This document shows positions 1-64,000 of a DNA stretch of 64,000 bases, one piece after another. Under the pieces are notes generated by a model. The model was not told where the DNA came from. It did not search any database and saw nothing but the letters and a program-made list of their open reading frames with translations. Made by a program: the position numbers and the translations under genes. The stretch comes from Massilibacillus massiliensis (GTDB lineage: Bacteria > Bacillota > Negativicutes > FLKF01), in contig NZ_LT575483.1 in the NCBI RefSeq assembly GCF_900086705.1, positions 1,507,534-1,571,533 on the forward strand, read 5' to 3'. How positions within the stretch are numbered: the stretch's first letter is position 1; each line of letters opens with the position of its first letter.

Positions 1-35
1 AAACTATAGTTTCTTTTCTATTATACGCGTTTCTG

Positions 36-998
36 TTACTTATTAAACTCCGCTACCACAAGATCTGTAATATCAAGTGCATGAATATTAACCTCTACAG
101 TGGTTAATACAGTCGTCAGATTTTTTTCTATTGCAATCTTTGCGACTTTACTCGCGATATCGTTTTTTATACTTTCCTCTAGTACATGGATTTCTTGCTC
201 TTTATAAATCATCGCTTCTTTTCCCTTGGCAAGTTTACCCACATCAAATTGCATTGCTGCATTTTGTTCTTCCAGAGCTTTTGTATTGCGTTCTGTAATT
301 TCTGTTTGCTTTTTCACTCGCTCTGCATCAGCACTTTGTGCGATTTGATTGGCATATGCAGAAAATTCGCTTTCAGCCTTTTGTGATTCAGCTTGCATAA
401 TCGCATTGACCTGATCATCCACAGCTTTTTGTTTTTGCTGTACTTTTTGATTTCGTTCATTTTCTAAAGCAATCCGCTTTTGATTCAATTCATTTCTAGC
501 TTCTTCCTGCATTTGAATTGTTTCTAATTTCAATTTTAAATCAAAAAGAAGCGGTTGATAATATTGATCGATCTCAGCGACTTCACCCTGTAGTTTTTCG
601 GCAAACGGCCTTGCGACCTCTTCATATTTTCGTTTGAGTTTGTCCTTTATTTCAGCGCGTTTTGCCGTAATTTTTTCATTTTCCTTTTGCTGTGCAGCCT
701 CTTCAACTGCGCCTTGATTTAAGGCAGGCACTTGACGATTTACTGCGAAATCCTGACCTTCCTCATTTTGGGCCTTCAATGTATTGAATTCTTTATTTAA
801 ACGCACCAAATCTTTATATTTGGGATGCGCTTTTAAAGCTTTATTCATATCGATAATGCCCAGATCTGTCTGCGCGGCTACATTCGTCGAACCTTCAGGG
901 TTTTTTGAGTCGCCATCTGCAGCCTTCAGCAGATATCCGGCAAACGCGATAACGGCTAAAACAAGGAAACCAATCGTCCAAACCTTTCGACTCGCCAC
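36..998 (-). CDS. OmpH/Skp-like periplasmic chaperone, long form (320 aa)
   Basis: Likely a periplasmic holdase of the Skp/OmpH family, which binds unfolded outer-membrane proteins on their way to the Bam machine. An N-terminal hydrophobic segment (about residues 6-25) serves as signal or anchor. It is followed by the family hallmark LGIIDMNKALKAHPKY (about 46-61), then a long Glu/Lys/Gln-rich coiled coil of about 200 residues, and a C-terminal ITDLVVAEFNK tail that mirrors the tail of the upstream paralogue. At 320 aa it is about twice the usual Skp length, the extra being coiled coil. The GTG start is preceded by AAAGGGTGG at good spacing. It is the last complete gene of the bamA-side cluster and follows the shorter ompH by 84 bp. 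Family assignment is firm; the role of the longer coil is unknown. Confidence 0.82.
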   Translation of the reverse strand: MASRKVWTIGFLVLAVIAFAGYLLKAADGDSKNPEGSTNVAAQTDLGIIDMNKALKAHPKYKDLVRLNKEFNTLKAQNEEGQDFAVNRQVPALNQGAVEEAAQQKENEKITAKRAEIKDKLKRKYEEVARPFAEKLQGEVAEIDQYYQPLLFDLKLKLETIQMQEEARNELNQKRIALENERNQKVQQKQKAVDDQVNAIMQAESQKAESEFSAYANQIAQSADAERVKKQTEITERNTKALEEQNAAMQFDVGKLAKGKEAMIYKEQEIHVLEESIKNDIASKVAKIAIEKNLTTVLTTVEVNIHALDITDLVVAEFNK

Positions 999-1018
999 AA
1001 AACCACCCTTTCTAAGAA

Positions 1019-1050
1019 AGTACCGAGCGCGGTTGCCCTTGCTCGGTACT
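1019..1050 (-). repeat. Intercistronic hairpin between the two ompH genes
   Basis: A perfect 10-bp inverted repeat (AGTACCGAGC / GCTCGGTACT) with a 12-nt loop lies between the two ompH genes. On the minus-strand transcript only a short T-rich stretch follows, so it is a poor terminator. It may be an RNA-processing or stability element, or a partial attenuator that lowers expression of the second gene. Its 3' side ends about 10 nt before the downstream ribosome-binding site. Confidence 0.5.
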
Positions 1051-1082
1051 GTTAAAACACATTTTTTTAACTCTATAAATTA

Positions 1083-1553
1083 TTATTTAGAAAGCTTTTT
1101 TACAACTTCATCCGTAATATCTTGTCCGCCATAAACTACATTACTTTTGTCAAGAACAACAGATAAACCTTTTGCATCTGCTACACTTTTAATCGTAGCT
1201 TCCACTTTATCAAAAATTGGCGTAATTAATTCTTTTTCTTTCGCTGCTAAACGTTGTTGGATTTGTTGATAATACGCTTGTTTTTCCTGATCATTCATAT
1301 TTGCAGATTTGGATTCAAAATCAGCTTTTGCTTGTTCCACTTCTTTTTGCATTGCTTCTTTTGCTGCTGTCATATCAGGATGCTGTGAAACGATCAATTG
1401 TTGATTTACAACACCAACATTGGAAGAAGAACCAGCCGCACCGGCAAATCCTGTACTTGATTGTGATAATGCAAGCGCAACAATACTAAATACAAAAACA
1501 AACGCAATTGCTACACTAATAATCTTAATTTGTTTTTTCTCGAATTTTATCAT
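1083..1553 (-). CDS. ompH: OmpH/Skp family periplasmic chaperone (156 aa)
   Basis: Skp/OmpH-type chaperone for outer-membrane proteins. A signal sequence (about residues 10-30) is followed by VGVVNQQLIVSQHPDM, the conserved N-terminal strand-helix of the family. Then comes a central coiled coil with QQIQQRLAAKEKELI, and the C-terminal VVYGGQDITDEVVKKL segment, typical of the family. The start used here is ATG at 1553, because AAAGGAG lies 9 nt upstream of it; the frame is open for ten more codons but that upstream ATG has no ribosome-binding site. Usual family length. It lies downstream of bamA and an uncharacterised outer-membrane-like gene, so the cluster encodes both the chaperone and its receiving machine. 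Confidence 0.88.
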   Translation of the reverse strand: MIKFEKKQIKIISVAIAFVFVFSIVALALSQSSTGFAGAAGSSSNVGVVNQQLIVSQHPDMTAAKEAMQKEVEQAKADFESKSANMNDQEKQAYYQQIQQRLAAKEKELITPIFDKVEATIKSVADAKGLSVVLDKSNVVYGGQDITDEVVKKLSK

Positions 1554-1669
1554 TTTAATATTCTCCTTTTTGCCTTTCGGCATTTACATTTCAACTCATT
1601 TTTTCACACACTGACTCGTAAGTTAAACAACATTATTATAACAAACTAGCGCTTCTTATTCAAGAAAGT

Positions 1670-2953
1670 TTAAAAATATCCAATCATACGCAACCAATGA
1701 TCATCATCATTCATTACATATTCTACACCGACAAAATCATGCAGATTATATCGAATTGCAAATTCATTCAATTGGGTTTTCGGTGTATGTTCAAATCTAA
1801 GAATCCACTTATTTGCAACTTTTTGCTTTGCCCACAAGATGGATGCCTTTTGATCCATATCATATTTAAAACCTAACTGCATTTGCGGTGTTATATCATG
1901 CGCTAATCCCGGAAGAAATATCCATTTTACTTTATGCGGCAAGAAATCAACTTCCGCAAAAATTTCATTTTGTCTAGAAATCATTCTCCCGGCATGAAGT
2001 TTCAACGATGTATTATCTTCCTCTCGACCAACATCTAAATAACCTTCAAATGCAATGCGATATCGATCGGTTTCAGCACGAATTATGATATCGGTATTGT
2101 TTGCGGTCTGCATTTTTATATTCGTTACTACACCGAATTTTTGCAGATTTTTATCCGCATTTAAAACTTTCGTAAGTGCATTTACAAAATAATCCTGATG
2201 CCTTTTCACAAAACTGACTGGTAAACCAATCAATTGATCTGATTGTCTTTGAATATATGGTCTAAAATTTAGCAACAATAAATTAGGAATTGTTTCAGAA
2301 CGCAAGGACAAATTGACATCATGTACGATCGTTCCTTTTGGATACAAGATTAAATGAAGCCTTGTAACATGATCTGCTGTTATATCAAAACTAAAATCAT
2401 ATTCCGGTAAACGTACGGATAAATATTCTGTAAGCGCTATCTTTACTACACTACGTGCCCACTCAACTGCATCAACCGGTAAGCCAATTAAAACATTGTG
2501 CACTACACTTTCAATTTCAGCGATATCGGTTAAAATTAAAGTTTTCACCTCTGGCGAAACTTCATTTACCGCAACCTCTACCTTGACTTCTCGAATCACG
2601 TCAGACCATGGTGAAACTACTACAACGATATTTGCTGCTGTGTTTGGCGTAATTGTCACAGATTTTACAGAATAACCGACTAAAATTCGGTCAAACACTT
2701 CTTGAATTAAGTTCTCATAACTTTCTTTTTTTGTAACAATTTCTTCTACAGGATGTCCAACTAAAACATTATCGCCAATCGTATAGACACTCGCTTGCAT
2801 CCTTTTCCCAATTCTATCCGGGATTGTTACCCCTTGTTCCGTTTCTACCCTTACCTGCAAAGTGTCAATCAGCTCGGGAATCGCGGCCTGCACTGTAGGT
2901 GCTGAACATAAGAACCAGGGAAACAAAGCAAGTGCAAAAATAAAGTTCCGAAT
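1670..2953 (-). CDS. Uncharacterised exported, outer-membrane-like protein with internal repeats; probable AUU start
   Basis: I do not recognise a named family. The first ATG/GTG/TTG-type start available (TTG at 2926) has no ribosome-binding site and cuts a signal peptide in half. Nine codons upstream is an ATT codon with GAGGTG 8 nt before it and a stop just upstream. Starting there gives a complete signal peptide (IRNFIFALALFPWFLCSAP, cleaved near VQAA). The mature part carries at least three copies of a motif like VLIGLPV (VLVGHPV, ILVGYSV, VLIGLPV, QLIGLPV) spaced through roughly residues 60-260. This suggests repeated alpha/beta domains of a POTRA-like size. The C-terminal third alternates polar and hydrophobic residues and ends in aromatic F, as beta-barrels do. 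It sits between bamA and ompH, so a role in outer-membrane assembly is plausible but inferred. Confidence 0.75.
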   Translation of the reverse strand: MRNFIFALALFPWFLCSAPTVQAAIPELIDTLQVRVETEQGVTIPDRIGKRMQASVYTIGDNVLVGHPVEEIVTKKESYENLIQEVFDRILVGYSVKSVTITPNTAANIVVVVSPWSDVIREVKVEVAVNEVSPEVKTLILTDIAEIESVVHNVLIGLPVDAVEWARSVVKIALTEYLSVRLPEYDFSFDITADHVTRLHLILYPKGTIVHDVNLSLRSETIPNLLLLNFRPYIQRQSDQLIGLPVSFVKRHQDYFVNALTKVLNADKNLQKFGVVTNIKMQTANNTDIIIRAETDRYRIAFEGYLDVGREEDNTSLKLHAGRMISRQNEIFAEVDFLPHKVKWIFLPGLAHDITPQMQLGFKYDMDQKASILWAKQKVANKWILRFEHTPKTQLNEFAIRYNLHDFVGVEYVMNDDDHWLRMIGYF

Positions 2954-2985
2954 GATGCCTCACCTCACCAATTGACCTGCAAATT

Positions 2986-3015
2986 ACAAACAAACCAGGC
3001 AGAATTGCCTGGCTT
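2986..3015 (-). terminator. Probable terminator after bamA
   Basis: CCAGGCA / TGCCTGG, a 7-bp perfect stem with a 4-nt loop, lies 12 bp past the bamA stop. On the minus strand TTTGTTTG follows. It may only partly terminate, because the next gene starts about 35 bp later. Confidence 0.6.
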
Positions 3016-3024
3016 TAAGTCTTG

Positions 3025-4803
3025 TTAGAAACTGCCTCCAAAACTAAAGTGCGTTCTGCCGCCATCATCGCCTCTACCATAGTCTAAGCGAATCGGACCG
3101 ATTGGTGTTTCAAGCTGTACCCCAACACCAACACTTGCATGAAGGTCAGGTACGCTGTAACTTCCACTCCAAGCATTACCGAAATCAGTAAATACCGCAC
3201 CTTTTACTTTACTTGCAATCGGGAAACGATACTCAACTGAACCTAACAATAAATTCTTGCCCTCAAACTGATCATCCTTATAACCACGTAAAGTAGATTG
3301 TCCGCCCGCATCAAATTGTGCTGCCTCTGGCATTGAACCCGTAGCATACCCTACAGTTGCCCGTGTTGCAATGACATGCGCACGACCTACTTTGAAATAG
3401 TGACGATCGTCAAAAGTATATTTATCATAGTCGAAATCACCACCTGCTAAGCCGGCAAATTCACCACTGATTGAAACCTTTGCACCTTCGGTTGGATTAT
3501 AGATATTATCACGTGTATCGGTCGTATGCGCAAGTGTGATACTGCGCGTATTACCAAAATTATCATCTAAATATTGTTGATGCGTACCATCACCATAATT
3601 GGTATCACCACTGACATGTTCGATATATTTATCCGTACGATTCTTCAGTGTAATATAATTCGTTGAATACTCACTTACCGGACGGCCAAAGGAAAGTTCA
3701 AAACCTTTGTATTTTTTATCATAAGTTTCTATGAGGTCACCATCTGTATTGTAATCATCGTATTCATGTGTCATATCATATACACGAACCGTAGCAGAAG
3801 TTTGTTTGCTGTCTAACCAAGGTTTTGTATAACTGAATTGATAGCTGTCATAAGAATCCGCATCGCCACCAAATTCAAAATGAACTTTGATCGCATCGCC
3901 TGTACCTCTAAAGTTCGTATCACCAACTTCTAAAATACCAACTAAACCATCAGAACTACTATAACCGGCCCCTACAGAAAACGAGCCTGTACGTTTTTCT
4001 ACAACATCTGTTTCCAGTACCACAGCATTTGGCTCGCGGCCTGGATTTAATTTCATATTTACATCCTCAAAATAGCCTAGATTATAAACCCGCTGCATAC
4101 TGCGGCGTGCATCTTTTACATTAAAAGCTTCACCTGGTTTTAAGCGCATTTCACGCGTAATTACATGTTCTTTTGTTTTTTCATTGCCTTTTACTTTAAA
4201 GCCTTCTAAAACACCTTCATTTATTGTTAAAGTTAAAATACCCTCTTGTGACATAGCCACATCACTGACTTTGGTGAAAATAAAGCCTTGATCATGATAA
4301 TATGCTTCAACACTGCGTGCATTCGTATTCAAATCTTTTGTATTTAAAATTTCACCTTTTTTTACCGTAAGCATTTCTAAGATTTTCTCAGTCGTTACTT
4401 TTGTATTTCCCTGCACGACAATATCTTTTAAGATCGGATTCTCAATGACGGTATAAACAACTTTTACACCTTCAGGAATCTCTTGAAAATTTACGATGAT
4501 ATCAAAGAAATTTCCCATCTCATAAATTGCTTTCATATCTTGCTTAATTGCTTCTTCTGTTAAAATATCGCCTGCTTTTATTTTCGTAACAGCCAATATA
4601 GCTTCTTGATTGATTGTTTTATTCCCGGCTACACTCACATTCATGATCGGCTTATTCATATAAGCATTCGTTGGATTCGCAGCAGTTTCTGTTTGTGTCT
4701 CGGCAGTTACTTCTTCGGCGAAGACTGGGTGCGTAACTGTTACTAGACTCGTGGTAAGCATTAAAGCACATAAAATGGCTCTATAATTTTTATTCATCTT
4801 CAC
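3025..4803 (-). CDS. bamA: Outer-membrane protein assembly factor BamA (Omp85), three-POTRA form
   Basis: Central component of the machine that folds beta-barrel proteins into the outer membrane. A signal peptide (to about residue 29, HPVFA) precedes three POTRA domains, roughly 50-122, 123-197 and 198-272, each opening with a strand such as VSVAGNKTI, IVVQGNTKV or FKVKGNEKT. The C-terminal barrel (about 280-592) contains the family LRGY motif near residue 510 and ends in phenylalanine (SFGGSF). Proteobacterial BamA usually has five POTRA domains, so this is a short form. GTG at 4803 is chosen because GGAGG lies 7 nt upstream. Neighbours (tamB, ompH) fit an envelope-assembly locus. Its presence is direct evidence of an outer membrane in a spore-former. 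Confidence 0.95.
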   Translation of the reverse strand: MKMNKNYRAILCALMLTTSLVTVTHPVFAEEVTAETQTETAANPTNAYMNKPIMNVSVAGNKTINQEAILAVTKIKAGDILTEEAIKQDMKAIYEMGNFFDIIVNFQEIPEGVKVVYTVIENPILKDIVVQGNTKVTTEKILEMLTVKKGEILNTKDLNTNARSVEAYYHDQGFIFTKVSDVAMSQEGILTLTINEGVLEGFKVKGNEKTKEHVITREMRLKPGEAFNVKDARRSMQRVYNLGYFEDVNMKLNPGREPNAVVLETDVVEKRTGSFSVGAGYSSSDGLVGILEVGDTNFRGTGDAIKVHFEFGGDADSYDSYQFSYTKPWLDSKQTSATVRVYDMTHEYDDYNTDGDLIETYDKKYKGFELSFGRPVSEYSTNYITLKNRTDKYIEHVSGDTNYGDGTHQQYLDDNFGNTRSITLAHTTDTRDNIYNPTEGAKVSISGEFAGLAGGDFDYDKYTFDDRHYFKVGRAHVIATRATVGYATGSMPEAAQFDAGGQSTLRGYKDDQFEGKNLLLGSVEYRFPIASKVKGAVFTDFGNAWSGSYSVPDLHASVGVGVQLETPIGPIRLDYGRGDDGGRTHFSFGGSF

Positions 4804-4828
4804 GCATTATCCTCCAATTTCTAATTCA

Positions 4829-5410
4829 TTACTGTCCGCGTAGTGACTTTCCGGCAGCACGCATTAATGTCTGCATTTGGGCTGGCGGTAAGTCTATAGA
4901 CTCTTCTTTCAATGTTGAAGTCTGATGGATTTTTTCTTCAACATGCACATTTGTTTCTTGTATCGGATTTACTTCCGATATCTCCCGTTTTATAACGGGA
5001 CTGGCAACTGTGCTTTCAAGCTTTTTTTCTGTCCTTTGCTTGGGTTTATCATCAAGCAAAGGCTTTTCAGTTTTATCCACAATTACCGCTTTGGGTTGTT
5101 CTAATTCATTGAATTGAACAATGGCCTCTACCGCTGGTTTTCTATCAATCATACCTAATCCACTAAAACCAACAACTGCAACCAAACCAGCAACACTGGC
5201 AGCAAGCATACTGTGAATTAGTCGATTTTTTCTCCGATATTTTTTATTTCTTTCTTTGGACTCTTGTGCACGCTTCAATTCAGCTTGTGCCAACATTAAG
5301 TTGAGCTCGCCTCGGATATCTTCTTCCTTATCAAAGGACTCTTCAGCTCTGCCAAGCCACGCTTTTGCGGCTTTCACATGATTCGATATCCGATCTTTTA
5401 ACTCCGCCAT
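4829..5410 (-). CDS. Uncharacterised single-TM protein upstream of bamA (193 aa)
   Basis: Not recognised. The first 65 residues are charged and helical (likely cytoplasmic, rich in Ala/Glu/Lys). One hydrophobic segment follows (about 66-88, MLAASVAGLVAVVGFSGLGM). Then comes a Lys/Glu/Pro-rich extracytoplasmic linker and a C-terminal PPAQMQTLMRAAGKSLRG element that looks more conserved than the linker. The layout (cytoplasmic helix, one TM, disordered linker, short terminal motif) suggests a tether or an anti-sigma-like membrane sensor. The gene lies directly after a sigma factor gene and 25 bp before bamA. RBS AGGGGTG precedes the ATG. Function is inference only. Confidence 0.7.
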   Translation of the reverse strand: MAELKDRISNHVKAAKAWLGRAEESFDKEEDIRGELNLMLAQAELKRAQESKERNKKYRRKNRLIHSMLAASVAGLVAVVGFSGLGMIDRKPAVEAIVQFNELEQPKAVIVDKTEKPLLDDKPKQRTEKKLESTVASPVIKREISEVNPIQETNVHVEEKIHQTSTLKEESIDLPPAQMQTLMRAAGKSLRGQ

Positions 5411-5564
5411 TAGATCACACCCCTAATGTCAATCCTATAGACAATACTATAATCCAAAACAAAGTTCATATTAAAACCAGCTATTTTCAGCCATAAATCA
5501 GCAAAATTAAGCAATTTGTATCGTATCCTTTAAAATTCACTTTAAAATGACTATTTTTCACCAT

Positions 5565-6203
5565 TTACCAATGTTTCATCAAATTCGATAACATACCGCG
5601 AATTCTTTTTATGCCGCGTTTTTGCAAACGATATATATGGGTAGGACTCAGTGCTAAATCCTCAGCAACCTCTTTTACTTCCTTGTCCTTCATATAAACA
5701 CTTTGTAAAACCAATTGCTCATTTTCAGGCAATCGATGCATTGCATTTTTTAGCTGTTCAACTAAAAAATTCTGTTCAGCCTGTTTCGCAACAGCCGGTT
5801 CTGGATCGACAATATTTTCCTCTAATGTAGTTAAACTGTCATCATTATACATTGTGCTATCTACAGAAGTCAACGCAAAACAACCTTCTTGCTTTAAGAA
5901 ATTCAGCATACGTCCGCGAATTCGATGCAAGGCATATAAACTAAATGCGACATTGCGTTCATGATCATAATTTTCTACCGCTTCAATAAGTCCAACGGTT
6001 CCTTCTTGCACGAGATCCATCATTTGACCGGTAATCTTAAACTGCATTACAGCCTTAAATACAAGGGGTTGATAACTTTCAATTAAAATTTCTCTAGCCT
6101 TCATATTCTGCTGCATTTTAAACGATTGCCATAGTTTTTTTTCTTCTTCGTACTGCAGCATTTTTATTTTTTTCAATTCTTTTAAATATGCATCTAGTTC
6201 CAT
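5565..6203 (-). CDS. Sigma-70 family RNA polymerase sigma factor (212 aa)
   Basis: Alternative sigma factor. Region 2 is clear at about residues 40-105 (core-binding and -10 recognition; MDLVQEGTVGLIEAVENYD is the region 2.2-like signature). A short acidic linker follows, then region 4 at about 150-210 with the helix-turn-helix VAEDLALSPTHIYRLQKRG for -35 recognition. Region 3 is short or absent, so it is smaller than SigF/SigG/FliA factors and nearer to a two-domain type. It starts 15 bp after... upstream of tamB's stop in transcription order (tamB first), and precedes the one-TM protein and bamA. This context suggests control of envelope genes. Which promoters it reads cannot be told from the sequence. 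Confidence 0.85.
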   Translation of the reverse strand: MELDAYLKELKKIKMLQYEEEKKLWQSFKMQQNMKAREILIESYQPLVFKAVMQFKITGQMMDLVQEGTVGLIEAVENYDHERNVAFSLYALHRIRGRMLNFLKQEGCFALTSVDSTMYNDDSLTTLEENIVDPEPAVAKQAEQNFLVEQLKNAMHRLPENEQLVLQSVYMKDKEVKEVAEDLALSPTHIYRLQKRGIKRIRGMLSNLMKHW

Positions 6204-6218
6204 TCTATCAACCCCATA

Positions 6219-9200
6219 TTAAAACTTAATCCTGGCTTCTAGGCCAACTGCAGTATTTCTATCTTGGTCAATATCACTGGTCAAGCTGAATCGATGATCA
6301 AATTCATAACGAACACCAAATTTATACGCATCATGATCTACACCTGCCGTATATTGCAAGATCGTTTTATCATTTAAATACTTGCCGATTTCTACATTAT
6401 ATACTTCCCGATCCATTGTAGTATTATTGACCGACTGTGCAGACAATGTATCACGCACAATGTTAAATTCATCTACCCCAATTGCCTTGCGAACCATATT
6501 TTCAAGCTCATTTAAAAAGCTCATTTGCAAGCCAATATTCAGCATTGAAGTCAATTCATCACGACCAAAACTGTCATCATTATTTTTGCTGTTATAACGA
6601 CTCCGCAGCGTTAATAATGTCAAAAGTTCCTGTTCATTCATCGCCGGACTAGAACTTAACCGAATATTCATCGCATCTGCCGGTCCATCAATATTCAAAT
6701 ATACTTTTGTACTTTCAAGCCGCGTATCAGCATTTACAGAAAGGGTTGGTAAAAAAGAACCTACTTGATTAAAATAAGCTGTCGCTTCTCTGACTTTGAA
6801 TGGAGTTTTTAGATAACTAATCGTTCCGCGTTTTGCCTGAAACTCCCCGGAAGTACGCGGATGAATCGTACTGCCCGAGAAATTTGCATATCCCTCAAAC
6901 CAAATATCATATAAGAAGGAATTATATAAACGAACTTTCTTTCCAGCAGTTACATCAATATCTAAACGAACATGCGGCAACTGCTCTTCGCCTTCGGGAA
7001 TTGCCGGAATATCCAAAGTGCAATTTTCAAAATTTAAATTGCCGGCAACTTTCGGCACACCTTTATTTTCCGTTAATGTCAATGTCCCTTCCAATGGTCC
7101 GGTATAATATTTATTTGCAATCTCTAATTGATCTAATTTAAGTTCAAAATTATAATCTTTTAAACCGTCACCTGTAATTTGACTTGTCCCAAACATTTTA
7201 TAGGACCCGTTACCCATGACACCCTCAAAGGTTTGCAAATCTATTTTATCATTTAGGAATTGAATATCAAGCACCATTTTTTGGACAGGTTTTGCGAGAT
7301 CTTTAAATTTAACCGCACCATCCGTTACCGTAATGCTGCCGTTGATCAATGGCTCTGCAATTGTCCCATTCAACGTAATATTTCCTTTCGTCGGACCAAT
7401 TGCCCACTCAATTTGTTTGCTCAATAACGGTAAAATACTAAGATCCGCTTGATCTAACGATACTTTCAAATCCATTTGTTCTTTTACATCTGCATACTGA
7501 CCCTTATCTTTGGTGATCGCCGCCAACGGAATGATGCCATAGGCACTTGCTTTATATGATCCTTTATTTACAAGAATCTGCTGCACATTGATAATTCCAT
7601 TTTGTAATATAAACATTCCATACAAGGAATCAAAGGTTGCTGTATTCACGCCACCACCCTGCACATCAACTGAAACATTGGCATTCGGATTTTCTACTGT
7701 ACCTGTGATTTGTGCACCAAAATTTAAAAGGCCTTTTGTATCCACATCATAATCTGCCAAACTGGTTAACAAACCAGCGTCAATATTCTGTCCAGCAATT
7801 TCAATATCTAAATTTCCGCCCAAATTCATTTTCCCTTGCGCAACCAGGCGGCCATTTCCCTGAACGGCATCAAAACGCGTGATCGTAACCAATTTGTCAT
7901 CCAAGAAGATATCTAAATCAACACTATCCAACGCATACTTTTTCAGTGACCCATTTTTTAAATTTCCTAACAACCGAACTTTGGGACTGTCTGTCGTCCC
8001 TTCTACATGAATATTCCCATTAAGCATTCCATCAATCCAGTTCTGATCTACATTCAAGATTTTTAAAATGGAAGCCAAATTCCCCTGCATTACATCTAAA
8101 TCACCTTTGATCTGATTTGTAGCTGTATTTATATTTCCCGATAAGCTAAACTTACTTTCCTCTTGTTTAAAATTAAGGGAGTTCAATTTCAATATATGGT
8201 GATCAAAATTAATTTTTCCATCAATCGCCTTTAATTCTTGCCCATTAAAGGTAACAGCATCCGCAGTCAAATGTCCGTTAAAAATCGGTTCGTTGACATT
8301 GCCCTGTAAACTTCCGACAAATTTTGCCTTTCCTTGTACCGGATAAGGCAGCTGCAAACGAAGTTTATCCAGTTGAATATCATCTGCAACGATCTGAAAA
8401 TCAAGATCTTCATTCGCTTTTAATATACCGCTTAATTTAACATGTAAACTCGGTGCACTAATGACGAAATCTTTTAATTCGGTTTGTCCGTTTTTACGCA
8501 CATAACGCCCTGTTGCACTCGTTAATAAAATTTTTCGGAAACTGCCTTCATGGAACCGCAGCTCACCTTCTGCATTAATATCATCCAAAGTCCCAGTGAT
8601 CGTGACGTCATTATCTACATTCCCAGTAATATCTTCATTTGGGAATAACAATTTTGCTATATTTTCCATTCTTGCTTGTCTGGATAAGACAGTCAGGTTC
8701 AATCCATGAGAACCCGTTAATCCAATACTGCCATTGATTTCATGCTTTGACACACCATCAAGCAAATCAACATGATGCATATATAATTGGTTTCCGTTCA
8801 CCGTAATATTGCCTTTTGCAACTTCGAAGGGTTGATAGAAAGCATTTCCGTTAGAAGCTAAGAAATTTGCCTGAACCGCTGGTGATGCGAATGTTCCTGA
8901 GATTTTCCCTGTAAAATCTGCCACTCCATTTAAGAGGATGTCTGGATATAAATCACTGACTTGCTGCAAACCAACGCCTGAACCATAAAAAGCTAAAGCT
9001 AAAGCTTGGCCATTCACTGCACCTTCTGCACTAATTTTCCCTTCATTTAAAGCTACATTGGCATAATCAATCGCAATACGGTCTCCTTGTTTATAAAAAC
9101 TTGTATCCAGTTGTTTAAATCCAATCCCCTGATAACTTCCATCGGTAATTCCTAAGTTTCCATACACGACAAGGTTATCATCTATTGTTGTCCCTTTACC

Positions 9201-10499
9201 TGAGATGACAACATCCGCCTCTCCTTGTCCTGTCATTTCAGGAATATACTGCTTTAAATCATGCAGCGCAATCTGCTTTACTTTCGCCTGCAAATTATAC
9301 GCTTGCGTATCCGTATCGACTTGCCCCTGCAAATTAAATGTTCCGCCAAACGCAGAACCCGTCGCCTGCTCTACAAATAAAATATGATTTGCAAACTTCA
9401 ATTTTGTTTTTACATCATGAATCTTATAGTCATATACAGTGCCATCAGCGACATCAAACGCACCGCTTATTACGGGGTTATCAAATTCACCATGAATATT
9501 TGCTTGGAAAGCGATCGGCCCCTTGAGTGGAAACTCGTTTAAAACTTTACTCGCATCAAACCCTTTTGAGCTCAATTGCAAATTGACTAAAGGCTTAACG
9601 ACATCAAGATTTGTTGTACCTCTTAAAACAATTGGCTGCTCAGCAATTTTGCCGCGGCTAAATACGCGTACCTCTTTTTCATTGAAAAGCAACAATCCAT
9701 CAATTTGATCAATGACTGTGCCCTCTACATCCACACTGCCACCTAAAATCACAGTCTCACCTGTGAATTCATATGCATCATTTACCTTTAAAACAGTCAT
9801 ATCCAGTTGTTTTAAATTCCCCTTCTGCACCTGAATCGCCATATTATCCGGTAAAAATTCCAAATAATTTTCTAAATCAATATCTTTTGCCTTTACGCTG
9901 ACAGCTTGCCGCTCGCCACCCAAAGTTCCCGATACATCTAAATTTGCTCCATTATGTTCCACCGAAATAGCCATAGCAATCGATGGCTGGCTAACAAAAT
10001 CCAAACTTCCATTTACATTTTCTAAACGGAGTGTTTTTTGATCAGCACTTAATTTTACAACGGAGTTTTTCAGCTCTACTTTTCCTTTAAAATCATGTGA
10101 ACTACGCTCGCCCGATAACAGCTCTTCATAATTCCACTTACCATCCTCGTCTTGTATAAGACTTAAAAATGCAGCATCGACCGTTACTCTGTCAATGGTT
10201 TGCACAATAGACTTTCCTCGTATCATATCAAACGGGCTGAACGCAATATCCACATTCTTCGCACTGGCCAAAACGTCGCCATTTTTCGTATAAAGCGTAA
10301 TATCATCCACCGCTATTTTTGTCGGTGATTTTATTTGTACAGACGCAATGTCGATCTTCGTATTGATCGTCTTTGTAATTTCCGATGACAAGATCGCTGC
10401 CGACTCTGTCATAAAAGATTGACTCTTTATCCACCAGAAAACGCCAACGCCAATGATAAAAATGAAACCTACAATTACGATGAATGCCTTACGCCCCAT
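6219..10499 (-). CDS. tamB: TamB-family (AsmA-like/DUF490) envelope transport protein
   Basis: Very large periplasm-spanning protein of the TamB family, known as bridge-like proteins that link the inner and outer membrane for lipid or barrel-protein delivery. An N-terminal membrane anchor (about residues 4-25, IVIVGFIFIIGVGVFWWI) is followed by more than 1000 residues of repetitive beta-strand sequence typical of a long beta-taco groove. The C-terminal TamB domain (last roughly 300 residues) contains GTISYLKTPFKV, SSSPAMNEQELLTLL and a final RYEFDHRFSLTS...ARIKF. The ATG at 10499 has GGAGG 8 nt upstream; an in-frame TTG ten codons earlier has none. 1426 aa is normal. No TamA partner is seen; bamA downstream may fill that role, as proposed for TamB homologues lacking TamA. 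Confidence 0.93.
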   Translation of the reverse strand: MGRKAFIVIVGFIFIIGVGVFWWIKSQSFMTESAAILSSEITKTINTKIDIASVQIKSPTKIAVDDITLYTKNGDVLASAKNVDIAFSPFDMIRGKSIVQTIDRVTVDAAFLSLIQDEDGKWNYEELLSGERSSHDFKGKVELKNSVVKLSADQKTLRLENVNGSLDFVSQPSIAMAISVEHNGANLDVSGTLGGERQAVSVKAKDIDLENYLEFLPDNMAIQVQKGNLKQLDMTVLKVNDAYEFTGETVILGGSVDVEGTVIDQIDGLLLFNEKEVRVFSRGKIAEQPIVLRGTTNLDVVKPLVNLQLSSKGFDASKVLNEFPLKGPIAFQANIHGEFDNPVISGAFDVADGTVYDYKIHDVKTKLKFANHILFVEQATGSAFGGTFNLQGQVDTDTQAYNLQAKVKQIALHDLKQYIPEMTGQGEADVVISGKGTTIDDNLVVYGNLGITDGSYQGIGFKQLDTSFYKQGDRIAIDYANVALNEGKISAEGAVNGQALALAFYGSGVGLQQVSDLYPDILLNGVADFTGKISGTFASPAVQANFLASNGNAFYQPFEVAKGNITVNGNQLYMHHVDLLDGVSKHEINGSIGLTGSHGLNLTVLSRQARMENIAKLLFPNEDITGNVDNDVTITGTLDDINAEGELRFHEGSFRKILLTSATGRYVRKNGQTELKDFVISAPSLHVKLSGILKANEDLDFQIVADDIQLDKLRLQLPYPVQGKAKFVGSLQGNVNEPIFNGHLTADAVTFNGQELKAIDGKINFDHHILKLNSLNFKQEESKFSLSGNINTATNQIKGDLDVMQGNLASILKILNVDQNWIDGMLNGNIHVEGTTDSPKVRLLGNLKNGSLKKYALDSVDLDIFLDDKLVTITRFDAVQGNGRLVAQGKMNLGGNLDIEIAGQNIDAGLLTSLADYDVDTKGLLNFGAQITGTVENPNANVSVDVQGGGVNTATFDSLYGMFILQNGIINVQQILVNKGSYKASAYGIIPLAAITKDKGQYADVKEQMDLKVSLDQADLSILPLLSKQIEWAIGPTKGNITLNGTIAEPLINGSITVTDGAVKFKDLAKPVQKMVLDIQFLNDKIDLQTFEGVMGNGSYKMFGTSQITGDGLKDYNFELKLDQLEIANKYYTGPLEGTLTLTENKGVPKVAGNLNFENCTLDIPAIPEGEEQLPHVRLDIDVTAGKKVRLYNSFLYDIWFEGYANFSGSTIHPRTSGEFQAKRGTISYLKTPFKVREATAYFNQVGSFLPTLSVNADTRLESTKVYLNIDGPADAMNIRLSSSPAMNEQELLTLLTLRSRYNSKNNDDSFGRDELTSMLNIGLQMSFLNELENMVRKAIGVDEFNIVRDTLSAQSVNNTTMDREVYNVEIGKYLNDKTILQYTAGVDHDAYKFGVRYEFDHRFSLTSDIDQDRNTAVGLEARIKF

Positions 10500-10647
10500 A
10501 CAACTATCCTCCAACTTAAATATCTGCAAACATATATTTTGCTTTATTTCGCCATCAGCGTATCTACTTCCTGTAATTAAAATTTACCATTCTACCAAAT
10601 GAATACTATTTTAAACTACTACAATTTGAAAATTCTTTGAATATAAC

Positions 10648-10687
10648 AAAACAAGACTGCTACAACACTTTGTAACAGCCCTGTTTT
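10648..10687 (-). terminator. Strong terminator ending the mla-tolC operon
   Basis: An 18-bp continuous stem (with three G-U pairs in the minus-strand RNA), a 4-nt loop and a TTTT end lie just past the tolC stop. It separates the mlaEFD-tolC unit from tamB. Confidence 0.8.
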
Positions 10688-10695
10688 ACGAAAAT

Positions 10696-11991
10696 TTATT
10701 CTACCGCGATCCCCATTGCTTTGTCTAACGATGCTTTGCTTGTATTATAGTCGTATAATGCAGCAATATAATTATTCTGCGCCTGTGTCAAAGCAACCTG
10801 CGCATCCATTACATCAAGATTTGTACCTACGCCGGCACTATAACGCACTTGCGCAATTTTTAAATCTTCTTGTGCCTTCTCTACCGTCACTTGACTTGTT
10901 TGAATCCGCTTCTCAGATTCTATCATATTCAAATAAGCTTGACGTACCTCTAACTGAATTGCATCTTGGGTCTGTTTTGCTGTTTCTACACTTTTCAATA
11001 CGCCGGCTTCTGCACTTTTAATATTTGATCTTGTTACATTGCCGTCAAAAATATTCCAGCTTGTTGTCAAGCCTACACCCCAGCCATTATCTTCCGTGCC
11101 GGCAAATTCATCATCTGCCCATTTTTTATTCGCTTCCAATACTACACTCGGTCTTTGGTCAGCTTTGGCAACATTTACACTTTCTTTTGACATCTCAATT
11201 GCTTTTTGTGCAGCGATCCCATCCGGACGATTTGCAAGCGCATAAGCAACACTGTCATCTAAAGAAACTTCATATTTTTGATACTTTAAGGTATCTTGAA
11301 TGTTGACCTTAGTGTCTAGCGGTAACCCAACTACATTATTAAATGTCGACATTGCCAAATCATAACTATTCTTTGCTTTAATCAAAGTCTGTTCTGCATC
11401 TGCCAATTCAACTTCTGAACGAAGAACATCAGATTTTGCAACCGTCCCCACAGCATATTGCGCTTGTACATTATTTAAATGCCCCTTTAAGGTGTTGACA
11501 GACTCTTCACTGACTTTTACAACATCAGCAGATTGCAAAATATTAAAATAGTTCGTTGTTACATCTAACTTAACTTTTTGCTTTGTATTTTCCAGTGACA
11601 AATCACTGACTTCCGTATTCAGTTTTGCTCTGTTGATCGTACCTTCAAGCTTGCCGCCTGTATAAACACGCCAAGAAGCCCCTACTTTATTCCCAAAAGA
11701 ATTTGAGGTGAAAAAGTTGTTTGTCGAAGAATTCAAGTTTTTCGACCGGCCGTCTGTATGCACGAAATCAATGGAAACATTTTTCCCACCTTTTGCCGCT
11801 GCTAAATCAGCCTTAGCACCTTCTTGTTCAGCGCTGGAAATTTTAATGCTTTGATTATTGTTCAATGCCATTTCAATACTTTCTTCCAAGGTTAAATCCA
11901 CCTCGTTAGCAAAAGCTGTAACGCTGGTTAAACTTAACAATCCACATAGAATCATCGCAGTCAAATTTTTCTTAAAACTATATCTCATCAT
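10696..11991 (-). CDS. tolC: TolC-family outer-membrane efflux/export protein
   Basis: Trimeric outer-membrane channel that forms the exit duct of efflux pumps and type I secretion. Signal peptide to about residue 28 (SVTAFA), then two repeats of the outer membrane efflux domain. Hallmarks are LTLEESIEMALNNNQSI (about 32-48), long amphipathic helices, and the repeat-2 segment YSAGVGTNLDVMDAQVALTQ (about 383-402). 431 aa is normal. RBS AGGAGG lies 10 nt before the first of two ATGs. It follows mlaD by 98 bp and is likely in the same operon; a TolC in an Mla operon suggests coordinated envelope transport rather than a specific pump. Confidence 0.92.
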   Translation of the reverse strand: MMRYSFKKNLTAMILCGLLSLTSVTAFANEVDLTLEESIEMALNNNQSIKISSAEQEGAKADLAAAKGGKNVSIDFVHTDGRSKNLNSSTNNFFTSNSFGNKVGASWRVYTGGKLEGTINRAKLNTEVSDLSLENTKQKVKLDVTTNYFNILQSADVVKVSEESVNTLKGHLNNVQAQYAVGTVAKSDVLRSEVELADAEQTLIKAKNSYDLAMSTFNNVVGLPLDTKVNIQDTLKYQKYEVSLDDSVAYALANRPDGIAAQKAIEMSKESVNVAKADQRPSVVLEANKKWADDEFAGTEDNGWGVGLTTSWNIFDGNVTRSNIKSAEAGVLKSVETAKQTQDAIQLEVRQAYLNMIESEKRIQTSQVTVEKAQEDLKIAQVRYSAGVGTNLDVMDAQVALTQAQNNYIAALYDYNTSKASLDKAMGIAVE

Positions 11992-12089
11992 GATTAATTT
12001 TCCTCCTAAGCTTAACGAATCTGACTACACAGTCAAATTTCATAATTTATTATATTCTTTATCGATTTAGGTGTCAACCAAAATGATCC

Positions 12090-13361
12090 TCAAAACGATT
12101 GTCGCATACCCACAAAGGATTGTCGATCATCGCTTTTATTAATCCCGTCCGTTTCACCAACGATAAAAGTTTTTGGCGCTACTTCATATTCTGCTCTTAG
12201 CTTTACACGAACGTCGTTAGGATCATAGGCATCTACTGACATCTTAAAATCCTGATTAATTTTTGTATCTAATCCAATACCGGCTTTACTGTTGATAACG
12301 CCTACTCGTCCTGTAAATTTATCACTGCCTGAACCAATCTGCAAGTTCGTTTTATTGCTTTCACCAATATCGTTTACCCCGACTAGAATAAAATCATTTG
12401 GCGACGTATGAAGTTTTACATCTGCATTGGCTTTATATTGATCATCTCCCGCACTGTAAAGAATTTCTGCACTCGTTTGTGCCTTCATACTCGATACCTG
12501 CTGCATCATACGATCTGCTTTCTCGCTGACACCTCGCGCATTACGCAGTGTAACTTTTAAATTTTCTGCAGTCTCTGGATCGGTAACAAACGATTCAACA
12601 GAAACAGCCATATGTTCTATACGTTTACTCGTCGCATTCAAGTTGGCAATGGCCTGTCTTAAATCAGTTGCTGTCTGTCCGTCATTATCCAAGTTTGCAA
12701 GCATCTGGTCAACACGAGCAGCAGCACGCATCATACTGCCTGACATCAGATTTAAATTTGTCACCATCGCTTTTACATCCTGCTCATTATTGATTGCCAT
12801 ACGCGCCATAACCATACTCATTTGATTTAAATTTGCAGTTAATTCTTTTATATTGACCGCCGAATCAATCATCGCATTTTGTACGCGTTCATCACCAAAA
12901 ATTTTATTTAATGATTGCACTAATTTTTGAATATCCAATAAAACACTGTCCGCGGTAACTAGTAATCGATCCAAACCCTGCTGATCTTTTCCGCTGACCA
13001 CATCGCCTGCTTTCAAAAAGTTTCCCGTTTCTGCGCCAGGAGAGATACTAATATATTTTTCTCCCATAAGGCCATCTGCTCCGATACTAATCAAAGCAGT
13101 ATCCGGAATCTTAACATCGTGGTGAATCAGCAATCGCACTTTTGCTCCATCGGGCTCCGCACGAACTTCATCTACTTTACCTATATCTACACCAGCATAC
13201 CGGACAAGATTTCCCGGTTTCAATCCATTGACCTCATTAAAAACAACATTGACAGGATATCCCTTATCGCTCATCCCCATACCGCCAAATTGCAGTACTA
13301 CATAAAGGAAGAGCGCCAGTCCAGCAATGGTAAATGCACCGACTTTAGCTTCTGTTGTCAT
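12090..13361 (-). CDS. mlaD: MlaD-type MCE protein with C-terminal beta-barrel-like domain
   Basis: Substrate-handling subunit of an MlaEFD phospholipid transporter. One N-terminal TM helix (about residues 7-27), one MCE domain (about 36-115, with NEVNGLKPGNLVRYAGVDIG), a long helical region (about 140-290, heptad-like, with many Met and Asn), then about 130 residues rich in beta strands (from TSAEILYSAG) ending in GMRQSF. Classical MlaD is about 180 aa and lacks the last two parts. A MlaD that spans the periplasm and ends in an outer-membrane barrel has been described for the diderm Firmicute Veillonella parvula, and this protein matches that plan. AAGGAGG precedes the ATG. It overlaps mlaF by 17 bp, indicating translational coupling. 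Confidence 0.92.
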   Translation of the reverse strand: MTTEAKVGAFTIAGLALFLYVVLQFGGMGMSDKGYPVNVVFNEVNGLKPGNLVRYAGVDIGKVDEVRAEPDGAKVRLLIHHDVKIPDTALISIGADGLMGEKYISISPGAETGNFLKAGDVVSGKDQQGLDRLLVTADSVLLDIQKLVQSLNKIFGDERVQNAMIDSAVNIKELTANLNQMSMVMARMAINNEQDVKAMVTNLNLMSGSMMRAAARVDQMLANLDNDGQTATDLRQAIANLNATSKRIEHMAVSVESFVTDPETAENLKVTLRNARGVSEKADRMMQQVSSMKAQTSAEILYSAGDDQYKANADVKLHTSPNDFILVGVNDIGESNKTNLQIGSGSDKFTGRVGVINSKAGIGLDTKINQDFKMSVDAYDPNDVRVKLRAEYEVAPKTFIVGETDGINKSDDRQSFVGMRQSF

Positions 13362-14106
13362 CTTTGCCCCTCCTTAGACTGCCTTTCGATCCATAAATAA
13401 ATTCTTTCACGATTGGGTTTTTTGTATTTTTCATCTCATCAACATTTCCAAGTGCAATGATCTGCCCTTCATGGATCATGGCAATGCGATCGGCAATATG
13501 AAACGCACTTTCCATGTGATGTGTCACAACAACAGAAGTAACGCCTAACATCTTTTGCGTATGCACAATCAAACTGTCAATTTTCGCTGTCATAATTGGG
13601 TCAAGACCTGCACTTGGCTCATCATATAAAACAATATCTGGCTCAAAAGCAATCGCCCGTGCCAGACTAACCCTTTTCTTCATCCCACCAGACAGTTCAT
13701 TTGGCATATAGTTTTCATAGCCTTCTAAATCTACCATTTTCAATTTTTCATGAACCTTTGCTGCAATTTCAGCTTCACTTAATTTTTGATGTTCCCTCAG
13801 TCCAAAGGCAACATTTTCACCAACAGTCATTGAATCAAATAAAGCGGAATATTGAAATACCATGCCCATTTGCAGCCTAACCTGATCAAGCGCGCTTTCA
13901 CCTAATTTTGATAACTCCGTATCATTGATCCAAATTTCTCCTTTAGTCGGCCTCAGCAATCCAATCATCAGACGCAGTAACGTACTTTTACCGGATCCGC
14001 TTGCACCGATAACAGCTAGTGTTTCACCTTTTTCTATTCCTAAATTAATATTTTTCAGAATTTTTTTCTCTTTAAACTCCATATCTACATTCACTAATTT
14101 AATCAC
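13345..14106 (-). CDS. mlaF: MlaF-type ABC transporter ATP-binding protein
   Basis: ATPase that powers the MlaEFD lipid transporter on the cytoplasmic face. Visible motifs: Walker A GASGSGKST (about 35-43), Q-loop in MVFQYSALFDSMTV (about 83-96), signature LSGGMKKRVSLARA (about 138-151), Walker B IVLYDEPSAGLDP, and switch His in VVVTHHMESA. The FQYSALFDSMTV segment is characteristic of the Mla/organic-solvent-resistance subfamily. GTG start with AGAGGTG upstream. Tightly packed between mlaE (10-bp gap) and mlaD (17-bp overlap). 253 aa, normal length. Confidence 0.95.
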   Translation of the reverse strand: MIKLVNVDMEFKEKKILKNINLGIEKGETLAVIGASGSGKSTLLRLMIGLLRPTKGEIWINDTELSKLGESALDQVRLQMGMVFQYSALFDSMTVGENVAFGLREHQKLSEAEIAAKVHEKLKMVDLEGYENYMPNELSGGMKKRVSLARAIAFEPDIVLYDEPSAGLDPIMTAKIDSLIVHTQKMLGVTSVVVTHHMESAFHIADRIAMIHEGQIIALGNVDEMKNTKNPIVKEFIYGSKGSLRRGKDDNRS

Positions 14107-14116
14107 ACCAGCACCT

Positions 14117-14887
14117 CTAGCGATACAAAATCAACGATAAGAAACAGTTAGAAATAAAAATAATAACAATCGAAATAACAACAGATCCCGTGGTGGCTTG
14201 TCCAACACCAACAGCTCCATCCGGGGCGTTCAAGCCTTTATAGCAACCAACGATCGCAATCACTGCACCAAAGAAAACCGCTTTGATTAATCCGCCTGTA
14301 ATATCATGCAATACAGTAAAGTTAAGAATCGATTGTATATAAGTTACCGAATTGATCCCCGCATAGAAAGTAGCAACTAAATAACCGCCGATCGTACCAA
14401 CCACATCAGCAAACACAACCAAAATCGGCAAGGTCAGCATACAAGCAATCAAGCGTGGAATGACCAAATACCCTACCGGATTTGTCGCCATCACTCTTAG
14501 CGCATCAATTTGTTCTGTAACTTTCATCGTACTAATTTCTGCAGTAATCGCAGCACCAACACGCCCGGCAGCAACCACGCCTGTCAAAACAGGTCCGAGC
14601 TCACGTCCCATTGCAATCGCTACAACACCACCAACCGTCGATTGCGCACCATATTTAATAAATTCTTGCGCTGTCTGCAAAGTAATAACCATTCCTGTAA
14701 ATAAAATCATAAGTAATACAATCGGCAGCGTATCCACACCTAAATGTGCCATCTGCACCAATATATGTTTTATTTTAGGCGGCTTTTTAAGTTGACAGAA
14801 AACTTCATAGATAAGCAGTACTACCGCACCAAAAGCTTCCATAGATGCGATCACACTACGGCCAACTTTTTCCAAGTAACCAACCAT
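14117..14887 (-). CDS. mlaE: MlaE-type ABC transporter permease
   Basis: Membrane-embedded permease of the MlaEFD phospholipid transporter. Five to six hydrophobic helices span the protein. Family motifs are visible: LGVDTLPIVLLMILFTGMVI, GRELGPVLTGVVAAGRVGAA and EISTMKVTEQIDALRVMATN. The ATG at 14887 is preferred (GAGGGAG upstream); the frame stays open for 13 more codons to an ATG without a good ribosome-binding site. First gene of the mlaE-mlaF-mlaD-tolC unit. No MlaA, MlaB or MlaC is present, consistent with a minimal three-gene system in which a long MlaD replaces the shuttle. Confidence 0.93.
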   Translation of the reverse strand: MVGYLEKVGRSVIASMEAFGAVVLLIYEVFCQLKKPPKIKHILVQMAHLGVDTLPIVLLMILFTGMVITLQTAQEFIKYGAQSTVGGVVAIAMGRELGPVLTGVVAAGRVGAAITAEISTMKVTEQIDALRVMATNPVGYLVIPRLIACMLTLPILVVFADVVGTIGGYLVATFYAGINSVTYIQSILNFTVLHDITGGLIKAVFFGAVIAIVGCYKGLNAPDGAVGVGQATTGSVVISIVIIFISNCFLSLILYR

Positions 14888-15125
14888 ATTTACATTTTCT
14901 CCCTCACCCAATATAAAAATATGCAAATTATAATAGTAAATATTAGTGTACTATTTTTATTCTATATTTTTCGTCAATTCCCTGCAACTTTTGGCAAGTT
15001 TTATTACTTTTCTTGTCAACAGAGTAAAACGCAGATAGACTGCGGACAAGTGATGTATACTCTTATGCAGCTGTAGCATTAAAATTTTACTCATAAATGC
15101 TGAATGTATCATGTAACGCATAAAT

Positions 15126-15152
15126 GTCCTTTTGTCATCGACACAAAAGGAC
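15126..15152. repeat. Perfect 10-bp hairpin
   Basis: GTCCTTTTGT / ACAAAAGGAC with a 7-nt loop. No U-run follows on either strand, so it is not an evident terminator. It may be part of a dispersed intergenic repeat, judging by the adjoining palindrome-rich sequence. Confidence 0.5.
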
Positions 15153-15187
15153 CAAAAAGTCTAGGCCTCAAACCTCCAAAATACTTA

Positions 15188-15265
15188 AAAAAAGATCAAC
15201 TTACTAAAATCCTTAACTCGCTTCGCTCAGACAAACGGATTTCTTAACGTAAGTTGATCTTTTTT
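15188..15265. terminator. Large bidirectional terminator-like hairpin
   Basis: A 17-bp perfect stem (AAAAAAGATCAACTTAC and its complement) encloses 44 nt that contain a second, inner 6-bp stem (AAATCC / GGATTT). Both strands end in a T-run. It lies downstream of the S55-domain gene and is the likely end of that transcript. Confidence 0.6.
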
Positions 15266-15447
15266 CATCCTTCGGAACGTATTTTTCCGGAAAAGGCCAG
15301 GTACGAAAACATTCGGGGTGCCGTTTAATACGACACTCCACACAGTGGGCATCTAATCATCTTTCAACAGCTGACAGCCTACTTTTACGCCAATTAAATC
15401 GGCATATAAATTTGCATAGCTTGTTCAAATTATGTCTGATTGCTCTG

Positions 15448-17232
15448 CTATTTTGCTGACTGTACATTCACGGATGTTTGTACAAAATTATCAATAATAT
15501 ACTCAGTCGCAAATTTCGTATTTTTCATTTCTTTATTTGTGTCCTTAACTTCGTGACCTACATTCTTACTTCTATCCACTGCAACAGGATGTACCGTTTC
15601 AGCCTGCATTTCCTGCTCATTTGGTACGATCGCCTGTTCTACAATGATTTCATTGTTTTTATTTGCTTCCATAAATTCTTGTATTGTTTTATCTAATGGC
15701 TTATTTTTTTCCTCTTGCATTCCAAGTTCCATAATACCTTGCTGCTGCATGAGAAGCTGCATGATTGGAACCAGCCCTCCACCGCGCACCTCTAATGCCA
15801 TCATTCCTGGTGCCTGATATTTAGGTACAGTATAAGGAACTACAACCACAACTTCATCTGAACGATACGGTTTTAACTTAACGGCAAGATTTACTTTTTC
15901 ACCTGGTTTTACAACCGGTTTATCTGGTACTACTTCAAGGATTGATGCAGTCTTTCTCGCTTGTTCAATCTCAATATTCACTTTTACGCTAAATATATCG
16001 ACTTCATTTAAATTATTACTGCACAATAAATCCATCGCTTGGAAAACTTCGCCAATCGCTAATTTGCCGACTTCTTGTGGATTATAGTACATATTATCTC
16101 TTTTCAAAACACCATCAGACAGTGCACTTGATAAAATCTCAAAGCTTACTTTAGCTGTACCTTCCCCAGTACGATCGATCGTTTTATCAATCGCATTATA
16201 AACCATCGTTGCCGTAAGTGTTGATGCCAACTGTTCGTCATACGCGATTTGCATTGTGTAACGTTTCGTTGTATTGAGCTGCTTATCCGTTACACGAACT
16301 TCCAGTGGAATTACACTTGGATACTTACCGAGTTTTCCAGCAATAGCAGAAGTTCGATCCTGCTGAATAACACCAACCAAATTGCCTGGAACACCAATTT
16401 TAAATCCGGTGTTTAACCCGCTAGCTGTACCAATGATATTCGCATCCGTCATAAAATAGTTGACATTCCCTTTCCGTAAAAACGGGTGACCAAAAGCCAA
16501 AACTTTCCCATCTTCTACAGCAGTTACAGTGCCAATTGCAGCTAAACTGAAATCACCACGCACCAACTGCGCACCAATTGAACTTCCCGGTTCAATTGTA
16601 ACAGGTGCAAAATTACCTTGCGCACTAGCGGCCGCATAAGGAACCATATCAAATGGTTCTAATTTTTCCGTCAACAGTGCAAGCGCACCATCACTCAATC
16701 CAGCCGCCATAATAGGTGTCGCAAGCGCTTTTTCTTTGGACTCCTCTTTAACTGTCACAGAATCTTCTTTTGATTCATAACTTTTTAGAACTTCTTTTAA
16801 ATTTACTTGTTTAATTTTTCTACCACTTACTTCCGGCATATCCCAAAGTTTCAACATATCGGCAATCGGTGTTATCAGGCAGGTACGATTATCAATATCT
16901 TTCCAGCCGCCAGATACAGCGCCAATGAGCTTTCCATCAATATAAACCGGACTGCCACTCATCCCCTGCAGTACACCGCCAGTTTTATCAATTACCGCAC
17001 CCGATGCTTTCGCCAAAATCCGGCCTTCACTCGCATCACTTTCTTGCACCACACCGATAATTTCAATATCAAATGTATCAATCTTTGTTCCTTGAATCAC
17101 TGTTTTCGCAATTCCCTGCATACCTGGTAGTACTTGGTCTGCTGTCATAATCTCTGGAGCAGCACTTACACTACTGAGAGGTAATAGCAAAAGCGCGAAA
17201 AGTATAAACAAAGTTTCCCTCATCCATCGCAA
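15448..17232 (-). CDS. SpoIVB-type peptidase S55 domain protein (594 aa)
   Basis: Exported serine-peptidase-like protein. A signal peptide (to about residue 24, SVSAA) is followed by ADQVLPGMQGIAKTVIQGTK, typical of a broad family annotated as SpoIVB peptidase S55, then GMSGSPVYIDGKLIGAVSGG (about 90-109) with the serine motif, and LAFGHPFL (about 245-252) with the conserved His. In sporulation SpoIVB the His precedes the Ser motif; here the order is reversed, and there is no PDZ domain. It is therefore probably not the SpoIVB of sporulation. The C-terminal 200 residues are unrecognised and charged. A TTG start with AAAGGATG upstream is favoured. It follows the 99-aa barrel-sandwich gene by 18 bp, likely co-transcribed. 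Peptidase activity is unproven. Confidence 0.78.
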   Translation of the reverse strand: MRWMRETLFILFALLLLPLSSVSAAPEIMTADQVLPGMQGIAKTVIQGTKIDTFDIEIIGVVQESDASEGRILAKASGAVIDKTGGVLQGMSGSPVYIDGKLIGAVSGGWKDIDNRTCLITPIADMLKLWDMPEVSGRKIKQVNLKEVLKSYESKEDSVTVKEESKEKALATPIMAAGLSDGALALLTEKLEPFDMVPYAAASAQGNFAPVTIEPGSSIGAQLVRGDFSLAAIGTVTAVEDGKVLAFGHPFLRKGNVNYFMTDANIIGTASGLNTGFKIGVPGNLVGVIQQDRTSAIAGKLGKYPSVIPLEVRVTDKQLNTTKRYTMQIAYDEQLASTLTATMVYNAIDKTIDRTGEGTAKVSFEILSSALSDGVLKRDNMYYNPQEVGKLAIGEVFQAMDLLCSNNLNEVDIFSVKVNIEIEQARKTASILEVVPDKPVVKPGEKVNLAVKLKPYRSDEVVVVVPYTVPKYQAPGMMALEVRGGGLVPIMQLLMQQQGIMELGMQEEKNKPLDKTIQEFMEANKNNEIIVEQAIVPNEQEMQAETVHPVAVDRSKNVGHEVKDTNKEMKNTKFATEYIIDNFVQTSVNVQSAK

Positions 17233-17250
17233 TAAAAATTCATCCTTTCT

Positions 17251-17550
17251 CTATCGTGCTTCAATGCGAGCTACAACGTCGCCACTATTTATTTTACTCC
17301 CTTTTTGCACTGTAATTTCTCTTATAATTCCTGCTGTTGTTGCTCTAGCTGCAGTAGCTGACCCAGCAAGCGTAGTAACACGCACAAGTTCAGTTCCTTC
17401 ACTTACAGTCGTTCCAACTGCAATTGTCGATACAACTTCTCCTGATAGTACCGACCGCTGTTCTATTAAAGAGCTAGCTGTTGCTTTCCAAACCCCAGTA
17501 ACAGTCAATAACAATACAACAAGAATGATCCATGTCTTTTTTTGGAGCAT
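17251..17550 (-). CDS. Small exported barrel-sandwich (biotinyl/lipoyl-like) protein (99 aa)
   Basis: N-terminal membrane segment (about residues 6-24, WIILVVLLLTVTGVW) and one domain of about 65 residues with the pattern of the barrel-sandwich hybrid fold of RND/HlyD adaptor proteins: GEVVSTIAVGTTVSEGTELVRV and TTAGIIREITVQKGSKINSGDVVARI. It lacks the MKM/DKA-type lysine motif for biotin or lipoyl attachment, so it is more like an adaptor fragment than a carrier protein. No coiled-coil hairpin is present. RBS AGGGGG precedes the ATG. Immediately upstream of the S55-domain gene. Function unknown. Confidence 0.7.
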   Translation of the reverse strand: MLQKKTWIILVVLLLTVTGVWKATASSLIEQRSVLSGEVVSTIAVGTTVSEGTELVRVTTLAGSATAARATTAGIIREITVQKGSKINSGDVVARIEAR

Positions 17551-17629
17551 CGAATTCTACCCCCTTAATATAAAATCTTGCTATGCATTCATTATAACCT
17601 ATTACAAATGAATAGCAAGCGGATTCTTC

Positions 17630-19036
17630 CTATTTTGATAAAACTACCAGCGCTGCTCCGATACTGCGTTCTCTTCCGTCAGATGGTTTATTGATTACTT
17701 CATTCTCAATGACCATCTCACTTGAGCCGCCGCCATCAAAATTAACTGCGTCAACTGCGCCCATTTCCTTCATCAACAATGCCATTTCTTTTAAAGTACA
17801 CCCGATGCTATGGCTCTGCCTACCATCTACAACGCCTAAAATAACGTGCCCGTCTTTCGTTATGCCAACAGCACTACGAGGAGCTCTTCCACTTGCGACA
17901 TCCGGACCAAATTGTTCTTCCTCTACAGTTACATTCAAACTATTATTCTTTAATAATAATGGGCCAACTCCCATAATTTCCGGTACATTGTTCCAAACAG
18001 GGCCCAAATCCTCCCGAATCTTAAGAACATCGCCAACCTTTACGTCAGCTAACTTTTCCATACTAGTTCCATGCACAGATACAACAACAGTTCCTTCCTC
18101 GAGTGGAGAATCATTTTGACGTATTGCAATCACTCGATCATTTTTCACGATGTATTCATTTCCATACTCATTTGTTTTTGTACTGTCATCATAGTAAGCG
18201 TTGTAGAGTGTCAAATTATTTTCACCGCGTTCACAATTCACACCAGATACGGGAATCGATGTTCCATTTGCTAAAGTGACAGTCCCAGAATAGTTCACCT
18301 GCCCAATCATTGGCTTTCCATCGGCTTTTACCCCAAATGCACCGCGTGCAAGGTACGTTGTACTGACAATCTTATTATGCATCTTTGTCAAACCAATAAT
18401 TTCTCCATTGGTTGCAAAATAAGATGAATTTATTGCTGCCAAAGCATTGGCGGAACTTGCAATTGAGCTTAAAACTTCACGACCGGCAATTTTACCATTT
18501 GCAAGCATCGGCTGAAGCTTAAAGTTTGCTTGACCGTCAATCGCTAAAAAATTGGCTGTAAGCATTCCCTTTTCATTGCTTCTAAGTAAAGTAATATGCT
18601 CCACTCCGGGTGCAATTTGATCTACTAATTTTTGATTAAAATTTTTGATTATATCTATGTAAATGCGATTTGGATTTGCTAATTGATTAACTTTATAAAG
18701 CACGTTATGTTTTAAATGAATCGTAACCCTAAATGTGGTCTTATTGATATCTTTAAATGTAACATCTTGTACCAAAGTATCTTTGATCGGCAATTCTTTC
18801 AGAGATGTTTTATTGATTGTACTCGGCATATCAATCACAATACTCGTCCCGTTATTTGCCGTCACTACTTTATATTCAGGAATCGAATCTACATCAAAAA
18901 CGATTCTGACCGCCTCAGCACTTTGGCTGGAACGTATTCCACTTACATTCGTTGATAATTTTGCCGCAAAAGCAATTTGTGAAATAAGTAATAACATCAT
19001 CACAAACAGGCCAACGCGTCTCACTAAATTTTTCAT
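17630..19036 (-). CDS. AMIN domain + phosphodiester glycosidase family protein
   Basis: Exported protein with two recognisable parts. After a signal peptide (to about residue 24) comes an AMIN domain (about 28-130; VRIVFDVDSIPEYKV and YKVNQLANPNRIYIDI), which in other proteins binds peptidoglycan or targets envelope machines. The C-terminal half (about 190-468) is a NAGPA-type phosphodiester glycosidase domain (DUF2233-like), with APRSAVGITKDGHVILGVVD and VNFDGGGSSEMVI, the usual signature. This family removes sugars from phosphodiester-linked glycans. Likely acts on cell wall or surface glycan in the periplasm. It is 79 bp upstream of the barrel-sandwich gene and 74 bp downstream of flgJ, separated from it by a strong terminator. 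Confidence 0.85.
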   Translation of the reverse strand: MKNLVRRVGLFVMMLLLISQIAFAAKLSTNVSGIRSSQSAEAVRIVFDVDSIPEYKVVTANNGTSIVIDMPSTINKTSLKELPIKDTLVQDVTFKDINKTTFRVTIHLKHNVLYKVNQLANPNRIYIDIIKNFNQKLVDQIAPGVEHITLLRSNEKGMLTANFLAIDGQANFKLQPMLANGKIAGREVLSSIASSANALAAINSSYFATNGEIIGLTKMHNKIVSTTYLARGAFGVKADGKPMIGQVNYSGTVTLANGTSIPVSGVNCERGENNLTLYNAYYDDSTKTNEYGNEYIVKNDRVIAIRQNDSPLEEGTVVVSVHGTSMEKLADVKVGDVLKIREDLGPVWNNVPEIMGVGPLLLKNNSLNVTVEEEQFGPDVASGRAPRSAVGITKDGHVILGVVDGRQSHSIGCTLKEMALLMKEMGAVDAVNFDGGGSSEMVIENEVINKPSDGRERSIGAALVVLSK

Positions 19037-19065
19037 CTTTATCTACACTTCCTACTGCTTATTAT

Positions 19066-19096
19066 AGAAAAAAAGCCAGGCTGCACGGAGCCTGGC
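19066..19096 (-). terminator. Terminator of the flagellar rod/ring operon
   Basis: GCCAGGCT / AGCCTGGC, an 8-bp GC-rich stem with a 6-nt loop, is followed on the minus strand by seven T. It lies 14 bp after the flgJ stop. Confidence 0.85.
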
Positions 19097-19109
19097 AGGT
19101 ATTATTAAA

Positions 19110-19493
19110 TTAAATTGCACCTAAATCATTTTTAGGTTTGGCCTTCATACTCATCGACAATTGCTTGTAAATCATATTTCCAAGGCCAATTCCTCCTGCA
19201 TTTGCCATGTTTTTGGTCAATTCTGTATCTAACATGGATTGCATAATTTTTTCGCCACTTGATTCCCCGATCAGAGAATTCTCGGGAATCGTATCACGCA
19301 TTTGCGTATACATGTAATTTAGAAACAGTGCCTCAAACTCCTTGCACGTTGCTTTTAACTTTGCATCATCTGCTGCTGTTGCTGCATTTTCAGTAGCTTT
19401 TTCCAAGGTTTTGGAAAAAGCCCCATCTGCATTATGTTTTGCCGAAGCGTATTGATTTATGATATTTTCCGAGGAAACGTTATCAATTTGCAT
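19110..19493 (-). CDS. flgJ: FlgJ-type rod-binding protein, no muramidase domain
   Basis: Rod-cap or rod-binding protein that helps the flagellar rod form in the periplasm. The conserved block is CKEFEALFLNYMYTQMRDTIP (about residues 52-72, quoted in part) followed by GEKIMQSMLDTELTKNMA and GIGLGNMIYKQL. The C-terminal peptidoglycan hydrolase domain of enteric FlgJ is absent, as in many non-enteric bacteria; another enzyme must cut the wall. ATG at 19493 is chosen (AGGTG 6 nt upstream); an in-frame GTG at 19502 is possible. Last gene of the flagellar operon, 15 bp after flgI. Confidence 0.88.
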   Translation of the reverse strand: MQIDNVSSENIINQYASAKHNADGAFSKTLEKATENAATAADDAKLKATCKEFEALFLNYMYTQMRDTIPENSLIGESSGEKIMQSMLDTELTKNMANAGGIGLGNMIYKQLSMSMKAKPKNDLGAI

Positions 19494-19508
19494 ATGATTC
19501 ACCTACAT

Positions 19509-20624
19509 TTAGATAATTTCTAAGTCTGCATGAAGTGCCCCTGCAGCTTTAATGGCCTGCAAAATGGAAATAATATCACGCGATGTTGCCCCAACAGCAT
19601 TCAACGCGCCTACAACATCACTTACATTTGCCGTTGCCGGAAGTACAATCGTATGTGCTTTTTCTTCATCTACATTTACATCTGTATTCTTCGTTTCAAC
19701 CGTTTCTCCCATACTAAATGGCGGCGGTTGATTTACATCTGTATTCTTTGTAACGCTTATATTTAAGCTACCTTGGGCAATTGCAACTTCATCAACCGCA
19801 ATATTGCCACCCATAACAATCGTTCCTGTTCGTTCATTGACAACAACTTTTGCGATATTATCCGGTGTTACATATAAATCTTCAATATTGGCAACAAAAC
19901 CAACCACATCATTTTGATACATATAAGGAACTGTAATATCGATTCTGCCTGGATTACTGGCAGTTGCAATGCCACCATATTGAGAATTAACGGCATTGGC
20001 TATTCTTGTTGCTGTCGTAAAATCAGCTTTCCGCAAAGACAAAGTAATCATTCCGTTAGAAGCCAGATTCGTTTCTACACTACGTTCGACAATACCGCCA
20101 TTCGGTGTAATGCCCACGGTAGGGAAATTCTTCTGTACGGAAGTCCCACCACTGCCGGCAGCAAACCCTCCTGTAGATACCGCACCTTGCCCAACAGCGT
20201 AAACTTGTCCGTTCGCCGCCTTTAATGGCGTTTGCAAAAGCGTCCCACCTTGAATACTTTTTGCATCGCCCATCGAGGATACAGTAATATCAATTGTATC
20301 GCCCTCTCTTACGAAAGGCGGCAATTGTGCTGTAACCATAACTGCCGCGACATTTTTTGTCTTAAGCTGCGCCGTCGATATGGATACACCAAATTCTTTT
20401 AACATATTACTCACAGATTGCAGTGTTTCCAGTGTTTTATTGGAATCACCAGTTCCTGCTAAGCCAACCACTAAGCCATATCCGACCAATTGGTTGGAAC
20501 GAACGCCCTGCACTTTTGCAATGTCTTTGATTCTTGTGCTCACTGTACTCGATGCTGCGAAGGCTGATGTAATCAACGAACCAAACACGAATAAAAAGGT
20601 CATTGCCGCAATAAACTTACGCAT
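19509..20624 (-). CDS. flgI: Flagellar P-ring protein FlgI
   Basis: Forms the P ring around the flagellar rod in the peptidoglycan layer, present only in diderm bacteria. Signal peptide to about residue 23 (SAFAAS). Clear family segments: RIKDIAKVQGVRSNQLVGYG, VGLAGTGDSNKTL, TVSSMGDAKSIQGGTLLQTPL, and the C-terminal LNAVGATSRDIISILQAIKAAGALHADLEI. 371 aa, the normal length. 12 bp from flgH. Together with flgH and flgA it shows a Gram-negative type flagellum in a spore-former. Confidence 0.96.
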   Translation of the reverse strand: MRKFIAAMTFLFVFGSLITSAFAASSTVSTRIKDIAKVQGVRSNQLVGYGLVVGLAGTGDSNKTLETLQSVSNMLKEFGVSISTAQLKTKNVAAVMVTAQLPPFVREGDTIDITVSSMGDAKSIQGGTLLQTPLKAANGQVYAVGQGAVSTGGFAAGSGGTSVQKNFPTVGITPNGGIVERSVETNLASNGMITLSLRKADFTTATRIANAVNSQYGGIATASNPGRIDITVPYMYQNDVVGFVANIEDLYVTPDNIAKVVVNERTGTIVMGGNIAVDEVAIAQGSLNISVTKNTDVNQPPPFSMGETVETKNTDVNVDEEKAHTIVLPATANVSDVVGALNAVGATSRDIISILQAIKAAGALHADLEII

Positions 20625-20636
20625 ACTAAGCCTCCA

Positions 20637-21239
20637 CTAAAATAAGATATTAAATACTTGTGTTAAAATACCTTGACGCTGTTTTGCATTCAACGGACCT
20701 TTACCATCGAATTTCAACTGTGCATCAGATACTAAAGATGATAATACGGTGTTATCCGCGGTAACATCATCTTTACGAACAATCCCAGTAATCGTAATTT
20801 TATGTTCATCCTTGTTTTGGATGATACTTTGAGTTCCTGAAATCACCATATTTCCATTTGGTTTCACTTCAACGACCTGCACGGTAATCTTACCAGTTAC
20901 TCGATTCGTATTACTTAAACTGCCGTTTGCTTTAAAAGAATCAGACTGACTCGCACTTGCTGCCGCTAAAAAATGAAAAATTCCCGTTCCTGCCGACAAC
21001 TCATTACTGCCAGATTTTGAATTGCTTGCGCTGTTTGATTTCGATGCCGACGAACTTTCATTAATAATGATCGTAAGTGAATCACCGACTGCTCTCGCTT
21101 TGCGATCAGCAAAGAGACTTACGGAATTATAATCTTCCGACCAAAGGGAAGCCTCGCTTGCATGAACGCTCATCGCATTGCTTGCCAGTACAGCGAAACT
21201 AACAAGCAATACTCCCAATAATTTATTTAAGTTTCTCAC
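20637..21239 (-). CDS. flgH: Flagellar L-ring protein FlgH without lipobox
   Basis: Forms the L ring in the outer membrane. Family segments: ASLWSEDYNSVSLFADRKARAVGDSLTI (quoted in part as LFADRKARAVGDSLTI), NGNMVISGTQSI, ITITGIVRKDDVTADNTVLSS, and QRQGILTQVFNILF at the C-terminus. Proteobacterial FlgH is a lipoprotein with a cysteine after the signal peptide; this protein has no cysteine at all, and the signal peptide ends ...SVHA-SEAS. It must therefore be held in the outer membrane differently. GTG at 21239 (AGGTG 6 nt upstream) gives the typical MRNLNKLLGVLL start; an in-frame GTG three codons earlier lies inside the ribosome-binding site. Confidence 0.93.
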   Translation of the reverse strand: MRNLNKLLGVLLVSFAVLASNAMSVHASEASLWSEDYNSVSLFADRKARAVGDSLTIIINESSSASKSNSASNSKSGSNELSAGTGIFHFLAAASASQSDSFKANGSLSNTNRVTGKITVQVVEVKPNGNMVISGTQSIIQNKDEHKITITGIVRKDDVTADNTVLSSLVSDAQLKFDGKGPLNAKQRQGILTQVFNILF

Positions 21240-21248
21240 GAAAATCAC

Positions 21249-22220
21249 CTACCTTTTATGAGTTAAAACCTCAACAGTAGAACTATCTATTACCTTACCA
21301 CTTACAATTTTATTTGAATTTACATTTTTAACACGAATAAAACTGCCTTCTCTGCCATCTTGCAATGCCTGTCCATCTACTTTAACAACGATCCCATTTA
21401 TATTCGACACGATATTTACCATTGCCATTCGCTTTATGATAACCGGTTTTTCTAACATATTTTTGCTAAGCGGCGTACCATCTTGCAGTACCCGCTTCGT
21501 CACCAGACCAATGACTTGATCAATGTCAGTGATATACCCTGGCTCAAGCTTACTCGTATCAGAATTCTCTAAACGAACATCTTCTTTTGTTAAAATATAC
21601 TTTCTTGGTAAAGTTCGATTGATGACAACGACCTTTTCATAAGAACGCACTTTAAAGCGAATATTTGACTTATTATATAGGTAATCATTAATATAAATAT
21701 TCACAATCGCATTTGTCGGTGCATTATATCGGATTCCATACGGCAAATCCACTCTAAAGCTCAAATTTCCATCCGGTGCTATTACTGCGTTCGGAATACT
21801 CATATGATCGATATGAAATATCTTTGCAGTTCCAATTTGTTCTTTAATATAATCTTCAGCAAATGCAATAAGCATATCAGCTGATATGCTTTGCGCTTTT
21901 GTTGTTACAATGACAGGCTGCTTGATCTGCCATGTAATATCAGTATAATCTCCACCAGCCGCCGACAATCGCATTCCCAACAATTCATTCGTAAATACAA
22001 CACTATTGCCTGGACTTGCAGCGTTTCCAATCTTTAGAGATTTTAACGCAGCAACTCGATCAAGATTATCTCCTGAAATTACCGCAATATCACCAAGTAA
22101 AATATCAGGACCAACAATTTCCACCGTATCATATGTATTGACTTCAATTGGTGAAGCTATCACCAGACGAAACGATAAATAAAAGCTTACCGCCAAGGCC
22201 AGCAATATTTTTCTTACCAT
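21249..22220 (-). CDS. flgA: Flagellar P-ring chaperone FlgA (SAF domain)
   Basis: Periplasmic chaperone for assembly of FlgI into the P ring. Signal peptide to about residue 22, an N-terminal extension of about 110 residues starting VEIVGPDILLGDIAVI, then the SAF/FlgA core (about 200-320; VVVINRTLPRKYILTKEDVRL, GLVTKRVLQDGTPLSKNMLE, VNIVSNINGIVVKVDGQALQDG and a final VIDSSTVEVL). 323 aa is longer than enteric FlgA (about 220) because of the N-terminal part, which is common in Firmicutes and spirochaetes. It abuts flgH and follows flgG by 10 bp. Confidence 0.92.
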   Translation of the reverse strand: MVRKILLALAVSFYLSFRLVIASPIEVNTYDTVEIVGPDILLGDIAVISGDNLDRVAALKSLKIGNAASPGNSVVFTNELLGMRLSAAGGDYTDITWQIKQPVIVTTKAQSISADMLIAFAEDYIKEQIGTAKIFHIDHMSIPNAVIAPDGNLSFRVDLPYGIRYNAPTNAIVNIYINDYLYNKSNIRFKVRSYEKVVVINRTLPRKYILTKEDVRLENSDTSKLEPGYITDIDQVIGLVTKRVLQDGTPLSKNMLEKPVIIKRMAMVNIVSNINGIVVKVDGQALQDGREGSFIRVKNVNSNKIVSGKVIDSSTVEVLTHKR

Positions 22221-22230
22221 AAAATTACAC

Positions 22231-23019
22231 CTAACGTTTCAACCCATTTGCAATTTCAAGCATCGAATCCGACGTAGTAATTGCTTTTGAATTTGTTTCA
22301 TACGCACGTTGTGCAACGATCATATTTACCATTTCATCAACAATTTGCACATTTGACATTTCAAGATATTGTTGAAGAATTGTACCAGTACCATCTTCTC
22401 CAGCCGCATTTACAATCGGCGCTCCAGAAGCTTCTGTTTCTTCATAGAGATTTTTACCGATTCTTGATAGTCCTGCGGGATTTACAAACCGAGCTAACTC
22501 AATTTGTCCAACTTCTTCAGTTGCTGCTTGCCCTGGAATTTTTACCGATACACGTCCATCAGCTGATATCGAAATGTCAGTAGCATCTTCCGGAATTAAA
22601 ATTTCTGGTTCCATAGGATACCCATCAGACGTTACCAATCTACTTTCAGAATCTCGTTTAAAAGATCCATCTCTCGTATAGCCAATTGTACCGTCCGGCA
22701 TCGTAACTTGGAAAAAACCTTTTCCTTGAATTGCCATGTCATATTCACTGCCTGTACTTTGCGGGCTACCTTGTGTATGTACATTATTTGTAGCGGATAA
22801 ACGAACCCCATGCCCCATTTGTAAGCCTGTTGGAAGCTGTGTATCCGGGCCAGTTGTCGCACCAGCGAGATTCAATGTTTGATATACTAAATCTTGAAAT
22901 TCAGCACGTTGCTTCTTATAGCCAGTTGTATTTACATTGGCTATATTATTTGAAATTACATCAATATTACTTTGTTGTGCTGCCATTCCCGATCCGGCAG
23001 TCCAAAGTGCTCTCATCAT
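22231..23019 (-). CDS. flgG: Flagellar distal rod protein FlgG (FlhP-like)
   Basis: Structural protein of the distal rod that crosses the periplasm. N-terminal rod motif AQQSNIDVISNNIANVNTTG (about 14-33), central TMPDGTIGYTRDGSFKRD, and C-terminal EMVNMIVAQRAYETNSKAIT, all hallmarks of the flagellar basal-body rod/hook family. 262 aa matches FlgG. RBS CGGAGG precedes the ATG. It lies 152 bp after flgF, enough room for a promoter, and 10 bp before flgA. Corresponds in position to flhP of Bacillus subtilis. Confidence 0.95.
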   Translation of the reverse strand: MMRALWTAGSGMAAQQSNIDVISNNIANVNTTGYKKQRAEFQDLVYQTLNLAGATTGPDTQLPTGLQMGHGVRLSATNNVHTQGSPQSTGSEYDMAIQGKGFFQVTMPDGTIGYTRDGSFKRDSESRLVTSDGYPMEPEILIPEDATDISISADGRVSVKIPGQAATEEVGQIELARFVNPAGLSRIGKNLYEETEASGAPIVNAAGEDGTGTILQQYLEMSNVQIVDEMVNMIVAQRAYETNSKAITTSDSMLEIANGLKR

Positions 23020-23171
23020 AATGAAAAACCTCCGTTTATTTTAACTTTAAACTCCATAACTATGCTAAAAATCATACATTTACAAAATATTCTTCTTATA
23101 AAATTATGATCTCTAAATAAACCTTCTATTATAATATCGTAAGAAATGACATAAATATTAAATGTTTTTTA

Positions 23172-23921
23172 TTAAACCGTTCCAACTTGATTGACCGCTT
23201 TATCAAGTAGGCTGTCTTGCGTAGTCACAGCTTTTGAATTTGCTTCATATGTACGATAACAGTTGATTAATTTTACCATTTCCGATACAACATTTACATT
23301 CGACATTTCTAAACTGCCTTGTTGTAACGTACCTGTTGCCGGGTTTGTTGGTTCATTCTGTGGCGCGATATATAGATTGCTTCCTTGTTTTGTCAATCGT
23401 CTGTCGTTTTCAAACTCAACAAAGCCCAATACGCCCACAGGCTGATTATCCAATGTAATTTCACCTTTTGCACCAATCGTTAAATTCCCGCCATCAGGAA
23501 TACGAATCGGACGACCATTCTGATCCAGAACCCTCGAACCATCTTGTGTCACCAATTCACCCGCCGAAGATCTTGAAAAAGAACCATTGCGCGTATAGCG
23601 TTCTCCCTCAGGTGTTTCAATCACAAAATACCCAGTACCATGAATTGCAACATCATATTGATTTCCAGTTTGCTGATTCGCGCCCTGCTCATAGATCGTT
23701 GCAATCTCATCTACCTGAGACCCTCTGCCTAAACCACCAACATCGGGGGTAACTTGTCCATCATTTATACGCTTTAACAAAACTGCTTCAAATTCAGAAC
23801 TAATCGTTTCATCTTTTTTATATCCTACAGTGTTAACATTTGCTAAATTATTGGCAATAACATCCGTCCGAAGTGATTCGGTTACCATTCCGGCTGTCGC
23901 TGTATAAAGTCCGCGTAGCAT
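23172..23921 (-). CDS. flgF: Flagellar rod protein FlgF (FlhO-like)
   Basis: Proximal rod-type protein of the same family as FlgG, with VIANNLANVNTVGYKKDETIS at the N-terminus (conserved Asn-rich motif), AIHGTGYFVIETPEGERYTRNG in the middle, and EMVKLINCYRTYEANSKAVTT at the C-terminus. 249 aa, a typical FlgF length. RBS GGAGG lies upstream of the ATG. It follows the mreB/mbl gene by 31 bp, the same order as mbl-flhO-flhP in Bacillus subtilis, where these genes are rod components despite lying outside the main flagellar cluster. Confidence 0.92.
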   Translation of the reverse strand: MLRGLYTATAGMVTESLRTDVIANNLANVNTVGYKKDETISSEFEAVLLKRINDGQVTPDVGGLGRGSQVDEIATIYEQGANQQTGNQYDVAIHGTGYFVIETPEGERYTRNGSFSRSSAGELVTQDGSRVLDQNGRPIRIPDGGNLTIGAKGEITLDNQPVGVLGFVEFENDRRLTKQGSNLYIAPQNEPTNPATGTLQQGSLEMSNVNVVSEMVKLINCYRTYEANSKAVTTQDSLLDKAVNQVGTV

Positions 23922-23952
23922 AATCCAATACCTCCAGAAGTTAAATTTATTA

Positions 23953-24981
23953 CTAAGACCTAGTATTTGTTCTTAACGTCGTCAAACTATCCTCTATTTT
24001 ATCAATAGAATCTAGAGCTTTTCCCGTTCCCAAAGCAACACAAGATAATGGTTCCTCGGCTAAATATGTAGGAATCCCTGTTTCTTTTTGTATTAATTTA
24101 TCTAAACTGTATAATAACGAACCGCCGCCTGTCATTACAATACCACGATCCATAATATCAGACGCAAGTTCCGGTGGTGTATCCTCAAGAACCTTTTTCA
24201 CACATTGAACAATACGAGCCACGGGTTCACGAAGTGCTTCACAAGTTTCATTTACGCCCATTTTAATCGTTTTAGGCAAACCGGTTAATAAATCCCGTCC
24301 ACGTACTTCTAAAGTCCCGCTTCGTGCATCCATAATCGCACTGCCGATATTGATCTTAACCTCTTCTGCCGTTCGTTCACCGATCATAATATTGTATTCC
24401 GTCTTTACATAACGAACAATTGCTTCATCAAATTTATCACCGCCAATACGCAGTGATTCACTGATTACAATTCCGCCCAAACTGATTACTGCAACATCCG
24501 TTGTTCCGCCACCGATGTCAACCACCATCGAACCGTATGGTTCAGAAATTTCTAACCCTGCACCAAGTGCTGCAGCTAATGGTTCCTCAATCAGATACGT
24601 TTTCCGTGCACCTGCTTGTACTGCAGCCTCTAATACCGCGCGCTTTTCAACCGTGGTTACGCCAGAAGGAATACAAACCATAATACGAGGTTTGAATAAG
24701 AAGCTTTTTCCCGCAACTTTTTCAATGAAATGACGCAGCATGCTTTCCGTTGTATCATAATCTGCAATGACGCCTTCACGAAGCGGACGAATCGCTACAA
24801 TGTTTCCCGGCGTACGTCCAAGCATGCGACGTGCTTCTTCTCCAATTTCAAGTACTTTATTGGTATCACGATCAATTGCAACCACTGACGGCTCTCTTAA
24901 TACAATACCTTTCCCCTTTATATACACTAAAACATTGGCAGTTCCTAAATCTACACCAATATCCATTGACATTCCAAACAT
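23953..24981 (-). CDS. mbl: MreB/Mbl rod-shape actin homologue
   Basis: Bacterial actin that guides sidewall peptidoglycan synthesis from the inner face of the membrane. Actin-fold nucleotide motifs are present: [20 protein letters not shown] (phosphate 1), [18 protein letters not shown] (phosphate 2) and [16 protein letters not shown] (adenosine). 342 aa, normal length. It lies 129 bp downstream of spoIIID and just upstream of flgF, the gene order around Bacillus mbl, so mbl is the better name than mreB. No mreC/mreD follows, which supports this. Confidence 0.93.
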
Positions 24982-25110
24982 GAATAATCCCCTTCCAAAA
25001 CTGCAATATACGATTACGATCTTCTATATTTCAAACCGATTTGCATACAATTATGCCTAACATTGTTTATTCTACATTTTACAATTAAATCCTTCATTTT
25101 TAGCTTAAAT

Positions 25111-25359
25111 CTAACAATTTTTATATTTTTTTCGTGTCGCTTCTCCGCCCCTAATATGACGCTCTGCTTTGTTTTCTTCTAAAACTAACCGGATCTTTCC
25201 AGCCAAATTTTTATTGATGAGAGGCAATCGTTCAATCATATCTTTATGAACCGTACTCTTACTAACACCAAAAACTGCTGCCGCCTGCCGAACCGTATGT
25301 TTACTCTGTAAGATATGATCACAAACATCTAACACGCGTTTACGAATGTATTCCTTCAT
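25111..25359 (-). CDS. spoIIID: Sporulation transcription factor SpoIIID
   Basis: Small DNA-binding regulator of the mother-cell programme during endospore formation. Helix-turn-helix at about residues 22-42 (TVRQAAAVFGVSKSTVHKDM), followed by the basic C-terminal tail ending RKKYKNC. 82 aa, the expected size. RBS AGAGG upstream of the ATG. Followed by mbl as in Bacillus. Together with the Ger operon this shows that the organism makes endospores. Confidence 0.95.
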   Translation of the reverse strand: MKEYIRKRVLDVCDHILQSKHTVRQAAAVFGVSKSTVHKDMIERLPLINKNLAGKIRLVLEENKAERHIRGGEATRKKYKNC

Positions 25360-25424
25360 TCCTCTGCCCCCTAAAACTATTTGCTAACATACTATATGCA
25401 AACAATCTGGCAAGCAGAACAGAC

Positions 25425-25462
25425 AAAAAAAGACCGCACTTATACTAAAGTAAGTGTGATCT
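25425..25462 (-). terminator. Terminator of the six-gene ger operon
   Basis: A 12-bp stem with one mismatch and one G-U pair and an 8-nt loop, followed on the minus strand by seven T. It lies 36 bp after the last gerB-type stop. No comparable terminator is seen between the two ger sets. Confidence 0.75.
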
Positions 25463-25497
25463 TATGCTATGTAAACAACTATTTTTCAACATGTTAT

Positions 25498-26586
25498 TTA
25501 CTCTATTCCTCTTTGTCTAGCTACCTTTATTTCCGCCCCAATCCATACAATAAAAGGAATCAGGATTTGAAATAACAGCGCGTAATATTGAAAAATATCC
25601 ACAAAACTAAATACCTCATTTGCGTTGGCAAAGCCTTTCATTCCCGCAACTAAAACTACAACACTAAGGGCAAGCAAAATCCAGCCTCGCTTTCTTGTTT
25701 TAAACATCGTTTCTACACCTTTTATCGCAGCTAGTAAACAAATCGCAAGCTTTGCAATGCCCGTAAGCAAGAAATTATAATAAATAATACTTTCTACCCT
25801 CGAAAGAAAATCTCCAACATTGACCAATCTAGCCATTGTATAGGATGGAAAATATGATTTTTCCAGCATCGGAACTCCTAAAAACATTACATTTGTGACA
25901 AACACAAAGAGTAAGATTACCGTACCAAAAAAAATACCATATAGGTAGACTTTATAAGGATTTTCTTTTTTCTCAAGCGAATCTGTCAACGCCAAAAGAA
26001 GCACAGTACTACCAAAAGCTGTCGTAAAAATTTTAAGACTGGCGCTTCCAATATCTGCAATGTTATGTTCCATGATCGGGAAAAGATTTGCCACTTTAAA
26101 TTCTGATAATGACATCACGGATATATCGAGTACAGAAAGTAAATAAAATGCCAGAACAATAAAAAGCCACCTGCCCAAAGTTTTAATTCCACTTACGCCA
26201 ATATATCCAGTAACACATATAATCAAAAGAATCATTGCCCAATGCGGTGTTTCTTGCAGCATTGCAATTTTAGTAAATTCCGAAAGCAGTCTAAGTAAGA
26301 TCGCGCTTAAATGAACAGCATACCAAACCATAAGGAAAATTAATATTTTTCCAATGATCTTACCAAAGACATATTCAGCTATCTCATAAATATTTTTTTG
26401 TGGAAATAAACGAATGATGCGAGCATACATGAGCGCAAGAACAGTCCCAGCTGCTAAGGCAACTAAAATTGCAATCCACGCATCTTGTCCGACCCGCCAG
26501 CTCCCGCCCATCACAGCATTACTGCCAAATAAAAATAATATTACGATACAAATCATCTGATTTTTTGAAATCATTTCTCTTTGCAT
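25498..26586 (-). CDS. Spore germination endospore permease, GerAB/GerKB type (set 2)
   Basis: Integral inner-spore-membrane subunit of a germinant receptor, in the amino acid/polyamine/organocation superfamily; GerAB proteins bind germinant and connect to the GerAA and GerAC subunits. About ten hydrophobic helices cover nearly the whole 362 aa. N-terminal MISKNQMICIVILFLFGSNAVMGG matches the paralogue at 29.3 kb in layout, as do ETPHWAMILLIICVTGYIGVSGI and MLEKSYFPSYTMARLVNVGD. RBS AGAGG precedes the ATG. Last gene of the operon, 42 bp after its gerC partner. Confidence 0.92.
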   Translation of the reverse strand: MQREMISKNQMICIVILFLFGSNAVMGGSWRVGQDAWIAILVALAAGTVLALMYARIIRLFPQKNIYEIAEYVFGKIIGKILIFLMVWYAVHLSAILLRLLSEFTKIAMLQETPHWAMILLIICVTGYIGVSGIKTLGRWLFIVLAFYLLSVLDISVMSLSEFKVANLFPIMEHNIADIGSASLKIFTTAFGSTVLLLALTDSLEKKENPYKVYLYGIFFGTVILLFVFVTNVMFLGVPMLEKSYFPSYTMARLVNVGDFLSRVESIIYYNFLLTGIAKLAICLLAAIKGVETMFKTRKRGWILLALSVVVLVAGMKGFANANEVFSFVDIFQYYALLFQILIPFIVWIGAEIKVARQRGIE

Positions 26587-26628
26587 TTTACTACCTCTCT
26601 TAAACGCTGCGCTTTTAGACTTTTTCTA

Positions 26629-27783
26629 TCATTTCATTGATCCGGTATTGGTGATTACCAAATTCGGTCTTATCTCAATCTCCATAGACTGTACGTAATA
26701 CGTCCAATTTTCTTTTAACTTGTACCACAACGCAGGATCACTTTTGTGAATGATCGCACCAATTCCCAAGACATCACACCCGAATTCCAGTTGACTTTTT
26801 TTAATTACCTCTTCCATATTCTCTTTCAGTCTAGACTCTGCTGCAAACTTAATCTGTTCCAGCGTATCCGTCTTAGAAACATCGATGTCTGTACCGACTT
26901 CCCCCAGGTCAGCGATCGTCTTTACATCAAAAATTACTTTAAGACGATTTTCGTCAAAAGTATACGATCTTTTGGTTTTGTTTTGATTTACCTCAAGCGA
27001 AAAATTATCTTGATTTTTTTCATTACTTCTTGCAAACGGAAATGCAATAATACTTCCTTTTATTTCATCTACACCAAATAAGTAATACTGCGTTTCCTCG
27101 GCAGATAAATATCCCTGTAATCGATCTGCCTTAAATATAGCTACCCCGTTTAGCTCTACGATCTTTTTATCTTGGTTTAACGTACAATGTACAGCCGGCA
27201 AAACTAAAGATGTTTCTTTTTCTCCTTGTAAAAGATTAAATACTTGGTAATTGTTTATTTTTTTCGTTGATGCCACCATTTTTTTATCGATGTCGATCAT
27301 GCGCTCAATTTCTTCTGAAACGATTTTTTCATCCATTCCTTTTACCATAAGTATCTCTTTCGCTGTTTTCTCTTGTGAAATAATAGGCTTTATCGTCTCT
27401 CTTAATTCCGCATCTCTGAGGAACCAATCTAAAATAGAACTGATCCCTTCCTCTTTTGCAATCTGATTACTGATTACAATAATCTTCGTGTCACTGAAAT
27501 ACAATTTTTTAAATAGCTTTTTCTTGGCATTTCTTACTGCATCAAAAATCGTTTTCCCCTCTGATTCTATCAATTGTGGTTTTCCAAGATCTTTCTTCCC
27601 TGCCTCAGAAAAGTCAATAATCTCCATTGTTAAATGATAGTTATTCGTACCAGCCTGACGATCAATCGCAATCCCTGAAACAATAGAAATTTTGTTAAGG
27701 CCACGATAATTCCAACAACCACTAAGCGAAATACAGAAAAGAACAATTAATAAACTGCTTACCCATTTCTTTATTGCACTCAC
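26629..27783 (-). CDS. Ger(x)C spore germination lipoprotein (set 2)
   Basis: Lipoprotein subunit of a germinant receptor. Signal peptide with lipobox ISLSGC (Cys about residue 23), then WNYRGLNKISIVSGIAIDRQ, the family signature, and three-domain GerC architecture through residue 384. The segment LYFSDTKIIVISNQIAKEEG and the C-terminal ALWYKLKENWTYYVQSMEIE are also typical. GTG start overlaps the gerA stop by 4 nt (GTGA), so the two are translationally coupled; AGGAGG lies upstream. Paralogue of the gerC at 30.5-31.7 kb. Confidence 0.93.
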   Translation of the reverse strand: MSAIKKWVSSLLIVLFCISLSGCWNYRGLNKISIVSGIAIDRQAGTNNYHLTMEIIDFSEAGKKDLGKPQLIESEGKTIFDAVRNAKKKLFKKLYFSDTKIIVISNQIAKEEGISSILDWFLRDAELRETIKPIISQEKTAKEILMVKGMDEKIVSEEIERMIDIDKKMVASTKKINNYQVFNLLQGEKETSLVLPAVHCTLNQDKKIVELNGVAIFKADRLQGYLSAEETQYYLFGVDEIKGSIIAFPFARSNEKNQDNFSLEVNQNKTKRSYTFDENRLKVIFDVKTIADLGEVGTDIDVSKTDTLEQIKFAAESRLKENMEEVIKKSQLEFGCDVLGIGAIIHKSDPALWYKLKENWTYYVQSMEIEIRPNLVITNTGSMK

Positions 27784-29279
27784 CCTTTATCCTCCTGATA
27801 CATTCTTCGCTCATTTTTCGTTAATGTCTCTGGACGATTGATCATTTTCCACCAAGGACCCCGGAAAAAAGTATCTTTTACTTCTTGATATTTAAGACTG
27901 CCTGTAGGGGTCATCTGTGGTATTCCTAATGAATGGAGATTGAGTAAATGAATCAAGACTGCCGTAACTCCAACCATAAACCCTAACAATCCCATCGTTG
28001 ATGATAAAATCAACAAAAAAAAGCGTATATAAATAATCGGTGCATTCAATTTTGGCACCAATAACCCGTTTACCGCAGTAATTGCCACTACAATAATCAT
28101 CGGTGCTGCTACAAGCTTTGCAGATACCGCAGCTTGCCCAATCACCAATGCACCGACAATACTTAAAGCTTGACCAATACCACTGGGCACACGTATCCCC
28201 GTTTCTTTTAAAATATCAAATAAAATCAACATTACAAATGATTCTAAAACGGCTGGCAGCGGTGCGCCCGATCGCTCATTCGCGATATTGACCAACAACG
28301 TAGTCGGTAAAATTTCCTGATCAAAAGCTACGATGACAATATAGAAAGCGGGAACAATAACACTTAAAAGGAACCCAAAGATTCTAAGAAATCTGTTAAA
28401 TGAAGTGTAAAAAAAACTTAGATAATAATCTTCATTGCTTTGAAAATTTTCAATGAATAAATAAGGTACTGTTAAAGCGACTGGTGATCCATCCACCAAC
28501 AACGCAATACGTCCTTCCAAAAGTTTTCCAACAACAACATCCGGTCTTTCTGTATACCCAGTTGCCCGAAATGGGGACATTTTGGAGTCACGAATACATT
28601 CTGTAATATACTGTGTATCTAAAATTCCGTCCATATCAATCGTATCAAGACGGCGATTTAATTCGGTAAGAATATGTTTATTTACAATGCTATCAATATA
28701 GCAAATACAAACTTGCGTATTCGTTCGTACTCCTAAAGTGCGAAATTTTATTTTTAATTCGTTATTTCTAAGCCTGCGACGAATCATAGAAAGATTCATC
28801 ATCAACGCTTCACAAAAGCCTTCCCTTGGCCCACTCAGAATTTTTTCACTCGATGGTTCCGAGATTGATCGAACATTAAATCCTTTGCTATTTAATATGA
28901 GAACTTCCGCCTCACCATCGATAAATAATATCGTATCACCATAGGTCAGTGATTGAATGATCTCTTTCCACTGATTTATTTTCTTGATTTGATTAATTGA
29001 AATCACCTGATGAATTAATGTTTCAATTTGATCGCCATAGATAAGCGGCGCTTTTGAAAGAATCAGCGGCTTTATAATATTTTCGTTGATGATCGCCGGA
29101 TTAACTAAACCATCGTTTTGCGCAATGCAATATCGCAGTTGTGTGTTTTGACAACTTGCAATTGTGCGTACAGCAATCGTATCATCACCTGCAAATAAAG
29201 CTTTCAAATCGTCTATATTTTTCTCAAAGCAGGAGCTAAGAATATCTTTACCTTTGTCTTCTAATTTTTCATTCGCCAT
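27780..29279 (-). CDS. Spore germination protein GerA/GerKA type (set 2)
   Basis: Largest subunit of a germinant receptor, with a soluble N-terminal region and about five TM helices in the C-terminal half. Strong family blocks: GDTILFIDGEAEVLILNSKG, GPREGFCEALMMNLSMIRRR, GYTERPDVVVGKLLEGRIAL, and PFYTSFNRFLRIFGF-like and LKETGIRVPSGIGQALSIVG segments. The ATG at 29279 has GGAGG 8 nt upstream; the TTG five codons earlier lies inside that ribosome-binding site. It starts only 31 bp after the end of the first set's gerB, so both sets are probably one transcript. Confidence 0.94.
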   Translation of the reverse strand: MANEKLEDKGKDILSSCFEKNIDDLKALFAGDDTIAVRTIASCQNTQLRYCIAQNDGLVNPAIINENIIKPLILSKAPLIYGDQIETLIHQVISINQIKKINQWKEIIQSLTYGDTILFIDGEAEVLILNSKGFNVRSISEPSSEKILSGPREGFCEALMMNLSMIRRRLRNNELKIKFRTLGVRTNTQVCICYIDSIVNKHILTELNRRLDTIDMDGILDTQYITECIRDSKMSPFRATGYTERPDVVVGKLLEGRIALLVDGSPVALTVPYLFIENFQSNEDYYLSFFYTSFNRFLRIFGFLLSVIVPAFYIVIVAFDQEILPTTLLVNIANERSGAPLPAVLESFVMLILFDILKETGIRVPSGIGQALSIVGALVIGQAAVSAKLVAAPMIIVVAITAVNGLLVPKLNAPIIYIRFFLLILSSTMGLLGFMVGVTAVLIHLLNLHSLGIPQMTPTGSLKYQEVKDTFFRGPWWKMINRPETLTKNERRMYQEDKG

Positions 29280-29310
29280 AAAACGCTCCTCCAAAATAAA
29301 TTTTTCAACC

Positions 29311-30402
29311 TTATTTATTCACAATATATTTCATTTTTTTCGCTTTTATTTCCGCACATATCCACACAAGCCCCGGAAGAATGATTTGAAAAGGGAATGC
29401 ATAGTATTGATAAATATCAATAAAATTGATCATTTCCACAACATTCTTAAATTGATATTTGCTTACTAGCAAAACGATAAGACTAAGCAAAATTACAGCA
29501 GTTACATCTTTATTTGTAGAAAATAATTTTTTTATTCCTTTTTTTGCAACAACTAAACAAATTGATATTTTAACAATACCATTCAGTATATAAATGTAGA
29601 ATATTGACATTTCAATGCGCGAAAAAAGTTCTGCGATATTGATAATGCGAGCAGAAGCATAGGAAGGAAAATATAATTTTTCCAGCATGGGAAATCCCAG
29701 AATGACAATATTTCTTAAAACAGCAAGTAATAAAATCAGCGTTCCAATAAAAATCCCCGACAAATACATTTTATATGGATTGTCGCTTTTTTTTACCGTA
29801 TCTGCCAAACCTAAAAATACGACGAGTTCTGCAAAAGGAAAAGCAAATAATTTTACGGTTGCCGCGCTCATCGTTTCTAAATCATGATTCATAATCGGCA
29901 GAAGATTTGAAAAGTCAGCTTGCTTGATCGATAGAATGACCGTAGATACAACAACCAAGGAAACCAGAAAGAGCGCCACCATTGTCCATTTGCCGAAAGT
30001 TTCTATCCCACTGGCCACCATATAACCGGTAACCACTAGCGTTGCAATCATCACTGCGAGCTGCGGTGTCTCTTCCATTGCAGCAATTTGAATAAATTCG
30101 GAAAAATTTCTAAGTACCAGTGCCCCCAAATGGATTGCGTACCAAGTCATCAATAAGGTCATCAATTTACCTAAATATTTGCCAAAAAGGAACTCCACGA
30201 TATCATAGAAATTTAGTTCCGGAAACAAACTCATAATCCGAGCATACATGAGAGTAAGTACACTTCCAAATATAGCAGCCATAATTAATACGATCCACGA
30301 ATCATTTTCCGTAGATCTTACTCCCAAGACTGTACTACTGCCAATCAAAAACATTGCAATCATACAAACGGCTTGCTGCATTGTTAACATTTCTTTTTGC
30401 AT
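29311..30402 (-). CDS. Spore germination endospore permease, GerAB/GerKB type (set 1)
   Basis: Second germinant-receptor permease, paralogous to the one at 25.5 kb along its whole length (MLTMQQAVCMIAMFLIGSS at the start, MLEKLYFPSYASARIINIAE in the second half). About ten TM helices. The ATG at 30402 is used because AGAGGGAG lies just upstream and because it matches the start of the paralogue; an in-frame ATG 16 codons earlier has a poor ribosome-binding site. The 96-bp gap to its gerC is longer than in set 2. Confidence 0.92.
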   Translation of the reverse strand: MQKEMLTMQQAVCMIAMFLIGSSTVLGVRSTENDSWIVLIMAAIFGSVLTLMYARIMSLFPELNFYDIVEFLFGKYLGKLMTLLMTWYAIHLGALVLRNFSEFIQIAAMEETPQLAVMIATLVVTGYMVASGIETFGKWTMVALFLVSLVVVSTVILSIKQADFSNLLPIMNHDLETMSAATVKLFAFPFAELVVFLGLADTVKKSDNPYKMYLSGIFIGTLILLLAVLRNIVILGFPMLEKLYFPSYASARIINIAELFSRIEMSIFYIYILNGIVKISICLVVAKKGIKKLFSTNKDVTAVILLSLIVLLVSKYQFKNVVEMINFIDIYQYYAFPFQIILPGLVWICAEIKAKKMKYIVNK

Positions 30403-30498
30403 ACGACTCCCTCTTTCAGCTGTCACTGCCTCGCATTTTTCTTCTTGCATCTTCTCTAGACATTTTTATTTTCATCAAACTGACAAAAGGCTTTCCCA

Positions 30499-31653
30499 TC
30501 ATTTTATCAAACCTGTATTACTGATCGTAAATTCCGGATTTACTTCAATTTCCATAGTTCGTATAGAATCGTCCCAATTGTCTTTTAATTTCAGCCATAA
30601 TGCAGGATCCTTTTTATAAATCATTCTATTAAACCGAAAAACATCACTGCCGAATTCCGTTTGTATTTTCTTTATCACAGTTTGTAATCGTTGTCCAAAT
30701 ACAGCAGTTGCAGTTTCTTTGACCTTTTCTAAGGTATTTTTGTTTGCTAAATCTAAATCTCCCGCGGCTTCACTCAGTGCAACAGTAGTTTTTGTATGCA
30801 ATAATACCTTTAACCGATCTCCATCATAGCTGTAAGATGCTTTTGTCTTATTACTGCTTACTTCAAATGAAAAATTGTCTTGTTCTATAGGGTTTTGTTC
30901 AGTAAACGGAAACGTAAAAATTCCCCCTTTAACTTCATCAATTGCAAAAAGGTAATATTGCGTTTCCTCAGGGGATAAATAGCCTTGTAATCGATCACCC
31001 TTAAAAATAGCAACACCATTTACTTCAACTACTTTTTTATCCTGGTTATCTACACAGTGCACCGCCGGTAGAACAAGGGCTGTTTCCTTTTCTCCCTGTA
31101 TGATATTTAATGCCTTATAAGTATCGATATTGATCGAAGAAGCCGTAATTTTATTATCCTCATCTAAAATACGTTCGACTTCTTCTGAAACAATCTTGTG
31201 ATCCACACCACTTGCGGTAATAATATCTTTTGCTGTCTTTTCCTGAGAAACTGCTGTTATAAAGGTCTCTCTTGGCTTCTCATTGCGTATAAACCAATCT
31301 AAAATAAATTGTATTCCCTCTTCTCTGGCAATTTTCTCGTTGACCACAACAAGTTGTATATCACCAAAGTATAAATTTTTGGCTAATCTTTTTTTTGCGT
31401 TTCTAACCGCTTCGTAAATTGTTTCTCCTTCAGTCTCGACGATCTGCGATTTAATAGAACTCTCTTTGCCTCCACCAGATAAATCAAATACTTCTATTGT
31501 TAGGTGATATTTGTTTTCTTCTTCTTTTCTATCAATGGCAACACCTGAAACAATAGAAATTTTATTTAACCCTTGATAATTCCAACAACCGCTTAGTACA
31601 GTACAAAACGCAACGATACATACTATGCTGACCAATTTCTTCATCACGCTCAT
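30499..31653 (-). CDS. Ger(x)C spore germination lipoprotein (set 1)
   Basis: Lipoprotein subunit of the first germinant receptor. Lipobox CTVLSGCW with Cys near residue 23, then NYQGLNKISIVSGVAIDRK. Same length (384 aa) as its paralogue and readily aligned with it by eye, with differences spread evenly, consistent with an old duplication. The ATG overlaps the preceding gerA stop as ATGA. The C-terminal PALWLKLKDNWDDSIRTMEI matches the family end. Confidence 0.93.
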   Translation of the reverse strand: MSVMKKLVSIVCIVAFCTVLSGCWNYQGLNKISIVSGVAIDRKEEENKYHLTIEVFDLSGGGKESSIKSQIVETEGETIYEAVRNAKKRLAKNLYFGDIQLVVVNEKIAREEGIQFILDWFIRNEKPRETFITAVSQEKTAKDIITASGVDHKIVSEEVERILDEDNKITASSINIDTYKALNIIQGEKETALVLPAVHCVDNQDKKVVEVNGVAIFKGDRLQGYLSPEETQYYLFAIDEVKGGIFTFPFTEQNPIEQDNFSFEVSSNKTKASYSYDGDRLKVLLHTKTTVALSEAAGDLDLANKNTLEKVKETATAVFGQRLQTVIKKIQTEFGSDVFRFNRMIYKKDPALWLKLKDNWDDSIRTMEIEVNPEFTISNTGLIK

Positions 31654-33200
31654 TCTTGATCACCACGCTTCATTCGATATCTATTTTCCGTCAAGTTTTC
31701 TGGACGGCGAATCATCTTCCACCATGGACCTCTAATAAACGTATCTTTGACTTCCTGATATTGCAATCGATCCACCGGCATGATCTGCGGCACACCAAAA
31801 GAATGAAGACTGAATACATGAATAAACAAGCCTGCAATTCCGAGAATTAAACCTAATAAACCAAGTGAAGTCGCTAAAAACAGGAAAATCAATCGCACGA
31901 AAAAGATAGAAGCATTCATTTTGGGTACCAATAATCCAGTAATCGCAGTAATTGCAACAACGATCACCATAGGCGCAGCTACAAGTTTCGCCTCCACCGC
32001 AGCTTGTCCAACGACCAATGCCCCGACGATGCTTAAAGCCTGACCAATACCTGACGGCATTCGTATCCCAGTCTCTTTTAAAATATCAAACAAAATTAAC
32101 ATCACAAAAGCTTCCAAACCTGCTGGCAAAGGTACACCTAAACGTTCTCTCGCAATGTTTGTCAAAAGCGTCGTGGGCAGTATTTCATGATGAAATGCGC
32201 CAATTACAATAAAAAGCGCCGGTATTGTTATACTCATAAAAAATCCTATAATTCTAAGTATGCGTTCAAAAGAAGTGTAATAAAAACTCAGATAATAATC
32301 TTCACTACTTTGAAAATTTTCAATAAATAAATAGGGCAGTGTTAATACGACCGGGGATCCATCCACCAAAAGTGCAATACGCCCTTCCAGAAGTTTACCA
32401 ACGACCACGTCTGGTCTCTCCGTATACCCAGTCGTCCGAAAAGGAGAAAAACGTGAATCACGGATGCATTCCGTAATATAATTTGTATCCAAAACACCAT
32501 CCATATCAATTGTTTCAAGCCGCCGATAAAGCTCTGCAAGAACTTTTTTATTCACAATGCCGTCAATATAGCAAATACAGGCCTGTGTATGCGTCCTCAC
32601 ACCAAAGCTTTGAAATTTTATTTTTAGTTCATTCGTCCTCAAACGACGCCGAATCATCGAAAGGTTAATCATAAGTGCTTCACAAAAACCTTCTCTAGGC
32701 CCACTGAGAATTTTTTCTCCAGAAGGTTCGTCGATACCTCTTGTATTAAAGCCCTTACTGTTTAAAAGCAGTGCCTCCGCCTCTCCGTCGATAAAAAGCA
32801 CCGTATCACCATACGTTACCGATTCAATAATCTGCTGCCATTGGTTTGTTTTTTTTACCTGATTAATAAAAACCACCTGATGCAGCAGCGTTTCCATCTG
32901 ACTGCCTTTTGCCAACGGCGCTTTGGAAAGCATCAGCGGCTTGATGATATTTTCATTGGTAATGGCTGCATTGACCATTCCATCATTTTGCACCAGACAA
33001 TACCGCAAATCTTCATTATGACTATTGGCAATCCACCGCGTTGTAATCGTGTCATCATCTATAAATATCTTATTTAAATTTTCAATATTTTCCTCTAACG
33101 ATGCCGAAAGAAATTCCACCGCATTCAGCGGATTCAGCCAGGTACTGTAAATTTCCGGTTTTTCTTTACCTTCTTTCATCTCACTCTTATGCCTTAGCAT
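31650..33200 (-). CDS. Spore germination protein GerA/GerKA type (set 1)
   Basis: First gene of the tandem receptor operon; inner-spore-membrane GerA subunit. Same conserved blocks as the set-2 copy (GDTVLFIDGEAEALLLNSKG, GPREGFCEALMINLSMIRRR, GYTERPDVVVGKLLEGRIAL, LKETGIRMPSGIGQALSIVG). The N-terminal 30 residues differ from set 2. ATG at 33200 has GGAGG 6 nt upstream; an ATG six codons earlier lies before that site. A GerA N-terminal domain and 5 TM helices are expected. Upstream is the likely operon promoter. Confidence 0.94.
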   Translation of the reverse strand: MLRHKSEMKEGKEKPEIYSTWLNPLNAVEFLSASLEENIENLNKIFIDDDTITTRWIANSHNEDLRYCLVQNDGMVNAAITNENIIKPLMLSKAPLAKGSQMETLLHQVVFINQVKKTNQWQQIIESVTYGDTVLFIDGEAEALLLNSKGFNTRGIDEPSGEKILSGPREGFCEALMINLSMIRRRLRTNELKIKFQSFGVRTHTQACICYIDGIVNKKVLAELYRRLETIDMDGVLDTNYITECIRDSRFSPFRTTGYTERPDVVVGKLLEGRIALLVDGSPVVLTLPYLFIENFQSSEDYYLSFYYTSFERILRIIGFFMSITIPALFIVIGAFHHEILPTTLLTNIARERLGVPLPAGLEAFVMLILFDILKETGIRMPSGIGQALSIVGALVVGQAAVEAKLVAAPMVIVVAITAITGLLVPKMNASIFFVRLIFLFLATSLGLLGLILGIAGLFIHVFSLHSFGVPQIMPVDRLQYQEVKDTFIRGPWWKMIRRPENLTENRYRMKRGDQE

Positions 33201-33237
33201 CAAATTCCTCCCCGACATAAAACTTCATCTCTGGCTA

Positions 33238-33266
33238 TCGTATCCGTTTTTAAGCCGAAATATGCA
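33238..33266 (-). promoter_or_regulatory. Weak candidate forespore (sigma-G-like) promoter for ger operon
   Basis: On the minus strand TGCATATT (33259-33266) and GATACGA (33238-33244) partly fit the sigma-G pattern (GHATR and CATnnTA), with 16 bp between GCATA and GATACGA, slightly shorter than usual. Ger operons are sigma-G controlled in Bacillus. The match is weak and is offered only because of its position. Confidence 0.25.
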
Positions 33267-33331
33267 TACGAAACAACAACGATCTTATTTTGTCAGAACG
33301 GCGCGGCAGACAAAAACCACTTAATAAACCT

Positions 33332-33377
33332 AAAAAAACCGAACAACATCGGCTAATCCCCGATGCTGTCCGGTTTT
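33332..33377 (-). terminator. Terminator of chemoreceptor 1
   Basis: 18 consecutive base pairs in the minus-strand RNA (three G-U), a 7-nt loop and seven T. It lies 32 bp past the stop of the chemoreceptor gene and isolates it from the ger operon. Confidence 0.85.
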
Positions 33378-33408
33378 TATACATCCGTAATAAAAATTTT
33401 AAAACGAG

Positions 33409-35403
33409 CTACACGCGAAAACGTCCGACTGCGCTCTGCAATTCCTGCGCAAATTTCGCAAGACTCTGGCTGGAAGATGCGATCTCTTCCATAGAAGCAG
33501 ATTGTTCTTCCGTAGCAGCCGAAACCGTCTGGGACTGATCTACCGCATCCTTACTGCGATCAGCAATCTCTTTCACCGCACTAACAACCTGCTGACTCCC
33601 CCCGGCAATCTGCGGAATTGCAGCGGAAATATCTTTCATTTGTTGCGCCGCAAATTCTATCGTCGATGCGATCTTCTGCAATTTTTCACCCGCATCCTTA
33701 ACAACCTCGGTACCGACTTTAACCTCGCGCGTCCCATCGCTCATCGCCGTAACAGCCTTATCCGTATCCGTCTGAATCCCATTGATCAGCTCGGCGATTT
33801 GCTTGGCAGCTTCCTGGGACTGCTCCGCAAGCTTGCGCACCTCCTCAGCCACAACAGCAAAACCTCGGCCCTGCTCCCCGGCTCTGGCAGCTTCAATCGC
33901 CGCATTGAGCGCGAGCAAATTGGTCTGTCCGGCAATCCCCGCTATCGTATCGACAATCTGCCCGATTTCCTTCGACCGATCACCCAACTGCGCAATAATC
34001 TGCGCCGAATGATCCACGGTCTCTTCAATAAATGCCATTTGATGAATGGCCCGATCTACCGACCTGCCGCCGTCATGGGCCGCGTCCACTGCCTCTGCGG
34101 ACCTGTCCGTGACCTGATTGGCCGTCACTTCAATCCGCTCTATGCCAGACGACATCTGCTGCACGACAGTCGAAGCCTCATCAATCTTCTTCAACTGCAT
34201 TTCGGCACCATCCGCCACCTGATTGATTGAGCCCGCCACCTGCGTTGCCGCCTGCGCTGACTGCTCCGCACTCGCCGTCAATTCTTCAGATGAAGCGGCA
34301 ACCTGCTCCGCATTTTGCTGCACATGCCGAATCAATTTCTGCAAATTATCACTCATCTGATTAAAAGCAACAGAAAGCTGTCCTATTTCATCTTGCGATT
34401 CCACTTGTGCTGTTTGCGTAAAATCGCCCTCCGCCATTTGATTGGCCATGCCAACCAGACCGATAATCGGTTTGCTGATCCGAATCGCTACCAAATACAT
34501 CAGACCGCCGCCGATAAGCAACGAAACAAGCATAATAATCAGCGCCTGCTGTCTGATCGCAGCCAGTTTTTCCATGGCCTCATCACTATTCATAGTCGTT
34601 CCGATCCCCCAGGACGTTCCCGGTATAGGTGCACCGCCGCCATACTTCATCGCACCATTAAATTCATATTTTTTCACACTGACTTCGCCGCGCAGCACCG
34701 TCTCTGCCAAATCCCGAAGTTCCAGGCTGCTGTCTTTATCCAGCATACTTCTTTTCATCACCATCTCCGCCATTGGATGAGCAAAAAAAGTACCTGAACT
34801 GCCAAAAGCATACGCATATCCGGTCTTCCCCATCTTTCGATTAATCACATACTGCGTAATCTTATCCATATTGATCCCGGCTACCAAATACCCTTTCAAC
34901 TCGCCTTGGCCATCTTTGACCGGCGCTACCAGTACCGCCACCAGATTTTTGGTAATTTGCGAAACAACCGGATCTCCAGAGATGATCGTCTGCTTCTTTT
35001 GCACCGCATCCTTAAAATATGCACGCTCGCCAACGGAAGCTGTCGTACCGTCCGGTTTTTGGTATTTCCCATTCTGATCCGTGAACACCACCGAATCGAT
35101 CTCTCCCATACTTTGCTTAATCTCAGCCAGACGCGCTGAGATCGTTGCCGAATCCCCTGACCGCACATCCGGATCAGCGGCAATAAAATTGACTGCCGTT
35201 CTGATCGCTTCAACTTCCTTCCCAATTCCCGCAGCGGCTGCCTCTGCATTGGCAATCATATTCTCATCGATTTTTTCCCTTAATGCTTCCCGACTGCTTC
35301 TCCAATTAAAGAAAACAGCACAGCTAATAGACAAGATCAGTATGATACACGAAGAAAGAATTAATTTCGTCTTAATACTCAGACTTATATTAGATTTAAA
35401 CAT
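33409..35403 (-). CDS. Methyl-accepting chemotaxis protein 1 (dCache type)
   Basis: Transmembrane chemoreceptor. TM1 about residues 13-33; a periplasmic dCache-like sensor (about 40-280; [53 protein letters not shown]); TM2 about 284-306; HAMP ([20 protein letters not shown] onwards); and a long cytoplasmic coiled coil with the CheA/CheW-binding tip [20 protein letters not shown] and [14 protein letters not shown]. The dCache family senses small molecules such as amino acids or organic acids; the ligand here is unknown. No CheR/CheB pentapeptide at the C-terminus. RBS AGGAGG. Unlike the other three receptors, its upstream region lacks the TTGTWA-N5-TWACAA box. Confidence 0.95.
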
Positions 35404-35441
35404 AAACTACGCCTCCTATCTGATTGCTACCACTTCTTTAT

Positions 35442-35630
35442 TCATGGATTTATTTTTACCACCGGCAGATGATCATTGCGCCTATACAGCACAATCACGA
35501 TACCCCTTCTCTGCCTTATCTTACCATCCAAACACACGCCTCTCCTTTCAAAACGAACACCCGGCTGGCTGCCTCCCTCTTCGGCAAACAGCAGGTACTC
35601 GTGCATTGCAATTGGGCTCGCTAAAAACAT
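35442..35630 (-). CDS. Possible small ORF in the leader of chemoreceptor 1
   Basis: A 62-aa open frame (MFLASPIAMHEYLLFAEEGG... ending DHLPVVKINP) directly follows a terminator-like hairpin and ends 39 bp before the chemoreceptor start. No good ribosome-binding site is visible for the first ATG (a second ATG lies eight codons in). It has a plausible amino-acid make-up but no family I recognise. It could be a leader peptide, a remnant or chance. Confidence 0.25.
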   Translation of the reverse strand: MFLASPIAMHEYLLFAEEGGSQPGVRFERRGVCLDGKIRQRRGIVIVLYRRNDHLPVVKINP

Positions 35631-35634
35631 ACTC

Positions 35635-35679
35635 AAAAAACCTGCGTATTGAACAATAGCCTCTATTGTTACGCAAGTT
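35635..35679 (-). terminator. Terminator/attenuator-like hairpin upstream of chemoreceptor 1
   Basis: A 9-bp outer stem (AACTTGCGT / ACGCAGGTT, one G-U) and an 8-bp inner stem (AACAATAG / CTATTGTT), separated by a 4-nt bulge, with a 3-nt loop and six T on the minus strand. It sits about 230 nt upstream of the chemoreceptor start and after the terminator of the preceding gene, so it may control a leader transcript. Confidence 0.6.
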
Positions 35680-35750
35680 TTCTATCCATGAAAATGATAC
35701 CATAATCATGATATATAACGCATTATAATTCAAGCACAATAATCCTCCAT

Positions 35751-35792
35751 AAAAAAGTCCTGCATATGTGATAATATCACATATGCAGGACT
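35751..35792 (-). terminator. Terminator of the GGDEF-EAL gene
   Basis: A perfect 18-bp stem with a 1-nt formal loop (the top opens in practice) and six T on the minus strand, 70 bp after the stop of the GGDEF-EAL gene. Confidence 0.85.
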
Positions 35793-35861
35793 AAATCAAC
35801 GCATAGACAGGTACTTTTCACCAATCGGCAGTTTATCTTCAGCCCGGTTGAACGGAGCGCT

Positions 35862-38672
35862 TCAACTGCATTGCGTCTGCCGTCTTAACCATGCAACCGC
35901 CTCCGCCTCCGTTAGCGGTTTGCTGAATACATACCCCTGCACGCAGTCACACCCATGAGCCGAAAGATAGTTTACCTGATGCTCGGTTTCAGCCCCTTCG
36001 GCAATAACCTTCATCTCCATGGCATGGCCCATACAGATAATTGAACTGATAATTTCAGCTCGCTTAAGATCGGTAGTGATCACATCGATAAAGGATTTAT
36101 CAATTTTAAGTGTTTTAAACGGCAAATTGATCAGATAAGATAAAGAAGAAAATCCCGTACCGAAATCATCCAAAGACAAGTGCACCCCTAATTGCTTAAG
36201 CTCAATCAGTTTATCATTTGCTTTTTCAAGCGATGACATAAACACGCTTTCCGTAAGTTCAAGTTCAAGCATCTGCGGCTCAATCCCCGCCGTCTCAATA
36301 GCCTCGCGCACATTGGCAATAAACTCCTCCGACTCCACCTGTTTGGGCGATACATTCACCGCAATGCGAATATCCCTCTGCCCCTGCTCCGCCAGACGGC
36401 GTGCAAACAAGCAGGCCCTCTCCAGCACCCACTTTCCAATCCCCTGTATCAGCCCGGACTGCTCGGCAAGCGGAATAAATTGACCCGGCGGTACATTGCC
36501 ATGCGTCAGGCTGTTCCAGCGCAAAAGCGCTTCAAATCCAACAACCCGCCTTGTATTGATCAAAACTTGCGGCTGATAAACCAAGGAACATTCGCCGCGT
36601 TCCACCGCGCATCGCAGCCCCTCGGTCAGCCGTATTTTTCTGTATGCATCCCGCTGCATTTCTTCCGTATAAAACCGCCAGTCGCTCTGTCCTCTTTTGC
36701 CGCTCTCCTTCGCGGTATACATCGCATTATCCGCATTTTTAATGATTTCCTCTCTCGTATCCCCATCCTTTGGATAAAGCGCGATACCGATACTGACCGT
36801 CAGTTGAAAACGCGCCCCGGAAATCTCTTGATTCCACTCCAGCTTCCGGCTGATTTCATGTACGATTTTCTCAATTCTGTCGCGCTCATGAAGCCCTTTC
36901 AGTACCACAACAAACTCATCGCCGCCAATTCTTGCTACAAAAGCCGCCTCCGGCACCGCCCTTTGCAAACGAGCTGCAAGTAAAACGATCACCGCATCTC
37001 CCGCCGAATGCCCGCAGGTATCATTAACCAGTTTTAAATCATCCACATCCACAAACAAAATCGTTCCGACTGCATTTTTCCGGCGCGCCGCTTCCATCTC
37101 TTTATCCAAGTATTCATTCAAATTATGCCGATTTGCCAGCTTCGTCAACGGATCAAAATAGGCCATCTGCCGGATCAGCTCCGTCTTTTGCTGCCGATCC
37201 GCCTCACCGCGCTCCCATTCCGTAATATCCTGATTGATCCCATGCACCCGAATGACCTGGCCTTCGCCGTTTCGGGCAAACCTTCGCCTGACGAGTACAC
37301 AGCGCACCTCGCCGCTGCGCTGAATAATCCGGTGCATAATATCCGCAGGAGCATCCTCATGCCGCGCCGCAAGAACCGCACGCTCGTTTTTAAACATCCG
37401 CCAATCCTCAGGATGAACAAATTCTCTGACATAACACTCAAATGACATATACCGCCCCTCACGCGCAGCATTTGTACCGCATAAAGCATAAAATTCATCA
37501 TCAAAATCAAACAAATCCGTTTCGGGATCATACTCCCACGGTCCCAGCCCAACCAACGCCGCAGCCGCAGACAGCTTATTTCGGCTGACCATCAGCGCCT
37601 CTTCCTGCTGCTTATGCGCTTTTTCGGCCTGTACCTGCTCCGTAATATCCCGGATAAACATCATATAAAAATACTGTGCATTCAAAAACATACTGCCAGC
37701 CGACACCTGCGTATGCACAATATATCCGTTCTTATGACGAAACCTGACCAGCATATCACGAAACTCACCATAATTACACAAAGCCCGCTCAAACCTTTGC
37801 TGCTCCTCGGCATTCAGCCAGAGCTTCAACTCCGCACACTTTTTGCCGACCACCTCTTCGCTCGAAAAACCGCTCATATGCGTAAAACCTTCGTTAACCT
37901 CCATGCATACCTTATCCTGACGGATAATGATAACCGCATCCGGCAGCATCGAAAACAACCGCGTAAACTTCGTTTCAAATACTCTGCGCATTTTTTCCGT
38001 CTTTCTTTGCCGCAACAGCCCCTGCGTGTTTGCCAAAAAGCCTTGCTGATTATAGTCGAACACATTGCCGGCCGAAAAAAGACCATAGTGCTTCCTGCTG
38101 TTTCTGCAATAAAATTTAACCCGGCGTCTGTCATGTCCGGCATAGCTTCTGAGCTCATTTGATACGGCAGCTCCCGCTTCCTTTACAGGCACGCATACAG
38201 GATGTCGGCGATGGATTTGTTTACACACAGCGATCGCCGAGAAATTTGCAAACCGCTGCAGCAAGCTTAGCTTCTCCTCGGTCAGAAACTGCCCCGGACT
38301 GGAATACGCTATACCGATTACACCGATCAGCCGCTTCTTGTACTGCATCGGGATCATCGCTAAATAGTAGACTCCGCCAAATACCGAATCCGGCAAACGA
38401 TACTTAAACGTGCTGTAATTGAACATCACCTTGATCTCGCCGGTCGCATAAACCCCCTTGACCAGCTCACCTAATAAATGAACCTCACTAAGCTGGCGAA
38501 AAGCCCCGCACGCGCCATGAAGTACAGATTTCCGCTCCTGCTTCTTCGACAAATATAAAAAAACATGCTCCGTACCGCTCAGCACCATTGTCATATAAAG
38601 GATTCTATTTAACCTCTCATCCGCAGCACTTCTCACCGCGCCCGCCGGCACATCGTATGACAAATCCGCCAC
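35862..38672 (-). CDS. GAF-PAS-PAS-GGDEF-EAL cyclic-di-GMP turnover protein (936 aa)
   Basis: Bifunctional-type c-di-GMP protein. GAF-like region about 20-160, a PAS domain about 230-340 (MLPDAVIIIRQDKVCMEVNE), a second PAS about 360-485 (GPWEYDPETDLFDFDDEFYA; ends GINQDITEWERGE), GGDEF about 505-665 with intact RIGGDEF active site, and EAL about 680-925 with intact FEALLRW, LELTESVF, DDFGTGFSSL and AEGAET motifs. Both domains therefore look catalytically able, and the balance between synthesis and hydrolysis cannot be read from sequence. No TM segment, so cytoplasmic. GTG at 38672 is weakly served; a TTG at 38663 has GAGGTGG just upstream and may be the true start. Lies between chemoreceptor 1 and a PAS-PucR regulator. 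Confidence 0.92.
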   Translation of the reverse strand: MADLSYDVPAGAVRSAADERLNRILYMTMVLSGTEHVFLYLSKKQERKSVLHGACGAFRQLSEVHLLGELVKGVYATGEIKVMFNYSTFKYRLPDSVFGGVYYLAMIPMQYKKRLIGVIGIAYSSPGQFLTEEKLSLLQRFANFSAIAVCKQIHRRHPVCVPVKEAGAAVSNELRSYAGHDRRRVKFYCRNSRKHYGLFSAGNVFDYNQQGFLANTQGLLRQRKTEKMRRVFETKFTRLFSMLPDAVIIIRQDKVCMEVNEGFTHMSGFSSEEVVGKKCAELKLWLNAEEQQRFERALCNYGEFRDMLVRFRHKNGYIVHTQVSAGSMFLNAQYFYMMFIRDITEQVQAEKAHKQQEEALMVSRNKLSAAAALVGLGPWEYDPETDLFDFDDEFYALCGTNAAREGRYMSFECYVREFVHPEDWRMFKNERAVLAARHEDAPADIMHRIIQRSGEVRCVLVRRRFARNGEGQVIRVHGINQDITEWERGEADRQQKTELIRQMAYFDPLTKLANRHNLNEYLDKEMEAARRKNAVGTILFVDVDDLKLVNDTCGHSAGDAVIVLLAARLQRAVPEAAFVARIGGDEFVVVLKGLHERDRIEKIVHEISRKLEWNQEISGARFQLTVSIGIALYPKDGDTREEIIKNADNAMYTAKESGKRGQSDWRFYTEEMQRDAYRKIRLTEGLRCAVERGECSLVYQPQVLINTRRVVGFEALLRWNSLTHGNVPPGQFIPLAEQSGLIQGIGKWVLERACLFARRLAEQGQRDIRIAVNVSPKQVESEEFIANVREAIETAGIEPQMLELELTESVFMSSLEKANDKLIELKQLGVHLSLDDFGTGFSSLSYLINLPFKTLKIDKSFIDVITTDLKRAEIISSIICMGHAMEMKVIAEGAETEHQVNYLSAHGCDCVQGYVFSKPLTEAEAVAWLRRQTQCS

Positions 38673-38723
38673 CTCATTTCAACGATTTCATCTCAACCAA
38701 TACTCTAAAATTTTTCTCCTTGC

Positions 38724-38954
38724 TCACAACTGTACACTTCTCACCAGATTTTTTAAACCGACGCTTGACTTTGGCAGTGTCTGTTTCATGTCTCTGCAGC
38801 AAACAACTCCTAAACTGAAATCTGCTGCATACCTATCTGCTTTGAATATAGCATAAATAGGAAATAAATACACTGTGATTTCTTTACAATTATTTTTATA
38901 AAAACAACCCAAAAATGGTGCTACGTAACACTGTTCGGCAGTACGACTTCTCAT
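38724..38954 (-). CDS. Possible small Cys-rich protein coupled to the PAS-PucR gene
   Basis: A 76-aa frame whose ATG overlaps the upstream stop as ATGA, with AGGGAG six to seven bases before it, which is a proper ribosome-binding site. The N-terminal half is hydrophobic and has several cysteines (QCYVAPFLGCFYKNNC), the rest is basic. No family recognised. Coupling and ribosome-binding site argue for it; composition does not clearly. Confidence 0.3.
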   Translation of the reverse strand: MRSRTAEQCYVAPFLGCFYKNNCKEITVYLFPIYAIFKADRYAADFSLGVVCCRDMKQTLPKSSVGLKNLVRSVQL

Positions 38955-40522
38955 TTTCTGCTCCCTTGCCGGCGATAATTTAATCGGTAAAGCTTCAGTG
39001 CCAGCGACAAAGTGAGCCTGACTTCATATTGTTCCAGATTGACATCCAAAATCCCCTCAATCCGACGTTTGCGCACAATTACGGTATTATAATGCAGGTA
39101 CAACTTGTTGGCAACATCCTTCAAATGCACACTCTTTAATATTTCCTCCAGCGTATACAACAACTGACTATCCTTTTCCCGATCATAGGCAATCAGCGGT
39201 CCCAGATAGCGTTCTACAAAATCCGACGAATCCTCATCATGCAAAAGCCGCTCCAGCAGTTGATAAATTCCAATATTCTTAAATTCACTAATAACGGCTT
39301 CCTCTGCCTCACTACAGGCAATGACAAGCGCACTCTGCGCCTGACGATAACTCCGTTTCAGACCTTCTATGTCATTGTAAACTCCGCCGATGCCAATTTT
39401 GATTTTAAAATTGGCATCGTATGCCAAAATACGTTCCCGAAGCCACTCACCGGCCTGCAAAGTCTCCTGAAAATGCTTTGAACGGAAAAACACCCCAATA
39501 TCCCCATGGCAATTGTAAATAAACAACAGCGGATCACTGCTTAAAAGTTCCACAACACTAAAAAATAAATTTTTATTGCGATGCGTCCGCTTTCCCGCCT
39601 CCAAATGCACAATGCAGCAAAAATAATCCTCGCTAAAATTTAATTCCTGAATATTCGAAAGAATAGAATTTTTCGTGAATTCTTCTTCACTGCCCGTAAT
39701 GATCGCCTGAAATAATTCAGTACGCTGTTTAAACAGATACATCAATTCCGTTTTCTTTCGATCCCGTTCCTTGCCGGTTACATCCAGGATCAGACTGGCC
39801 ACCAGTTTTTTCCCATTGAGCTGAACCTCCAGCGGCGTCGATTTGCCCTCAACCCAGTAATCACCGTTCGGTGTGGTTAATTTATAGATAGAATGCTGCA
39901 TTTCTCCGGTATGGATCGCATGTTTTATTTTACGTAAAATCATATCGGCCTGACTCTTGACTAAAAACTCATGCAAGCACCGCCCTTTAATATGAGGAAA
40001 TGCGGTATATTCACTGATAAAATCAATGACGCGGCCATCCTCATTGATAATCAGCCCAACGGTTTTTACCGCTTTGCAAAAATAATGACAATAATCTTTC
40101 AGTAAATCCTGGTATAACTCCTTTTCCTTTTGCTGCGTAATATCTCTTGCCACTGTCAAAAATTCAGTACACCCATTATCGGGATCAGAAATTCTCGTCG
40201 TTTCAACCTGCAGCCACACAAAAATTCCATCCTTTTTTCGCAGCCGGCACTCCACGCGTCGCTTCTCAGGCAAAACACCAGCCTTGGTCGGCCGATAAAG
40301 TTTTTTAACCGCCCGCATATCCTCCTGTTCAAGAAATTCATAGACCGAATGCCCTACAACCTCTTCCACCGCATAGCCCAATATATCCTCTACAGCTGGA
40401 GAAGCAAAACGACAAATACCGCCAAAACGAAAAATAGCGACGATATCATTCATACTCTCAATCAGTTTCTTAAAAAAGTCATCTGCCTTGTACCCATATT
40501 TCCCCTCGTTTATTTCCATCAC
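38951..40522 (-). CDS. PAS domain transcriptional regulator with PucR-type HTH (523 aa)
   Basis: Sensory transcription factor. PAS about residues 15-130 (ESMNDIVAIFRFGGICRFAS; ends LTVARDITQQKEKE), a second PAS-like unit about 140-255 (IINEDGRVIDFISEYTAFPH), a central GGDEF-like/CdaR-type region about 270-420 (IKIGIGGVYNDIEGLKRSYR), and a C-terminal PucR-family HTH (LKDVANKLYLHYNTVIVRKR). This domain set is common in regulators of carbon or purine use. The signal is unknown. It could control the neighbouring chemoreceptor and c-di-GMP genes. Start: ATG/GTG near 40522 with GGAAGG upstream. Confidence 0.85.
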   Translation of the reverse strand: MMEINEGKYGYKADDFFKKLIESMNDIVAIFRFGGICRFASPAVEDILGYAVEEVVGHSVYEFLEQEDMRAVKKLYRPTKAGVLPEKRRVECRLRKKDGIFVWLQVETTRISDPDNGCTEFLTVARDITQQKEKELYQDLLKDYCHYFCKAVKTVGLIINEDGRVIDFISEYTAFPHIKGRCLHEFLVKSQADMILRKIKHAIHTGEMQHSIYKLTTPNGDYWVEGKSTPLEVQLNGKKLVASLILDVTGKERDRKKTELMYLFKQRTELFQAIITGSEEEFTKNSILSNIQELNFSEDYFCCIVHLEAGKRTHRNKNLFFSVVELLSSDPLLFIYNCHGDIGVFFRSKHFQETLQAGEWLRERILAYDANFKIKIGIGGVYNDIEGLKRSYRQAQSALVIACSEAEEAVISEFKNIGIYQLLERLLHDEDSSDFVERYLGPLIAYDREKDSQLLYTLEEILKSVHLKDVANKLYLHYNTVIVRKRRIEGILDVNLEQYEVRLTLSLALKLYRLNYRRQGSRK

Positions 40523-40705
40523 CTTCCAGCTGCATTATTTTGAACCAATCGTTGCACCCTCGTAAAAAATAATCCCCCCCTCTTCCCTATATCCATTTAA
40601 AAGCATGATATGATATAATTTATGTCGAATTGCATGTTTACGTATCATTTATGTAAATACTAGCCGTGACGATCCCTCCGGCATGACTTCCGGCAAAAGC
40701 CATGC

Positions 40706-40761
40706 AAAAAAGAGCATGCCACTCAACGTTTCATCATGAAACGTTGAACTGATACGCTCTT
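40706..40761 (-). terminator. Minus-strand terminator of a short divergent transcript
   Basis: A perfect 10-bp stem (CAACGTTTCA / TGAAACGTTG, 3-nt loop) is extended by an outer 6-bp stem (AAGAGC / GCTCTT) across an internal loop. Six T follow on the minus strand. It lies about 370 nt from the strong minus-strand promoter near 41.1 kb and would end its transcript. Confidence 0.7.
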
Positions 40762-40809
40762 GCTATGTTTACTATGTAAAACTATATCTAACGCCGTCCA
40801 CCTTGTCAT
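40723..40809 (-). CDS. Possible 28-aa small protein in the divergent transcript
   Basis: Frame MTRWTALDIVLHSKHSKSVS and eight more residues, ending inside the terminator hairpin. Possible weak ribosome-binding site GCAGGGATG upstream. Basic and amphipathic. The overlap with the terminator could let translation influence termination. Very tentative. Confidence 0.25.
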   Translation of the reverse strand: MTRWTALDIVLHSKHSKSVSVQRFMMKR

Positions 40810-40953
40810 CTATGCATCCCTGCCACAGAAATAAATGAATATGCAATCAAATATTTCAAAGAATACTTCACGCATTTACGTCTTGAAATGAATCGGATAT
40901 AATTAATGAATATAAGCACATTGCAAGTGAACGATGCTTAACGCCGTACCCGA

Positions 40954-40992
40954 TCATTTACTTCTAAACGTAAATGTACTGCTGCAAGTCAT
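40954..40992 (-). CDS. Possible 12-aa leader peptide in the divergent transcript
   Basis: MTCSSTFTFRSK with AAGGA nine bases upstream of the ATG, about 80 nt after the predicted transcript start. Rich in Ser/Thr. It is the only well-placed ribosome-binding site in the transcript. Tentative. Confidence 0.25.
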   Translation of the reverse strand: MTCSSTFTFRSK

Positions 40993-41080
40993 TATTTTCT
41001 GTCCTTCTGTCGTTTTCGCTTGCATAAATATGCAATTTTCAACTACGATCCCGATGCTTCGTCAATCGTCTATGTTATTT

Positions 41081-41109
41081 ATTATATGACACAAATAACA
41101 TCTCGTCAA
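41081..41109 (-). promoter_or_regulatory. Consensus sigma-A promoter, divergent from the XRE gene
   Basis: TTGACG (41104-41109) and TATAAT (41081-41086) with exactly 17 bp between them on the minus strand. This is the best housekeeping-type promoter in the window. It directs transcription away from the XRE gene. Confidence 0.75.
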
Positions 41110-41131
41110 CACTTATGTTGTTATTTGTGTC
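41088..41131. promoter_or_regulatory. Palindromic operator between divergent promoter and XRE gene
   Basis: 13-bp perfect arms GACACAAATAACA and TGTTATTTGTGTC, separated by 18 bp. One arm lies between the -35 and -10 boxes of the minus-strand promoter, the other just upstream of the -35. A protein bound here would block that promoter. The adjacent XRE-family regulator is the natural candidate, acting also on its own gene. Confidence 0.65.
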
Positions 41132-41176
41132 GTAATTTAAACTTATCTCAATTTTTCATTCAAGGAGCCGAAACTG

Positions 41177-41602
41177 ATGTTAGATTCATCTTTCTCAAAA
41201 CAAGAACTTGGCAGACGCGTTGCAATGATACGCGGTAACCATACGCAAAAAGAACTAGCTTCGGCCATCGGTGTCAGCCGAAGCTACATCAGCAACATTG
41301 AGCAGGGCCTCACTGCACCAAGTCTGGAAATTCTAATCAATATCGCAAAACAGTACCGCAGCTCGCTCGATTGGCTGATTTACGGAGACAGCTGTACGAT
41401 TCTCGTGCCCAAAGTGCGCGGACAACAGGCTGACCCGCCGAACGCTTTACTGTGCCGGGGCACAAAAGCAGCAAAACCGGAACCTGCGTGCACTGAACTT
41501 TCACCGGAGATTATGCAGATTTTCAGAAATCTCATGCCAGATGAGCAGGGATTGGTTATTGAGTTCATAAAATTGTTGTCCTCATACAAAACAAAAAGCT
41601 AA
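41177..41602 (+). CDS. XRE-family helix-turn-helix regulator (141 aa)
   Basis: DNA-binding protein with a classic Cro/C1-type HTH at about residues 11-65 (GRRVAMIRGNHTQKELASAIGVSRSYISNIEQG..., quoted in part as QKELASAIGVSRSYISNIEQ). A C-terminal region of about 70 residues without recognised domain follows (TELSPEIMQIFRNLMPDEQG). AAGGAG lies 9 nt before the ATG. It is one of only two larger genes on the plus strand, and a palindromic operator lies 46 bp upstream. Likely autoregulator and repressor of the divergent short transcript. It may also act on the neighbouring chemoreceptors. Confidence 0.9.
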   Translation: MLDSSFSKQELGRRVAMIRGNHTQKELASAIGVSRSYISNIEQGLTAPSLEILINIAKQYRSSLDWLIYGDSCTILVPKVRGQQADPPNALLCRGTKAAKPEPACTELSPEIMQIFRNLMPDEQGLVIEFIKLLSSYKTKS

Positions 41603-42335
41603 GCAGCTCTGCCCCGATCGGCAAAAACCTGCTCAATTTGAAGTATGTGTCAGTAGACCTTCCACGTCGTTCTGCTTGACACCTGCTTTTTTGTTATGCT
41701 CAGATCCTTGGGGAAGGACAGGCATCATGCTTATGGCAAAAAGTCACCCAAGAAACCTTCCCCGCGTGACTATACCCTTTCCCAATACTATTGCCCAACC
41801 ATTTTTCGCTACAATCAGCGCTGGAAGTGTCGGCTGCATCCCGATTGTATCTCAAAAAGAGCAGCGGATATCATCACATCGAAACCAAGTCACCATAAGA
41901 TCGCCTATATCATTCTATAATGCTGTTATTAAAAGTCCTACCTTATTACAACAAATAATATCATACATTTTGTCAAACTGCATTATTACCCAATGACAAA
42001 TATTTGTTATATAGGCATCTCTAAAATGTAGCACTACAACATAGCCCCTGACCGCAAGCACGCGGACGGCAAATCAGTTCTGCCATCCCGCTCATCTACA
42101 AGCTGCACCCATCGGCACAAATCGTAAAGAACGCACTGCAGTTCTTTTATGTTAATCGCTCCGCCTTCTCCATTCTCATTACTTACTAATTTGTCTAAAA
42201 ATTTTATCCCAAAAGAAAATTTGTTAACTTATTTATTGATTGTTATTTTTATTATTACAATTGTAACTTTCCACGCGTCATTCTTATTTACCAGGGTATG
42301 ATGACACACTAGTAGCCTTGCAAATATACACAGTA
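41603..42335. other. Long intergenic region between XRE and chemoreceptor 2
   Basis: Mostly no gene. Near the XRE stop, GTGTCA / TGACAC with a long loop and a T6 run about 5 nt later is a weak terminator candidate (41647-41691). An AT-rich stretch with a TTACAATTGTAA palindrome lies at about 42255-42266. One doubtful frame is listed separately. Confidence 0.4.
41696..41920 (+). pseudogene. Doubtful 74-aa frame, possible gene remnant
   Basis: The frame encodes KKPSPRDYTLSQYYCPTIF and RWKCRLHPDCISKRAADIIT, with spaced Cys and His that resemble a zinc-binding or transposase-type fragment. There is no ribosome-binding site and no partner motif nearby. It may be the remains of a mobile element or chance. 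Confidence 0.2.
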
Positions 42336-42384
42336 ATATTGTTATCTGGTAACAATATTTTTAACTAAGCAGGTGTGCTATAAT
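42336..42384 (+). promoter_or_regulatory. Promoter and palindromic box of chemoreceptor 2
   Basis: ATTGTTATCTGGTAACAAT (42338-42356; core TTGTTA-N5-TAACAA) lies 22 bp upstream of TATAAT (42379-42384). There is no -35 hexamer at the usual place, which the box partly covers. The same box and spacing occur before chemoreceptors 3 and 4. The centre falls near -43 to -44, a position typical for an activator touching RNA polymerase. Confidence 0.7.
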
Positions 42385-42423
42385 TTTAACAGAGAATTTT
42401 CTTCTGTAGTATAGTTTTAAAAT

Positions 42424-42555
42424 ATGGAGCAAATCATGCAGCCTGTGCAAATAGCTAAAAAATGCTCGAATTGCACTGCCGCCCTACCGGACTTCATCAC
42501 GTTTCATACTATAGTCCAGAAGAAAATCCATGCACAATTACGTAGAAAAGGATAG
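42424..42555 (+). CDS. Possible 43-aa leader peptide of chemoreceptor 2
   Basis: Frame MEQIMQPVQIAKKCSNCTAA and 23 more residues, running from about 30 nt after the predicted transcript start to just inside the ribosome-binding site of the chemoreceptor gene (stop 6 nt before its ATG). Contains a CSNC motif, potentially metal- or redox-sensitive. No clear ribosome-binding site of its own. Tentative. Confidence 0.3.
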   Translation: MEQIMQPVQIAKKCSNCTAALPDFITFHTIVQKKIHAQLRRKG

Positions 42556-42561
42556 GTTAAT

Positions 42562-44535
42562 ATGAAAAGTATCCAAACAAAAATGACAGTCATCATTTTA
42601 TCGATCTTTCTGATATCGCTTGCCGCCTTGGGCGGAATCAGCTATTGGAAAGCCAGAAGCATCGTGATGAACGGTGTACATGAGGATTTACAGCAACGAA
42701 CGACCGGCGCTGCTGCCATGGCAAGTGACTGGTTAACAACCTATCAGGCAGAATTAGCCATCCTGGCTGCAACGCCCGCGCTGCACAGCGGCAATATAGA
42801 ACAAATCGTCCCGGCGTTAATCAGCACCAAACACACAAATCCCAAATACGATTCCGTTGTATATGTGGATGCGAAAGGGGATTCGATCAATGAAAGCCGC
42901 TTTGAAGGCAGCGTAGCAAATGAAATCTTCTTCAAAACGGCCATGAGCGGAAAACCCTTTATCTCCGATCCCGGCACCTCGCTTGCCACAGGAAAAACCG
43001 TTGTTTTTATTTCTACACCGATCCTGCGGGATAACAAAACCATCGGCGTAGTCTTTGCAACGGTTCCCATAGATGAACTTCAGGAAAATATTTTGGCTAT
43101 TAAAGTGGCAAAAACAGGCTTTGCCGTCGTTACACAAAAAGATGGTCTCTTCATCATTCACCCCGATAAGAATGTTGCAATGAAAGTCAATCCGTTGAAA
43201 GATGCCAACGCCGATGCCGGCCGCAAACTGCTAAGTTCAAAGATGCAAAACGCCGAGACCGGCACCGTGGAATCAACGATAGAAGGCATCGACCGCTATG
43301 TTGCCTTCGCCCCTGTCGTGGGAACCGACTGGTCACTTGCGATAAGCGTTCCGATAGAGGAAGTGCTGTCGGAAGTAAACGAATTAACCATCATCACTGT
43401 GATCGTCAGCCTAATCGTACTGCTGGCAACCGGTATTCTAGTGATGTGGTATGTCCGCCGCATGGTCAAACCGCTGATTGTGCTGGAAGCGGCCGCAAGT
43501 CAAATCGCAGCCGGCGATCTGTCGCAAGTGAAGCTCGATACACAAACCGATGACGAAATCGGCCGATTGGGGCAGAGCTTTACCCTCATGCTGGAAAACC
43601 TGCGCAAGCTGGTCAAAGATACCACGCTGATGAGCCAGCATGTTGCCGCATCCTCTGAAGAGCTGACAGCCAGCGCATCGCAGGCAGCACAGGCAGCCAC
43701 ACAGGTTTCTTCCACGATCACCCATGTGGCCGAAGGTGCAGATGAACAATTCACTGCCGCCAACGATGCCGCCAAACTTGTTGCACAGATCACCGCCGGA
43801 CTGCAAACCATGGCAAAAAACGCCGATGAAATGACCCACGCTTCGGTGCAGGCTGCTGATCGGGCCAATGCCGGCAACGATTCGGTCGAAAAGGTTGTTG
43901 CACAAATGCAGGCAATTGCCGCCTCTGCGCAGGCCGTAAATGACGCAATCACCAAGCTCAACAATAAATCCAAAGAAATCGGCCAGATTGTAGGTACCAT
44001 TGCCGGAATTGCCGGACAAACGAATTTACTGGCCTTAAATGCGGCGATTGAAGCCGCCAGAGCCGGCGAACAAGGGCGTGGTTTCGCCGTCGTTGCTGAA
44101 GAAGTCCGCAAACTGGCAGAAGAATCAGAATCAGCGACCAAGCAGATTGCCGCTTTAGTCGGCGAGATTCAGTCGGATACCAGCCATGCCGTCAACATGA
44201 TGGAGCAGGGCGCAAGCGATGTCGGAACTGGTTCAGCAATGGTGACAGAAGCCGGGCAGGCCTTCCGCGAAATTGCCGAACTGGTAACCGGTGTATCCGA
44301 TCAGGTCAATGAAGTTTCCGGCACTGTACAGGAATTGGTTGCCGGAAATCAGCAAATTGTAGATGCGGTGGAAAAGATTGATGCGCTGAGCAAAACTTTT
44401 TCCACCGAAGCACAAGGCGCATCCTCGTCAACAGAAGAACAGCTCGCATCAGCAGAAGAAATTTCTTCTTCCAGCGAAGTTCTCGCAAAAATGGCACAGG
44501 ATCTGCAAACCGCAGTAGCAAAATTTCGCTTATAA
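42562..44535 (+). CDS. Methyl-accepting chemotaxis protein 2 (dCache type)
   Basis: Transmembrane chemoreceptor. TM1 about 9-29, dCache sensor about 35-270 ([58 protein letters not shown]), TM2 about 278-300, HAMP about 302-355, and the cytoplasmic signalling domain with [20 protein letters not shown]. The only receptor on the plus strand. RBS AAAAGGA. No C-terminal pentapeptide. Shares a bidirectional terminator with the convergent cheW. The ligand is not predictable; the dCache fold often binds amino acids or carboxylates. Confidence 0.95.
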
Positions 44536-44568
44536 AAATAAGCGGCAGACACCGACATCGGTGCACTG

Positions 44569-44605
44569 AAAAACCGGCTTACGAACATTCGCAAGCCGGT
44601 TTTTT
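44569..44605. terminator. Bidirectional terminator between convergent genes
   Basis: AAAAACCGGCTT / AAGCCGGTTTTT, a 12-bp stem with a 12-nt loop, ending in T-runs on both strands. It serves chemoreceptor 2 on the plus strand and the chemoreceptor 3-cheW operon on the minus strand. Confidence 0.85.
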
Positions 44606-44628
44606 CTGTACCCGGATAGTTTTTTTAA

Positions 44629-45066
44629 TTAATTCGTCGGATACAGATCTATCGCTTCCTCCTTAAACAAACGATCCATATCGAGTAAAATAAGCAGCCG
44701 TTCCCCGGCTTTGCCAATCCCGCGGATTCCCTCACCAACATTCGGCGGCGGTCCCTCTATCGCACTCTGTGCCAGCATCAGTACCTCCGTAACCTCATCA
44801 ACGACAACACCAAAATTTTGTTTATTTGTCTCCACAATCAATGCTTTTTTACCGCCATCGGCGATTTTTCCATCAATCGCCAGACGCTGCGCGAGATTAA
44901 GCACCGGTATTGTATTGCCGCGTAAATTGATAACACCTTCCATATATTCCGGTACATTCGGCAGCCGTGTTGCGCCGCTGTACTGAATGATTTCCCTCAC
45001 CTGCGTAATCGTAATTGCATATTCTTCCTGTGCAAGCTTAAAAAGTACAAACTGTTCCTCTGCCAT
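44629..45066 (-). CDS. cheW: Chemotaxis coupling protein CheW
   Basis: Adaptor that links chemoreceptors to the CheA kinase. Typical two-barrel CheW: EEQFVLFKLAQEEYAITITQ at the start, IIQYSGATRLPNVPEYMEGV, INLRGNTIPVLNL, and LILLDMDRLF at the end. 145 aa, normal. ATG at 45066 is chosen (AGGGGG upstream); a longer frame runs back into the chemoreceptor gene but is spurious. It lies 22 bp downstream of chemoreceptor 3, so receptor and coupler are made together. No CheA, CheY, CheB or CheR lies in the window. Confidence 0.95.
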   Translation of the reverse strand: MAEEQFVLFKLAQEEYAITITQVREIIQYSGATRLPNVPEYMEGVINLRGNTIPVLNLAQRLAIDGKIADGGKKALIVETNKQNFGVVVDEVTEVLMLAQSAIEGPPPNVGEGIRGIGKAGERLLILLDMDRLFKEEAIDLYPTN

Positions 45067-45088
45067 CACTGAACATCCCCCTATGCAT

Positions 45089-46804
45089 TTATATCCTGAA
45101 TTTTGCGACCGCTGTCTGGAGTTCCTGTGCCAGATTAGACAAGGCCTGGCTGGAAGAAGCGATCTCTTCCACGGATGCCAATTGCTCCTGTGTAGCCGCC
45201 GAAACACTCTGCGCTTCGCCGGATGACTGTTTGCTCAGGGCATCGATTTTTGCCGCTGCATCTACGATCTGCTGACTGCCGCCGGCCATTTGCTGAACTG
45301 CCGCTGAAATTTCCTGCACCCGATCCGATCCCTGCGACACCAGCCGAACGATCTCGCCAAAAGCGGTACCGGCATGATTGACAACCTCTGTACCGGTCTT
45401 TACTTCACGCGTCCCCTCATTCATCGCGATAACCGCCTGGTCTGTCTCTTGCTGAATTTCATAGATCAATGCGGCAATTTTCTTTGCGGCTTCCTGTGAC
45501 TGCTCCGCCAGCTTTCTGACCTCCTCTGCAACAACGGCGAAACCTCTGCCCTGCTCTCCGGCTCTGGCTGCCTCAATCGCCGCATTTAAGGCCAGCAAAT
45601 TTGTCTGTCCGGCGATCCCGGAAATCGTATCGACAATTTGCCCAATCTCTTTGGAACGTTCACCAAGTTTTGTAACGACCACGGCCGAACTGTTCACCGT
45701 ACGTTCCACCTGCCGCATTTGCTCTACCGCTTCATCAATCTTTTTGCCGCCCTCCTGCGCTTGTTCAGCGGCCACTGCGGACTGCTCCGCCACCTGATTC
45801 GTATTGGCCGCGACCTGCTGAATCCCTGCCGACATTTGCTCCACAATCTCCGAAGCTTCTGCCGCAGCCGTCAGTTGCTCGCTGGCGCCACTTGCCACAT
45901 TTGCAATCGAGGTTGCAACCTGATTGGCCGCCTGTGCCGACTGCTGTGAACTGGCAGTCAGTTCTTCCGACGACGCCGACACCATTTCTGTTGATTCGGC
46001 AATTTTTTGGATCAGACTGCGCAGATTATCCCGCATAGCCGCAAGGGCATCCGCCAGTTTCCCAAGTTCATCCTTTCGCTTAAAGCTGCGTCCCTGTCCG
46101 ATGAAGTCTCCGGCTGCGAACTGCTGTGCAGCCGTTACCATGATACCTAACGGTTTCGTAATCGTCTTTGAAATATAATAACCGATTCCCAAAAGAATAA
46201 AAAAAGCCGCCGCTAAAATAAACAGCGTAATCTGATTCGCTCGATGAAAAGCAATCTGATTCGCTTCGTTTATTTCATCGGCACGCTTGGAAAAATACTG
46301 CGACAGAGTTTCCAGCGAAGTCATAAATTCAACGGATAATGGATAGGCATGTGAAAGATACAAGGAATAGGCCTCCGCATCCTTGTTCTGCATAGATAAC
46401 GCCAGTACCGCCTTTCGCGCATCACGGTATTTCTCCTTCGCCTCATCCACCTTGCTTAGCAGTGCCTGCCCCTCCGATGAATACCCGATTTTATGAAGTT
46501 CTGCATAATCCTCATCCGTGTCCTGGGTAACGGATTGAATCACAGCGCTCAGCTCTTTACTCCTTTTCTCATCTTTTGTGAGCATCAGTTCTACAACAGC
46601 AGCATTCGCCTTACCAACATCTCCACGGATATCATTGGTGATTTTCACCGGTATCAGGCGATTATGATACATATCGTCTATTTTGGCATCAGAATCTTCG
46701 AGATAATAATATCCCATACCGCCAACCACGGCCAAAAGCAGCAAAGCAGCGGATACAAATACACCTAATTTTTTTGCAACGTTTAAATTATCAAAATAAT
46801 CCAA
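45089..46804 (-). CDS. Methyl-accepting chemotaxis protein 3 (4HB-type sensor)
   Basis: Chemoreceptor with a helical-bundle sensor. TM1 about residues 12-31 ([20 protein letters not shown]), a periplasmic four-helix-bundle region about 35-185 ([20 protein letters not shown], family 4HB_MCP), TM2 about 190-210, HAMP, then the signalling domain ([20 protein letters not shown]). TTG at 46804 is favoured because GGAGG lies 8 nt upstream and this gives [14 protein letters not shown], a usual receptor start; the frame is open for 23 more codons without a better site. Operon with cheW. 571 aa. Confidence 0.93.
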
Positions 46805-46932
46805 TTTTTCTTCCTCCAATTCGATAAATTCTCGCCCAAAAATACACCCATTACCGTCGCCACACCAAAACACGCATCATCTCCGTTCACGGGTTGGGCT
46901 GCAAAACTCAGACTATTACTTCCATTAACTTT

Positions 46933-46980
46933 ATTTTACCTGACTGCTCTTCGTCTGTATATTGTAACCCAATTACAAAT
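46933..46980 (-). promoter_or_regulatory. Promoter and palindromic box of chemoreceptor 3-cheW
   Basis: On the minus strand ATTTGTAATTGGGTTACAAT (core TTGTAA-N5-TTACAA, 46961-46980) lies 22 bp upstream of TAAAAT (46933-46938). Same arrangement as before chemoreceptors 2 and 4, with A and T exchanged in the inner positions of both arms, as expected for a maintained palindrome. No -35 hexamer at the normal distance. Confidence 0.6.
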
Positions 46981-47080
46981 TTCCTCCGCAGACAGCTGCA
47001 GGAAATGTACCGGTGTAACACAAGCAATACCACAGTTACGCGTGCATTCAGCCGATATTGCATAAAAATTTCCCTTGATT

Positions 47081-47121
47081 AAAAAAAGCCCCACCCGATT
47101 CATATCATCAGTTGGGGCTTT
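47081..47121 (-). terminator. Terminator of chemoreceptor 4
   Basis: AAAGCCCCA / TGGGGCTTT, a 9-bp stem with a 19-nt loop, followed on the minus strand by further T. About 60 bp past the stop. Confidence 0.75.
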
Positions 47122-47183
47122 ACCTGTTTCTCTATGGTCCGGTTGTTTCGGCATAATGCCAGTATCCGCGAAATGAAAAGAAG

Positions 47184-48971
47184 TTAAATTTTAAACTTAT
47201 CCACCCACCGATTCAATTCCTCTGCCATATCTGTCAAAACGGCACTTGACGCAGTAATCTCTTCCAGAGAAGCGGACTGTTCATCAATCGCCGAGGAGAT
47301 CTGTGTCGTTTCAAGTGAAATATCTCTTGAAATCGCCTCGACTTCCTGCACAGCCTTCTCCGCACTTTGGCTAACCTCAGCCGTATTTTTCATCTGCGCA
47401 ATGGTATGATGTATCTCCGTAAGCATCTGTGTAATAAGCAGTGATATCTTTTTAAAAGACGCCCCTGCTTCCTGTACAACCGCAGTGCCTGTTTTTACCT
47501 CTTTTGCACCGACATCCATTGCCTCAATCGCTTTTCCCGCATCAATATGAATGTCTTGAATCAGCTCCGTAATCTGCTTGGATGCCTCATTCGACTGCTC
47601 GGCAAGCAGGCGTACCTCATCGGCAACAACGGCAAAGCCTTTTCCATGTTCACCGGCGCGCGCCGCTTCAATCGCCGCATTTAAGGCCAACAAATTCGTC
47701 TGGGAGGCAATTTTGGAAATAGTTTCCGCCATAATAGAAATTTGCTTTGATCTTTCGCCCAAATTTTTAACAACAGTCCCGGAATCCATAACGGTATGTT
47801 CAATCTGCGCCATCTGCTGAATCGTACGGTCGATATTTTGTTCGCCCACCTGCGCGGCCTTGACTACCTCCCCGGATTGATCGACCATCTCCTGAGAATT
47901 GGTCATCATCGTCGTCATGGCTTCCGAAGTTTTTAAAACCGCCGCCGCTGCATCCTTTACAAGCGTCAGTTGTCTTCCTGTACCGTTGTCCACACTTCCG
48001 ATAGAGGTCACGATCAAATCTGACGCATGCGCAGATTGCTCCATCCCCGCCTGCAGCTGTTCAGCAGTCTGGGCAACCTGTCCGGCATAGGACTTGGTCT
48101 GCTTAACCACAGAACTTAAGTTTTGCACCATTTCGTTAAACGCCTGCGCCAAATCGCCAATACTATCCTGCGCACCTGAATCGATCCGTTCCACGCTCAG
48201 ATTGCCGGCAGTGACCTTCTGCGCAACCTGCGCCATCGGACGAATGCGTTTGGTGATTTTACTATTGAGAAACAGCGACGTCAGCATTGCCAGAATTAAA
48301 ATAAACAAATACGTTGAAATCGAATACGTCAATTGATTGATTTGTTCTTCATCCAACTGCTTTTGATATACCTGTACCATTGCCTCTAAATCATCGACAT
48401 AATTCCCGGTCCCGATTGACCATTGCCACGGCGTAAACCCCGCACTATAAGAACGTTTCGGTAAAGGCGTCTGCGTCGGATCAACATCTTTCGGCCGAGG
48501 ATAATAATATTCGGAAAATCCACCTTCTGCCTGCTTTGCATTCTCAATAAATGTCTGAACAAAAAGATTTCCCTTTGCATCCTTCGCACCTGTACGTACC
48601 TTGCCTATGACGGCATTTCCGGCACCGGACGACAGCAGGACACCGTCAAACGAATCCGCCCAGAACACACCGCTTTTATCCTCACCATAGCGGGCATCAC
48701 GAACGACATTCAATGCCAATTTTTTCGCTTCTTCCTCCGTCATCAACCCTTTCTGCGCCCGTTCATAGTACGCATGAATTTGATTGATCACCGTTTGCAC
48801 CTGTTTTTTTATGCTATCATCATAATCAGCAAAAAGTAGTTGCCGGTAACTCGCCAATCGCGCCTCTTTTTGCTGATTGATTGCATACGCTTCGTAAGTA
48901 CCAAGTAATATTGTGACAATTGACATAACCAAAATAACAATAGCAATATCGCGATTGAGCTTAGAAAACAT
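47184..48971 (-). CDS. Methyl-accepting chemotaxis protein 4 (sCache type)
   Basis: Transmembrane chemoreceptor. TM1 about 8-28, single-Cache (sCache_2-like) sensor about 35-190 ([52 protein letters not shown], the last being characteristic), TM2 about 205-225, HAMP, signalling domain with [20 protein letters not shown] and [14 protein letters not shown]. Receptors with this sensor often bind small carboxylates. ATG at 48971 has AAGGAG 7 nt upstream; upstream in-frame starts are not supported. More diverged from the other three receptors in its signalling domain. 595 aa. Confidence 0.94.
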
Positions 48972-49016
48972 AAGCATACTCCTTTTCCATTCTCTGATTA
49001 TCATCTATATTCGTAT

Positions 49017-49063
49017 ATGATAACATAAAAATTAACTTGATTCTATTGTTATCTGATAACAAT
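49017..49063 (-). promoter_or_regulatory. Promoter and palindromic box of chemoreceptor 4
   Basis: ATTGTTATCAGATAACAAT on the minus strand (49045-49063), a perfect 9-1-9 palindrome, lies 22 bp upstream of TATCAT (49017-49022). It differs from the chemoreceptor 2 box only in the centre and one arm base. No -35 hexamer. Confidence 0.7.
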
Positions 49064-49250
49064 TCTTACAGCTTTTATCTATTATAAATATAATGCAATC
49101 ATAAAATAAATAGCTGCAACGTATTTTTTCTTAAAATATCATACAGATTTAAGAACAATGCACATACATGAGAGCGAATACTTCGCATACATTTTATCCT
49201 CCCTTCCTGTATCTTGTGCGCTATTCAAGCATGGTAACTTGTACGCCCAA

Positions 49251-49297
49251 AAATAGAGCATCAATTCAGGAACCGAAACTCTTCCTAATTGATGCCC
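49251..49297 (-). terminator. Terminator of the acyl-CoA/etf/fix operon
   Basis: GCATCAATT / AATTGATGC, extended by GGAA / TTCC with a bulge, then ATTTTTGG on the minus strand. About 30 bp past the fixX stop. Confidence 0.7.
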
Positions 49298-49326
49298 TAC
49301 GTCAAAAGCAGTTTTGGTAAAGATCA

Positions 49327-49620
49327 TCATCCACAACGAAACGATACACCGAAAGTCCCTGCAGGATATTTCCATTGTTTTATGCCCTTATCCTTACACA
49401 TAATCCGGCAAGTACCACATTCCAGACACCCGGCATAATCAAAGGTGATCTCACCCTTTTCATTCAAACGATATAAAGAAGCCGGGCATACGAGTATGCA
49501 TGCTTTTGCTTGGCACTTTGCACATAGATTCTTATCCAGCTGGATATGGGTATTTTCTTCATCAACTTCAAATTTATTTAAACCCAAGAGTTCATCCGTA
49601 TTTTGTCGTTTGATTGTCAT
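49327..49620 (-). CDS. fixX: FixX-type ferredoxin-like protein
   Basis: Small iron-sulfur protein that works with FixC. Cysteine groups CAKCQAKACILVCP (about 33-46) and CLECGTCRIMC (about 65-75) fit one [4Fe-4S] cluster plus a degenerate second site, as in FixX; the tail IKQWKYPAGTFGVSFRCG is the family ending. ATGA overlap with fixC. In EtfABCX/FixABCX complexes this subunit passes electrons from the flavin of FixC towards quinone. 97 aa, normal. Confidence 0.93.
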   Translation of the reverse strand: MTIKRQNTDELLGLNKFEVDEENTHIQLDKNLCAKCQAKACILVCPASLYRLNEKGEITFDYAGCLECGTCRIMCKDKGIKQWKYPAGTFGVSFRCG

Positions 49621-50903
49621 ATCGCTCTAAATCCTTTCCAGCTATCGGCAATGATCTGACGTAAGCTGATATGTCTTTGCATGATTTTTCTCATGGCACT
49701 TGTCATTTTTTCTGGTAGCTTTCCATCTACTGTAAACATAAACTTCATCATTTCATTCATCATATCCGGATACTGTTTAGCCATACGCGGAATACTTGTA
49801 ATCTCCGGCCAACCAGAAAATAGCTGCATTGTCGGAATTAGTAACAATTCATGTAATTCTCTAACATAACCCGGCCCGACTTCTTGTCTTGATTTTGCAC
49901 TTAACACACCTTGCGCGGCAGCAACTCCACTCACAATCGCCAGATCGATCCCTCTAATCATCGTACCAGTATTCACACAAAACCCTGCAGCATCACCAAC
50001 AATTAAGAATCCGTCGCGATATAATTGTTTCGGCACACTTTTCCATCCATTTTCCGGGACTAAATGTGCACTATATTCACTCGTTGTACCATCACCAATC
50101 ATTTGATAAATTGCCGGATGCATTTTAAAATCTTGATAAATATCGGCAATCTGCTTTTTTTGCTTAACAAGTGCTGCTGGGCTAAGAACGATGCCTAAGG
50201 ATATACTCTCTTTATTGGTGTACAAAAAGCCTCCGCCTTGTACACCATTTGTTTGTCCTAGAATAGCTCTAGCCGCACCTTCATCAGAACCAACATTAAA
50301 TCTTTCTTGGATGATATCGGCAGGTAAATCAATGATTTCTTTTACACCGACTCCAACTTCATGCGACGTCCAATCCATTTTGAGACCGGCCTTTTGTGCC
50401 ATAAAGGAATTTAAACCATCAGCGGCAATCACCACATCTGCATACATTTCATCCTCACCAGCAATTACGCCAACCACTTTATTATCTTTGATGATGAGAT
50501 CATTGACCAATATTCCGTTTGCAATCATCGCGCCTTGCTCTTCTGCTTTACCAGCAAACCATTCATCAAATGGTGCACGTAATACAGTATAGGCTTGTGG
50601 CACTTCAGCTCTAGCTAGGTCAGCATCAAAATAATCGATGGTTATCCCTGTTTTTTCCCCAAGCAACATAATTTGTTCTCTAACGACTTTCCGCTCGAGT
50701 ACCGCTTCTTTATGAAGCCCGGGTTCTACTAGTTCTAAAGCATACGTATAAAGGCGTCCACCTGTTACGTTTTTACTGCCCGGCACATCGCCCCGTTCGA
50801 TGACGAGAACGCTTTTCCCCTCGCGCGCTAGGATATAAGCACAAGCAGTGCCAGCCGGTCCAGCCCCTACAATAATGGCATCAAACTTCTCTTCGTCTCC
50901 CAT
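49617..50903 (-). CDS. fixC: FixC-type FAD oxidoreductase (ETF:quinone oxidoreductase-like)
   Basis: Membrane-associated flavoprotein that accepts electrons from Etf and delivers them to quinone. FAD-binding motif DAIIVGAGPAGTACAYILAR (about 8-27), then VIERGDVPGSKNVTGGRLY, FLIVGDAAGFCVNTGTMIRGIDLA (second FAD site, quoted in part as VGDAAGFCVNTG), and the C-terminal KIMQRHISLRQI. 428 aa. 27 bp after etfA. FixC with FixX and an Etf pair forms the bifurcating EtfABCX complex in several anaerobes; this locus has all four genes. Confidence 0.94.
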   Translation of the reverse strand: MGDEEKFDAIIVGAGPAGTACAYILAREGKSVLVIERGDVPGSKNVTGGRLYTYALELVEPGLHKEAVLERKVVREQIMLLGEKTGITIDYFDADLARAEVPQAYTVLRAPFDEWFAGKAEEQGAMIANGILVNDLIIKDNKVVGVIAGEDEMYADVVIAADGLNSFMAQKAGLKMDWTSHEVGVGVKEIIDLPADIIQERFNVGSDEGAARAILGQTNGVQGGGFLYTNKESISLGIVLSPAALVKQKKQIADIYQDFKMHPAIYQMIGDGTTSEYSAHLVPENGWKSVPKQLYRDGFLIVGDAAGFCVNTGTMIRGIDLAIVSGVAAAQGVLSAKSRQEVGPGYVRELHELLLIPTMQLFSGWPEITSIPRMAKQYPDMMNEMMKFMFTVDGKLPEKMTSAMRKIMQRHISLRQIIADSWKGFRAI

Positions 50904-50930
50904 CCACTCACCGCCTTGCTTCTAGGAATT

Positions 50931-51860
50931 TTATTTCGATATTTTTTCGGTTAATAATGGCACAATCTCTTGTAAATCTCCGACAATCCCATAATCTGCC
51001 GACTGAAAAATTGGTGCATTTTCATTACGGTCAATTGCTACAATTAATTTAGCATCACGTATACCGGACACATGTTGCACTTGTCCGGATACCCCCATAG
51101 AAATATAAAGGTTTGGTCTTACTTTTTGCCCGGATAAACCGATATAAGTCCCGTTCGGTAACCAATGATAATCTTCAGCGATACTTCTCGTACAGCCAAT
51201 TTCTGCACCTAATTGCTCTGCCAAGTCTTGTGCTAGTTTCATATCTTCTTGTTTTGATAATCCGCGTCCAACACAAATTAATTTTTCAGCCATTCTAATG
51301 TCCGCACACTGTTTTATCATTGGGCATACACGCTCAATCGTCACAAGCGCTTCAGCTTGAACAGCCATCTTTTCTATTGTTCCGGTATGACTTGCATCAG
51401 CCATTGCCGCTTCATAGGTAAGCGGCTCTATTGTTACAAGACTGCCGGATGCCACTATTTCTGTGCACACGGCGAGCCCACCATACATGATTCGTTCTGT
51501 CTCGATATTGCCTTCGCTTACTTTAATGCTGCATGCACTATTTACGAGCGCTGTATTTAAATATGCAGCAATTTTAGCAGCAGCTTCTTTTCCTCGAAGT
51601 GTACCGCCAATTAAAATTACCGTTGGTTTTTCTTTCTCAATCACTTCTGCAATTGGTTTTGCATAACTTTCCGGATACATATTTTTCCCTTCAAGTACAA
51701 TTGCTTTATCAGCACCTTTTGTAATAAGATGGACGACATTTTCTTCTTCAAGTGTCACTGCAACCAGTGACACTTTTACTGCATCTGCTAACGTTCGACC
51801 GATTGTCAGTAACTGCTGCGCAACGGCATGATCTTCCGAATACACTAAAATTCCTGCCAT
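50931..51860 (-). CDS. etfA: Electron transfer flavoprotein subunit alpha (EtfA/FixB)
   Basis: FAD-carrying Etf subunit. N-terminal domain with ILVYSEDHAVAQQLLTIGRT; C-terminal FAD domain with VGRGLSKQEDMKLAQDLAEQ, GCTRSIAEDYHWLP, and the signature GVSGQVQHVSGIRDAKLIVAI (Etf alpha), ending in SADYGIVGDLQEIVPLL. 309 aa. No N-terminal ferredoxin domain. 20 bp downstream of etfB. Accepts electrons from the acyl-CoA dehydrogenase of the same operon and hands them to FixC. Confidence 0.94.
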   Translation of the reverse strand: MAGILVYSEDHAVAQQLLTIGRTLADAVKVSLVAVTLEEENVVHLITKGADKAIVLEGKNMYPESYAKPIAEVIEKEKPTVILIGGTLRGKEAAAKIAAYLNTALVNSACSIKVSEGNIETERIMYGGLAVCTEIVASGSLVTIEPLTYEAAMADASHTGTIEKMAVQAEALVTIERVCPMIKQCADIRMAEKLICVGRGLSKQEDMKLAQDLAEQLGAEIGCTRSIAEDYHWLPNGTYIGLSGQKVRPNLYISMGVSGQVQHVSGIRDAKLIVAIDRNENAPIFQSADYGIVGDLQEIVPLLTEKISK

Positions 51861-51880
51861 AATTTTTCCTTCTTTCCTTT

Positions 51881-52657
51881 CTATAATGCGCCTTCTTTTT
51901 TCAGGCTGGTAAACAATTCGTTGACTTTCTCTTCCGGCGTACCTTCTTTATAAATCCTATTTTTCCGCTGCATCACAAAACCGCGTATAGATTTCACTTT
52001 ATTTTTAGGTGTAATTGCTTCTTCATCCAGCCCTAAATCCTCAATTCTAAACTCTGTAACTGATTTTTTTGCTGCTCCTAACACTTGCTTCAAGCTTGGA
52101 ATACGTGGTTTATTTATTTCCGGCAGTACAGTAACGACCACAGGAAACTCCGCTGTCACCACTTCACTGCAATTGCCAATTTTTCTAGTCGCCCTTACAC
52201 GATTGCCGGTTATTATTATTTCCGATACGAAGGTAAGCACCGGAATTCCTAATAAGGCTGCCACACGCGGCCCTACTTGCTGCCCATACGTGTCTGATGA
52301 TCCTTCTCCAAATAAAATTACATCATAAGCACCTATTTTTTTTATCGCTGCAGTCAGTACGTTTGCTGTTACAAATCCATCCGCAATATCAGCTGCTGCA
52401 CTATTTACCCAATAAGCACTGGAAGGACCACGCGATAAAACATCTTTTAAAGATTGTTTTGCTTTACTATTCCCAAAGGTCAGGCTGATTACCGTGGCAT
52501 CGCATTTTTCCGCCTGCAGTACCGCCTCCTCGATCGCGTTTCTGTCATAGTCACTGATTTTACTCTTTGCTCTGCTCGTGTCGAGTGCCAGACTTCCGGG
52601 CGTTACTTTGATATCTTGTTCATCTAAAACCCATTTATAACAGGCAATCATGTTCAT
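51881..52657 (-). CDS. etfB: Electron transfer flavoprotein subunit beta (EtfB/FixA)
   Basis: Partner subunit of EtfA. FixA-like start IACYKWVLDEQDIKV, then KISDYDRNAIEEAVL, VTANVLTAAIKKIGAYDVIL and GEGSSDTYGQQVGPRVAALL. The last motif is the usual nucleotide-binding stretch. 258 aa. Clearly nearer to FixA of the fixABCX type than to mitochondrial EtfB. Whether it carries the bifurcating flavin cannot be decided by eye. Follows the enoyl-CoA hydratase by 58 bp. Confidence 0.93.
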   Translation of the reverse strand: MNMIACYKWVLDEQDIKVTPGSLALDTSRAKSKISDYDRNAIEEAVLQAEKCDATVISLTFGNSKAKQSLKDVLSRGPSSAYWVNSAAADIADGFVTANVLTAAIKKIGAYDVILFGEGSSDTYGQQVGPRVAALLGIPVLTFVSEIIITGNRVRATRKIGNCSEVVTAEFPVVVTVLPEINKPRIPSLKQVLGAAKKSVTEFRIEDLGLDEEAITPKNKVKSIRGFVMQRKNRIYKEGTPEEKVNELFTSLKKEGAL

Positions 52658-52715
52658 CCTATCTGCACCTCTTTATTCGCTGAGGAGCAGTAAAACTGCC
52701 CCTCTTATTTCTTAC

Positions 52716-53513
52716 TTAATTTTTAGGAAAATTACCGGTAAATACAGCGTTTTCTTTTTTGACAAAGGCTCTCATACCATCTTTCTGGTCTTCACCCGCA
52801 AAACAAATACCAAAAATACAAGCTTCATATTGCATTGCATTTGGTATATCCATTTCCAATCCACGATTGATTGCATCTTTTGCCAAACTTACTGCAATCG
52901 GGCTTTTACTCATGATTTTTTTCGCAATGTTCTTTGCTTCTTCAAGCAAACCTTCCAAAGGCACTACTCTTTGTACTAAACCAATGCGCAGTGCCTCTGG
53001 TGCCTTGACCATATCTGCTGAATAAATGAGATATTTTGCCATGCCTCGACCAATTAACCTCGCCAAGCGTTGCGTGCCGCCAAACCCCGGAACTATTCCT
53101 AATCCCACTTCAGGCTGTCCAAATCTTGCAGTCTCAGAGGCAATTCTAAAATCACAAGCCATAGCCAGTTCACATCCCCCACCTAAAGCAAACCCGTTGA
53201 CAGCTGCTATGACTGGTTTTGGACATTGTTCAATTTGCAAAAATACAGCTTGCCCTTTTTCAGCAAATTTTTTCCCTTCTGCAATATTCATATTTTGCAT
53301 TTCCGTAATATCCGCTCCGGCAATAAAAGATTTTTCACCTGCCCCAGTAACAATGATCACTTTTACACTTTCTTTTGCACTTAGCACCTCAAAGACCTGA
53401 GAAATCTCGTCCAGCAACTCCGAATTTAAAGCATTCAATGCTTTAGGACGATTCATCGTCACAATTGCCAGTCCACTTTCTTCTGTCAACAATAGATTGT
53501 TATACATTGTCAT
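52716..53513 (-). CDS. crt: Enoyl-CoA hydratase/crotonase
   Basis: Hydrates trans-2-enoyl-CoA to 3-hydroxyacyl-CoA. Crotonase motifs: MNRPKALNALNSELLDEI, SFIAGADITEMQ (oxyanion hole), and FALGGGCELAMACDFRIASE followed by ARFGQPEVGLGIVPGFGGTQRL with both catalytic glutamates in the usual places. 265 aa. RBS AAAGGAG upstream of ATG. The hydration product would be substrate for the 3-hydroxyacyl-CoA dehydrogenase at 58.9 kb. Crotonyl-CoA is the likely short-chain substrate but other enoyl-CoAs are possible. Confidence 0.93.
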   Translation of the reverse strand: MTMYNNLLLTEESGLAIVTMNRPKALNALNSELLDEISQVFEVLSAKESVKVIIVTGAGEKSFIAGADITEMQNMNIAEGKKFAEKGQAVFLQIEQCPKPVIAAVNGFALGGGCELAMACDFRIASETARFGQPEVGLGIVPGFGGTQRLARLIGRGMAKYLIYSADMVKAPEALRIGLVQRVVPLEGLLEEAKNIAKKIMSKSPIAVSLAKDAINRGLEMDIPNAMQYEACIFGICFAGEDQKDGMRAFVKKENAVFTGNFPKN

Positions 53514-53530
53514 TTTTCAACAGCTCCTTT

Positions 53531-55090
53531 TTATTTGAATATATCCGATGCCAATCCCATCGGTTCATCTTGAAAGATTCTGGCATCCATAAATTTAAGA
53601 TCAGAAGAAACCGTAACTTTCGCATCAATTTGTGCAAGTACATCTCGTTCCAACTCTACGCCTGGCGCGATTTCAGTAAGAACCAACCCTGCTTCTTTAT
53701 CTAACGTAAATACCGCTCTCTCCGTAATATATAATACCGGCTGATTGATCGATTTAGCATACGCAGCACTAAATGTAACCTGTTCGACCTTTTGTATAAA
53801 CTTCTTTGCCCGCCCCTCTTGTTCAATGACCAATTTTCCATCTATCACTTTGGTTTTTAATCCACCAGCAGTCAACGTTCCGCAAAAAACAATTTTTTTT
53901 GCATTTTGAGAAATATTAATAAAGCCACCGCAGCCCGGAATTTTAGGTCCAAATTTGCTTACATTCAAATTACCTTCACTGTCGACTTGCGCGATTCCCA
54001 AACAAGTGATATCTAAATTTCCGCCATCGTAAAAATCAAACATTTCAGCCTGCCCAATGATCGCCTCCGGATTAATCGTTGCGCCAAAACTCAAGCCTGC
54101 AGCCGGTACCCCACCAATGCCGCCAGATTCTACGGTCAGTGTAAGCGTATCACCAAACCCTTCCTCCGCCGCTACAGAGGCCACACCTTCCGGCATACCA
54201 ATCCCTAAATTCGCTTTGCAGTGTGGAACAAGTTCCATCGCTGTACGCCGTGCAATAACTTTGCGCTCATTTAACGGCAATGGTTTTACTGCATCCAACG
54301 GTATTTTGAGTTCCCCATTATACGCCGGGTTATAATATTCTCCATAAGTTTGGTTAAATTTATCGTGATCGCCAATCACAACATAATCCACCAAAACACC
54401 TGGTATTTTAATCTCTCTAGGGTCTAAACTGCCTTTAGCTGCAATTCTTTCTACCTCTGCGATGACAATGCCATCATTTGCCTTAGCCGCACCAGCAATC
54501 GCAATCGTTTCACCATAAACAGCTTCTCTTTCCATTGTCAGATTACCATTTTCATCCGCTGAACTAGCACGTATTAACGCTACATCAAGTGGATGCGCTC
54601 TATAAAATAAATACTCTTCATTCTCAATTTTCATCAATTTAACAATATCTTCTGTCGTCTTTGGATTTAATTTACCGCCTTCTAATCTTGGGTCAATAAA
54701 AGTTCTTAAACCGACTTTACTGATTACACCTGGTTTTTTACCGGCAGCTGCCCGATATAAATGCGACACGATGCCTTGTGGAAGATTATAAGCTTCCACT
54801 TGATTGTTCGTAACCAACGCACCCAACCGTGGTGCCAGCCCATAATGACCACCAATAATACGTTTTAACATGCCAACATTACCAAAATGGTTTGAACCTT
54901 TGGATTTATTATCACCAATGCCTGCACTGAACTGAATGGTTAAATCTTTGGGGTGTCCACTCGCTAAAAAACTTTCTTCGCAAGCAGCTGTAAGCGTCTC
55001 TGGATGATTGCAGCCAACAAAGCCACCGAGCCCCACAAAAGAACCATCCTGAATCAATGCAATGGCTTCTTCTTTTGTAATCACTTTCAT
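53531..55090 (-). CDS. Acyl-CoA:acetate/propionate-type CoA-transferase
   Basis: Activates a carboxylic acid by moving CoA from acetyl-CoA or another acyl-CoA. Single-chain alpha-beta fusion of class I. The N-terminal domain opens ITKEEAIALIQDGSFVGLGG and the C-terminal domain holds TVESGGIGGVPAAGLSFGAT with the catalytic Glu in VESGG. IPGCGGFINISQNAKKIVFC is also typical of the propionate CoA-transferase (Pct/YdiF) group. 519 aa, usual length. ATG at 55090 is preferred (AGGAG 9 nt upstream) over one two codons earlier. Here it likely activates the acid imported by AtoE. Confidence 0.92.
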   Translation of the reverse strand: MKVITKEEAIALIQDGSFVGLGGFVGCNHPETLTAACEESFLASGHPKDLTIQFSAGIGDNKSKGSNHFGNVGMLKRIIGGHYGLAPRLGALVTNNQVEAYNLPQGIVSHLYRAAAGKKPGVISKVGLRTFIDPRLEGGKLNPKTTEDIVKLMKIENEEYLFYRAHPLDVALIRASSADENGNLTMEREAVYGETIAIAGAAKANDGIVIAEVERIAAKGSLDPREIKIPGVLVDYVVIGDHDKFNQTYGEYYNPAYNGELKIPLDAVKPLPLNERKVIARRTAMELVPHCKANLGIGMPEGVASVAAEEGFGDTLTLTVESGGIGGVPAAGLSFGATINPEAIIGQAEMFDFYDGGNLDITCLGIAQVDSEGNLNVSKFGPKIPGCGGFINISQNAKKIVFCGTLTAGGLKTKVIDGKLVIEQEGRAKKFIQKVEQVTFSAAYAKSINQPVLYITERAVFTLDKEAGLVLTEIAPGVELERDVLAQIDAKVTVSSDLKFMDARIFQDEPMGLASDIFK

Positions 55091-55121
55091 TTGCATTTAC
55101 TCCTTTACGATGTTAAATACT

Positions 55122-56261
55122 TTAACGCAGCAAATTTCCTGCTATCACCATACGCTGCACTTCATTGGTACCTTCATAAAGCGTGCAAATTTTTGCATCG
55201 CGATATAAACGTTCTACTTTAAAATCTTTAATATATCCATAACCACCGTGAATCTGAATCGCTTTATTGCATACGTAATCCGCTGTTTCTGAAGCAAATA
55301 ATTTCGCCATCGCAGCTTCTTTACTAAAAACTTGTCCTTGATCTTTTGCTGACGCTGCCTGATATGTCAACAACCGAGCCGCCTGAATCCTTGTCTCCAT
55401 ATCTGCAAGCATCCACTGAATCGCTTGTTTTGTCGCAATCGGTTTATGAAATTGTACTCTTTCTTTAGCAAATTCAATTGCTTCTTCTAATGCTGCTTGG
55501 GCAATCCCTAGCGCCTGCGCTGCTACACCAATGCGTCCGCCATCCAGAGTCCCCATCGCAATTCCAAATCCTTTTCCCTCTTTACCTATTAAATTTTCCT
55601 TTGGTATACGACAATTTTTGAAAATCAGTTCCGTAGTTTGCGAACCGCGAATGCCCATTTTATCTTCATGTTTGCCAATTTCAAAACCAGGCAATCCACC
55701 ATCAACAACGAAGGCACTTATTCCTTTTGTACCTAACGAAGGATCTGTAAGCGCGAAAATAATATATACTTCAGCCACCCCACCATTGGTGATGAAACAT
55801 TTCGTTCCATTGAGTACATATTGGTCCCCATCCAGCACTGCTGTACACTGCCCTGCGGCAGCATCCGTACCTGCACCTGGTTCTGTTAACGCAAAGGCTC
55901 CTAGTTTTTCACCTTTACACATTGGCACTAAATACTTTTGTTTCAACTCTTCACTACCCCATTTAAAAATCGGCCATGCTGCCAAAGAACAATGTGCCGA
56001 ATAAATAATTCCGGTGGAAGCACAATATTTTGATAACTCTTCTACAACCAAAATATAGGTCATATAATCCGCACCTGCACCACCGTATTCCGCAGGATAT
56101 GGCATTCCCATAAAATCTAATGCAGTCAATTTTTTTATTGTTTCCTCCGGATAGCGTCCCGTTTGATCCAGTTCTGCTGCCAATGGGGCAACATGCTCCA
56201 ATGCAAATTCATGCGCACTTTGTTGTATCAACTGTTGTTCTTCTGTTAAATTAAAATTCAT
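55122..56261 (-). CDS. Acyl-CoA dehydrogenase (short-chain type)
   Basis: FAD enzyme that introduces the 2,3 double bond into an acyl-CoA and gives the electrons to Etf. Motifs: FALTEPGAGTDAAAGQCTA, CFITNGGVAEVYIIFAL, GFGIAMGTLDGGRIGVAAQA, QIHGGYGYIKDFKVERLYRD, and LYEGTNEVQR with the catalytic Glu of short-chain enzymes. 379 aa. First gene of the operon; a sigma54 promoter lies about 150 bp upstream. ATG at 56261 is favoured by GAAGGGG upstream and by the usual MNFNLTEEQ start. Confidence 0.94.
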   Translation of the reverse strand: MNFNLTEEQQLIQQSAHEFALEHVAPLAAELDQTGRYPEETIKKLTALDFMGMPYPAEYGGAGADYMTYILVVEELSKYCASTGIIYSAHCSLAAWPIFKWGSEELKQKYLVPMCKGEKLGAFALTEPGAGTDAAAGQCTAVLDGDQYVLNGTKCFITNGGVAEVYIIFALTDPSLGTKGISAFVVDGGLPGFEIGKHEDKMGIRGSQTTELIFKNCRIPKENLIGKEGKGFGIAMGTLDGGRIGVAAQALGIAQAALEEAIEFAKERVQFHKPIATKQAIQWMLADMETRIQAARLLTYQAASAKDQGQVFSKEAAMAKLFASETADYVCNKAIQIHGGYGYIKDFKVERLYRDAKICTLYEGTNEVQRMVIAGNLLR

Positions 56262-56406
56262 CGCTTCAAACATCCCCTTCATCTTTATTTATAGAAAAGT
56301 GATTTACCAAAATAACTTTTCTATCGAAAGCCAACCAAACAATATAATCATCGGCACTTCTTCTCAAACGTGTCGGATTGGTTTTCTATATACGCAAGTA
56401 TCATAT

Positions 56407-56423
56407 TGCATTTTCTATGCCAA
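56407..56423 (-). promoter_or_regulatory. Sigma54 promoter of the acyl-CoA dehydrogenase operon
   Basis: TTGGCATAGAAAATGCA on the minus strand: GG and GC are 12 bp apart as required for sigma54 (-24/-12). It lies about 145 bp upstream of the first gene. Near-identical in both boxes to the element upstream of atoE. The neighbouring sigma54 activator explains its control. Confidence 0.85.
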
Positions 56424-56559
56424 CCCCCGCTGAAATTTATTAAATTAAAGCGCACCTATCTCACACACAGAGTTTATATGTAAGGTAAATATTAAAATAA
56501 AAATAAATTATTAAATCATAAATTCAGTAACAGATCCTACAGATTCTTTCTGAAAAAGC

Positions 56560-56606
56560 AAAAAAAAAGTGTCGGTATGCACATCTAATTCCTACATACC
56601 GACACT
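56560..56606 (-). terminator. Terminator of the sigma54 activator gene
   Basis: AGTGTCGGTATG / CATACCGACACT, a perfect 12-bp stem with a 15-nt loop, followed by nine or more T on the minus strand. 13 bp past the regulator stop. The stem arms share GTGTCGG with a possible activator site near atoE. Confidence 0.9.
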
Positions 56607-56619
56607 TCGATTCGAATTC

Positions 56620-58674
56620 TTATCTTAAATTATATTTTTTAATTTTTTCATATAGGGTTGAACGATGTATCCCTAAAATTTTAGCGGCTAAAACTTTATT
56701 CCCTCTTGTTTCACGCAAAACATCCTCTATATGTTTTGCTTCATCGCCAACATCCTTTACCGCAGTCTTAGCACAATAGACGGTCTGCTTAACTACAGAG
56801 CCAGGCAATTGTTTGGGCGTAATCAGCATACTGTTGACGGTCGCCCCAATTTGTTCTAAAACATTAATAAGTTCCCGTACATTTCCTTGCCAATGGCAGG
56901 AACGCAATAATGCCAAAGCTTCAGGAGAAAAATGTTTGACTGGCACCCCCAGCGTATGGCATATTCCCGGCATCAACATCTCTACTAATTCTCCAATATC
57001 TTCTTGCCGTTCTCGCAAAGCCGGTACTTCTAAACAAACAACATTTAACCGATAATATAGATCTTCTCTAAACAAGCCACGCCTCACCATATCTTGTAAA
57101 TTTTTATTTGTAGCAGCAATAATCCTGACATCACAATAAATCTGTTGTTCGCCGCCCACATGTTCAAAGGTTTTATTTTGCATAACACGCAACAGCTTCG
57201 CCTGCATGGGAAGCGGCATATCACCGATTTCATCCAAAAATAGAGTACCGCCTTCAGCAATTTCAAACTTTCCTTTTTTCCCACCCTTTTTAGCACCGGT
57301 GAAAGCACCTTCATCATAGCCAAAAAGTTCTGCCTCCAATAAATCACTTGGTATAGCTGCACAGTTAATTGAGACTAAGCTTTTATTCCGGCGATTGCTA
57401 TTGTTATGAATTGCTTGCGCAAACAAGTCCTTACCTGTCCCACTTTCGCCTTGAATCAGTACAGTTGTATCCGTTAATGCAACCTTTGCTGCTAAATTTT
57501 TTACATGGACAATATTCCTTGACCGACCAATAATATTTTCAAACGTAATTCGTTTCTCAGCACTTTTATTATTTCTTACTCTCTCTAAAGAAAAACCGCG
57601 CGTCATATTTTTACCGCGTTCTATCAGCATATCTACTTCTCTAATATCTTTAAAAACAGCTTCGCCAATTGCTCCAATAATCGTTCCATCTTTAAACATC
57701 GGAACCCGGTTAACTACAACTTGCCGTCCTTTTACGCGCTGCAGTTCTGCCAATTCAGGTACACCAGTTTTTAAAACAATATGCATCCGAGAATTTTCAA
57801 TTGTACTGTCTGCAGTATGCCCAATAAGATCCTCACGAGCGATGCCCATCACATCTTCATAAGAATGATTCACGAAATTGATAACATTGTTTGTATCAAC
57901 CACAATAATTCCTTGTTTTAAGCTTTCAAGAATACATTCCAAAGCTTCGACCTTACGCTCATTTACCTTTACTCGCTCAACAAGATCATCCTGCAAAGAA
58001 ACATCTTTAAGTACCGAAACTGCACCTACAACTTTATAATCCTCACAAATCGGAGAACGATTTACGCTTAACCTTTGACCGTTTATTTCAATAGAATTAT
58101 TAAGATCTTTTTCGCCCTTTTCTATCACCTGCATTAACTTACTATTCGGTACAATATCATAAATAAATCTGCCTTTTGCTTCCTCTGGTTTAATCCCGAT
58201 CAATCTTCCAGCAATTTGATTTATTTCCTTGATGATCCCATACCAATTCACAATGATAATTCCATCATACGAAGTCTTAATCAGCTCACTTGCATGATTC
58301 GCAGTTTTACACATTCTATGATAAAAAATATCAGTAAAAATACATCGATTCAGCATACCAACAATCTTATTTTGATAATCAACAACAGGTAAATGATTCA
58401 CTGGTATTTGCCACGCTTCATCCAATGTGTTATCAGGATGAATCAAAATAACACCCTTCGTCATAATTTTATCAATACTGCAAGACATGGCTAGATCATT
58501 CACCAGTGCTTCAAGTATATTAGTTCGTGTAACTAAGCCACACAATGCATCCATCTCATCCACTACTGGAGCAACATCTACTTTATATTTATAAAACAAA
58601 TTTGCAACATCTTTTATGGTGTCACTTACCTTTAGCGTTTTGGGATTATACGACATAAAATCACGAACCAGCAA
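56620..58674 (-). CDS. Sigma54-dependent activator with CBS pair and PAS domains (684 aa)
   Basis: Enhancer-binding protein that activates sigma54 promoters. Two CBS domains about 1-115 (FMSYNPKTLKVSDTIKDVA; IMTKGVILIHPDNTLDEAWQ), two PAS domains about 125-225 and 245-350, AAA+ domain about 375-605 with Walker A GESGTGKD, the sigma54-contact loop GAFTGA and Walker B GGTLFLDEIGD, and a Fis-type HTH at the end (NKVLAAKILGIHRSTLYEKI). CBS pairs usually bind adenine nucleotides and can report energy or acyl-CoA state. TTG start with GGGAGGG upstream. Lies between the two operons that carry sigma54 promoters, so it is very likely their regulator. Confidence 0.94.
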   Translation of the reverse strand: MLVRDFMSYNPKTLKVSDTIKDVANLFYKYKVDVAPVVDEMDALCGLVTRTNILEALVNDLAMSCSIDKIMTKGVILIHPDNTLDEAWQIPVNHLPVVDYQNKIVGMLNRCIFTDIFYHRMCKTANHASELIKTSYDGIIIVNWYGIIKEINQIAGRLIGIKPEEAKGRFIYDIVPNSKLMQVIEKGEKDLNNSIEINGQRLSVNRSPICEDYKVVGAVSVLKDVSLQDDLVERVKVNERKVEALECILESLKQGIIVVDTNNVINFVNHSYEDVMGIAREDLIGHTADSTIENSRMHIVLKTGVPELAELQRVKGRQVVVNRVPMFKDGTIIGAIGEAVFKDIREVDMLIERGKNMTRGFSLERVRNNKSAEKRITFENIIGRSRNIVHVKNLAAKVALTDTTVLIQGESGTGKDLFAQAIHNNSNRRNKSLVSINCAAIPSDLLEAELFGYDEGAFTGAKKGGKKGKFEIAEGGTLFLDEIGDMPLPMQAKLLRVMQNKTFEHVGGEQQIYCDVRIIAATNKNLQDMVRRGLFREDLYYRLNVVCLEVPALRERQEDIGELVEMLMPGICHTLGVPVKHFSPEALALLRSCHWQGNVRELINVLEQIGATVNSMLITPKQLPGSVVKQTVYCAKTAVKDVGDEAKHIEDVLRETRGNKVLAAKILGIHRSTLYEKIKKYNLR

Positions 58675-58824
58675 AGTATTCCCTCCCGTTTCATAGCAAA
58701 AATTTTCAATTTATTCTAAGTAAACGAACCATCCTTCAAGAGGTGAATATTAAAACCGCATTTTTCTGTATATTTCGACATTTAAATCTACATTCCTCCC
58801 ATTAGGTAATTTACACCAATACAC

Positions 58825-58873
58825 AAAAAGAAGGGGAGAACAAAAATAACTTCCCGCATTTTGCTCTCCCCTT
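58825..58873 (-). terminator. Terminator of the atoE-3-hydroxyacyl-CoA dehydrogenase operon
   Basis: AAGGGGAGAGCAAAA pairs with TTTTGTTCTCCCCTT (one G-U), with a 13-nt loop and TTTTTG after it on the minus strand. 39 bp past the stop. Confidence 0.75.
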
Positions 58874-58911
58874 TCTCATAAATTTTTAATACTAAAAATT
58901 AAATTTGCACT

Positions 58912-59865
58912 TTAAAATTTGGTGGTTACATCCTTCTGCAGCCATTCGATTAAAATATTCTCTCTGGTCTTTTTTATTTTTGCTAAAGCATCTGGCGTCC
59001 ATTGATAAAGTCCTGTACCAGTTTTTGAACCTAGATTTCCCTCCGCCACTGCTTTTTTCAATACATCGGATGGATCTTTACGATCACAAAGATCTTCATA
59101 AAGATACGCCGCAATGTTATGAAAAATATCAAGTCCACCTAAATCCGCCGTCTCTAAAGGTCCTGTTGTTGACAATCGACGACCAATGCTATATTTTACC
59201 GCTGTATCTACGGCTTCTTGAGTAGCAATGCCGGATTCAACGATGTATAAAGCTTCCCTTAATAAGGCTAATTGCAGACGGTTTCCTATAAAGCCTAATG
59301 CTTCACGCTTCAGCGCCACTGGCTTTTTACCGATTTTTTCAATTAATTCCCATGTGATCTTAACGGTTTCTTCTGAAGTAAATTTACCAGGAACGACTTC
59401 TACCAAAGGAACTAAATGTGGCGGATTCCAAAAATGCGCAACAACGAATTTTTCTTTTCTAGTCAATGCTTCAGCAATTGCAGTAGGACTCAATCCTGAA
59501 GAATTGGTTGCAAAAATAGTTTCTGGTTTTGTCAATCTTTCAATTTTGGCCCAAACCTCTTTTTTTATTTCTAAATCTTCTGCAATTGATTCAATCACAA
59601 AATCGGCATCTTTCGCTGCATCTTCCAAAGTTGTACAGCCAATAATTTTTGACAAAGTCTCTGGAATTTCTTTATCCGTAACCAAGTTGTTTTCTTTATA
59701 AGTCTCTAAAGCTTGTTTTATACTATTAAAACCACGTTCTATACTGGCTTCTGAACGCCCATACATACGAACGTTATATCCCTTCATTGCAAAGAATAAA
59801 GCTGTCCCAAATCCCATAGTTCCTGTACCTAAATTACAAATATTTTTGATTTCTTCGACCTTCAC
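58912..59865 (-). CDS. 3-hydroxyacyl-CoA dehydrogenase (NAD-dependent, 3HCDH family)
   Basis: Oxidises 3-hydroxyacyl-CoA to 3-oxoacyl-CoA, or the reverse. Dinucleotide-binding motif NLGTGTMGFGTALFFAMKGY (about 11-30), catalytic segment VVAHFWNPPHLVPLVEVVPG (about 138-157) with the His, and C-terminal domain GFIGNRLQLALLREALYIVE. 317 aa. The HFWNPPHLVPLVEVV form is seen in carnitine- and 3-hydroxybutyryl-type dehydrogenases. GTG start with GAGGAG upstream. Operon partner of atoE; supplies the third beta-oxidation step. No thiolase is present in the window. Confidence 0.92.
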   Translation of the reverse strand: MKVEEIKNICNLGTGTMGFGTALFFAMKGYNVRMYGRSEASIERGFNSIKQALETYKENNLVTDKEIPETLSKIIGCTTLEDAAKDADFVIESIAEDLEIKKEVWAKIERLTKPETIFATNSSGLSPTAIAEALTRKEKFVVAHFWNPPHLVPLVEVVPGKFTSEETVKITWELIEKIGKKPVALKREALGFIGNRLQLALLREALYIVESGIATQEAVDTAVKYSIGRRLSTTGPLETADLGGLDIFHNIAAYLYEDLCDRKDPSDVLKKAVAEGNLGSKTGTGLYQWTPDALAKIKKTRENILIEWLQKDVTTKF

Positions 59866-59939
59866 AAAAATCCACTCCTCATATCTTAATTAGAATAGCG
59901 ACTAAATTCTCCGTACAACTCATAAAAATTACTTTAAAT

Positions 59940-61340
59940 TTAAAATGGAATCCACGTAAGCCCAGCAATCATAATTACGCCCAAAACAAGAAAGGCAATA
60001 AATGTATAGCCAACAAAATCTTTAAATTCCAAACCTGCTACAGCAATGAATGGCACTGCAAAAAATGGTTGAATCAAACAGACTAAGTCACACCCAAAGA
60101 TGTAGGCAATAATCGTTTTTGCATCGGGAACACCCAAAGCCTGACCTGCCGGAATAAGAAATGGTGCCTCAATTGCCCATTTGCTTCCACCGGATGGAAT
60201 AAAATAACCAATAATACTGCTAAGGATTGCTGCAATTGCCGGAAAAGTAGTCTGTGTACTAAAACTAATCACCCATTGTGCCAAAATGTCTACCAAACCT
60301 GTAAATTTCATAATACCAAAGATACCAGCATAAAATGGAAACTGTAAAATAATCCCCCATGAAGCCGAAGTAGACGATTTTACTGCCTTTAATAAGTTTG
60401 CTGGTGTTTTATATAGCAGAATAATTAACATTAGAAAAATAAAGTTAAGTACATTGATATCCAATGATTTACCTGCCTGTACAAAATGATAATACAAATA
60501 AATCATAAACATCGCTCCTATAAAATAGGAAAACCAAGGCGTATAAGTAAACCATTCGCTCGGGGTTGTAATTACTATTTTCTTATTTGTATCTTCTGTA
60601 TTGACCGGCGTAGCTAAATCTGGTCTTAAATCCGCCAGCGTTTTTATTTTTGATTCATCGTTATTGGGAAATACCTTCCAAAATAAAACGATAATCGCAA
60701 GCATAGAAATGGCCGTCAGAATTAAATTATAAGGATGAAACAATGTTTGTGAAACAGGAATAACACCAATTTCTTTTACCATAAAATGATTAGCAGTTGC
60801 AACCAATAACGGCGCTGACCCAGACAATCCCATATGCCAGATATAAAAAGTTGTCCAAGTTGCACCACAAAGTAACCGATAATCCACTTTAATGCCCTTA
60901 TTGCCAGCCTGTATCGCCAGTTCTTTTGTAATCAAAGCAGCAAATACCAATCCAAATCCCCAATTTAAGTAATAGCCAATAGCTGAAATAATCACCCCCC
61001 ATACATATACTTGTGGAGCCGTCTGCGGCTTACTACAGATATTTCTCATTAGACTTTTACAAAGCGGAGTCGTTGCCAATGCATAACCAGTTACTACAAT
61101 TAACGCCATTTGCATTGAAAATTCAAGCAAAATCCAAAATCCCTTTCCCCATGCCTGCACAATTTCATAAGGATTTGACGGCGTAAAAACAGCTGCTAGT
61201 AAGAATGCACAAACACTCAATACCAGTGAAATAACATAGGAATCGGGCACCCAACGTTCTGCAAATTCCGTAAAGTAATCAGTTAACCGCTTTCTTTCCT
61301 TAGGATTTTTTACTACATTTGCACCTATATTTGCACTCAT
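59940..61340 (-). CDS. atoE: AtoE-family short-chain fatty acid transporter
   Basis: Integral membrane carrier for short-chain fatty acids. About 10-12 hydrophobic helices across 466 aa. Family motifs: FTEFAERWVPDSYVISLVLS near the N-terminus, AIGYYLNWGFGLVFAALITKE, GYFIPSGGSKWAIEAPFLIP and CDLVCLIQPFFAVPFIAVAG. RBS AAAGGGG. Preceded by a sigma54 promoter 76 bp upstream. The AtoE family is linked to acetoacetate/butyrate use. Its pairing with a dehydrogenase, CoA-transferase, hydratase and acyl-CoA dehydrogenase suggests butyrate, crotonate or a 3-hydroxy acid as substrate. Confidence 0.93.
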   Translation of the reverse strand: MSANIGANVVKNPKERKRLTDYFTEFAERWVPDSYVISLVLSVCAFLLAAVFTPSNPYEIVQAWGKGFWILLEFSMQMALIVVTGYALATTPLCKSLMRNICSKPQTAPQVYVWGVIISAIGYYLNWGFGLVFAALITKELAIQAGNKGIKVDYRLLCGATWTTFYIWHMGLSGSAPLLVATANHFMVKEIGVIPVSQTLFHPYNLILTAISMLAIIVLFWKVFPNNDESKIKTLADLRPDLATPVNTEDTNKKIVITTPSEWFTYTPWFSYFIGAMFMIYLYYHFVQAGKSLDINVLNFIFLMLIILLYKTPANLLKAVKSSTSASWGIILQFPFYAGIFGIMKFTGLVDILAQWVISFSTQTTFPAIAAILSSIIGYFIPSGGSKWAIEAPFLIPAGQALGVPDAKTIIAYIFGCDLVCLIQPFFAVPFIAVAGLEFKDFVGYTFIAFLVLGVIMIAGLTWIPF

Positions 61341-61415
61341 GAAAAATCCCCTTTCTTAAATTATTTGTCATATTTAATAATTTTAAATTATTTTAATATA
61401 ACTGTAAAATATAAT

Positions 61416-61432
61416 TGCAAAATCCATGCCAA
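61416..61432 (-). promoter_or_regulatory. Sigma54 promoter of the atoE operon
   Basis: TTGGCATGGATTTTGCA on the minus strand; GG and GC are 12 bp apart. Both boxes fit TGGCAy-N5-TTGCA. 76 bp upstream of atoE. Matches the promoter at 56.4 kb at both conserved ends. Confidence 0.88.
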
Positions 61433-61482
61433 CCCTTCAATACAATAAATTCAAGGGTGTACTTAAATATATTGAAATATGA

Positions 61483-61500
61483 AGTGTAGTATCCGACACT
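61483..61500 (-). promoter_or_regulatory. Candidate activator-binding site upstream of atoE
   Basis: AGTGTCGGATACTACACT on the minus strand, an imperfect 18-bp palindrome (14 of 18 symmetric), centred about 87 bp upstream of the predicted transcript start, a normal distance for a sigma54 enhancer site. The half AGTGTCGG recurs in the terminator stem at 56568-56579, at a normal enhancer distance from the other sigma54 promoter. Confidence 0.4.
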
Positions 61501-61623
61501 TTTTCCAGACGCTCCTACACCTTTTTCCAAGCCTACGATACAATGCCAAAAACGTCATACATAACAATAGATAATCGAGTAGGAGAAAGTTTTCATAAGT
61601 TACGAAAACTTTCGACCTCTCAC

Positions 61624-61655
61624 ACCACCGCTCAAGCGGTTCCGCAAGCGGCGGT
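61624..61655 (-). other. Domain V of the group II intron
   Basis: Catalytic hairpin ACCGCCGCT...AGCGGTGGT, with the inner stem GCG/CGC closed by a GAAC loop and a 2-nt bulge. Followed by GTGTGAGAGG and the domain VI hairpin. Intact by eye, so the intron may be active. Confidence 0.8.
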
Positions 61656-61664
61656 TCAATCAAC

Positions 61665-62945
61665 TTAACAAGTACACTGTTTTGTGTGGTAGTCTAGCAT
61701 GGAGATTAACCCGAACTGAGTTAGTCTCTTCTTGGTTATTGCAAAGTGTAATGTATATCCCCCACACACTCTGGCGTACCCTTTTCGGCTATACGCCGTG
61801 GCTCTAGCAAGCTCTTTGTTAATCCCCAATTTTCTAAGATTCTTGATTTTATTTTTCGGTGTTTTCCAATGTTTCCAAATGCACATTCGAAGTCGGTATC
61901 GTATCGCTTTATCTGTCTCTCGACACAGATATTTCATATTGCCTATTCGGAAATAATTAATCCATCCTCTTATCAACTGATTCAGCTTTTCTACTTTCAC
62001 CTTATTACTAACTCCCCAACTCCGGCTTGTTAGTGTTTTCATTTTCTTCTTGAACTTTTCTACCGATTTTGTATGGGGCTTTGCTTTGTATTGTTTAGCA
62101 TATATATCGAAGTAAAAGCCAAATCCCAAATATTTTATTCCTTTTGGTTTGTCTGTCTTGCTTTTTGTCATATTGACTTTTAGTCCGAGCTTTTCTTCTA
62201 TAAATGCTGTGAGATTTCTCATCACTCGTCTTGCCGCCATTTCGCTTCCAACCATAATAATACAGTCATCTGCGTATCTCACAAAATTCAATCCTCGCTT
62301 TTCCATTTCCTTGTCCAATTCATTGAGCACGATATTTGCTAGCAGGGGAGAGATATTTCCCCCCTGTGGTGTTCCGATTACCGATTTCTTATATTCATCA
62401 TCAATCATGATTCCGCTGGCTAAAAACTTTCTTACAATAGAGCTTACCTCCCCATCTTTAATCGTTCTTCCTATTATCGTCATCAGCTTGTCATGATTTA
62501 CTGTGTCAAAGAACTTTTCAAGATCTATATCCACAATCCAGTCATTTCCTTCATTCATCATTTCTAATGCCTTTACAATTGCCTGTTGTGCACATCGATT
62601 TGGTCGGAATCCATAGCTGTGTTCATGAAACTGTTTCTCAAATATCGGTGTTAGCACCTGCGCCACTGCCTGTTGTACAAATCGGTCTGTGACTGTTGGT
62701 ACTCCAAGATTTCTTATTCCTCCGTCTGCTTTTGGTATTTCAACCCTTTTTACTGGTTGCGGTTTGTAAGCTCTTGTTCGCAGTTGTTCTTGGATGATTT
62801 CGCCATTCTTTTCAAGGTGTTTTCCAAGTTCGGTGTACTTCATTCCATCCATTCCTTCTGCACCTTTATTTTGTATGACTTGCAGATATGCCTGATTGAG
62901 ATTATCTTTGCTTAATATTTGTTCCATTAGGCTATTTGTGTTCAT
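61665..62945 (-). CDS. ltrA: Group II intron reverse transcriptase/maturase (LtrA-like, no endonuclease)
   Basis: Intron-encoded protein that aids splicing and target-primed reverse transcription. RT motifs: KPQPVKRVEIPKADGGIRNL, DIDLEKFFDTVNHDKLM, GTPQGGNISPLLANIVLNEL, catalytic FVRYADDCIIM, then the maturase (X) domain with LNQLIRGWINYFRIGNMKYL. No HNH endonuclease domain, so insertion likely uses single-stranded or terminator DNA. ATG at 62945 (AAAGGA upstream) is favoured; longer frame possible. 426 aa. No frameshift or stop seen. Confidence 0.93.
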   Translation of the reverse strand: MNTNSLMEQILSKDNLNQAYLQVIQNKGAEGMDGMKYTELGKHLEKNGEIIQEQLRTRAYKPQPVKRVEIPKADGGIRNLGVPTVTDRFVQQAVAQVLTPIFEKQFHEHSYGFRPNRCAQQAIVKALEMMNEGNDWIVDIDLEKFFDTVNHDKLMTIIGRTIKDGEVSSIVRKFLASGIMIDDEYKKSVIGTPQGGNISPLLANIVLNELDKEMEKRGLNFVRYADDCIIMVGSEMAARRVMRNLTAFIEEKLGLKVNMTKSKTDKPKGIKYLGFGFYFDIYAKQYKAKPHTKSVEKFKKKMKTLTSRSWGVSNKVKVEKLNQLIRGWINYFRIGNMKYLCRETDKAIRYRLRMCIWKHWKTPKNKIKNLRKLGINKELARATAYSRKGYARVCGGYTLHFAITKKRLTQFGLISMLDYHTKQCTC

Positions 62946-63434
62946 GCGTTGTTTCCTTTCCGTCCCGTTAGTTTTGACCATCCTTATCCCGATTGGTTAC
63001 GGCAGATGTTGTCTCATTTACAGTGGGGACTCTACTTCAACTGATTGATTGTTCAGCCCTTTGCTCCATTTCCATTACAGAAATTTCTTCACTACTACGG
63101 CTTATGCTGACTTCTCACAGTTTGTTGTTACTCGGTTAATGGAACCGCTGTGAGATCTCCCCGATTAAGGTGCGAACTCTTTCCCTTCATATATCCGCCG
63201 CATTTACTTCGTTCCTACAAATGTGATAGTAATTAGACTTCGCTTTGTCTTGCAAGCTTATCTCTCGGAACCCAGCCTTCTATGCGATTTCTGTCCGTCG
63301 GACCAAAGGTTTGCCTACAGCTTCCTTCAGATTCAACCTCACGATTGTCACCCTTGCTGTTCAGCTATACACTTCCCACTATCCGGGCGTATTAGGGACT
63401 TTCACCCTCAAGAGTTCGCCCATGTCGGGCGAAC

Positions 63435-63464
63435 AAAAAAGACAGGATGCTTTTTCATCCTGTC
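63435..63464 (-). terminator. Terminator of the ABC-2 permease gene; intron target
   Basis: GACAGGATG / CATCCTGTC, a 9-bp stem with a 6-nt loop, followed on the minus strand by six T and then at once by the group II intron 5' end. It lies about 38 bp past the permease stop. Confidence 0.85.
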
Positions 63465-63502
63465 TAGATTATGAATTTTCACCAAAAATCTTATGATCCG
63501 GC

Positions 63503-64000
63503 CTACGATTTAACCAACCGTACAAAACGCATTTTTTTATAACGATATATCGCTAAACACAGCATTACAATTCCATAAAGAAAAAGAATTGTAATATCTT
63601 TATACAAATTCACTGCATACCCTGCAAGCATTAAACTGCGTAAATTCGTAACCAGATAAGTCAATGGCAATACCCCAGCAATACCTTGGGCAAGTAAAGG
63701 CATCGCATGCAATGGCCAAGTAAACCCCGAAAGAATAAAAATCGGCACTGAACTTGCAAGCGCCAACTGATAAAATACAAGCAGTTTTCCAAAAAAAGAA
63801 ATTAAAAAACTGCCCAAGCCTACCATTGCAAAAACAAATCCACAACCCAATACTATGACTTCAAAAAAATTACCGCGTGCCGGCAAGTTGAAAGTCTGAA
63901 CTGCGATTGTCAAGAGTATTCCATACGCTAAGGTACCCGTCAACCAAAAAGGCAGTATTTTTCCTAGCACCACCTGCCATGGTTTACATTTGATATATTG
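63503..64000 (-). CDS. ABC-2 type transporter permease, C-terminal part (cut by window edge)
   Basis: Partial gene; the frame is open to the window edge. It begins QYIKCKPWQVVLGKILPFWL, matching the TPxKPWEllLGKllPy segment of YhhJ/YbhR-type ABC-2 permeases. At least four hydrophobic helices follow, with SGFTWPLHAMPLLAQGIAGV and LPLTYLVTNLRSLMLAG, typical of the family end. Such permeases work with an ATPase and often a HlyD-type adaptor for drug or metabolite export. An internal GTG at 63973 is not the true start. Confidence 0.88.
   Translation of the reverse strand, partial: QYIKCKPWQVVLGKILPFWLTGTLAYGILLTIAVQTFNLPARGNFFEVIVLGCGFVFAMVGLGSFLISFFGKLLVFYQLALASSVPIFILSGFTWPLHAMPLLAQGIAGVLPLTYLVTNLRSLMLAGYAVNLYKDITILFLYGIVMLCLAIYRYKKMRFVRLVKS

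Follow-up and report, generated by a model that had tools for sequence, protein, structure and literature searches.

Face-to-face promoters at an XRE-type regulator gene of Massilibacillus massiliensis: a possible convergent switch with relatives across the class

The stretch of 64,000 nucleotides analysed here, referred to as the window, contains a gene for a short helix-turn-helix regulator, xre, next to a transcription unit that carries hardly any coding sequence (Table 1). The XRE protein reaches 58.7 bits against the HTH_3 domain, for which the Pfam gathering score is 23, and stays below the cut-offs of the NCBIfam subfamilies RstR (37 of 80) and DicA (its second best match, 31.8 of 101). 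With regard to phage context, the three large flanking genes that were searched proved to be PAS-PucR, GGDEF-EAL and MCP genes; no phage DNA matched positions 40500-41700, and XRE matches phage records weakly. Upstream of the PAS-PucR gene, at 40603-40654 on the minus strand, reside two tandem 23-bp repeats of the ACATAAAT..CATGC type with 29 bp spacing, which are possibly this gene's own operator. On the other side of the locus, nearly 1 kb between xre and the chemotaxis receptor gene (41603-42561) is devoid of any recognisable gene. Five extra frames around the locus, two of which lie in this interval, gave no Pfam match. Elsewhere in the window, a group II intron match (D1-D4-3, 136 bits) is found at 63169-63348 on the minus strand. 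It is the only family returned by an Rfam scan of the window at gathering score, and the window contains no tRNA genes.

Table 1 Features predicted at the xre locus, with positions counted from the first letter of the window
Feature	Position	Strand	Basis or remarks
Gene for a PAS-PucR type regulator, beyond the terminator and in the place taken by the first P1-operon gene in relatives	38951..40522	-	PAS, HTH_30, GGDEF_2
Predicted P1 transcript, ~369 nt, without ordinary gene	40706..41074	-	start inferred from P1, end from terminator
Intrinsic terminator hairpin, then U6	40710..40761	-	folding, z -7.1
28-aa frame, stop codon within the terminator stem; possible leader peptide	40723..40809	-	ORF list
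21-aa frame (MREVFFEIFDCIFIYFCGRDA), start overlaps the end of the 29-aa frame	40810..40875	-	ORF list
29-aa frame, start overlaps the stop of the 12-aa frame (ATGA)	40868..40957	-	ORF list
Structured core of the P1 RNA, 104 nt, long interrupted stem	40873..40976	-	-28 kcal/mol, z -3.9; inverted repeat
P2 promoter, TTTACG (40875-40880), N17, TATAAT (40898-40903)	40875..40903	+	10/12; predicted xre promoter
Predicted xre 5' leader from P2, ~267 nt	40910..41176	+	from the positions of P1, P2 and the xre start
12-aa frame, AAGGA upstream	40954..40992	-	ORF list
Third half site ATGTTATTT, partial, at the P1 start	41072..41080	.	inverted-repeat search
P1 promoter, TTGACG (41109-41104), spacer 17 nt, TATAAT (41086-41081)	41081..41109	-	11/12 consensus positions
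Operator arm GACACAAATAACA, inside the P1 spacer between the hexamers	41088..41100	.	inverted-repeat search and comparison with relatives
Second operator arm TGTTATTTGTGTC, upstream of the P1 -35	41119..41131	.	inverted-repeat search
xre, 141-aa helix-turn-helix regulator (HTH_3)	41177..41602	+	translation and Pfam

A first-pass annotation of this DNA had pointed out a near-consensus promoter, TTGACG-N17-TATAAT, on the minus strand and a perfect 13-bp palindrome at it. Both were borne out. The promoter, here named P1, has its -35 hexamer 68 nt from the xre start, and the palindrome arm within the P1 spacer forms a perfect inverted repeat with its partner farther upstream, past the -35, 18 nt lying between the two. 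The dyad within the P1 spacer itself is imperfect, its longest exact arms being 3. Chance expectation was assessed with 60 first-order Markov sequences of 64 kb each. Perfect inverted repeats of at least 13 bp with a gap of at most 60 occur six times in the window (mean of 0.07 in the controls), and promoters matching at least 11 of the 12 consensus positions occur five times (mean of 2.1). A lone 11/12 promoter is not unusual by chance, and promoter-like sites in the surrounding 3 kb are at chance level (7 against 7.8 expected). The combination of a palindrome of at least 13 bp with an overlapping promoter of at least 11/12 was encountered in none of the 60 controls.

The RNA predicted to start at P1 ends at a strong terminator. 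Where a double-stem terminator about 370 nt downstream had been proposed, the strength and the distance (369 nt) hold true, and the two stems have to be corrected to a single long interrupted hairpin of 8 + 3 + 12 pairs (-26.3 kcal/mol, a value matched by none of 200 shuffles; a separate terminator scan gave -23.4 kcal/mol with U6). It also proved correct that no ordinary gene lies in between and that frames of 12 and 28 aa are present. They belong to a chain of frames of 12, 29, 21 and 28 aa with overlapping or touching stop and start codons. An additional 23-aa frame, along with those of 29 and 21 aa, links the 12- and the 28-aa frames. The intergenic DNA has no copy in its own genome beyond itself and no relatives among 60 related genomes or in phages. 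A comparison with 380 genomes of the class yielded 14 matches, namely the own genome and 13 matches of about 20-46 bp. The exact palindrome was not found in viral contigs.

A second promoter, P2, which was absent from the first-pass annotation, resides inside the P1 transcript, faces P1 and points at xre, with about 180 bp between the -10 boxes of the two promoters. It is the sole 10/12 promoter found upstream of xre; the interval from P2 to the xre start holds one other site of at least 9/12, with a spacer of 15 nt. As P2 is the only promoter of this quality, the P1 RNA would run antisense over part of the xre leader: should the xre mRNA come from P2, ~165 nt at the 5' end of its leader are complementary to the P1 RNA. 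In the direction of P2, a weak terminator-like hairpin (-8.8 kcal/mol) is located at about 40935-40991.

Since the 380 genomes of the class yielded nothing related to the intergenic DNA, relatives were sought via the XRE protein. Its relatives in genome contigs, viral contigs, plasmids and phages are distant and match only locally, and the family to which the window belongs is represented among the genomes searched by its own genome alone. We compared 36 XRE loci, the window included, chosen by protein similarity alone. A divergent promoter of at least 10/12 within 350 bp upstream of the gene is present in 22 of them, again counting the window. In the window and in loci L004, L006 and L057 the P1 spacer ends with TGTCA beside the -10 hexamer (TGTCA-TATAAT), and the recognition helices of the four proteins are alike (SRSYISNIE in the window, SRSYVNNIE in L004, SRGYVNNIE in L006 and L057). 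Loci L005, L007 and L059, with the helix SKSYINNVE or SKSYVNNVE, carry the dyad TACACTTATAAGTGTA instead. Because the dyad in the P1 spacer thus varies with the recognition helix of XRE, we read the palindrome as a predicted XRE operator. In the own genome, the operator half site with up to two mismatches occurs 95+68 times compared to 102+96 times for the reversed pattern, which is control level, so that no XRE regulon was found. As a separate observation, the same genome contains a second XRE gene (L154, C6:1053800-1057500) that faces away from a neighbour read as a lysine/ornithine/arginine decarboxylase, and the same pair of an XRE and a decarboxylase-like gene occurs in another family (L061).

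Comparison of the relatives also brought to light an element that is conserved in five of the loci (L004, L005, L007, L057 and L059) within the P1 leader. A model built from these five, R1, found further copies. The element had been taken for the leader RNA of an operon driven by P1, a reading that was dropped because its conserved 'box', when read in reverse complement, is a TTTACG-N17/18-TATAAT promoter on the opposite strand that points back at XRE, i.e. P2. A hairpin on the P1 strand was likewise discarded, the wobble pairs fitting the P2 strand better (15 T-G versus 6 A-C; both kinds were scored alike in the search and some of the A-C pairs lie within over-extended arms). Models R2 and R3 were therefore rebuilt on the P2 strand. 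There, a hairpin follows downstream of P2, with the loop UUGCUUGGCGGC or one close to it in most members; searching for the exact loop motif with one mismatch was too noisy to be of use. With E values of up to 0.001, R3 matches 37 places in 17 of the 380 genomes of the class. The P2 pattern gave no match in viral contigs, and neither did one of the elements when searched against plasmids.

All nine base pairs of the hairpin change on both sides in an alignment of 29 copies that was made with the model and is biased towards the structure supplied; these copies comprise every match with E <= 0.1 in 33 loci. The covariation score amounts to 0.420. Shuffles gave 0.121, none of 500 reaching the observed value, and slid partners gave no more than 0.067. 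RNAalifold on a MAFFT alignment of 21 members, from which copies lacking a clear hairpin around the loop motif had been excluded (both copies of L133, the second of L140, and L142, L148 and L115), did not find covariation, as the alignment had put two groups out of register. No Rfam family is located at the element (Rfam 15; 11 and 10 relative loci). As the hairpin covaries in nine out of nine pairs and has no counterpart in Rfam 15, the promoter-plus-hairpin element upstream of XRE genes is a candidate for a new RNA family that can be tested by itself. Examples are L143:1308-1414 (-), L005:1065-1200 (+) and L057:2071-2203 (-), plus 26 more (alignment A5). Downstream of the hairpin, L137:1303-1434 and 2220-2350 (-) and L143:1308-1414 (-) show the sequence TCACCTC(G)CTTT, which is present in many copies and constitutes an anti-Shine-Dalgarno stretch on the P2 strand, with GAGGTGA on the other strand. 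In one genome, a stretch of about 3 kb (L133:1080-3488) holds the P2 element three times, along with five XRE-like genes.

The arrangement of genes and promoters around the element recurs as well. An XRE gene follows in the direction of P2 within 1.1 kb in 25 of the 30 R3 loci examined, three of which have no P2 by pattern and were scored as misses. A P1 of at least 10/12 that faces P2 is present in 22 of the 27 loci with P2, against 1.4 expected from Markov controls, and in these 22 it sits between P2 and XRE. Among the 25 loci that have XRE, 22 show the P1 -35 at a distance of -20 to 80 nt from the start of this gene, and 12 show it within 20 nt on either side. Where the -35 precedes the start by 8-14 nt, there is little room for another promoter, so XRE would have to be read from P2 through P1. 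Dyads with arms of at least 5 occur in the P1 spacer of 11 of the 22 loci, compared to 6% in controls. The XRE proteins concerned belong to visibly different subfamilies. In the direction of P1, genes are present in nearly all loci, the first mostly starting 10-450 nt beyond P2. As read from the translations, they encode arginine deiminase, triosephosphate-isomerase-like and RraA-like proteins, parts of sugar aldolases and transporters, so that P1 in relatives usually appears to run toward a nutrient-use gene. Terminator-like sites are found in 7 of 27 relative loci and are all weak, none being below -12 kcal/mol; in the absence of a strong terminator P1 looks like an operon promoter there. 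In the literature searched by terms, mostly other than subscription papers and including PMC8632094 (with its ldh2, gltD, ilvD and potE motifs), PMC11109978 and PMC6429828, no account of the cassette or the hairpin was found.

How closely does the window resemble these loci? Its layout is that of the cassette: XRE, P1 with an operator arm in the spacer, and P2 facing P1. Six of the 36 XRE loci, the window among these, reach at least 15 with a P2 weight matrix from which those loci had been left out. The window's P2 scores 16.2 and is the best site of the 64 kb (next best 8.0); cassette members scored by leave-one-out, without their own group, all lie above this value, with at least 24.4. R1 lists four places in the 64 kb, the window's P2 not being one of them, and gives it 10.6 bits when the region is searched alone; it comes third with R2 (13.5 bits, E 0.92) and first with R3 (17.6 bits, E 0.11), and all of these scores stem from the promoter part. 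The conserved hairpin was not detected in the window's P2 RNA (-3.5 bits at 40914-40939, where a 6-bp stem with a z of -0.67 is no better than shuffles). The assignment of the window's P2 as a cassette P2 is thus suggestive only. Given the missing hairpin, the window is not filed in the hairpin family; it would work like the cassette. A canonical copy of the R models was not found in the own genome, where a single R2 match lies elsewhere (E 1.5). As an observation on the side, the -35 region of the window's P2 has an inverted copy 62 nt away (40956-40976 versus 40873-40893) without an adjoining -10. Pairing of the two makes up the long stem of the P1 RNA, and the inverted copy is the second R3 match in the window (7.5 bits).

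The window differs from its relatives at the far end of the P1 transcript. Its strong terminator is unique, nothing comparable being found in the 27 relative loci, and P1 would accordingly make a bounded RNA in the window, while it looks like the promoter of an operon in the relatives. The PAS-PucR gene starts about 356 nt beyond P2, behind this terminator and within the range in which the first genes of the relatives begin.

These features are best explained by a convergent promoter switch around the XRE repressor, a reading for which we see about even chances. P2 would make the xre mRNA with its long leader, and P1 would fire in the opposite direction, through P2. XRE would bind the TGTCA-type operator arms in and beside P1 and shut this promoter off, so that P2 and xre stay on. 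At low levels of XRE, or once it is inactivated, P1 would fire, and polymerases from P1 together with the antisense RNA would cross P2 and the first part of the leader and hold xre down, the P1 RNA ending at the strong terminator. The promoters, the arms, the terminator, the complementarity of the two RNAs and the layout of XRE, P1 and P2 in relatives are features of the DNA itself. That XRE is the binding protein, that P2 serves as the xre promoter here and that P1 lowers xre expression are steps we infer from them. Most likely, P1 and P2 would antagonise each other through the traffic of polymerases and the pairing of antisense RNA. Tight control and a phage-like switch had already been suggested for this locus; the co-variation of dyad and helix and the promoters standing face to face as in P2-like phages now argue for both, with the neighbouring XRE as the controlling protein. 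Points against the switch are the imperfect dyad in the P1 spacer, the low scores of the window's P2 relative to cassette members, the undetected hairpin and the weak terminator-like hairpin in the direction of P2.

We consider it possible, albeit on somewhat less than even terms, that the window is a stripped-down member of a class-wide cassette that has gone undescribed. As part of this tentative reading, the cassette would consist of an XRE of any subfamily, a P1 with an operator in its spacer and a P2 that reads through P1 and whose RNA starts with a conserved structured part; elsewhere it would control nutrient-use genes. In the window, the output of P1 would be reduced to a self-terminated antisense RNA, and the switch would control only itself and, by readthrough, PAS-PucR as a second regulator.

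The main rival explanation takes the P1 RNA as an attenuated 5' leader of PAS-PucR with a conditional terminator, whose hairpin would be melted by translation of the 28-aa frame. Readthrough into PAS-PucR is also the case that the first-pass annotation had named as speaking against its own reading. This frame is preceded by AGGG at a distance of 8 nt and, as it ends inside the terminator stem, it would suit readthrough controlled by translation. The location of PAS-PucR relative to P2 speaks in the same direction, and so does the interval between terminator and PAS-PucR, in which promoter-like sites amount to no more than one of 9/12, its spacer being 19 nt, and five of 8/12. On the other hand, the terminator (-23 to -26 kcal/mol, U6) has no counterpart in the relative loci, and the tandem repeats upstream of PAS-PucR may mark a separate, activated promoter of that gene. 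We regard attenuation as unlikely on balance, though worth keeping in mind, all the more since it may coexist with the switch.

Much less probable is that the P1 RNA, made when XRE lets go, acts in trans as a small RNA on other mRNAs. Its stand-alone nature, its own strong terminator and the folding of its 104-nt core would fit such a role. However, the core coincides with the P2 promoter region, the RNA belongs to no family of the Rfam scan, and with a single copy in the genome and no relative among the genomes of the class a conserved seed cannot be shown. To a similarly low degree we consider that the locus is a remnant in which P1 once drove a catabolic operon, since lost, and now makes a short RNA without use. 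Genes follow P1 in nearly all resembling loci, with none ahead of the terminator in the window, whose P2 RNA also lacks the hairpin. Yet the P1 hexamers, the operator arms and the terminator are all intact, which argues against a remnant, as a decaying promoter would not keep them for long. Finally, it is highly improbable that the transcript serves as messenger for the chained frames, the 21-aa product of which is hydrophobic-rich as in small membrane toxins: a chain of four frames of at least 10 aa arises in 10 of 2000 dinucleotide shuffles, a measure picked after the sequence had been seen, and ribosome-binding sites precede the 12- and 28-aa frames, but those of the 29- and 21-aa frames are poor, and none of the 28-, 29- and 21-aa frames has a PHROGs match. 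As to a type I toxin-antitoxin pair, defined by an antisense RNA that blocks translation of a small hydrophobic toxin, what is present is the hydrophobic 21-aa frame. Apart from this chain, nothing speaks positively for a stand-alone trans-acting RNA or for a small protein; a small RNA or a small protein had been among the suggestions of the first-pass annotation.

Should the convergent switch prove true, a face-to-face arrangement of the phage type would be an ordinary host circuit for the timing of nutrient use that employs many XRE subfamilies, with antisense overlap and a conserved RNA built into it. The window would then be a natural variant without the hairpin and could reveal where in the circuit the hairpin has its role.

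Two published systems are the closest pairs of an RNA with an XRE protein, and neither has this layout. In Bartonella, a non-coding RNA of ~200 nt (Brt) beside a small XRE gene (trp) is thought to form one circuit with it; according to the accessible text, Brt shares its strand with trp, stops 10-18 nt ahead of that gene and exists in nine related copies (PMC5387305). In M. massiliensis, the RNA is on the opposite strand, has a single copy and no Rfam match. In the Qin prophage, the short XRE-type repressor DicA shuts off a promoter whose transcript comprises a small RNA, DicF, and a small protein, DicB (PMC10448788, accessible parts). DicA is also the runner-up among the NCBIfam matches of the window's XRE, albeit far below the cut-off, and its system differs by a divergent, lambda-like layout with the Cro-like DicC and by the processing of DicF from a long operon.

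The repressor of the scbA-scbR system of Streptomyces is of the TetR type. As far as the accessible text goes, its convergent transcripts were modelled as bistable through collision and antisense pairing; this is a model study, and it concerns two protein genes that overlap by 53 bp (PMC3134472). The P2-like phages come nearest with regard to promoter arrangement. In the pR-pL pair of phage 186, as presented in the accessible parts of PMC7498355, operators of the repressor lie over one of two face-to-face promoters, the other makes the repressor, and pR interferes with pL. The same arrangement is found here in the form of sequence motifs, with predicted repressor binding. In P2-like phages, 40-60 bp separate the two promoters (PMC7498355, same parts), clearly less than the distance between the two -10 boxes of the window. 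Furthermore, the repressor is here of the XRE/HTH_3 type and resides among chromosomal chemotaxis and signalling genes, an Apl/Cox-like gene was not noticed, and the P1 RNA comes to its terminator without having covered a gene. The cassette found with R1-R3 in other families shares with the window the XRE gene, a P1 with an operator in its spacer that points away from XRE and, with a sequence match that is suggestive only, a P2 that faces P1 and points at XRE; it differs in that its P2 RNA carries the hairpin with the UUGCUUGGCGGC loop and in that its P1 leads to a nutrient-use gene instead of ending at a strong terminator.

Follow-up and report, generated by a model that had tools for sequence, protein, structure and literature searches.

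A palindromic box shared by three chemoreceptor promoters of Massilibacillus massiliensis and its probable role as operator of a local regulator

Introduction

The characterised regulators of the PucR type act mostly as activators, while PucR of Bacillus subtilis also represses (PMC7652997). Among them, PutR binds an inverted repeat of 17 bp and GabR binds repeats of 21 bp directly upstream of the -35 region (PMC7652997). For regulators of the LacI type, the canonical operator is an even palindrome with a central CG, and odd palindromes are found in 4% (PMC4052901). For bacteria that have dozens of chemoreceptors, the choice of which ones to express is understood mostly in a few models only.

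In this study, we analyzed a window of 64,000 nucleotides of M. massiliensis DNA (contig NZ_LT575483.1, positions 1,507,534 to 1,571,533; positions below are those of the window), in which a sequence-only reading had noticed a common palindrome before three chemoreceptor genes. The geometry of the palindrome, its distribution in this genome and in the class, and the candidate regulators were examined. The genome has outer-membrane and sporulation genes, in keeping with the class.

Results

Direct reading of the window confirmed that the box TTGTWA-N5-TWACAA precedes chemoreceptors 2, 3, and 4. Chemoreceptor 2 (42562-44535, plus strand; dCache_1-HAMP-MCPsignal) has the putative operator box ATTGTTATCTGGTAACAAT at 42338-42356 (plus; core TTGTTATCTGGTAACAA, 42339-42355), centred at about -44. 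Chemoreceptor 3 (45089-46804, minus; 4HB_MCP_1-HAMP-MCPsignal; likely TTG start after GGAGG), behind which lies cheW (44629-45207, minus; coordinates are ORF limits), has its box at 46961-46978 (minus; core TTGTAATTGGGTTACAA, 46978-46962, plus an outer T). Chemoreceptor 4 (47184-48971, minus; sCache_2-HAMP-MCPsignal; ATG after AAAAGGAG) has the box ATTGTTATCAGATAACAAT at 49045-49063 (minus; core TTGTTATCAGATAACAA, 49062-49046), and here the dyad is longer, ATTGTTATC-A-GATAACAAT, with perfect 9-bp arms and a 1-nt centre. Compared with receptors 2 and 4, both arms of the receptor 3 box are altered, symmetrically as claimed by the first reading, and its centre is altered too.

The claimed fixed distance was exact in all three promoters: 22 nt separate the outer T of the box from a -10 hexamer, and the dyad of 17-19 bp abuts the -35 position. 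The hexamers are TATAAT at receptor 2 (42379-42384, plus), TAAAAT at receptor 3 (46933-46938, minus), and TATCAT at receptor 4 (49022-49017, minus). At receptors 2 and 4, direct reading shows a TG one base 5′ of the hexamer, giving the extended -10 elements TGC-TATAAT (42376-42384) and TGT-TATCAT (49017-49025). A second promoter-like pair, TTAACA-18-TATAGT, is present at receptor 2 (42386-42415). The statement that none of the promoters has a -35 hexamer was only partly right, as receptor 3 has a weak -35-like TATACA (46956-46961, minus; 4/6 matches) located 17 nt before its -10 and overlapping the outer T of the box. Because of the extended -10 elements at receptors 2 and 4 and this weak -35 at receptor 3, the argument from a missing -35 to an activator is weakened and is only suggestive.

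The shared box and its spacing are not due to chance. A 6+6 palindrome shared with the same gap, with at most one mismatch in the arms, was found in none of 3000 dinucleotide-shuffled promoter triples, and a common -10 offset of equal quality arose at a rate of 5e-5 in shuffles and 8.5e-4 with random shifts. A duplicated promoter was rejected as the origin of the shared box, because flanks and spacers are unrelated: identical positions between box flanks numbered 11-18 among the 60 upstream and 18-24 among the 60 downstream, and the 22-nt spacers share 7-9 nt, no more than random sequence. An Rfam scan of the window detected a group II intron only and no RNA element to account for the boxes.

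Throughout the genome (4.0 Mb), five exact boxes were found, three of them before chemoreceptors 2, 3, and 4; of the remaining two, one lies within a glycosyltransferase gene and the other at the 3′ end of mgsA. The box is absent from the promoter of receptor 1, as had been observed before, and likewise from 30 further receptor promoters in the genome, and none was found before a paralogue 76% identical to receptor 4. The extended dyad, with at most one mismatch, occurs at only two sites in 4.0 Mb, those of receptors 2 and 4, which makes the regulon very small, as would fit a local regulator. The first reading had suggested a genome scan to see which genes the box marks, with random occurrence lacking promoter bias as the outcome that would speak against it. 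This outcome was borne out by half: box counts outside the cluster are at background level, by which a genome-wide regulon was rejected, and what remains is a small local set.

In other families, the box was sought in 380 genomes of the class, using ATTGTTATNNNATAACAAT with one mismatch allowed. Matches occurred in 31 of them, and the 13 loci that were inspected look unrelated or due to chance. One of these (L217, genome G044) is placed about 310 bp ahead of a receptor gene having a nearer good promoter and was left uncounted. Upstream of receptor 4 homologues in other families the box was not found.

Taken together, one local regulator quite probably co-controls the three receptor promoters. 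An activator bound near -43 and co-controlling these receptors had been proposed from the first reading; co-control by a single dimeric regulator has good support, because the palindrome is not due to chance, the spacing is fixed, the flanks are non-homologous, and the box is absent from other receptors, while activation from near -43 or -44 is plausible and is something we infer. The boxes would thus be operators of a single dimeric, locally encoded transcription factor, which would bind a dyad of 17 bp with half-site TTGTWA and a 5-nt centre, directly 5′ of the -35 region and centred at about -44, would control receptor 2, receptor 3-cheW, and receptor 4 jointly, and would contact RNA polymerase, most likely as an activator.

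The best candidate for this factor, and a tentative one, is the PAS/GGDEF-like/HTH_30 regulator of the PucR type encoded at 38951-40519 (minus), which matches HTH_30 and GGDEF_2 and is separated from the first box by 1.8 kb. Its homologues in other families of the class were examined at 26 loci; at 18 of these an MCP and/or CheW gene is located within about 6 kb, whereas the density of MCP genes would predict 2.4. With each genus counted a single time, the figure is 10 of 15. The MCP or CheW gene is often directly adjacent and on the same strand. Receptor 4 homologues are among the neighbors at four loci (L274-L277), and the neighbor at L292 resembles receptor 2 at the N-terminus. Also, the next gene downstream of the PucR-type gene in other genomes is often a receptor. 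In the present genome, no box was found before pucR itself nor before its downstream cluster (GGDEF-EAL, receptor 1). In other families, the promoters next to PucR-type genes carry a different motif, TTATCT ... AGATAATAG, and the receptor box was not found before the homologous target genes at these loci. Of this motif, only the TTATCT core is present at receptors 2 and 4, in another geometry, and receptor 3 is without it; the search for the AGATAATAG half-site covered the fetched loci.

Alternatively, the boxes could be operators of a regulator encoded elsewhere, e.g. of the LacI, TetR, or MarR type, which we consider somewhat unlikely. The half-site GATAACAAT and odd centre, in a 7+1+7 dyad, are those of the lac operator. 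Six LacI-family genes are present in the genome, and odd palindromes are known for 4% of LacI-type regulators (PMC4052901). However, none of the six lies within the window, and the receptor 3 box departs from the lac half-site. The recognition helix of E. coli LacI carries a YQ pair, a recognition helix with this pair was not found, and none of the six genes fits. The boxes are odd-centred and do not show the even palindrome with central CG of canonical LacI operators. Moreover, it would be less usual for a regulator encoded far away to have no more than three sites, and these in one cluster. The first reading knew of no described regulator with this site; a limited literature search in open-licence papers agrees, yielding no description of this box and none of receptors under PucR-type control, but the half-site GATAACAAT is identical to the right-hand half of the lac operator.

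A local factor could also repress, and the boxes would then be sites at about -44 from which a bound protein blocks polymerase or an activator at extended -10 promoters. The TGn in front of the -10 at receptors 2 and 4 speaks for this, as does the 4/6 -35 at receptor 3. Repressor sites usually overlap the region from -35 to +20, however, and the combination of a fixed distance, here 22 nt, with weak -35 elements is a better fit to class-II activation. Repression therefore appears unlikely to us, and activation fairly likely.

It is quite improbable that a true operator is common to receptors 2 and 4 alone and that the palindrome of receptor 3 is a coincidence. This box differs in both arms and centre, and the W of the consensus was chosen after it had been seen; yet, given the other two boxes, a palindrome at receptor 3 arises in 0.2% of shuffles, and in 5e-5 together with a -10 at 22 nt.

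Highly unlikely as the binder is the Xre (HTH_3) protein encoded at 41177-41602 (plus) between pucR and receptor 2, acting like lambda cI at OR2. Its gene is the nearest regulator, directly upstream of receptor 2, activation from about -42 is possible for Xre proteins, and the xre promoter has TTGTTATTTGTG, a 9/10 match to the box half TTGTTATCTG. About 8% of shuffles, however, contain a match of at least 9/10 to the box half, as do 4 of 30 other receptor promoters. Operators of the Xre family are of the GACAT type: in other families, palindromes such as GACATCAATAGATGTC are located at the -10 of the homologous Xre genes themselves, and GACACAAATAACA occupies the same place in the promoter of xre. 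It belongs to an inverted pair, GACACAAATAACA ... TGTTATTTGTGTC (41088-41131), the presumed Xre auto-operator, the first copy of which sits between the hexamers of a near-consensus promoter facing pucR (TTGACG-17-TATAAT, 41109-41081, minus). GACAY is present in the xre promoter and absent from the receptor boxes.

Discussion

With one local dimeric regulator as the preferred reading, the kind of control is ordinary. What is apparently undescribed is the link of PucR-type regulators with chemotaxis genes in several families of the class. A c-di-GMP riboswitch is present at three of the PucR-type loci (L274, L275, L280). We tentatively propose that PucR-type activators with a PAS domain form a family dedicated to chemotaxis in the class, in which a cytoplasmic sensor-regulator may set the receptors entering the signalling array, with the output of several lineages passing via a c-di-GMP riboswitch; the box would serve one of these systems as its operator. 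Receptor choice becomes testable in this lineage with a small, defined set of operators and a plausible dedicated regulator.

Among known systems, the lac operator is likewise an odd dyad with a 1-nt centre, and its half-site GATAACAAT is that of receptor 4 and, in one half, of receptor 2. Here, by comparison, no LacI-type gene lies near the boxes and receptor 3 is off this half-site. FNR/CRP-type sites at -41.5 occupy the class-II position as the boxes do, but these dyads are even-centred (e.g. TTGAT-N4-ATCAA), whereas direct reading gives the boxes an odd, 5-nt centre. Lambda cI at OR2, a class-II dimer near -42, binds an odd 17-bp operator next to the -35 as found here, while the Xre gene of this locus has a different presumed operator. 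PutR, AdeR, and GabR, which are PucR-type regulators with HTH_30 and GGDEF-like domains, likewise act locally on inverted repeats of 17-24 bp (PMC7652997), and the sites of GabR immediately upstream of the -35 (PMC7652997) correspond in position to the receptor boxes. The known members of this type control proline, alanine, GABA, or purine genes, whereas here, with binding putative, the targets would be chemoreceptors.

Palindromic Boxes in Three Chemoreceptor Promoters

Palindromes of the type TTGTWA-N5-TWACAA are located upstream of three chemoreceptor genes, namely ATTGTTATCTGGTAACAAT before receptor 2 (42338-42356, plus strand), ATTGTTATCAGATAACAAT before receptor 4 (49063-49045, minus strand), and TTGTAATTGGGTTACAAT before receptor 3-cheW (46978-46961, minus strand). 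In each case, 22 nt separate the outer T of the box from a -10-like hexamer (TATAAT for receptor 2, TATCAT for receptor 4, TAAAAT for receptor 3), so that positions and spacing reported in a sequence-only reading were borne out when the sequence was re-read. If these hexamers are the -10 elements, the dyad centers would be at about -44. The same reading had found no -35 element in any of the three promoters and deduced an activator from this. For receptor 3 the former does not hold, since TATACA, 17 nt ahead of its -10, forms a weak -35. The receptor 2 promoter has a second promoter-like pair just 3′ of the first -10, and in receptors 2 and 4 a TG is found one base ahead of the -10. Promoters of this extended -10 type work without a -35; activation via the box is therefore likely, yet not proven by that argument.

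For chance tests, every perfect 6+6 inverted repeat with a gap of 0-12 was listed within 420 bp upstream of each receptor gene. All three promoters have one such repeat in common, of equal gap and with no more than one mismatch between arms, which was matched by none of 3000 dinucleotide-preserving shuffle sets. With the box ignored, shuffling produced a common -10 offset at a frequency of 5e-5, and randomly shifting the real sequences at 8.5e-4. As W was fixed once the receptor 3 box had been seen, the fairest test for receptor 3 derives the motif from receptors 2 and 4 alone: shuffles of its promoter contained a matching palindrome in 0.2% and a matching palindrome plus a -10 at 22 nt in 5e-5 of cases. 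The boxes are a real, non-chance local set of predicted operators serving three receptor genes and one cheW. They are of an ordinary kind, and a dedicated regulator for them is plausible.

Distribution of the Box

Across the 4.0 Mb genome there are five exact matches: three at receptors 2-4, one within a glycosyltransferase gene (L001) and one at the mgsA 3′ end (L005). A longer dyad with at most one mismatch was found genome-wide only before receptors 2 and 4. A profile search yielded 39 MCP-domain matches in the genome; the box was found neither in 30 further receptor promoters nor in that of receptor 1. Since the closest paralogue of receptor 4 (L175; 76% identical over the sensor part) also has no box and the flanking sequences of the three promoters are unrelated, the boxes form a small local group whose origin or retention was independent of gene duplication.

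Before another, short receptor gene (locus L179; G000:C6:1738229-1738250), a perfect 22-bp palindrome, ATTGTTATTCTAGAATAACAAT, has the arms of the box (ATTGTTAT) around a center of 6 nt instead of 3 nt. In another family, ATTGTTATTAGATAACTAT (L217 1501-1519; genome G044) has GATAAT 22 nt further on and lies some 310 bp ahead of a receptor gene; as a good promoter is found closer to that gene, the match is probably due to chance. Elsewhere in the window, a group II intron with a reverse transcriptase/maturase ORF (61665-63348) adjoins a short-chain fatty acid transporter gene.

Candidate Regulators

Homologues of the PucR-type regulator (38951-40519), which combines PAS, GGDEF-like and HTH_30 domains, were searched in 380 genomes of the class Negativicutes, resulting in 28 matches in 22 genomes, one being the window's own gene. 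Of the 26 PucR-type (HTH_30) loci examined in other genomes, 18, spread over many families of the class, have a receptor and/or CheW gene within ~6 kb (these 18 are L274-L277, L279, L280, L282, L283, L285, L287-L293, L298, L299), while 2.4 PucR-MCP neighborhoods are expected from the MCP density of these genomes (663 in 85.6 Mb). The binomial tail is ~1e-13, or 3e-5 with each genus counted once. In one family, four genomes have the regulator close to a cluster of receptor genes that includes a receptor 4 homologue, and in one other genome it is directly upstream of a receptor with an N-terminus resembling receptor 2. This wider association of PucR-type regulators with chemotaxis genes is apparently undescribed. 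That the PucR-type protein itself binds the boxes is a tentative proposal, which we consider somewhat doubtful.

The Xre regulator, whose gene adjoins receptor 2, is an unlikely box binder because its presumed operator differs from the receptor box. The genes of Xre homologues in other families have a palindrome at their -10 (GACATCAATAGATGTC, TGACATTTATTAGTGTCA or GTACACTTATAAGTGTAC); the xre promoter of the window carries GACACAAATAACA at the equivalent place and a second, inverted copy at a distance of 31 bp, presumably the Xre operator. This presumed operator lies within the spacer of a promoter close to consensus (TTGACG-17-TATAAT, minus strand, 41109-41081) that faces the PucR gene, both being within 41081-41131. 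If both were real, a cascade could be imagined, speculatively, in which Xre represses pucR and PucR acts on the receptors. Among LacI-family proteins, none of the six in the genome is encoded nearby or has a fitting recognition helix.

Comparison with PucR-Type Systems

Promoters between PucR gene and receptor in other families carry a different motif, TTATCT ... AGATAATAG, with which the promoters of receptors 2 and 4 have only the TTATCT core in common. Genomes G048 and G324 have two copies of AGATAATAG, exactly 44 bp apart, the second being followed at 19 nt by a -10-like hexamer; G011 is similarly arranged. The intergenic layout is conserved in L282 (5186-5515), L283 (5847-6097) and L299 (5597-5872), where a TTATCT..AGATAA palindrome is followed by AGATAAT, in L282 and L283 44 bp past the palindrome, and ~19 nt later by a TATAAT-like hexamer. 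At four PucR-type loci, c-di-GMP-I riboswitches (L274 5712-5799, L275 5988-6075, L279 5143-5229, L280 5251-5336) are located between or beside PucR-type genes and receptor/GGDEF genes.

Characterized PucR-type regulators are activators, one being also a repressor (PMC7652997). Their palindromic sites, where known, are inverted repeats of 17-24 bp, that of GabR being immediately upstream of the -35 (PMC7652997), and it is in place and size that the receptor boxes resemble them.
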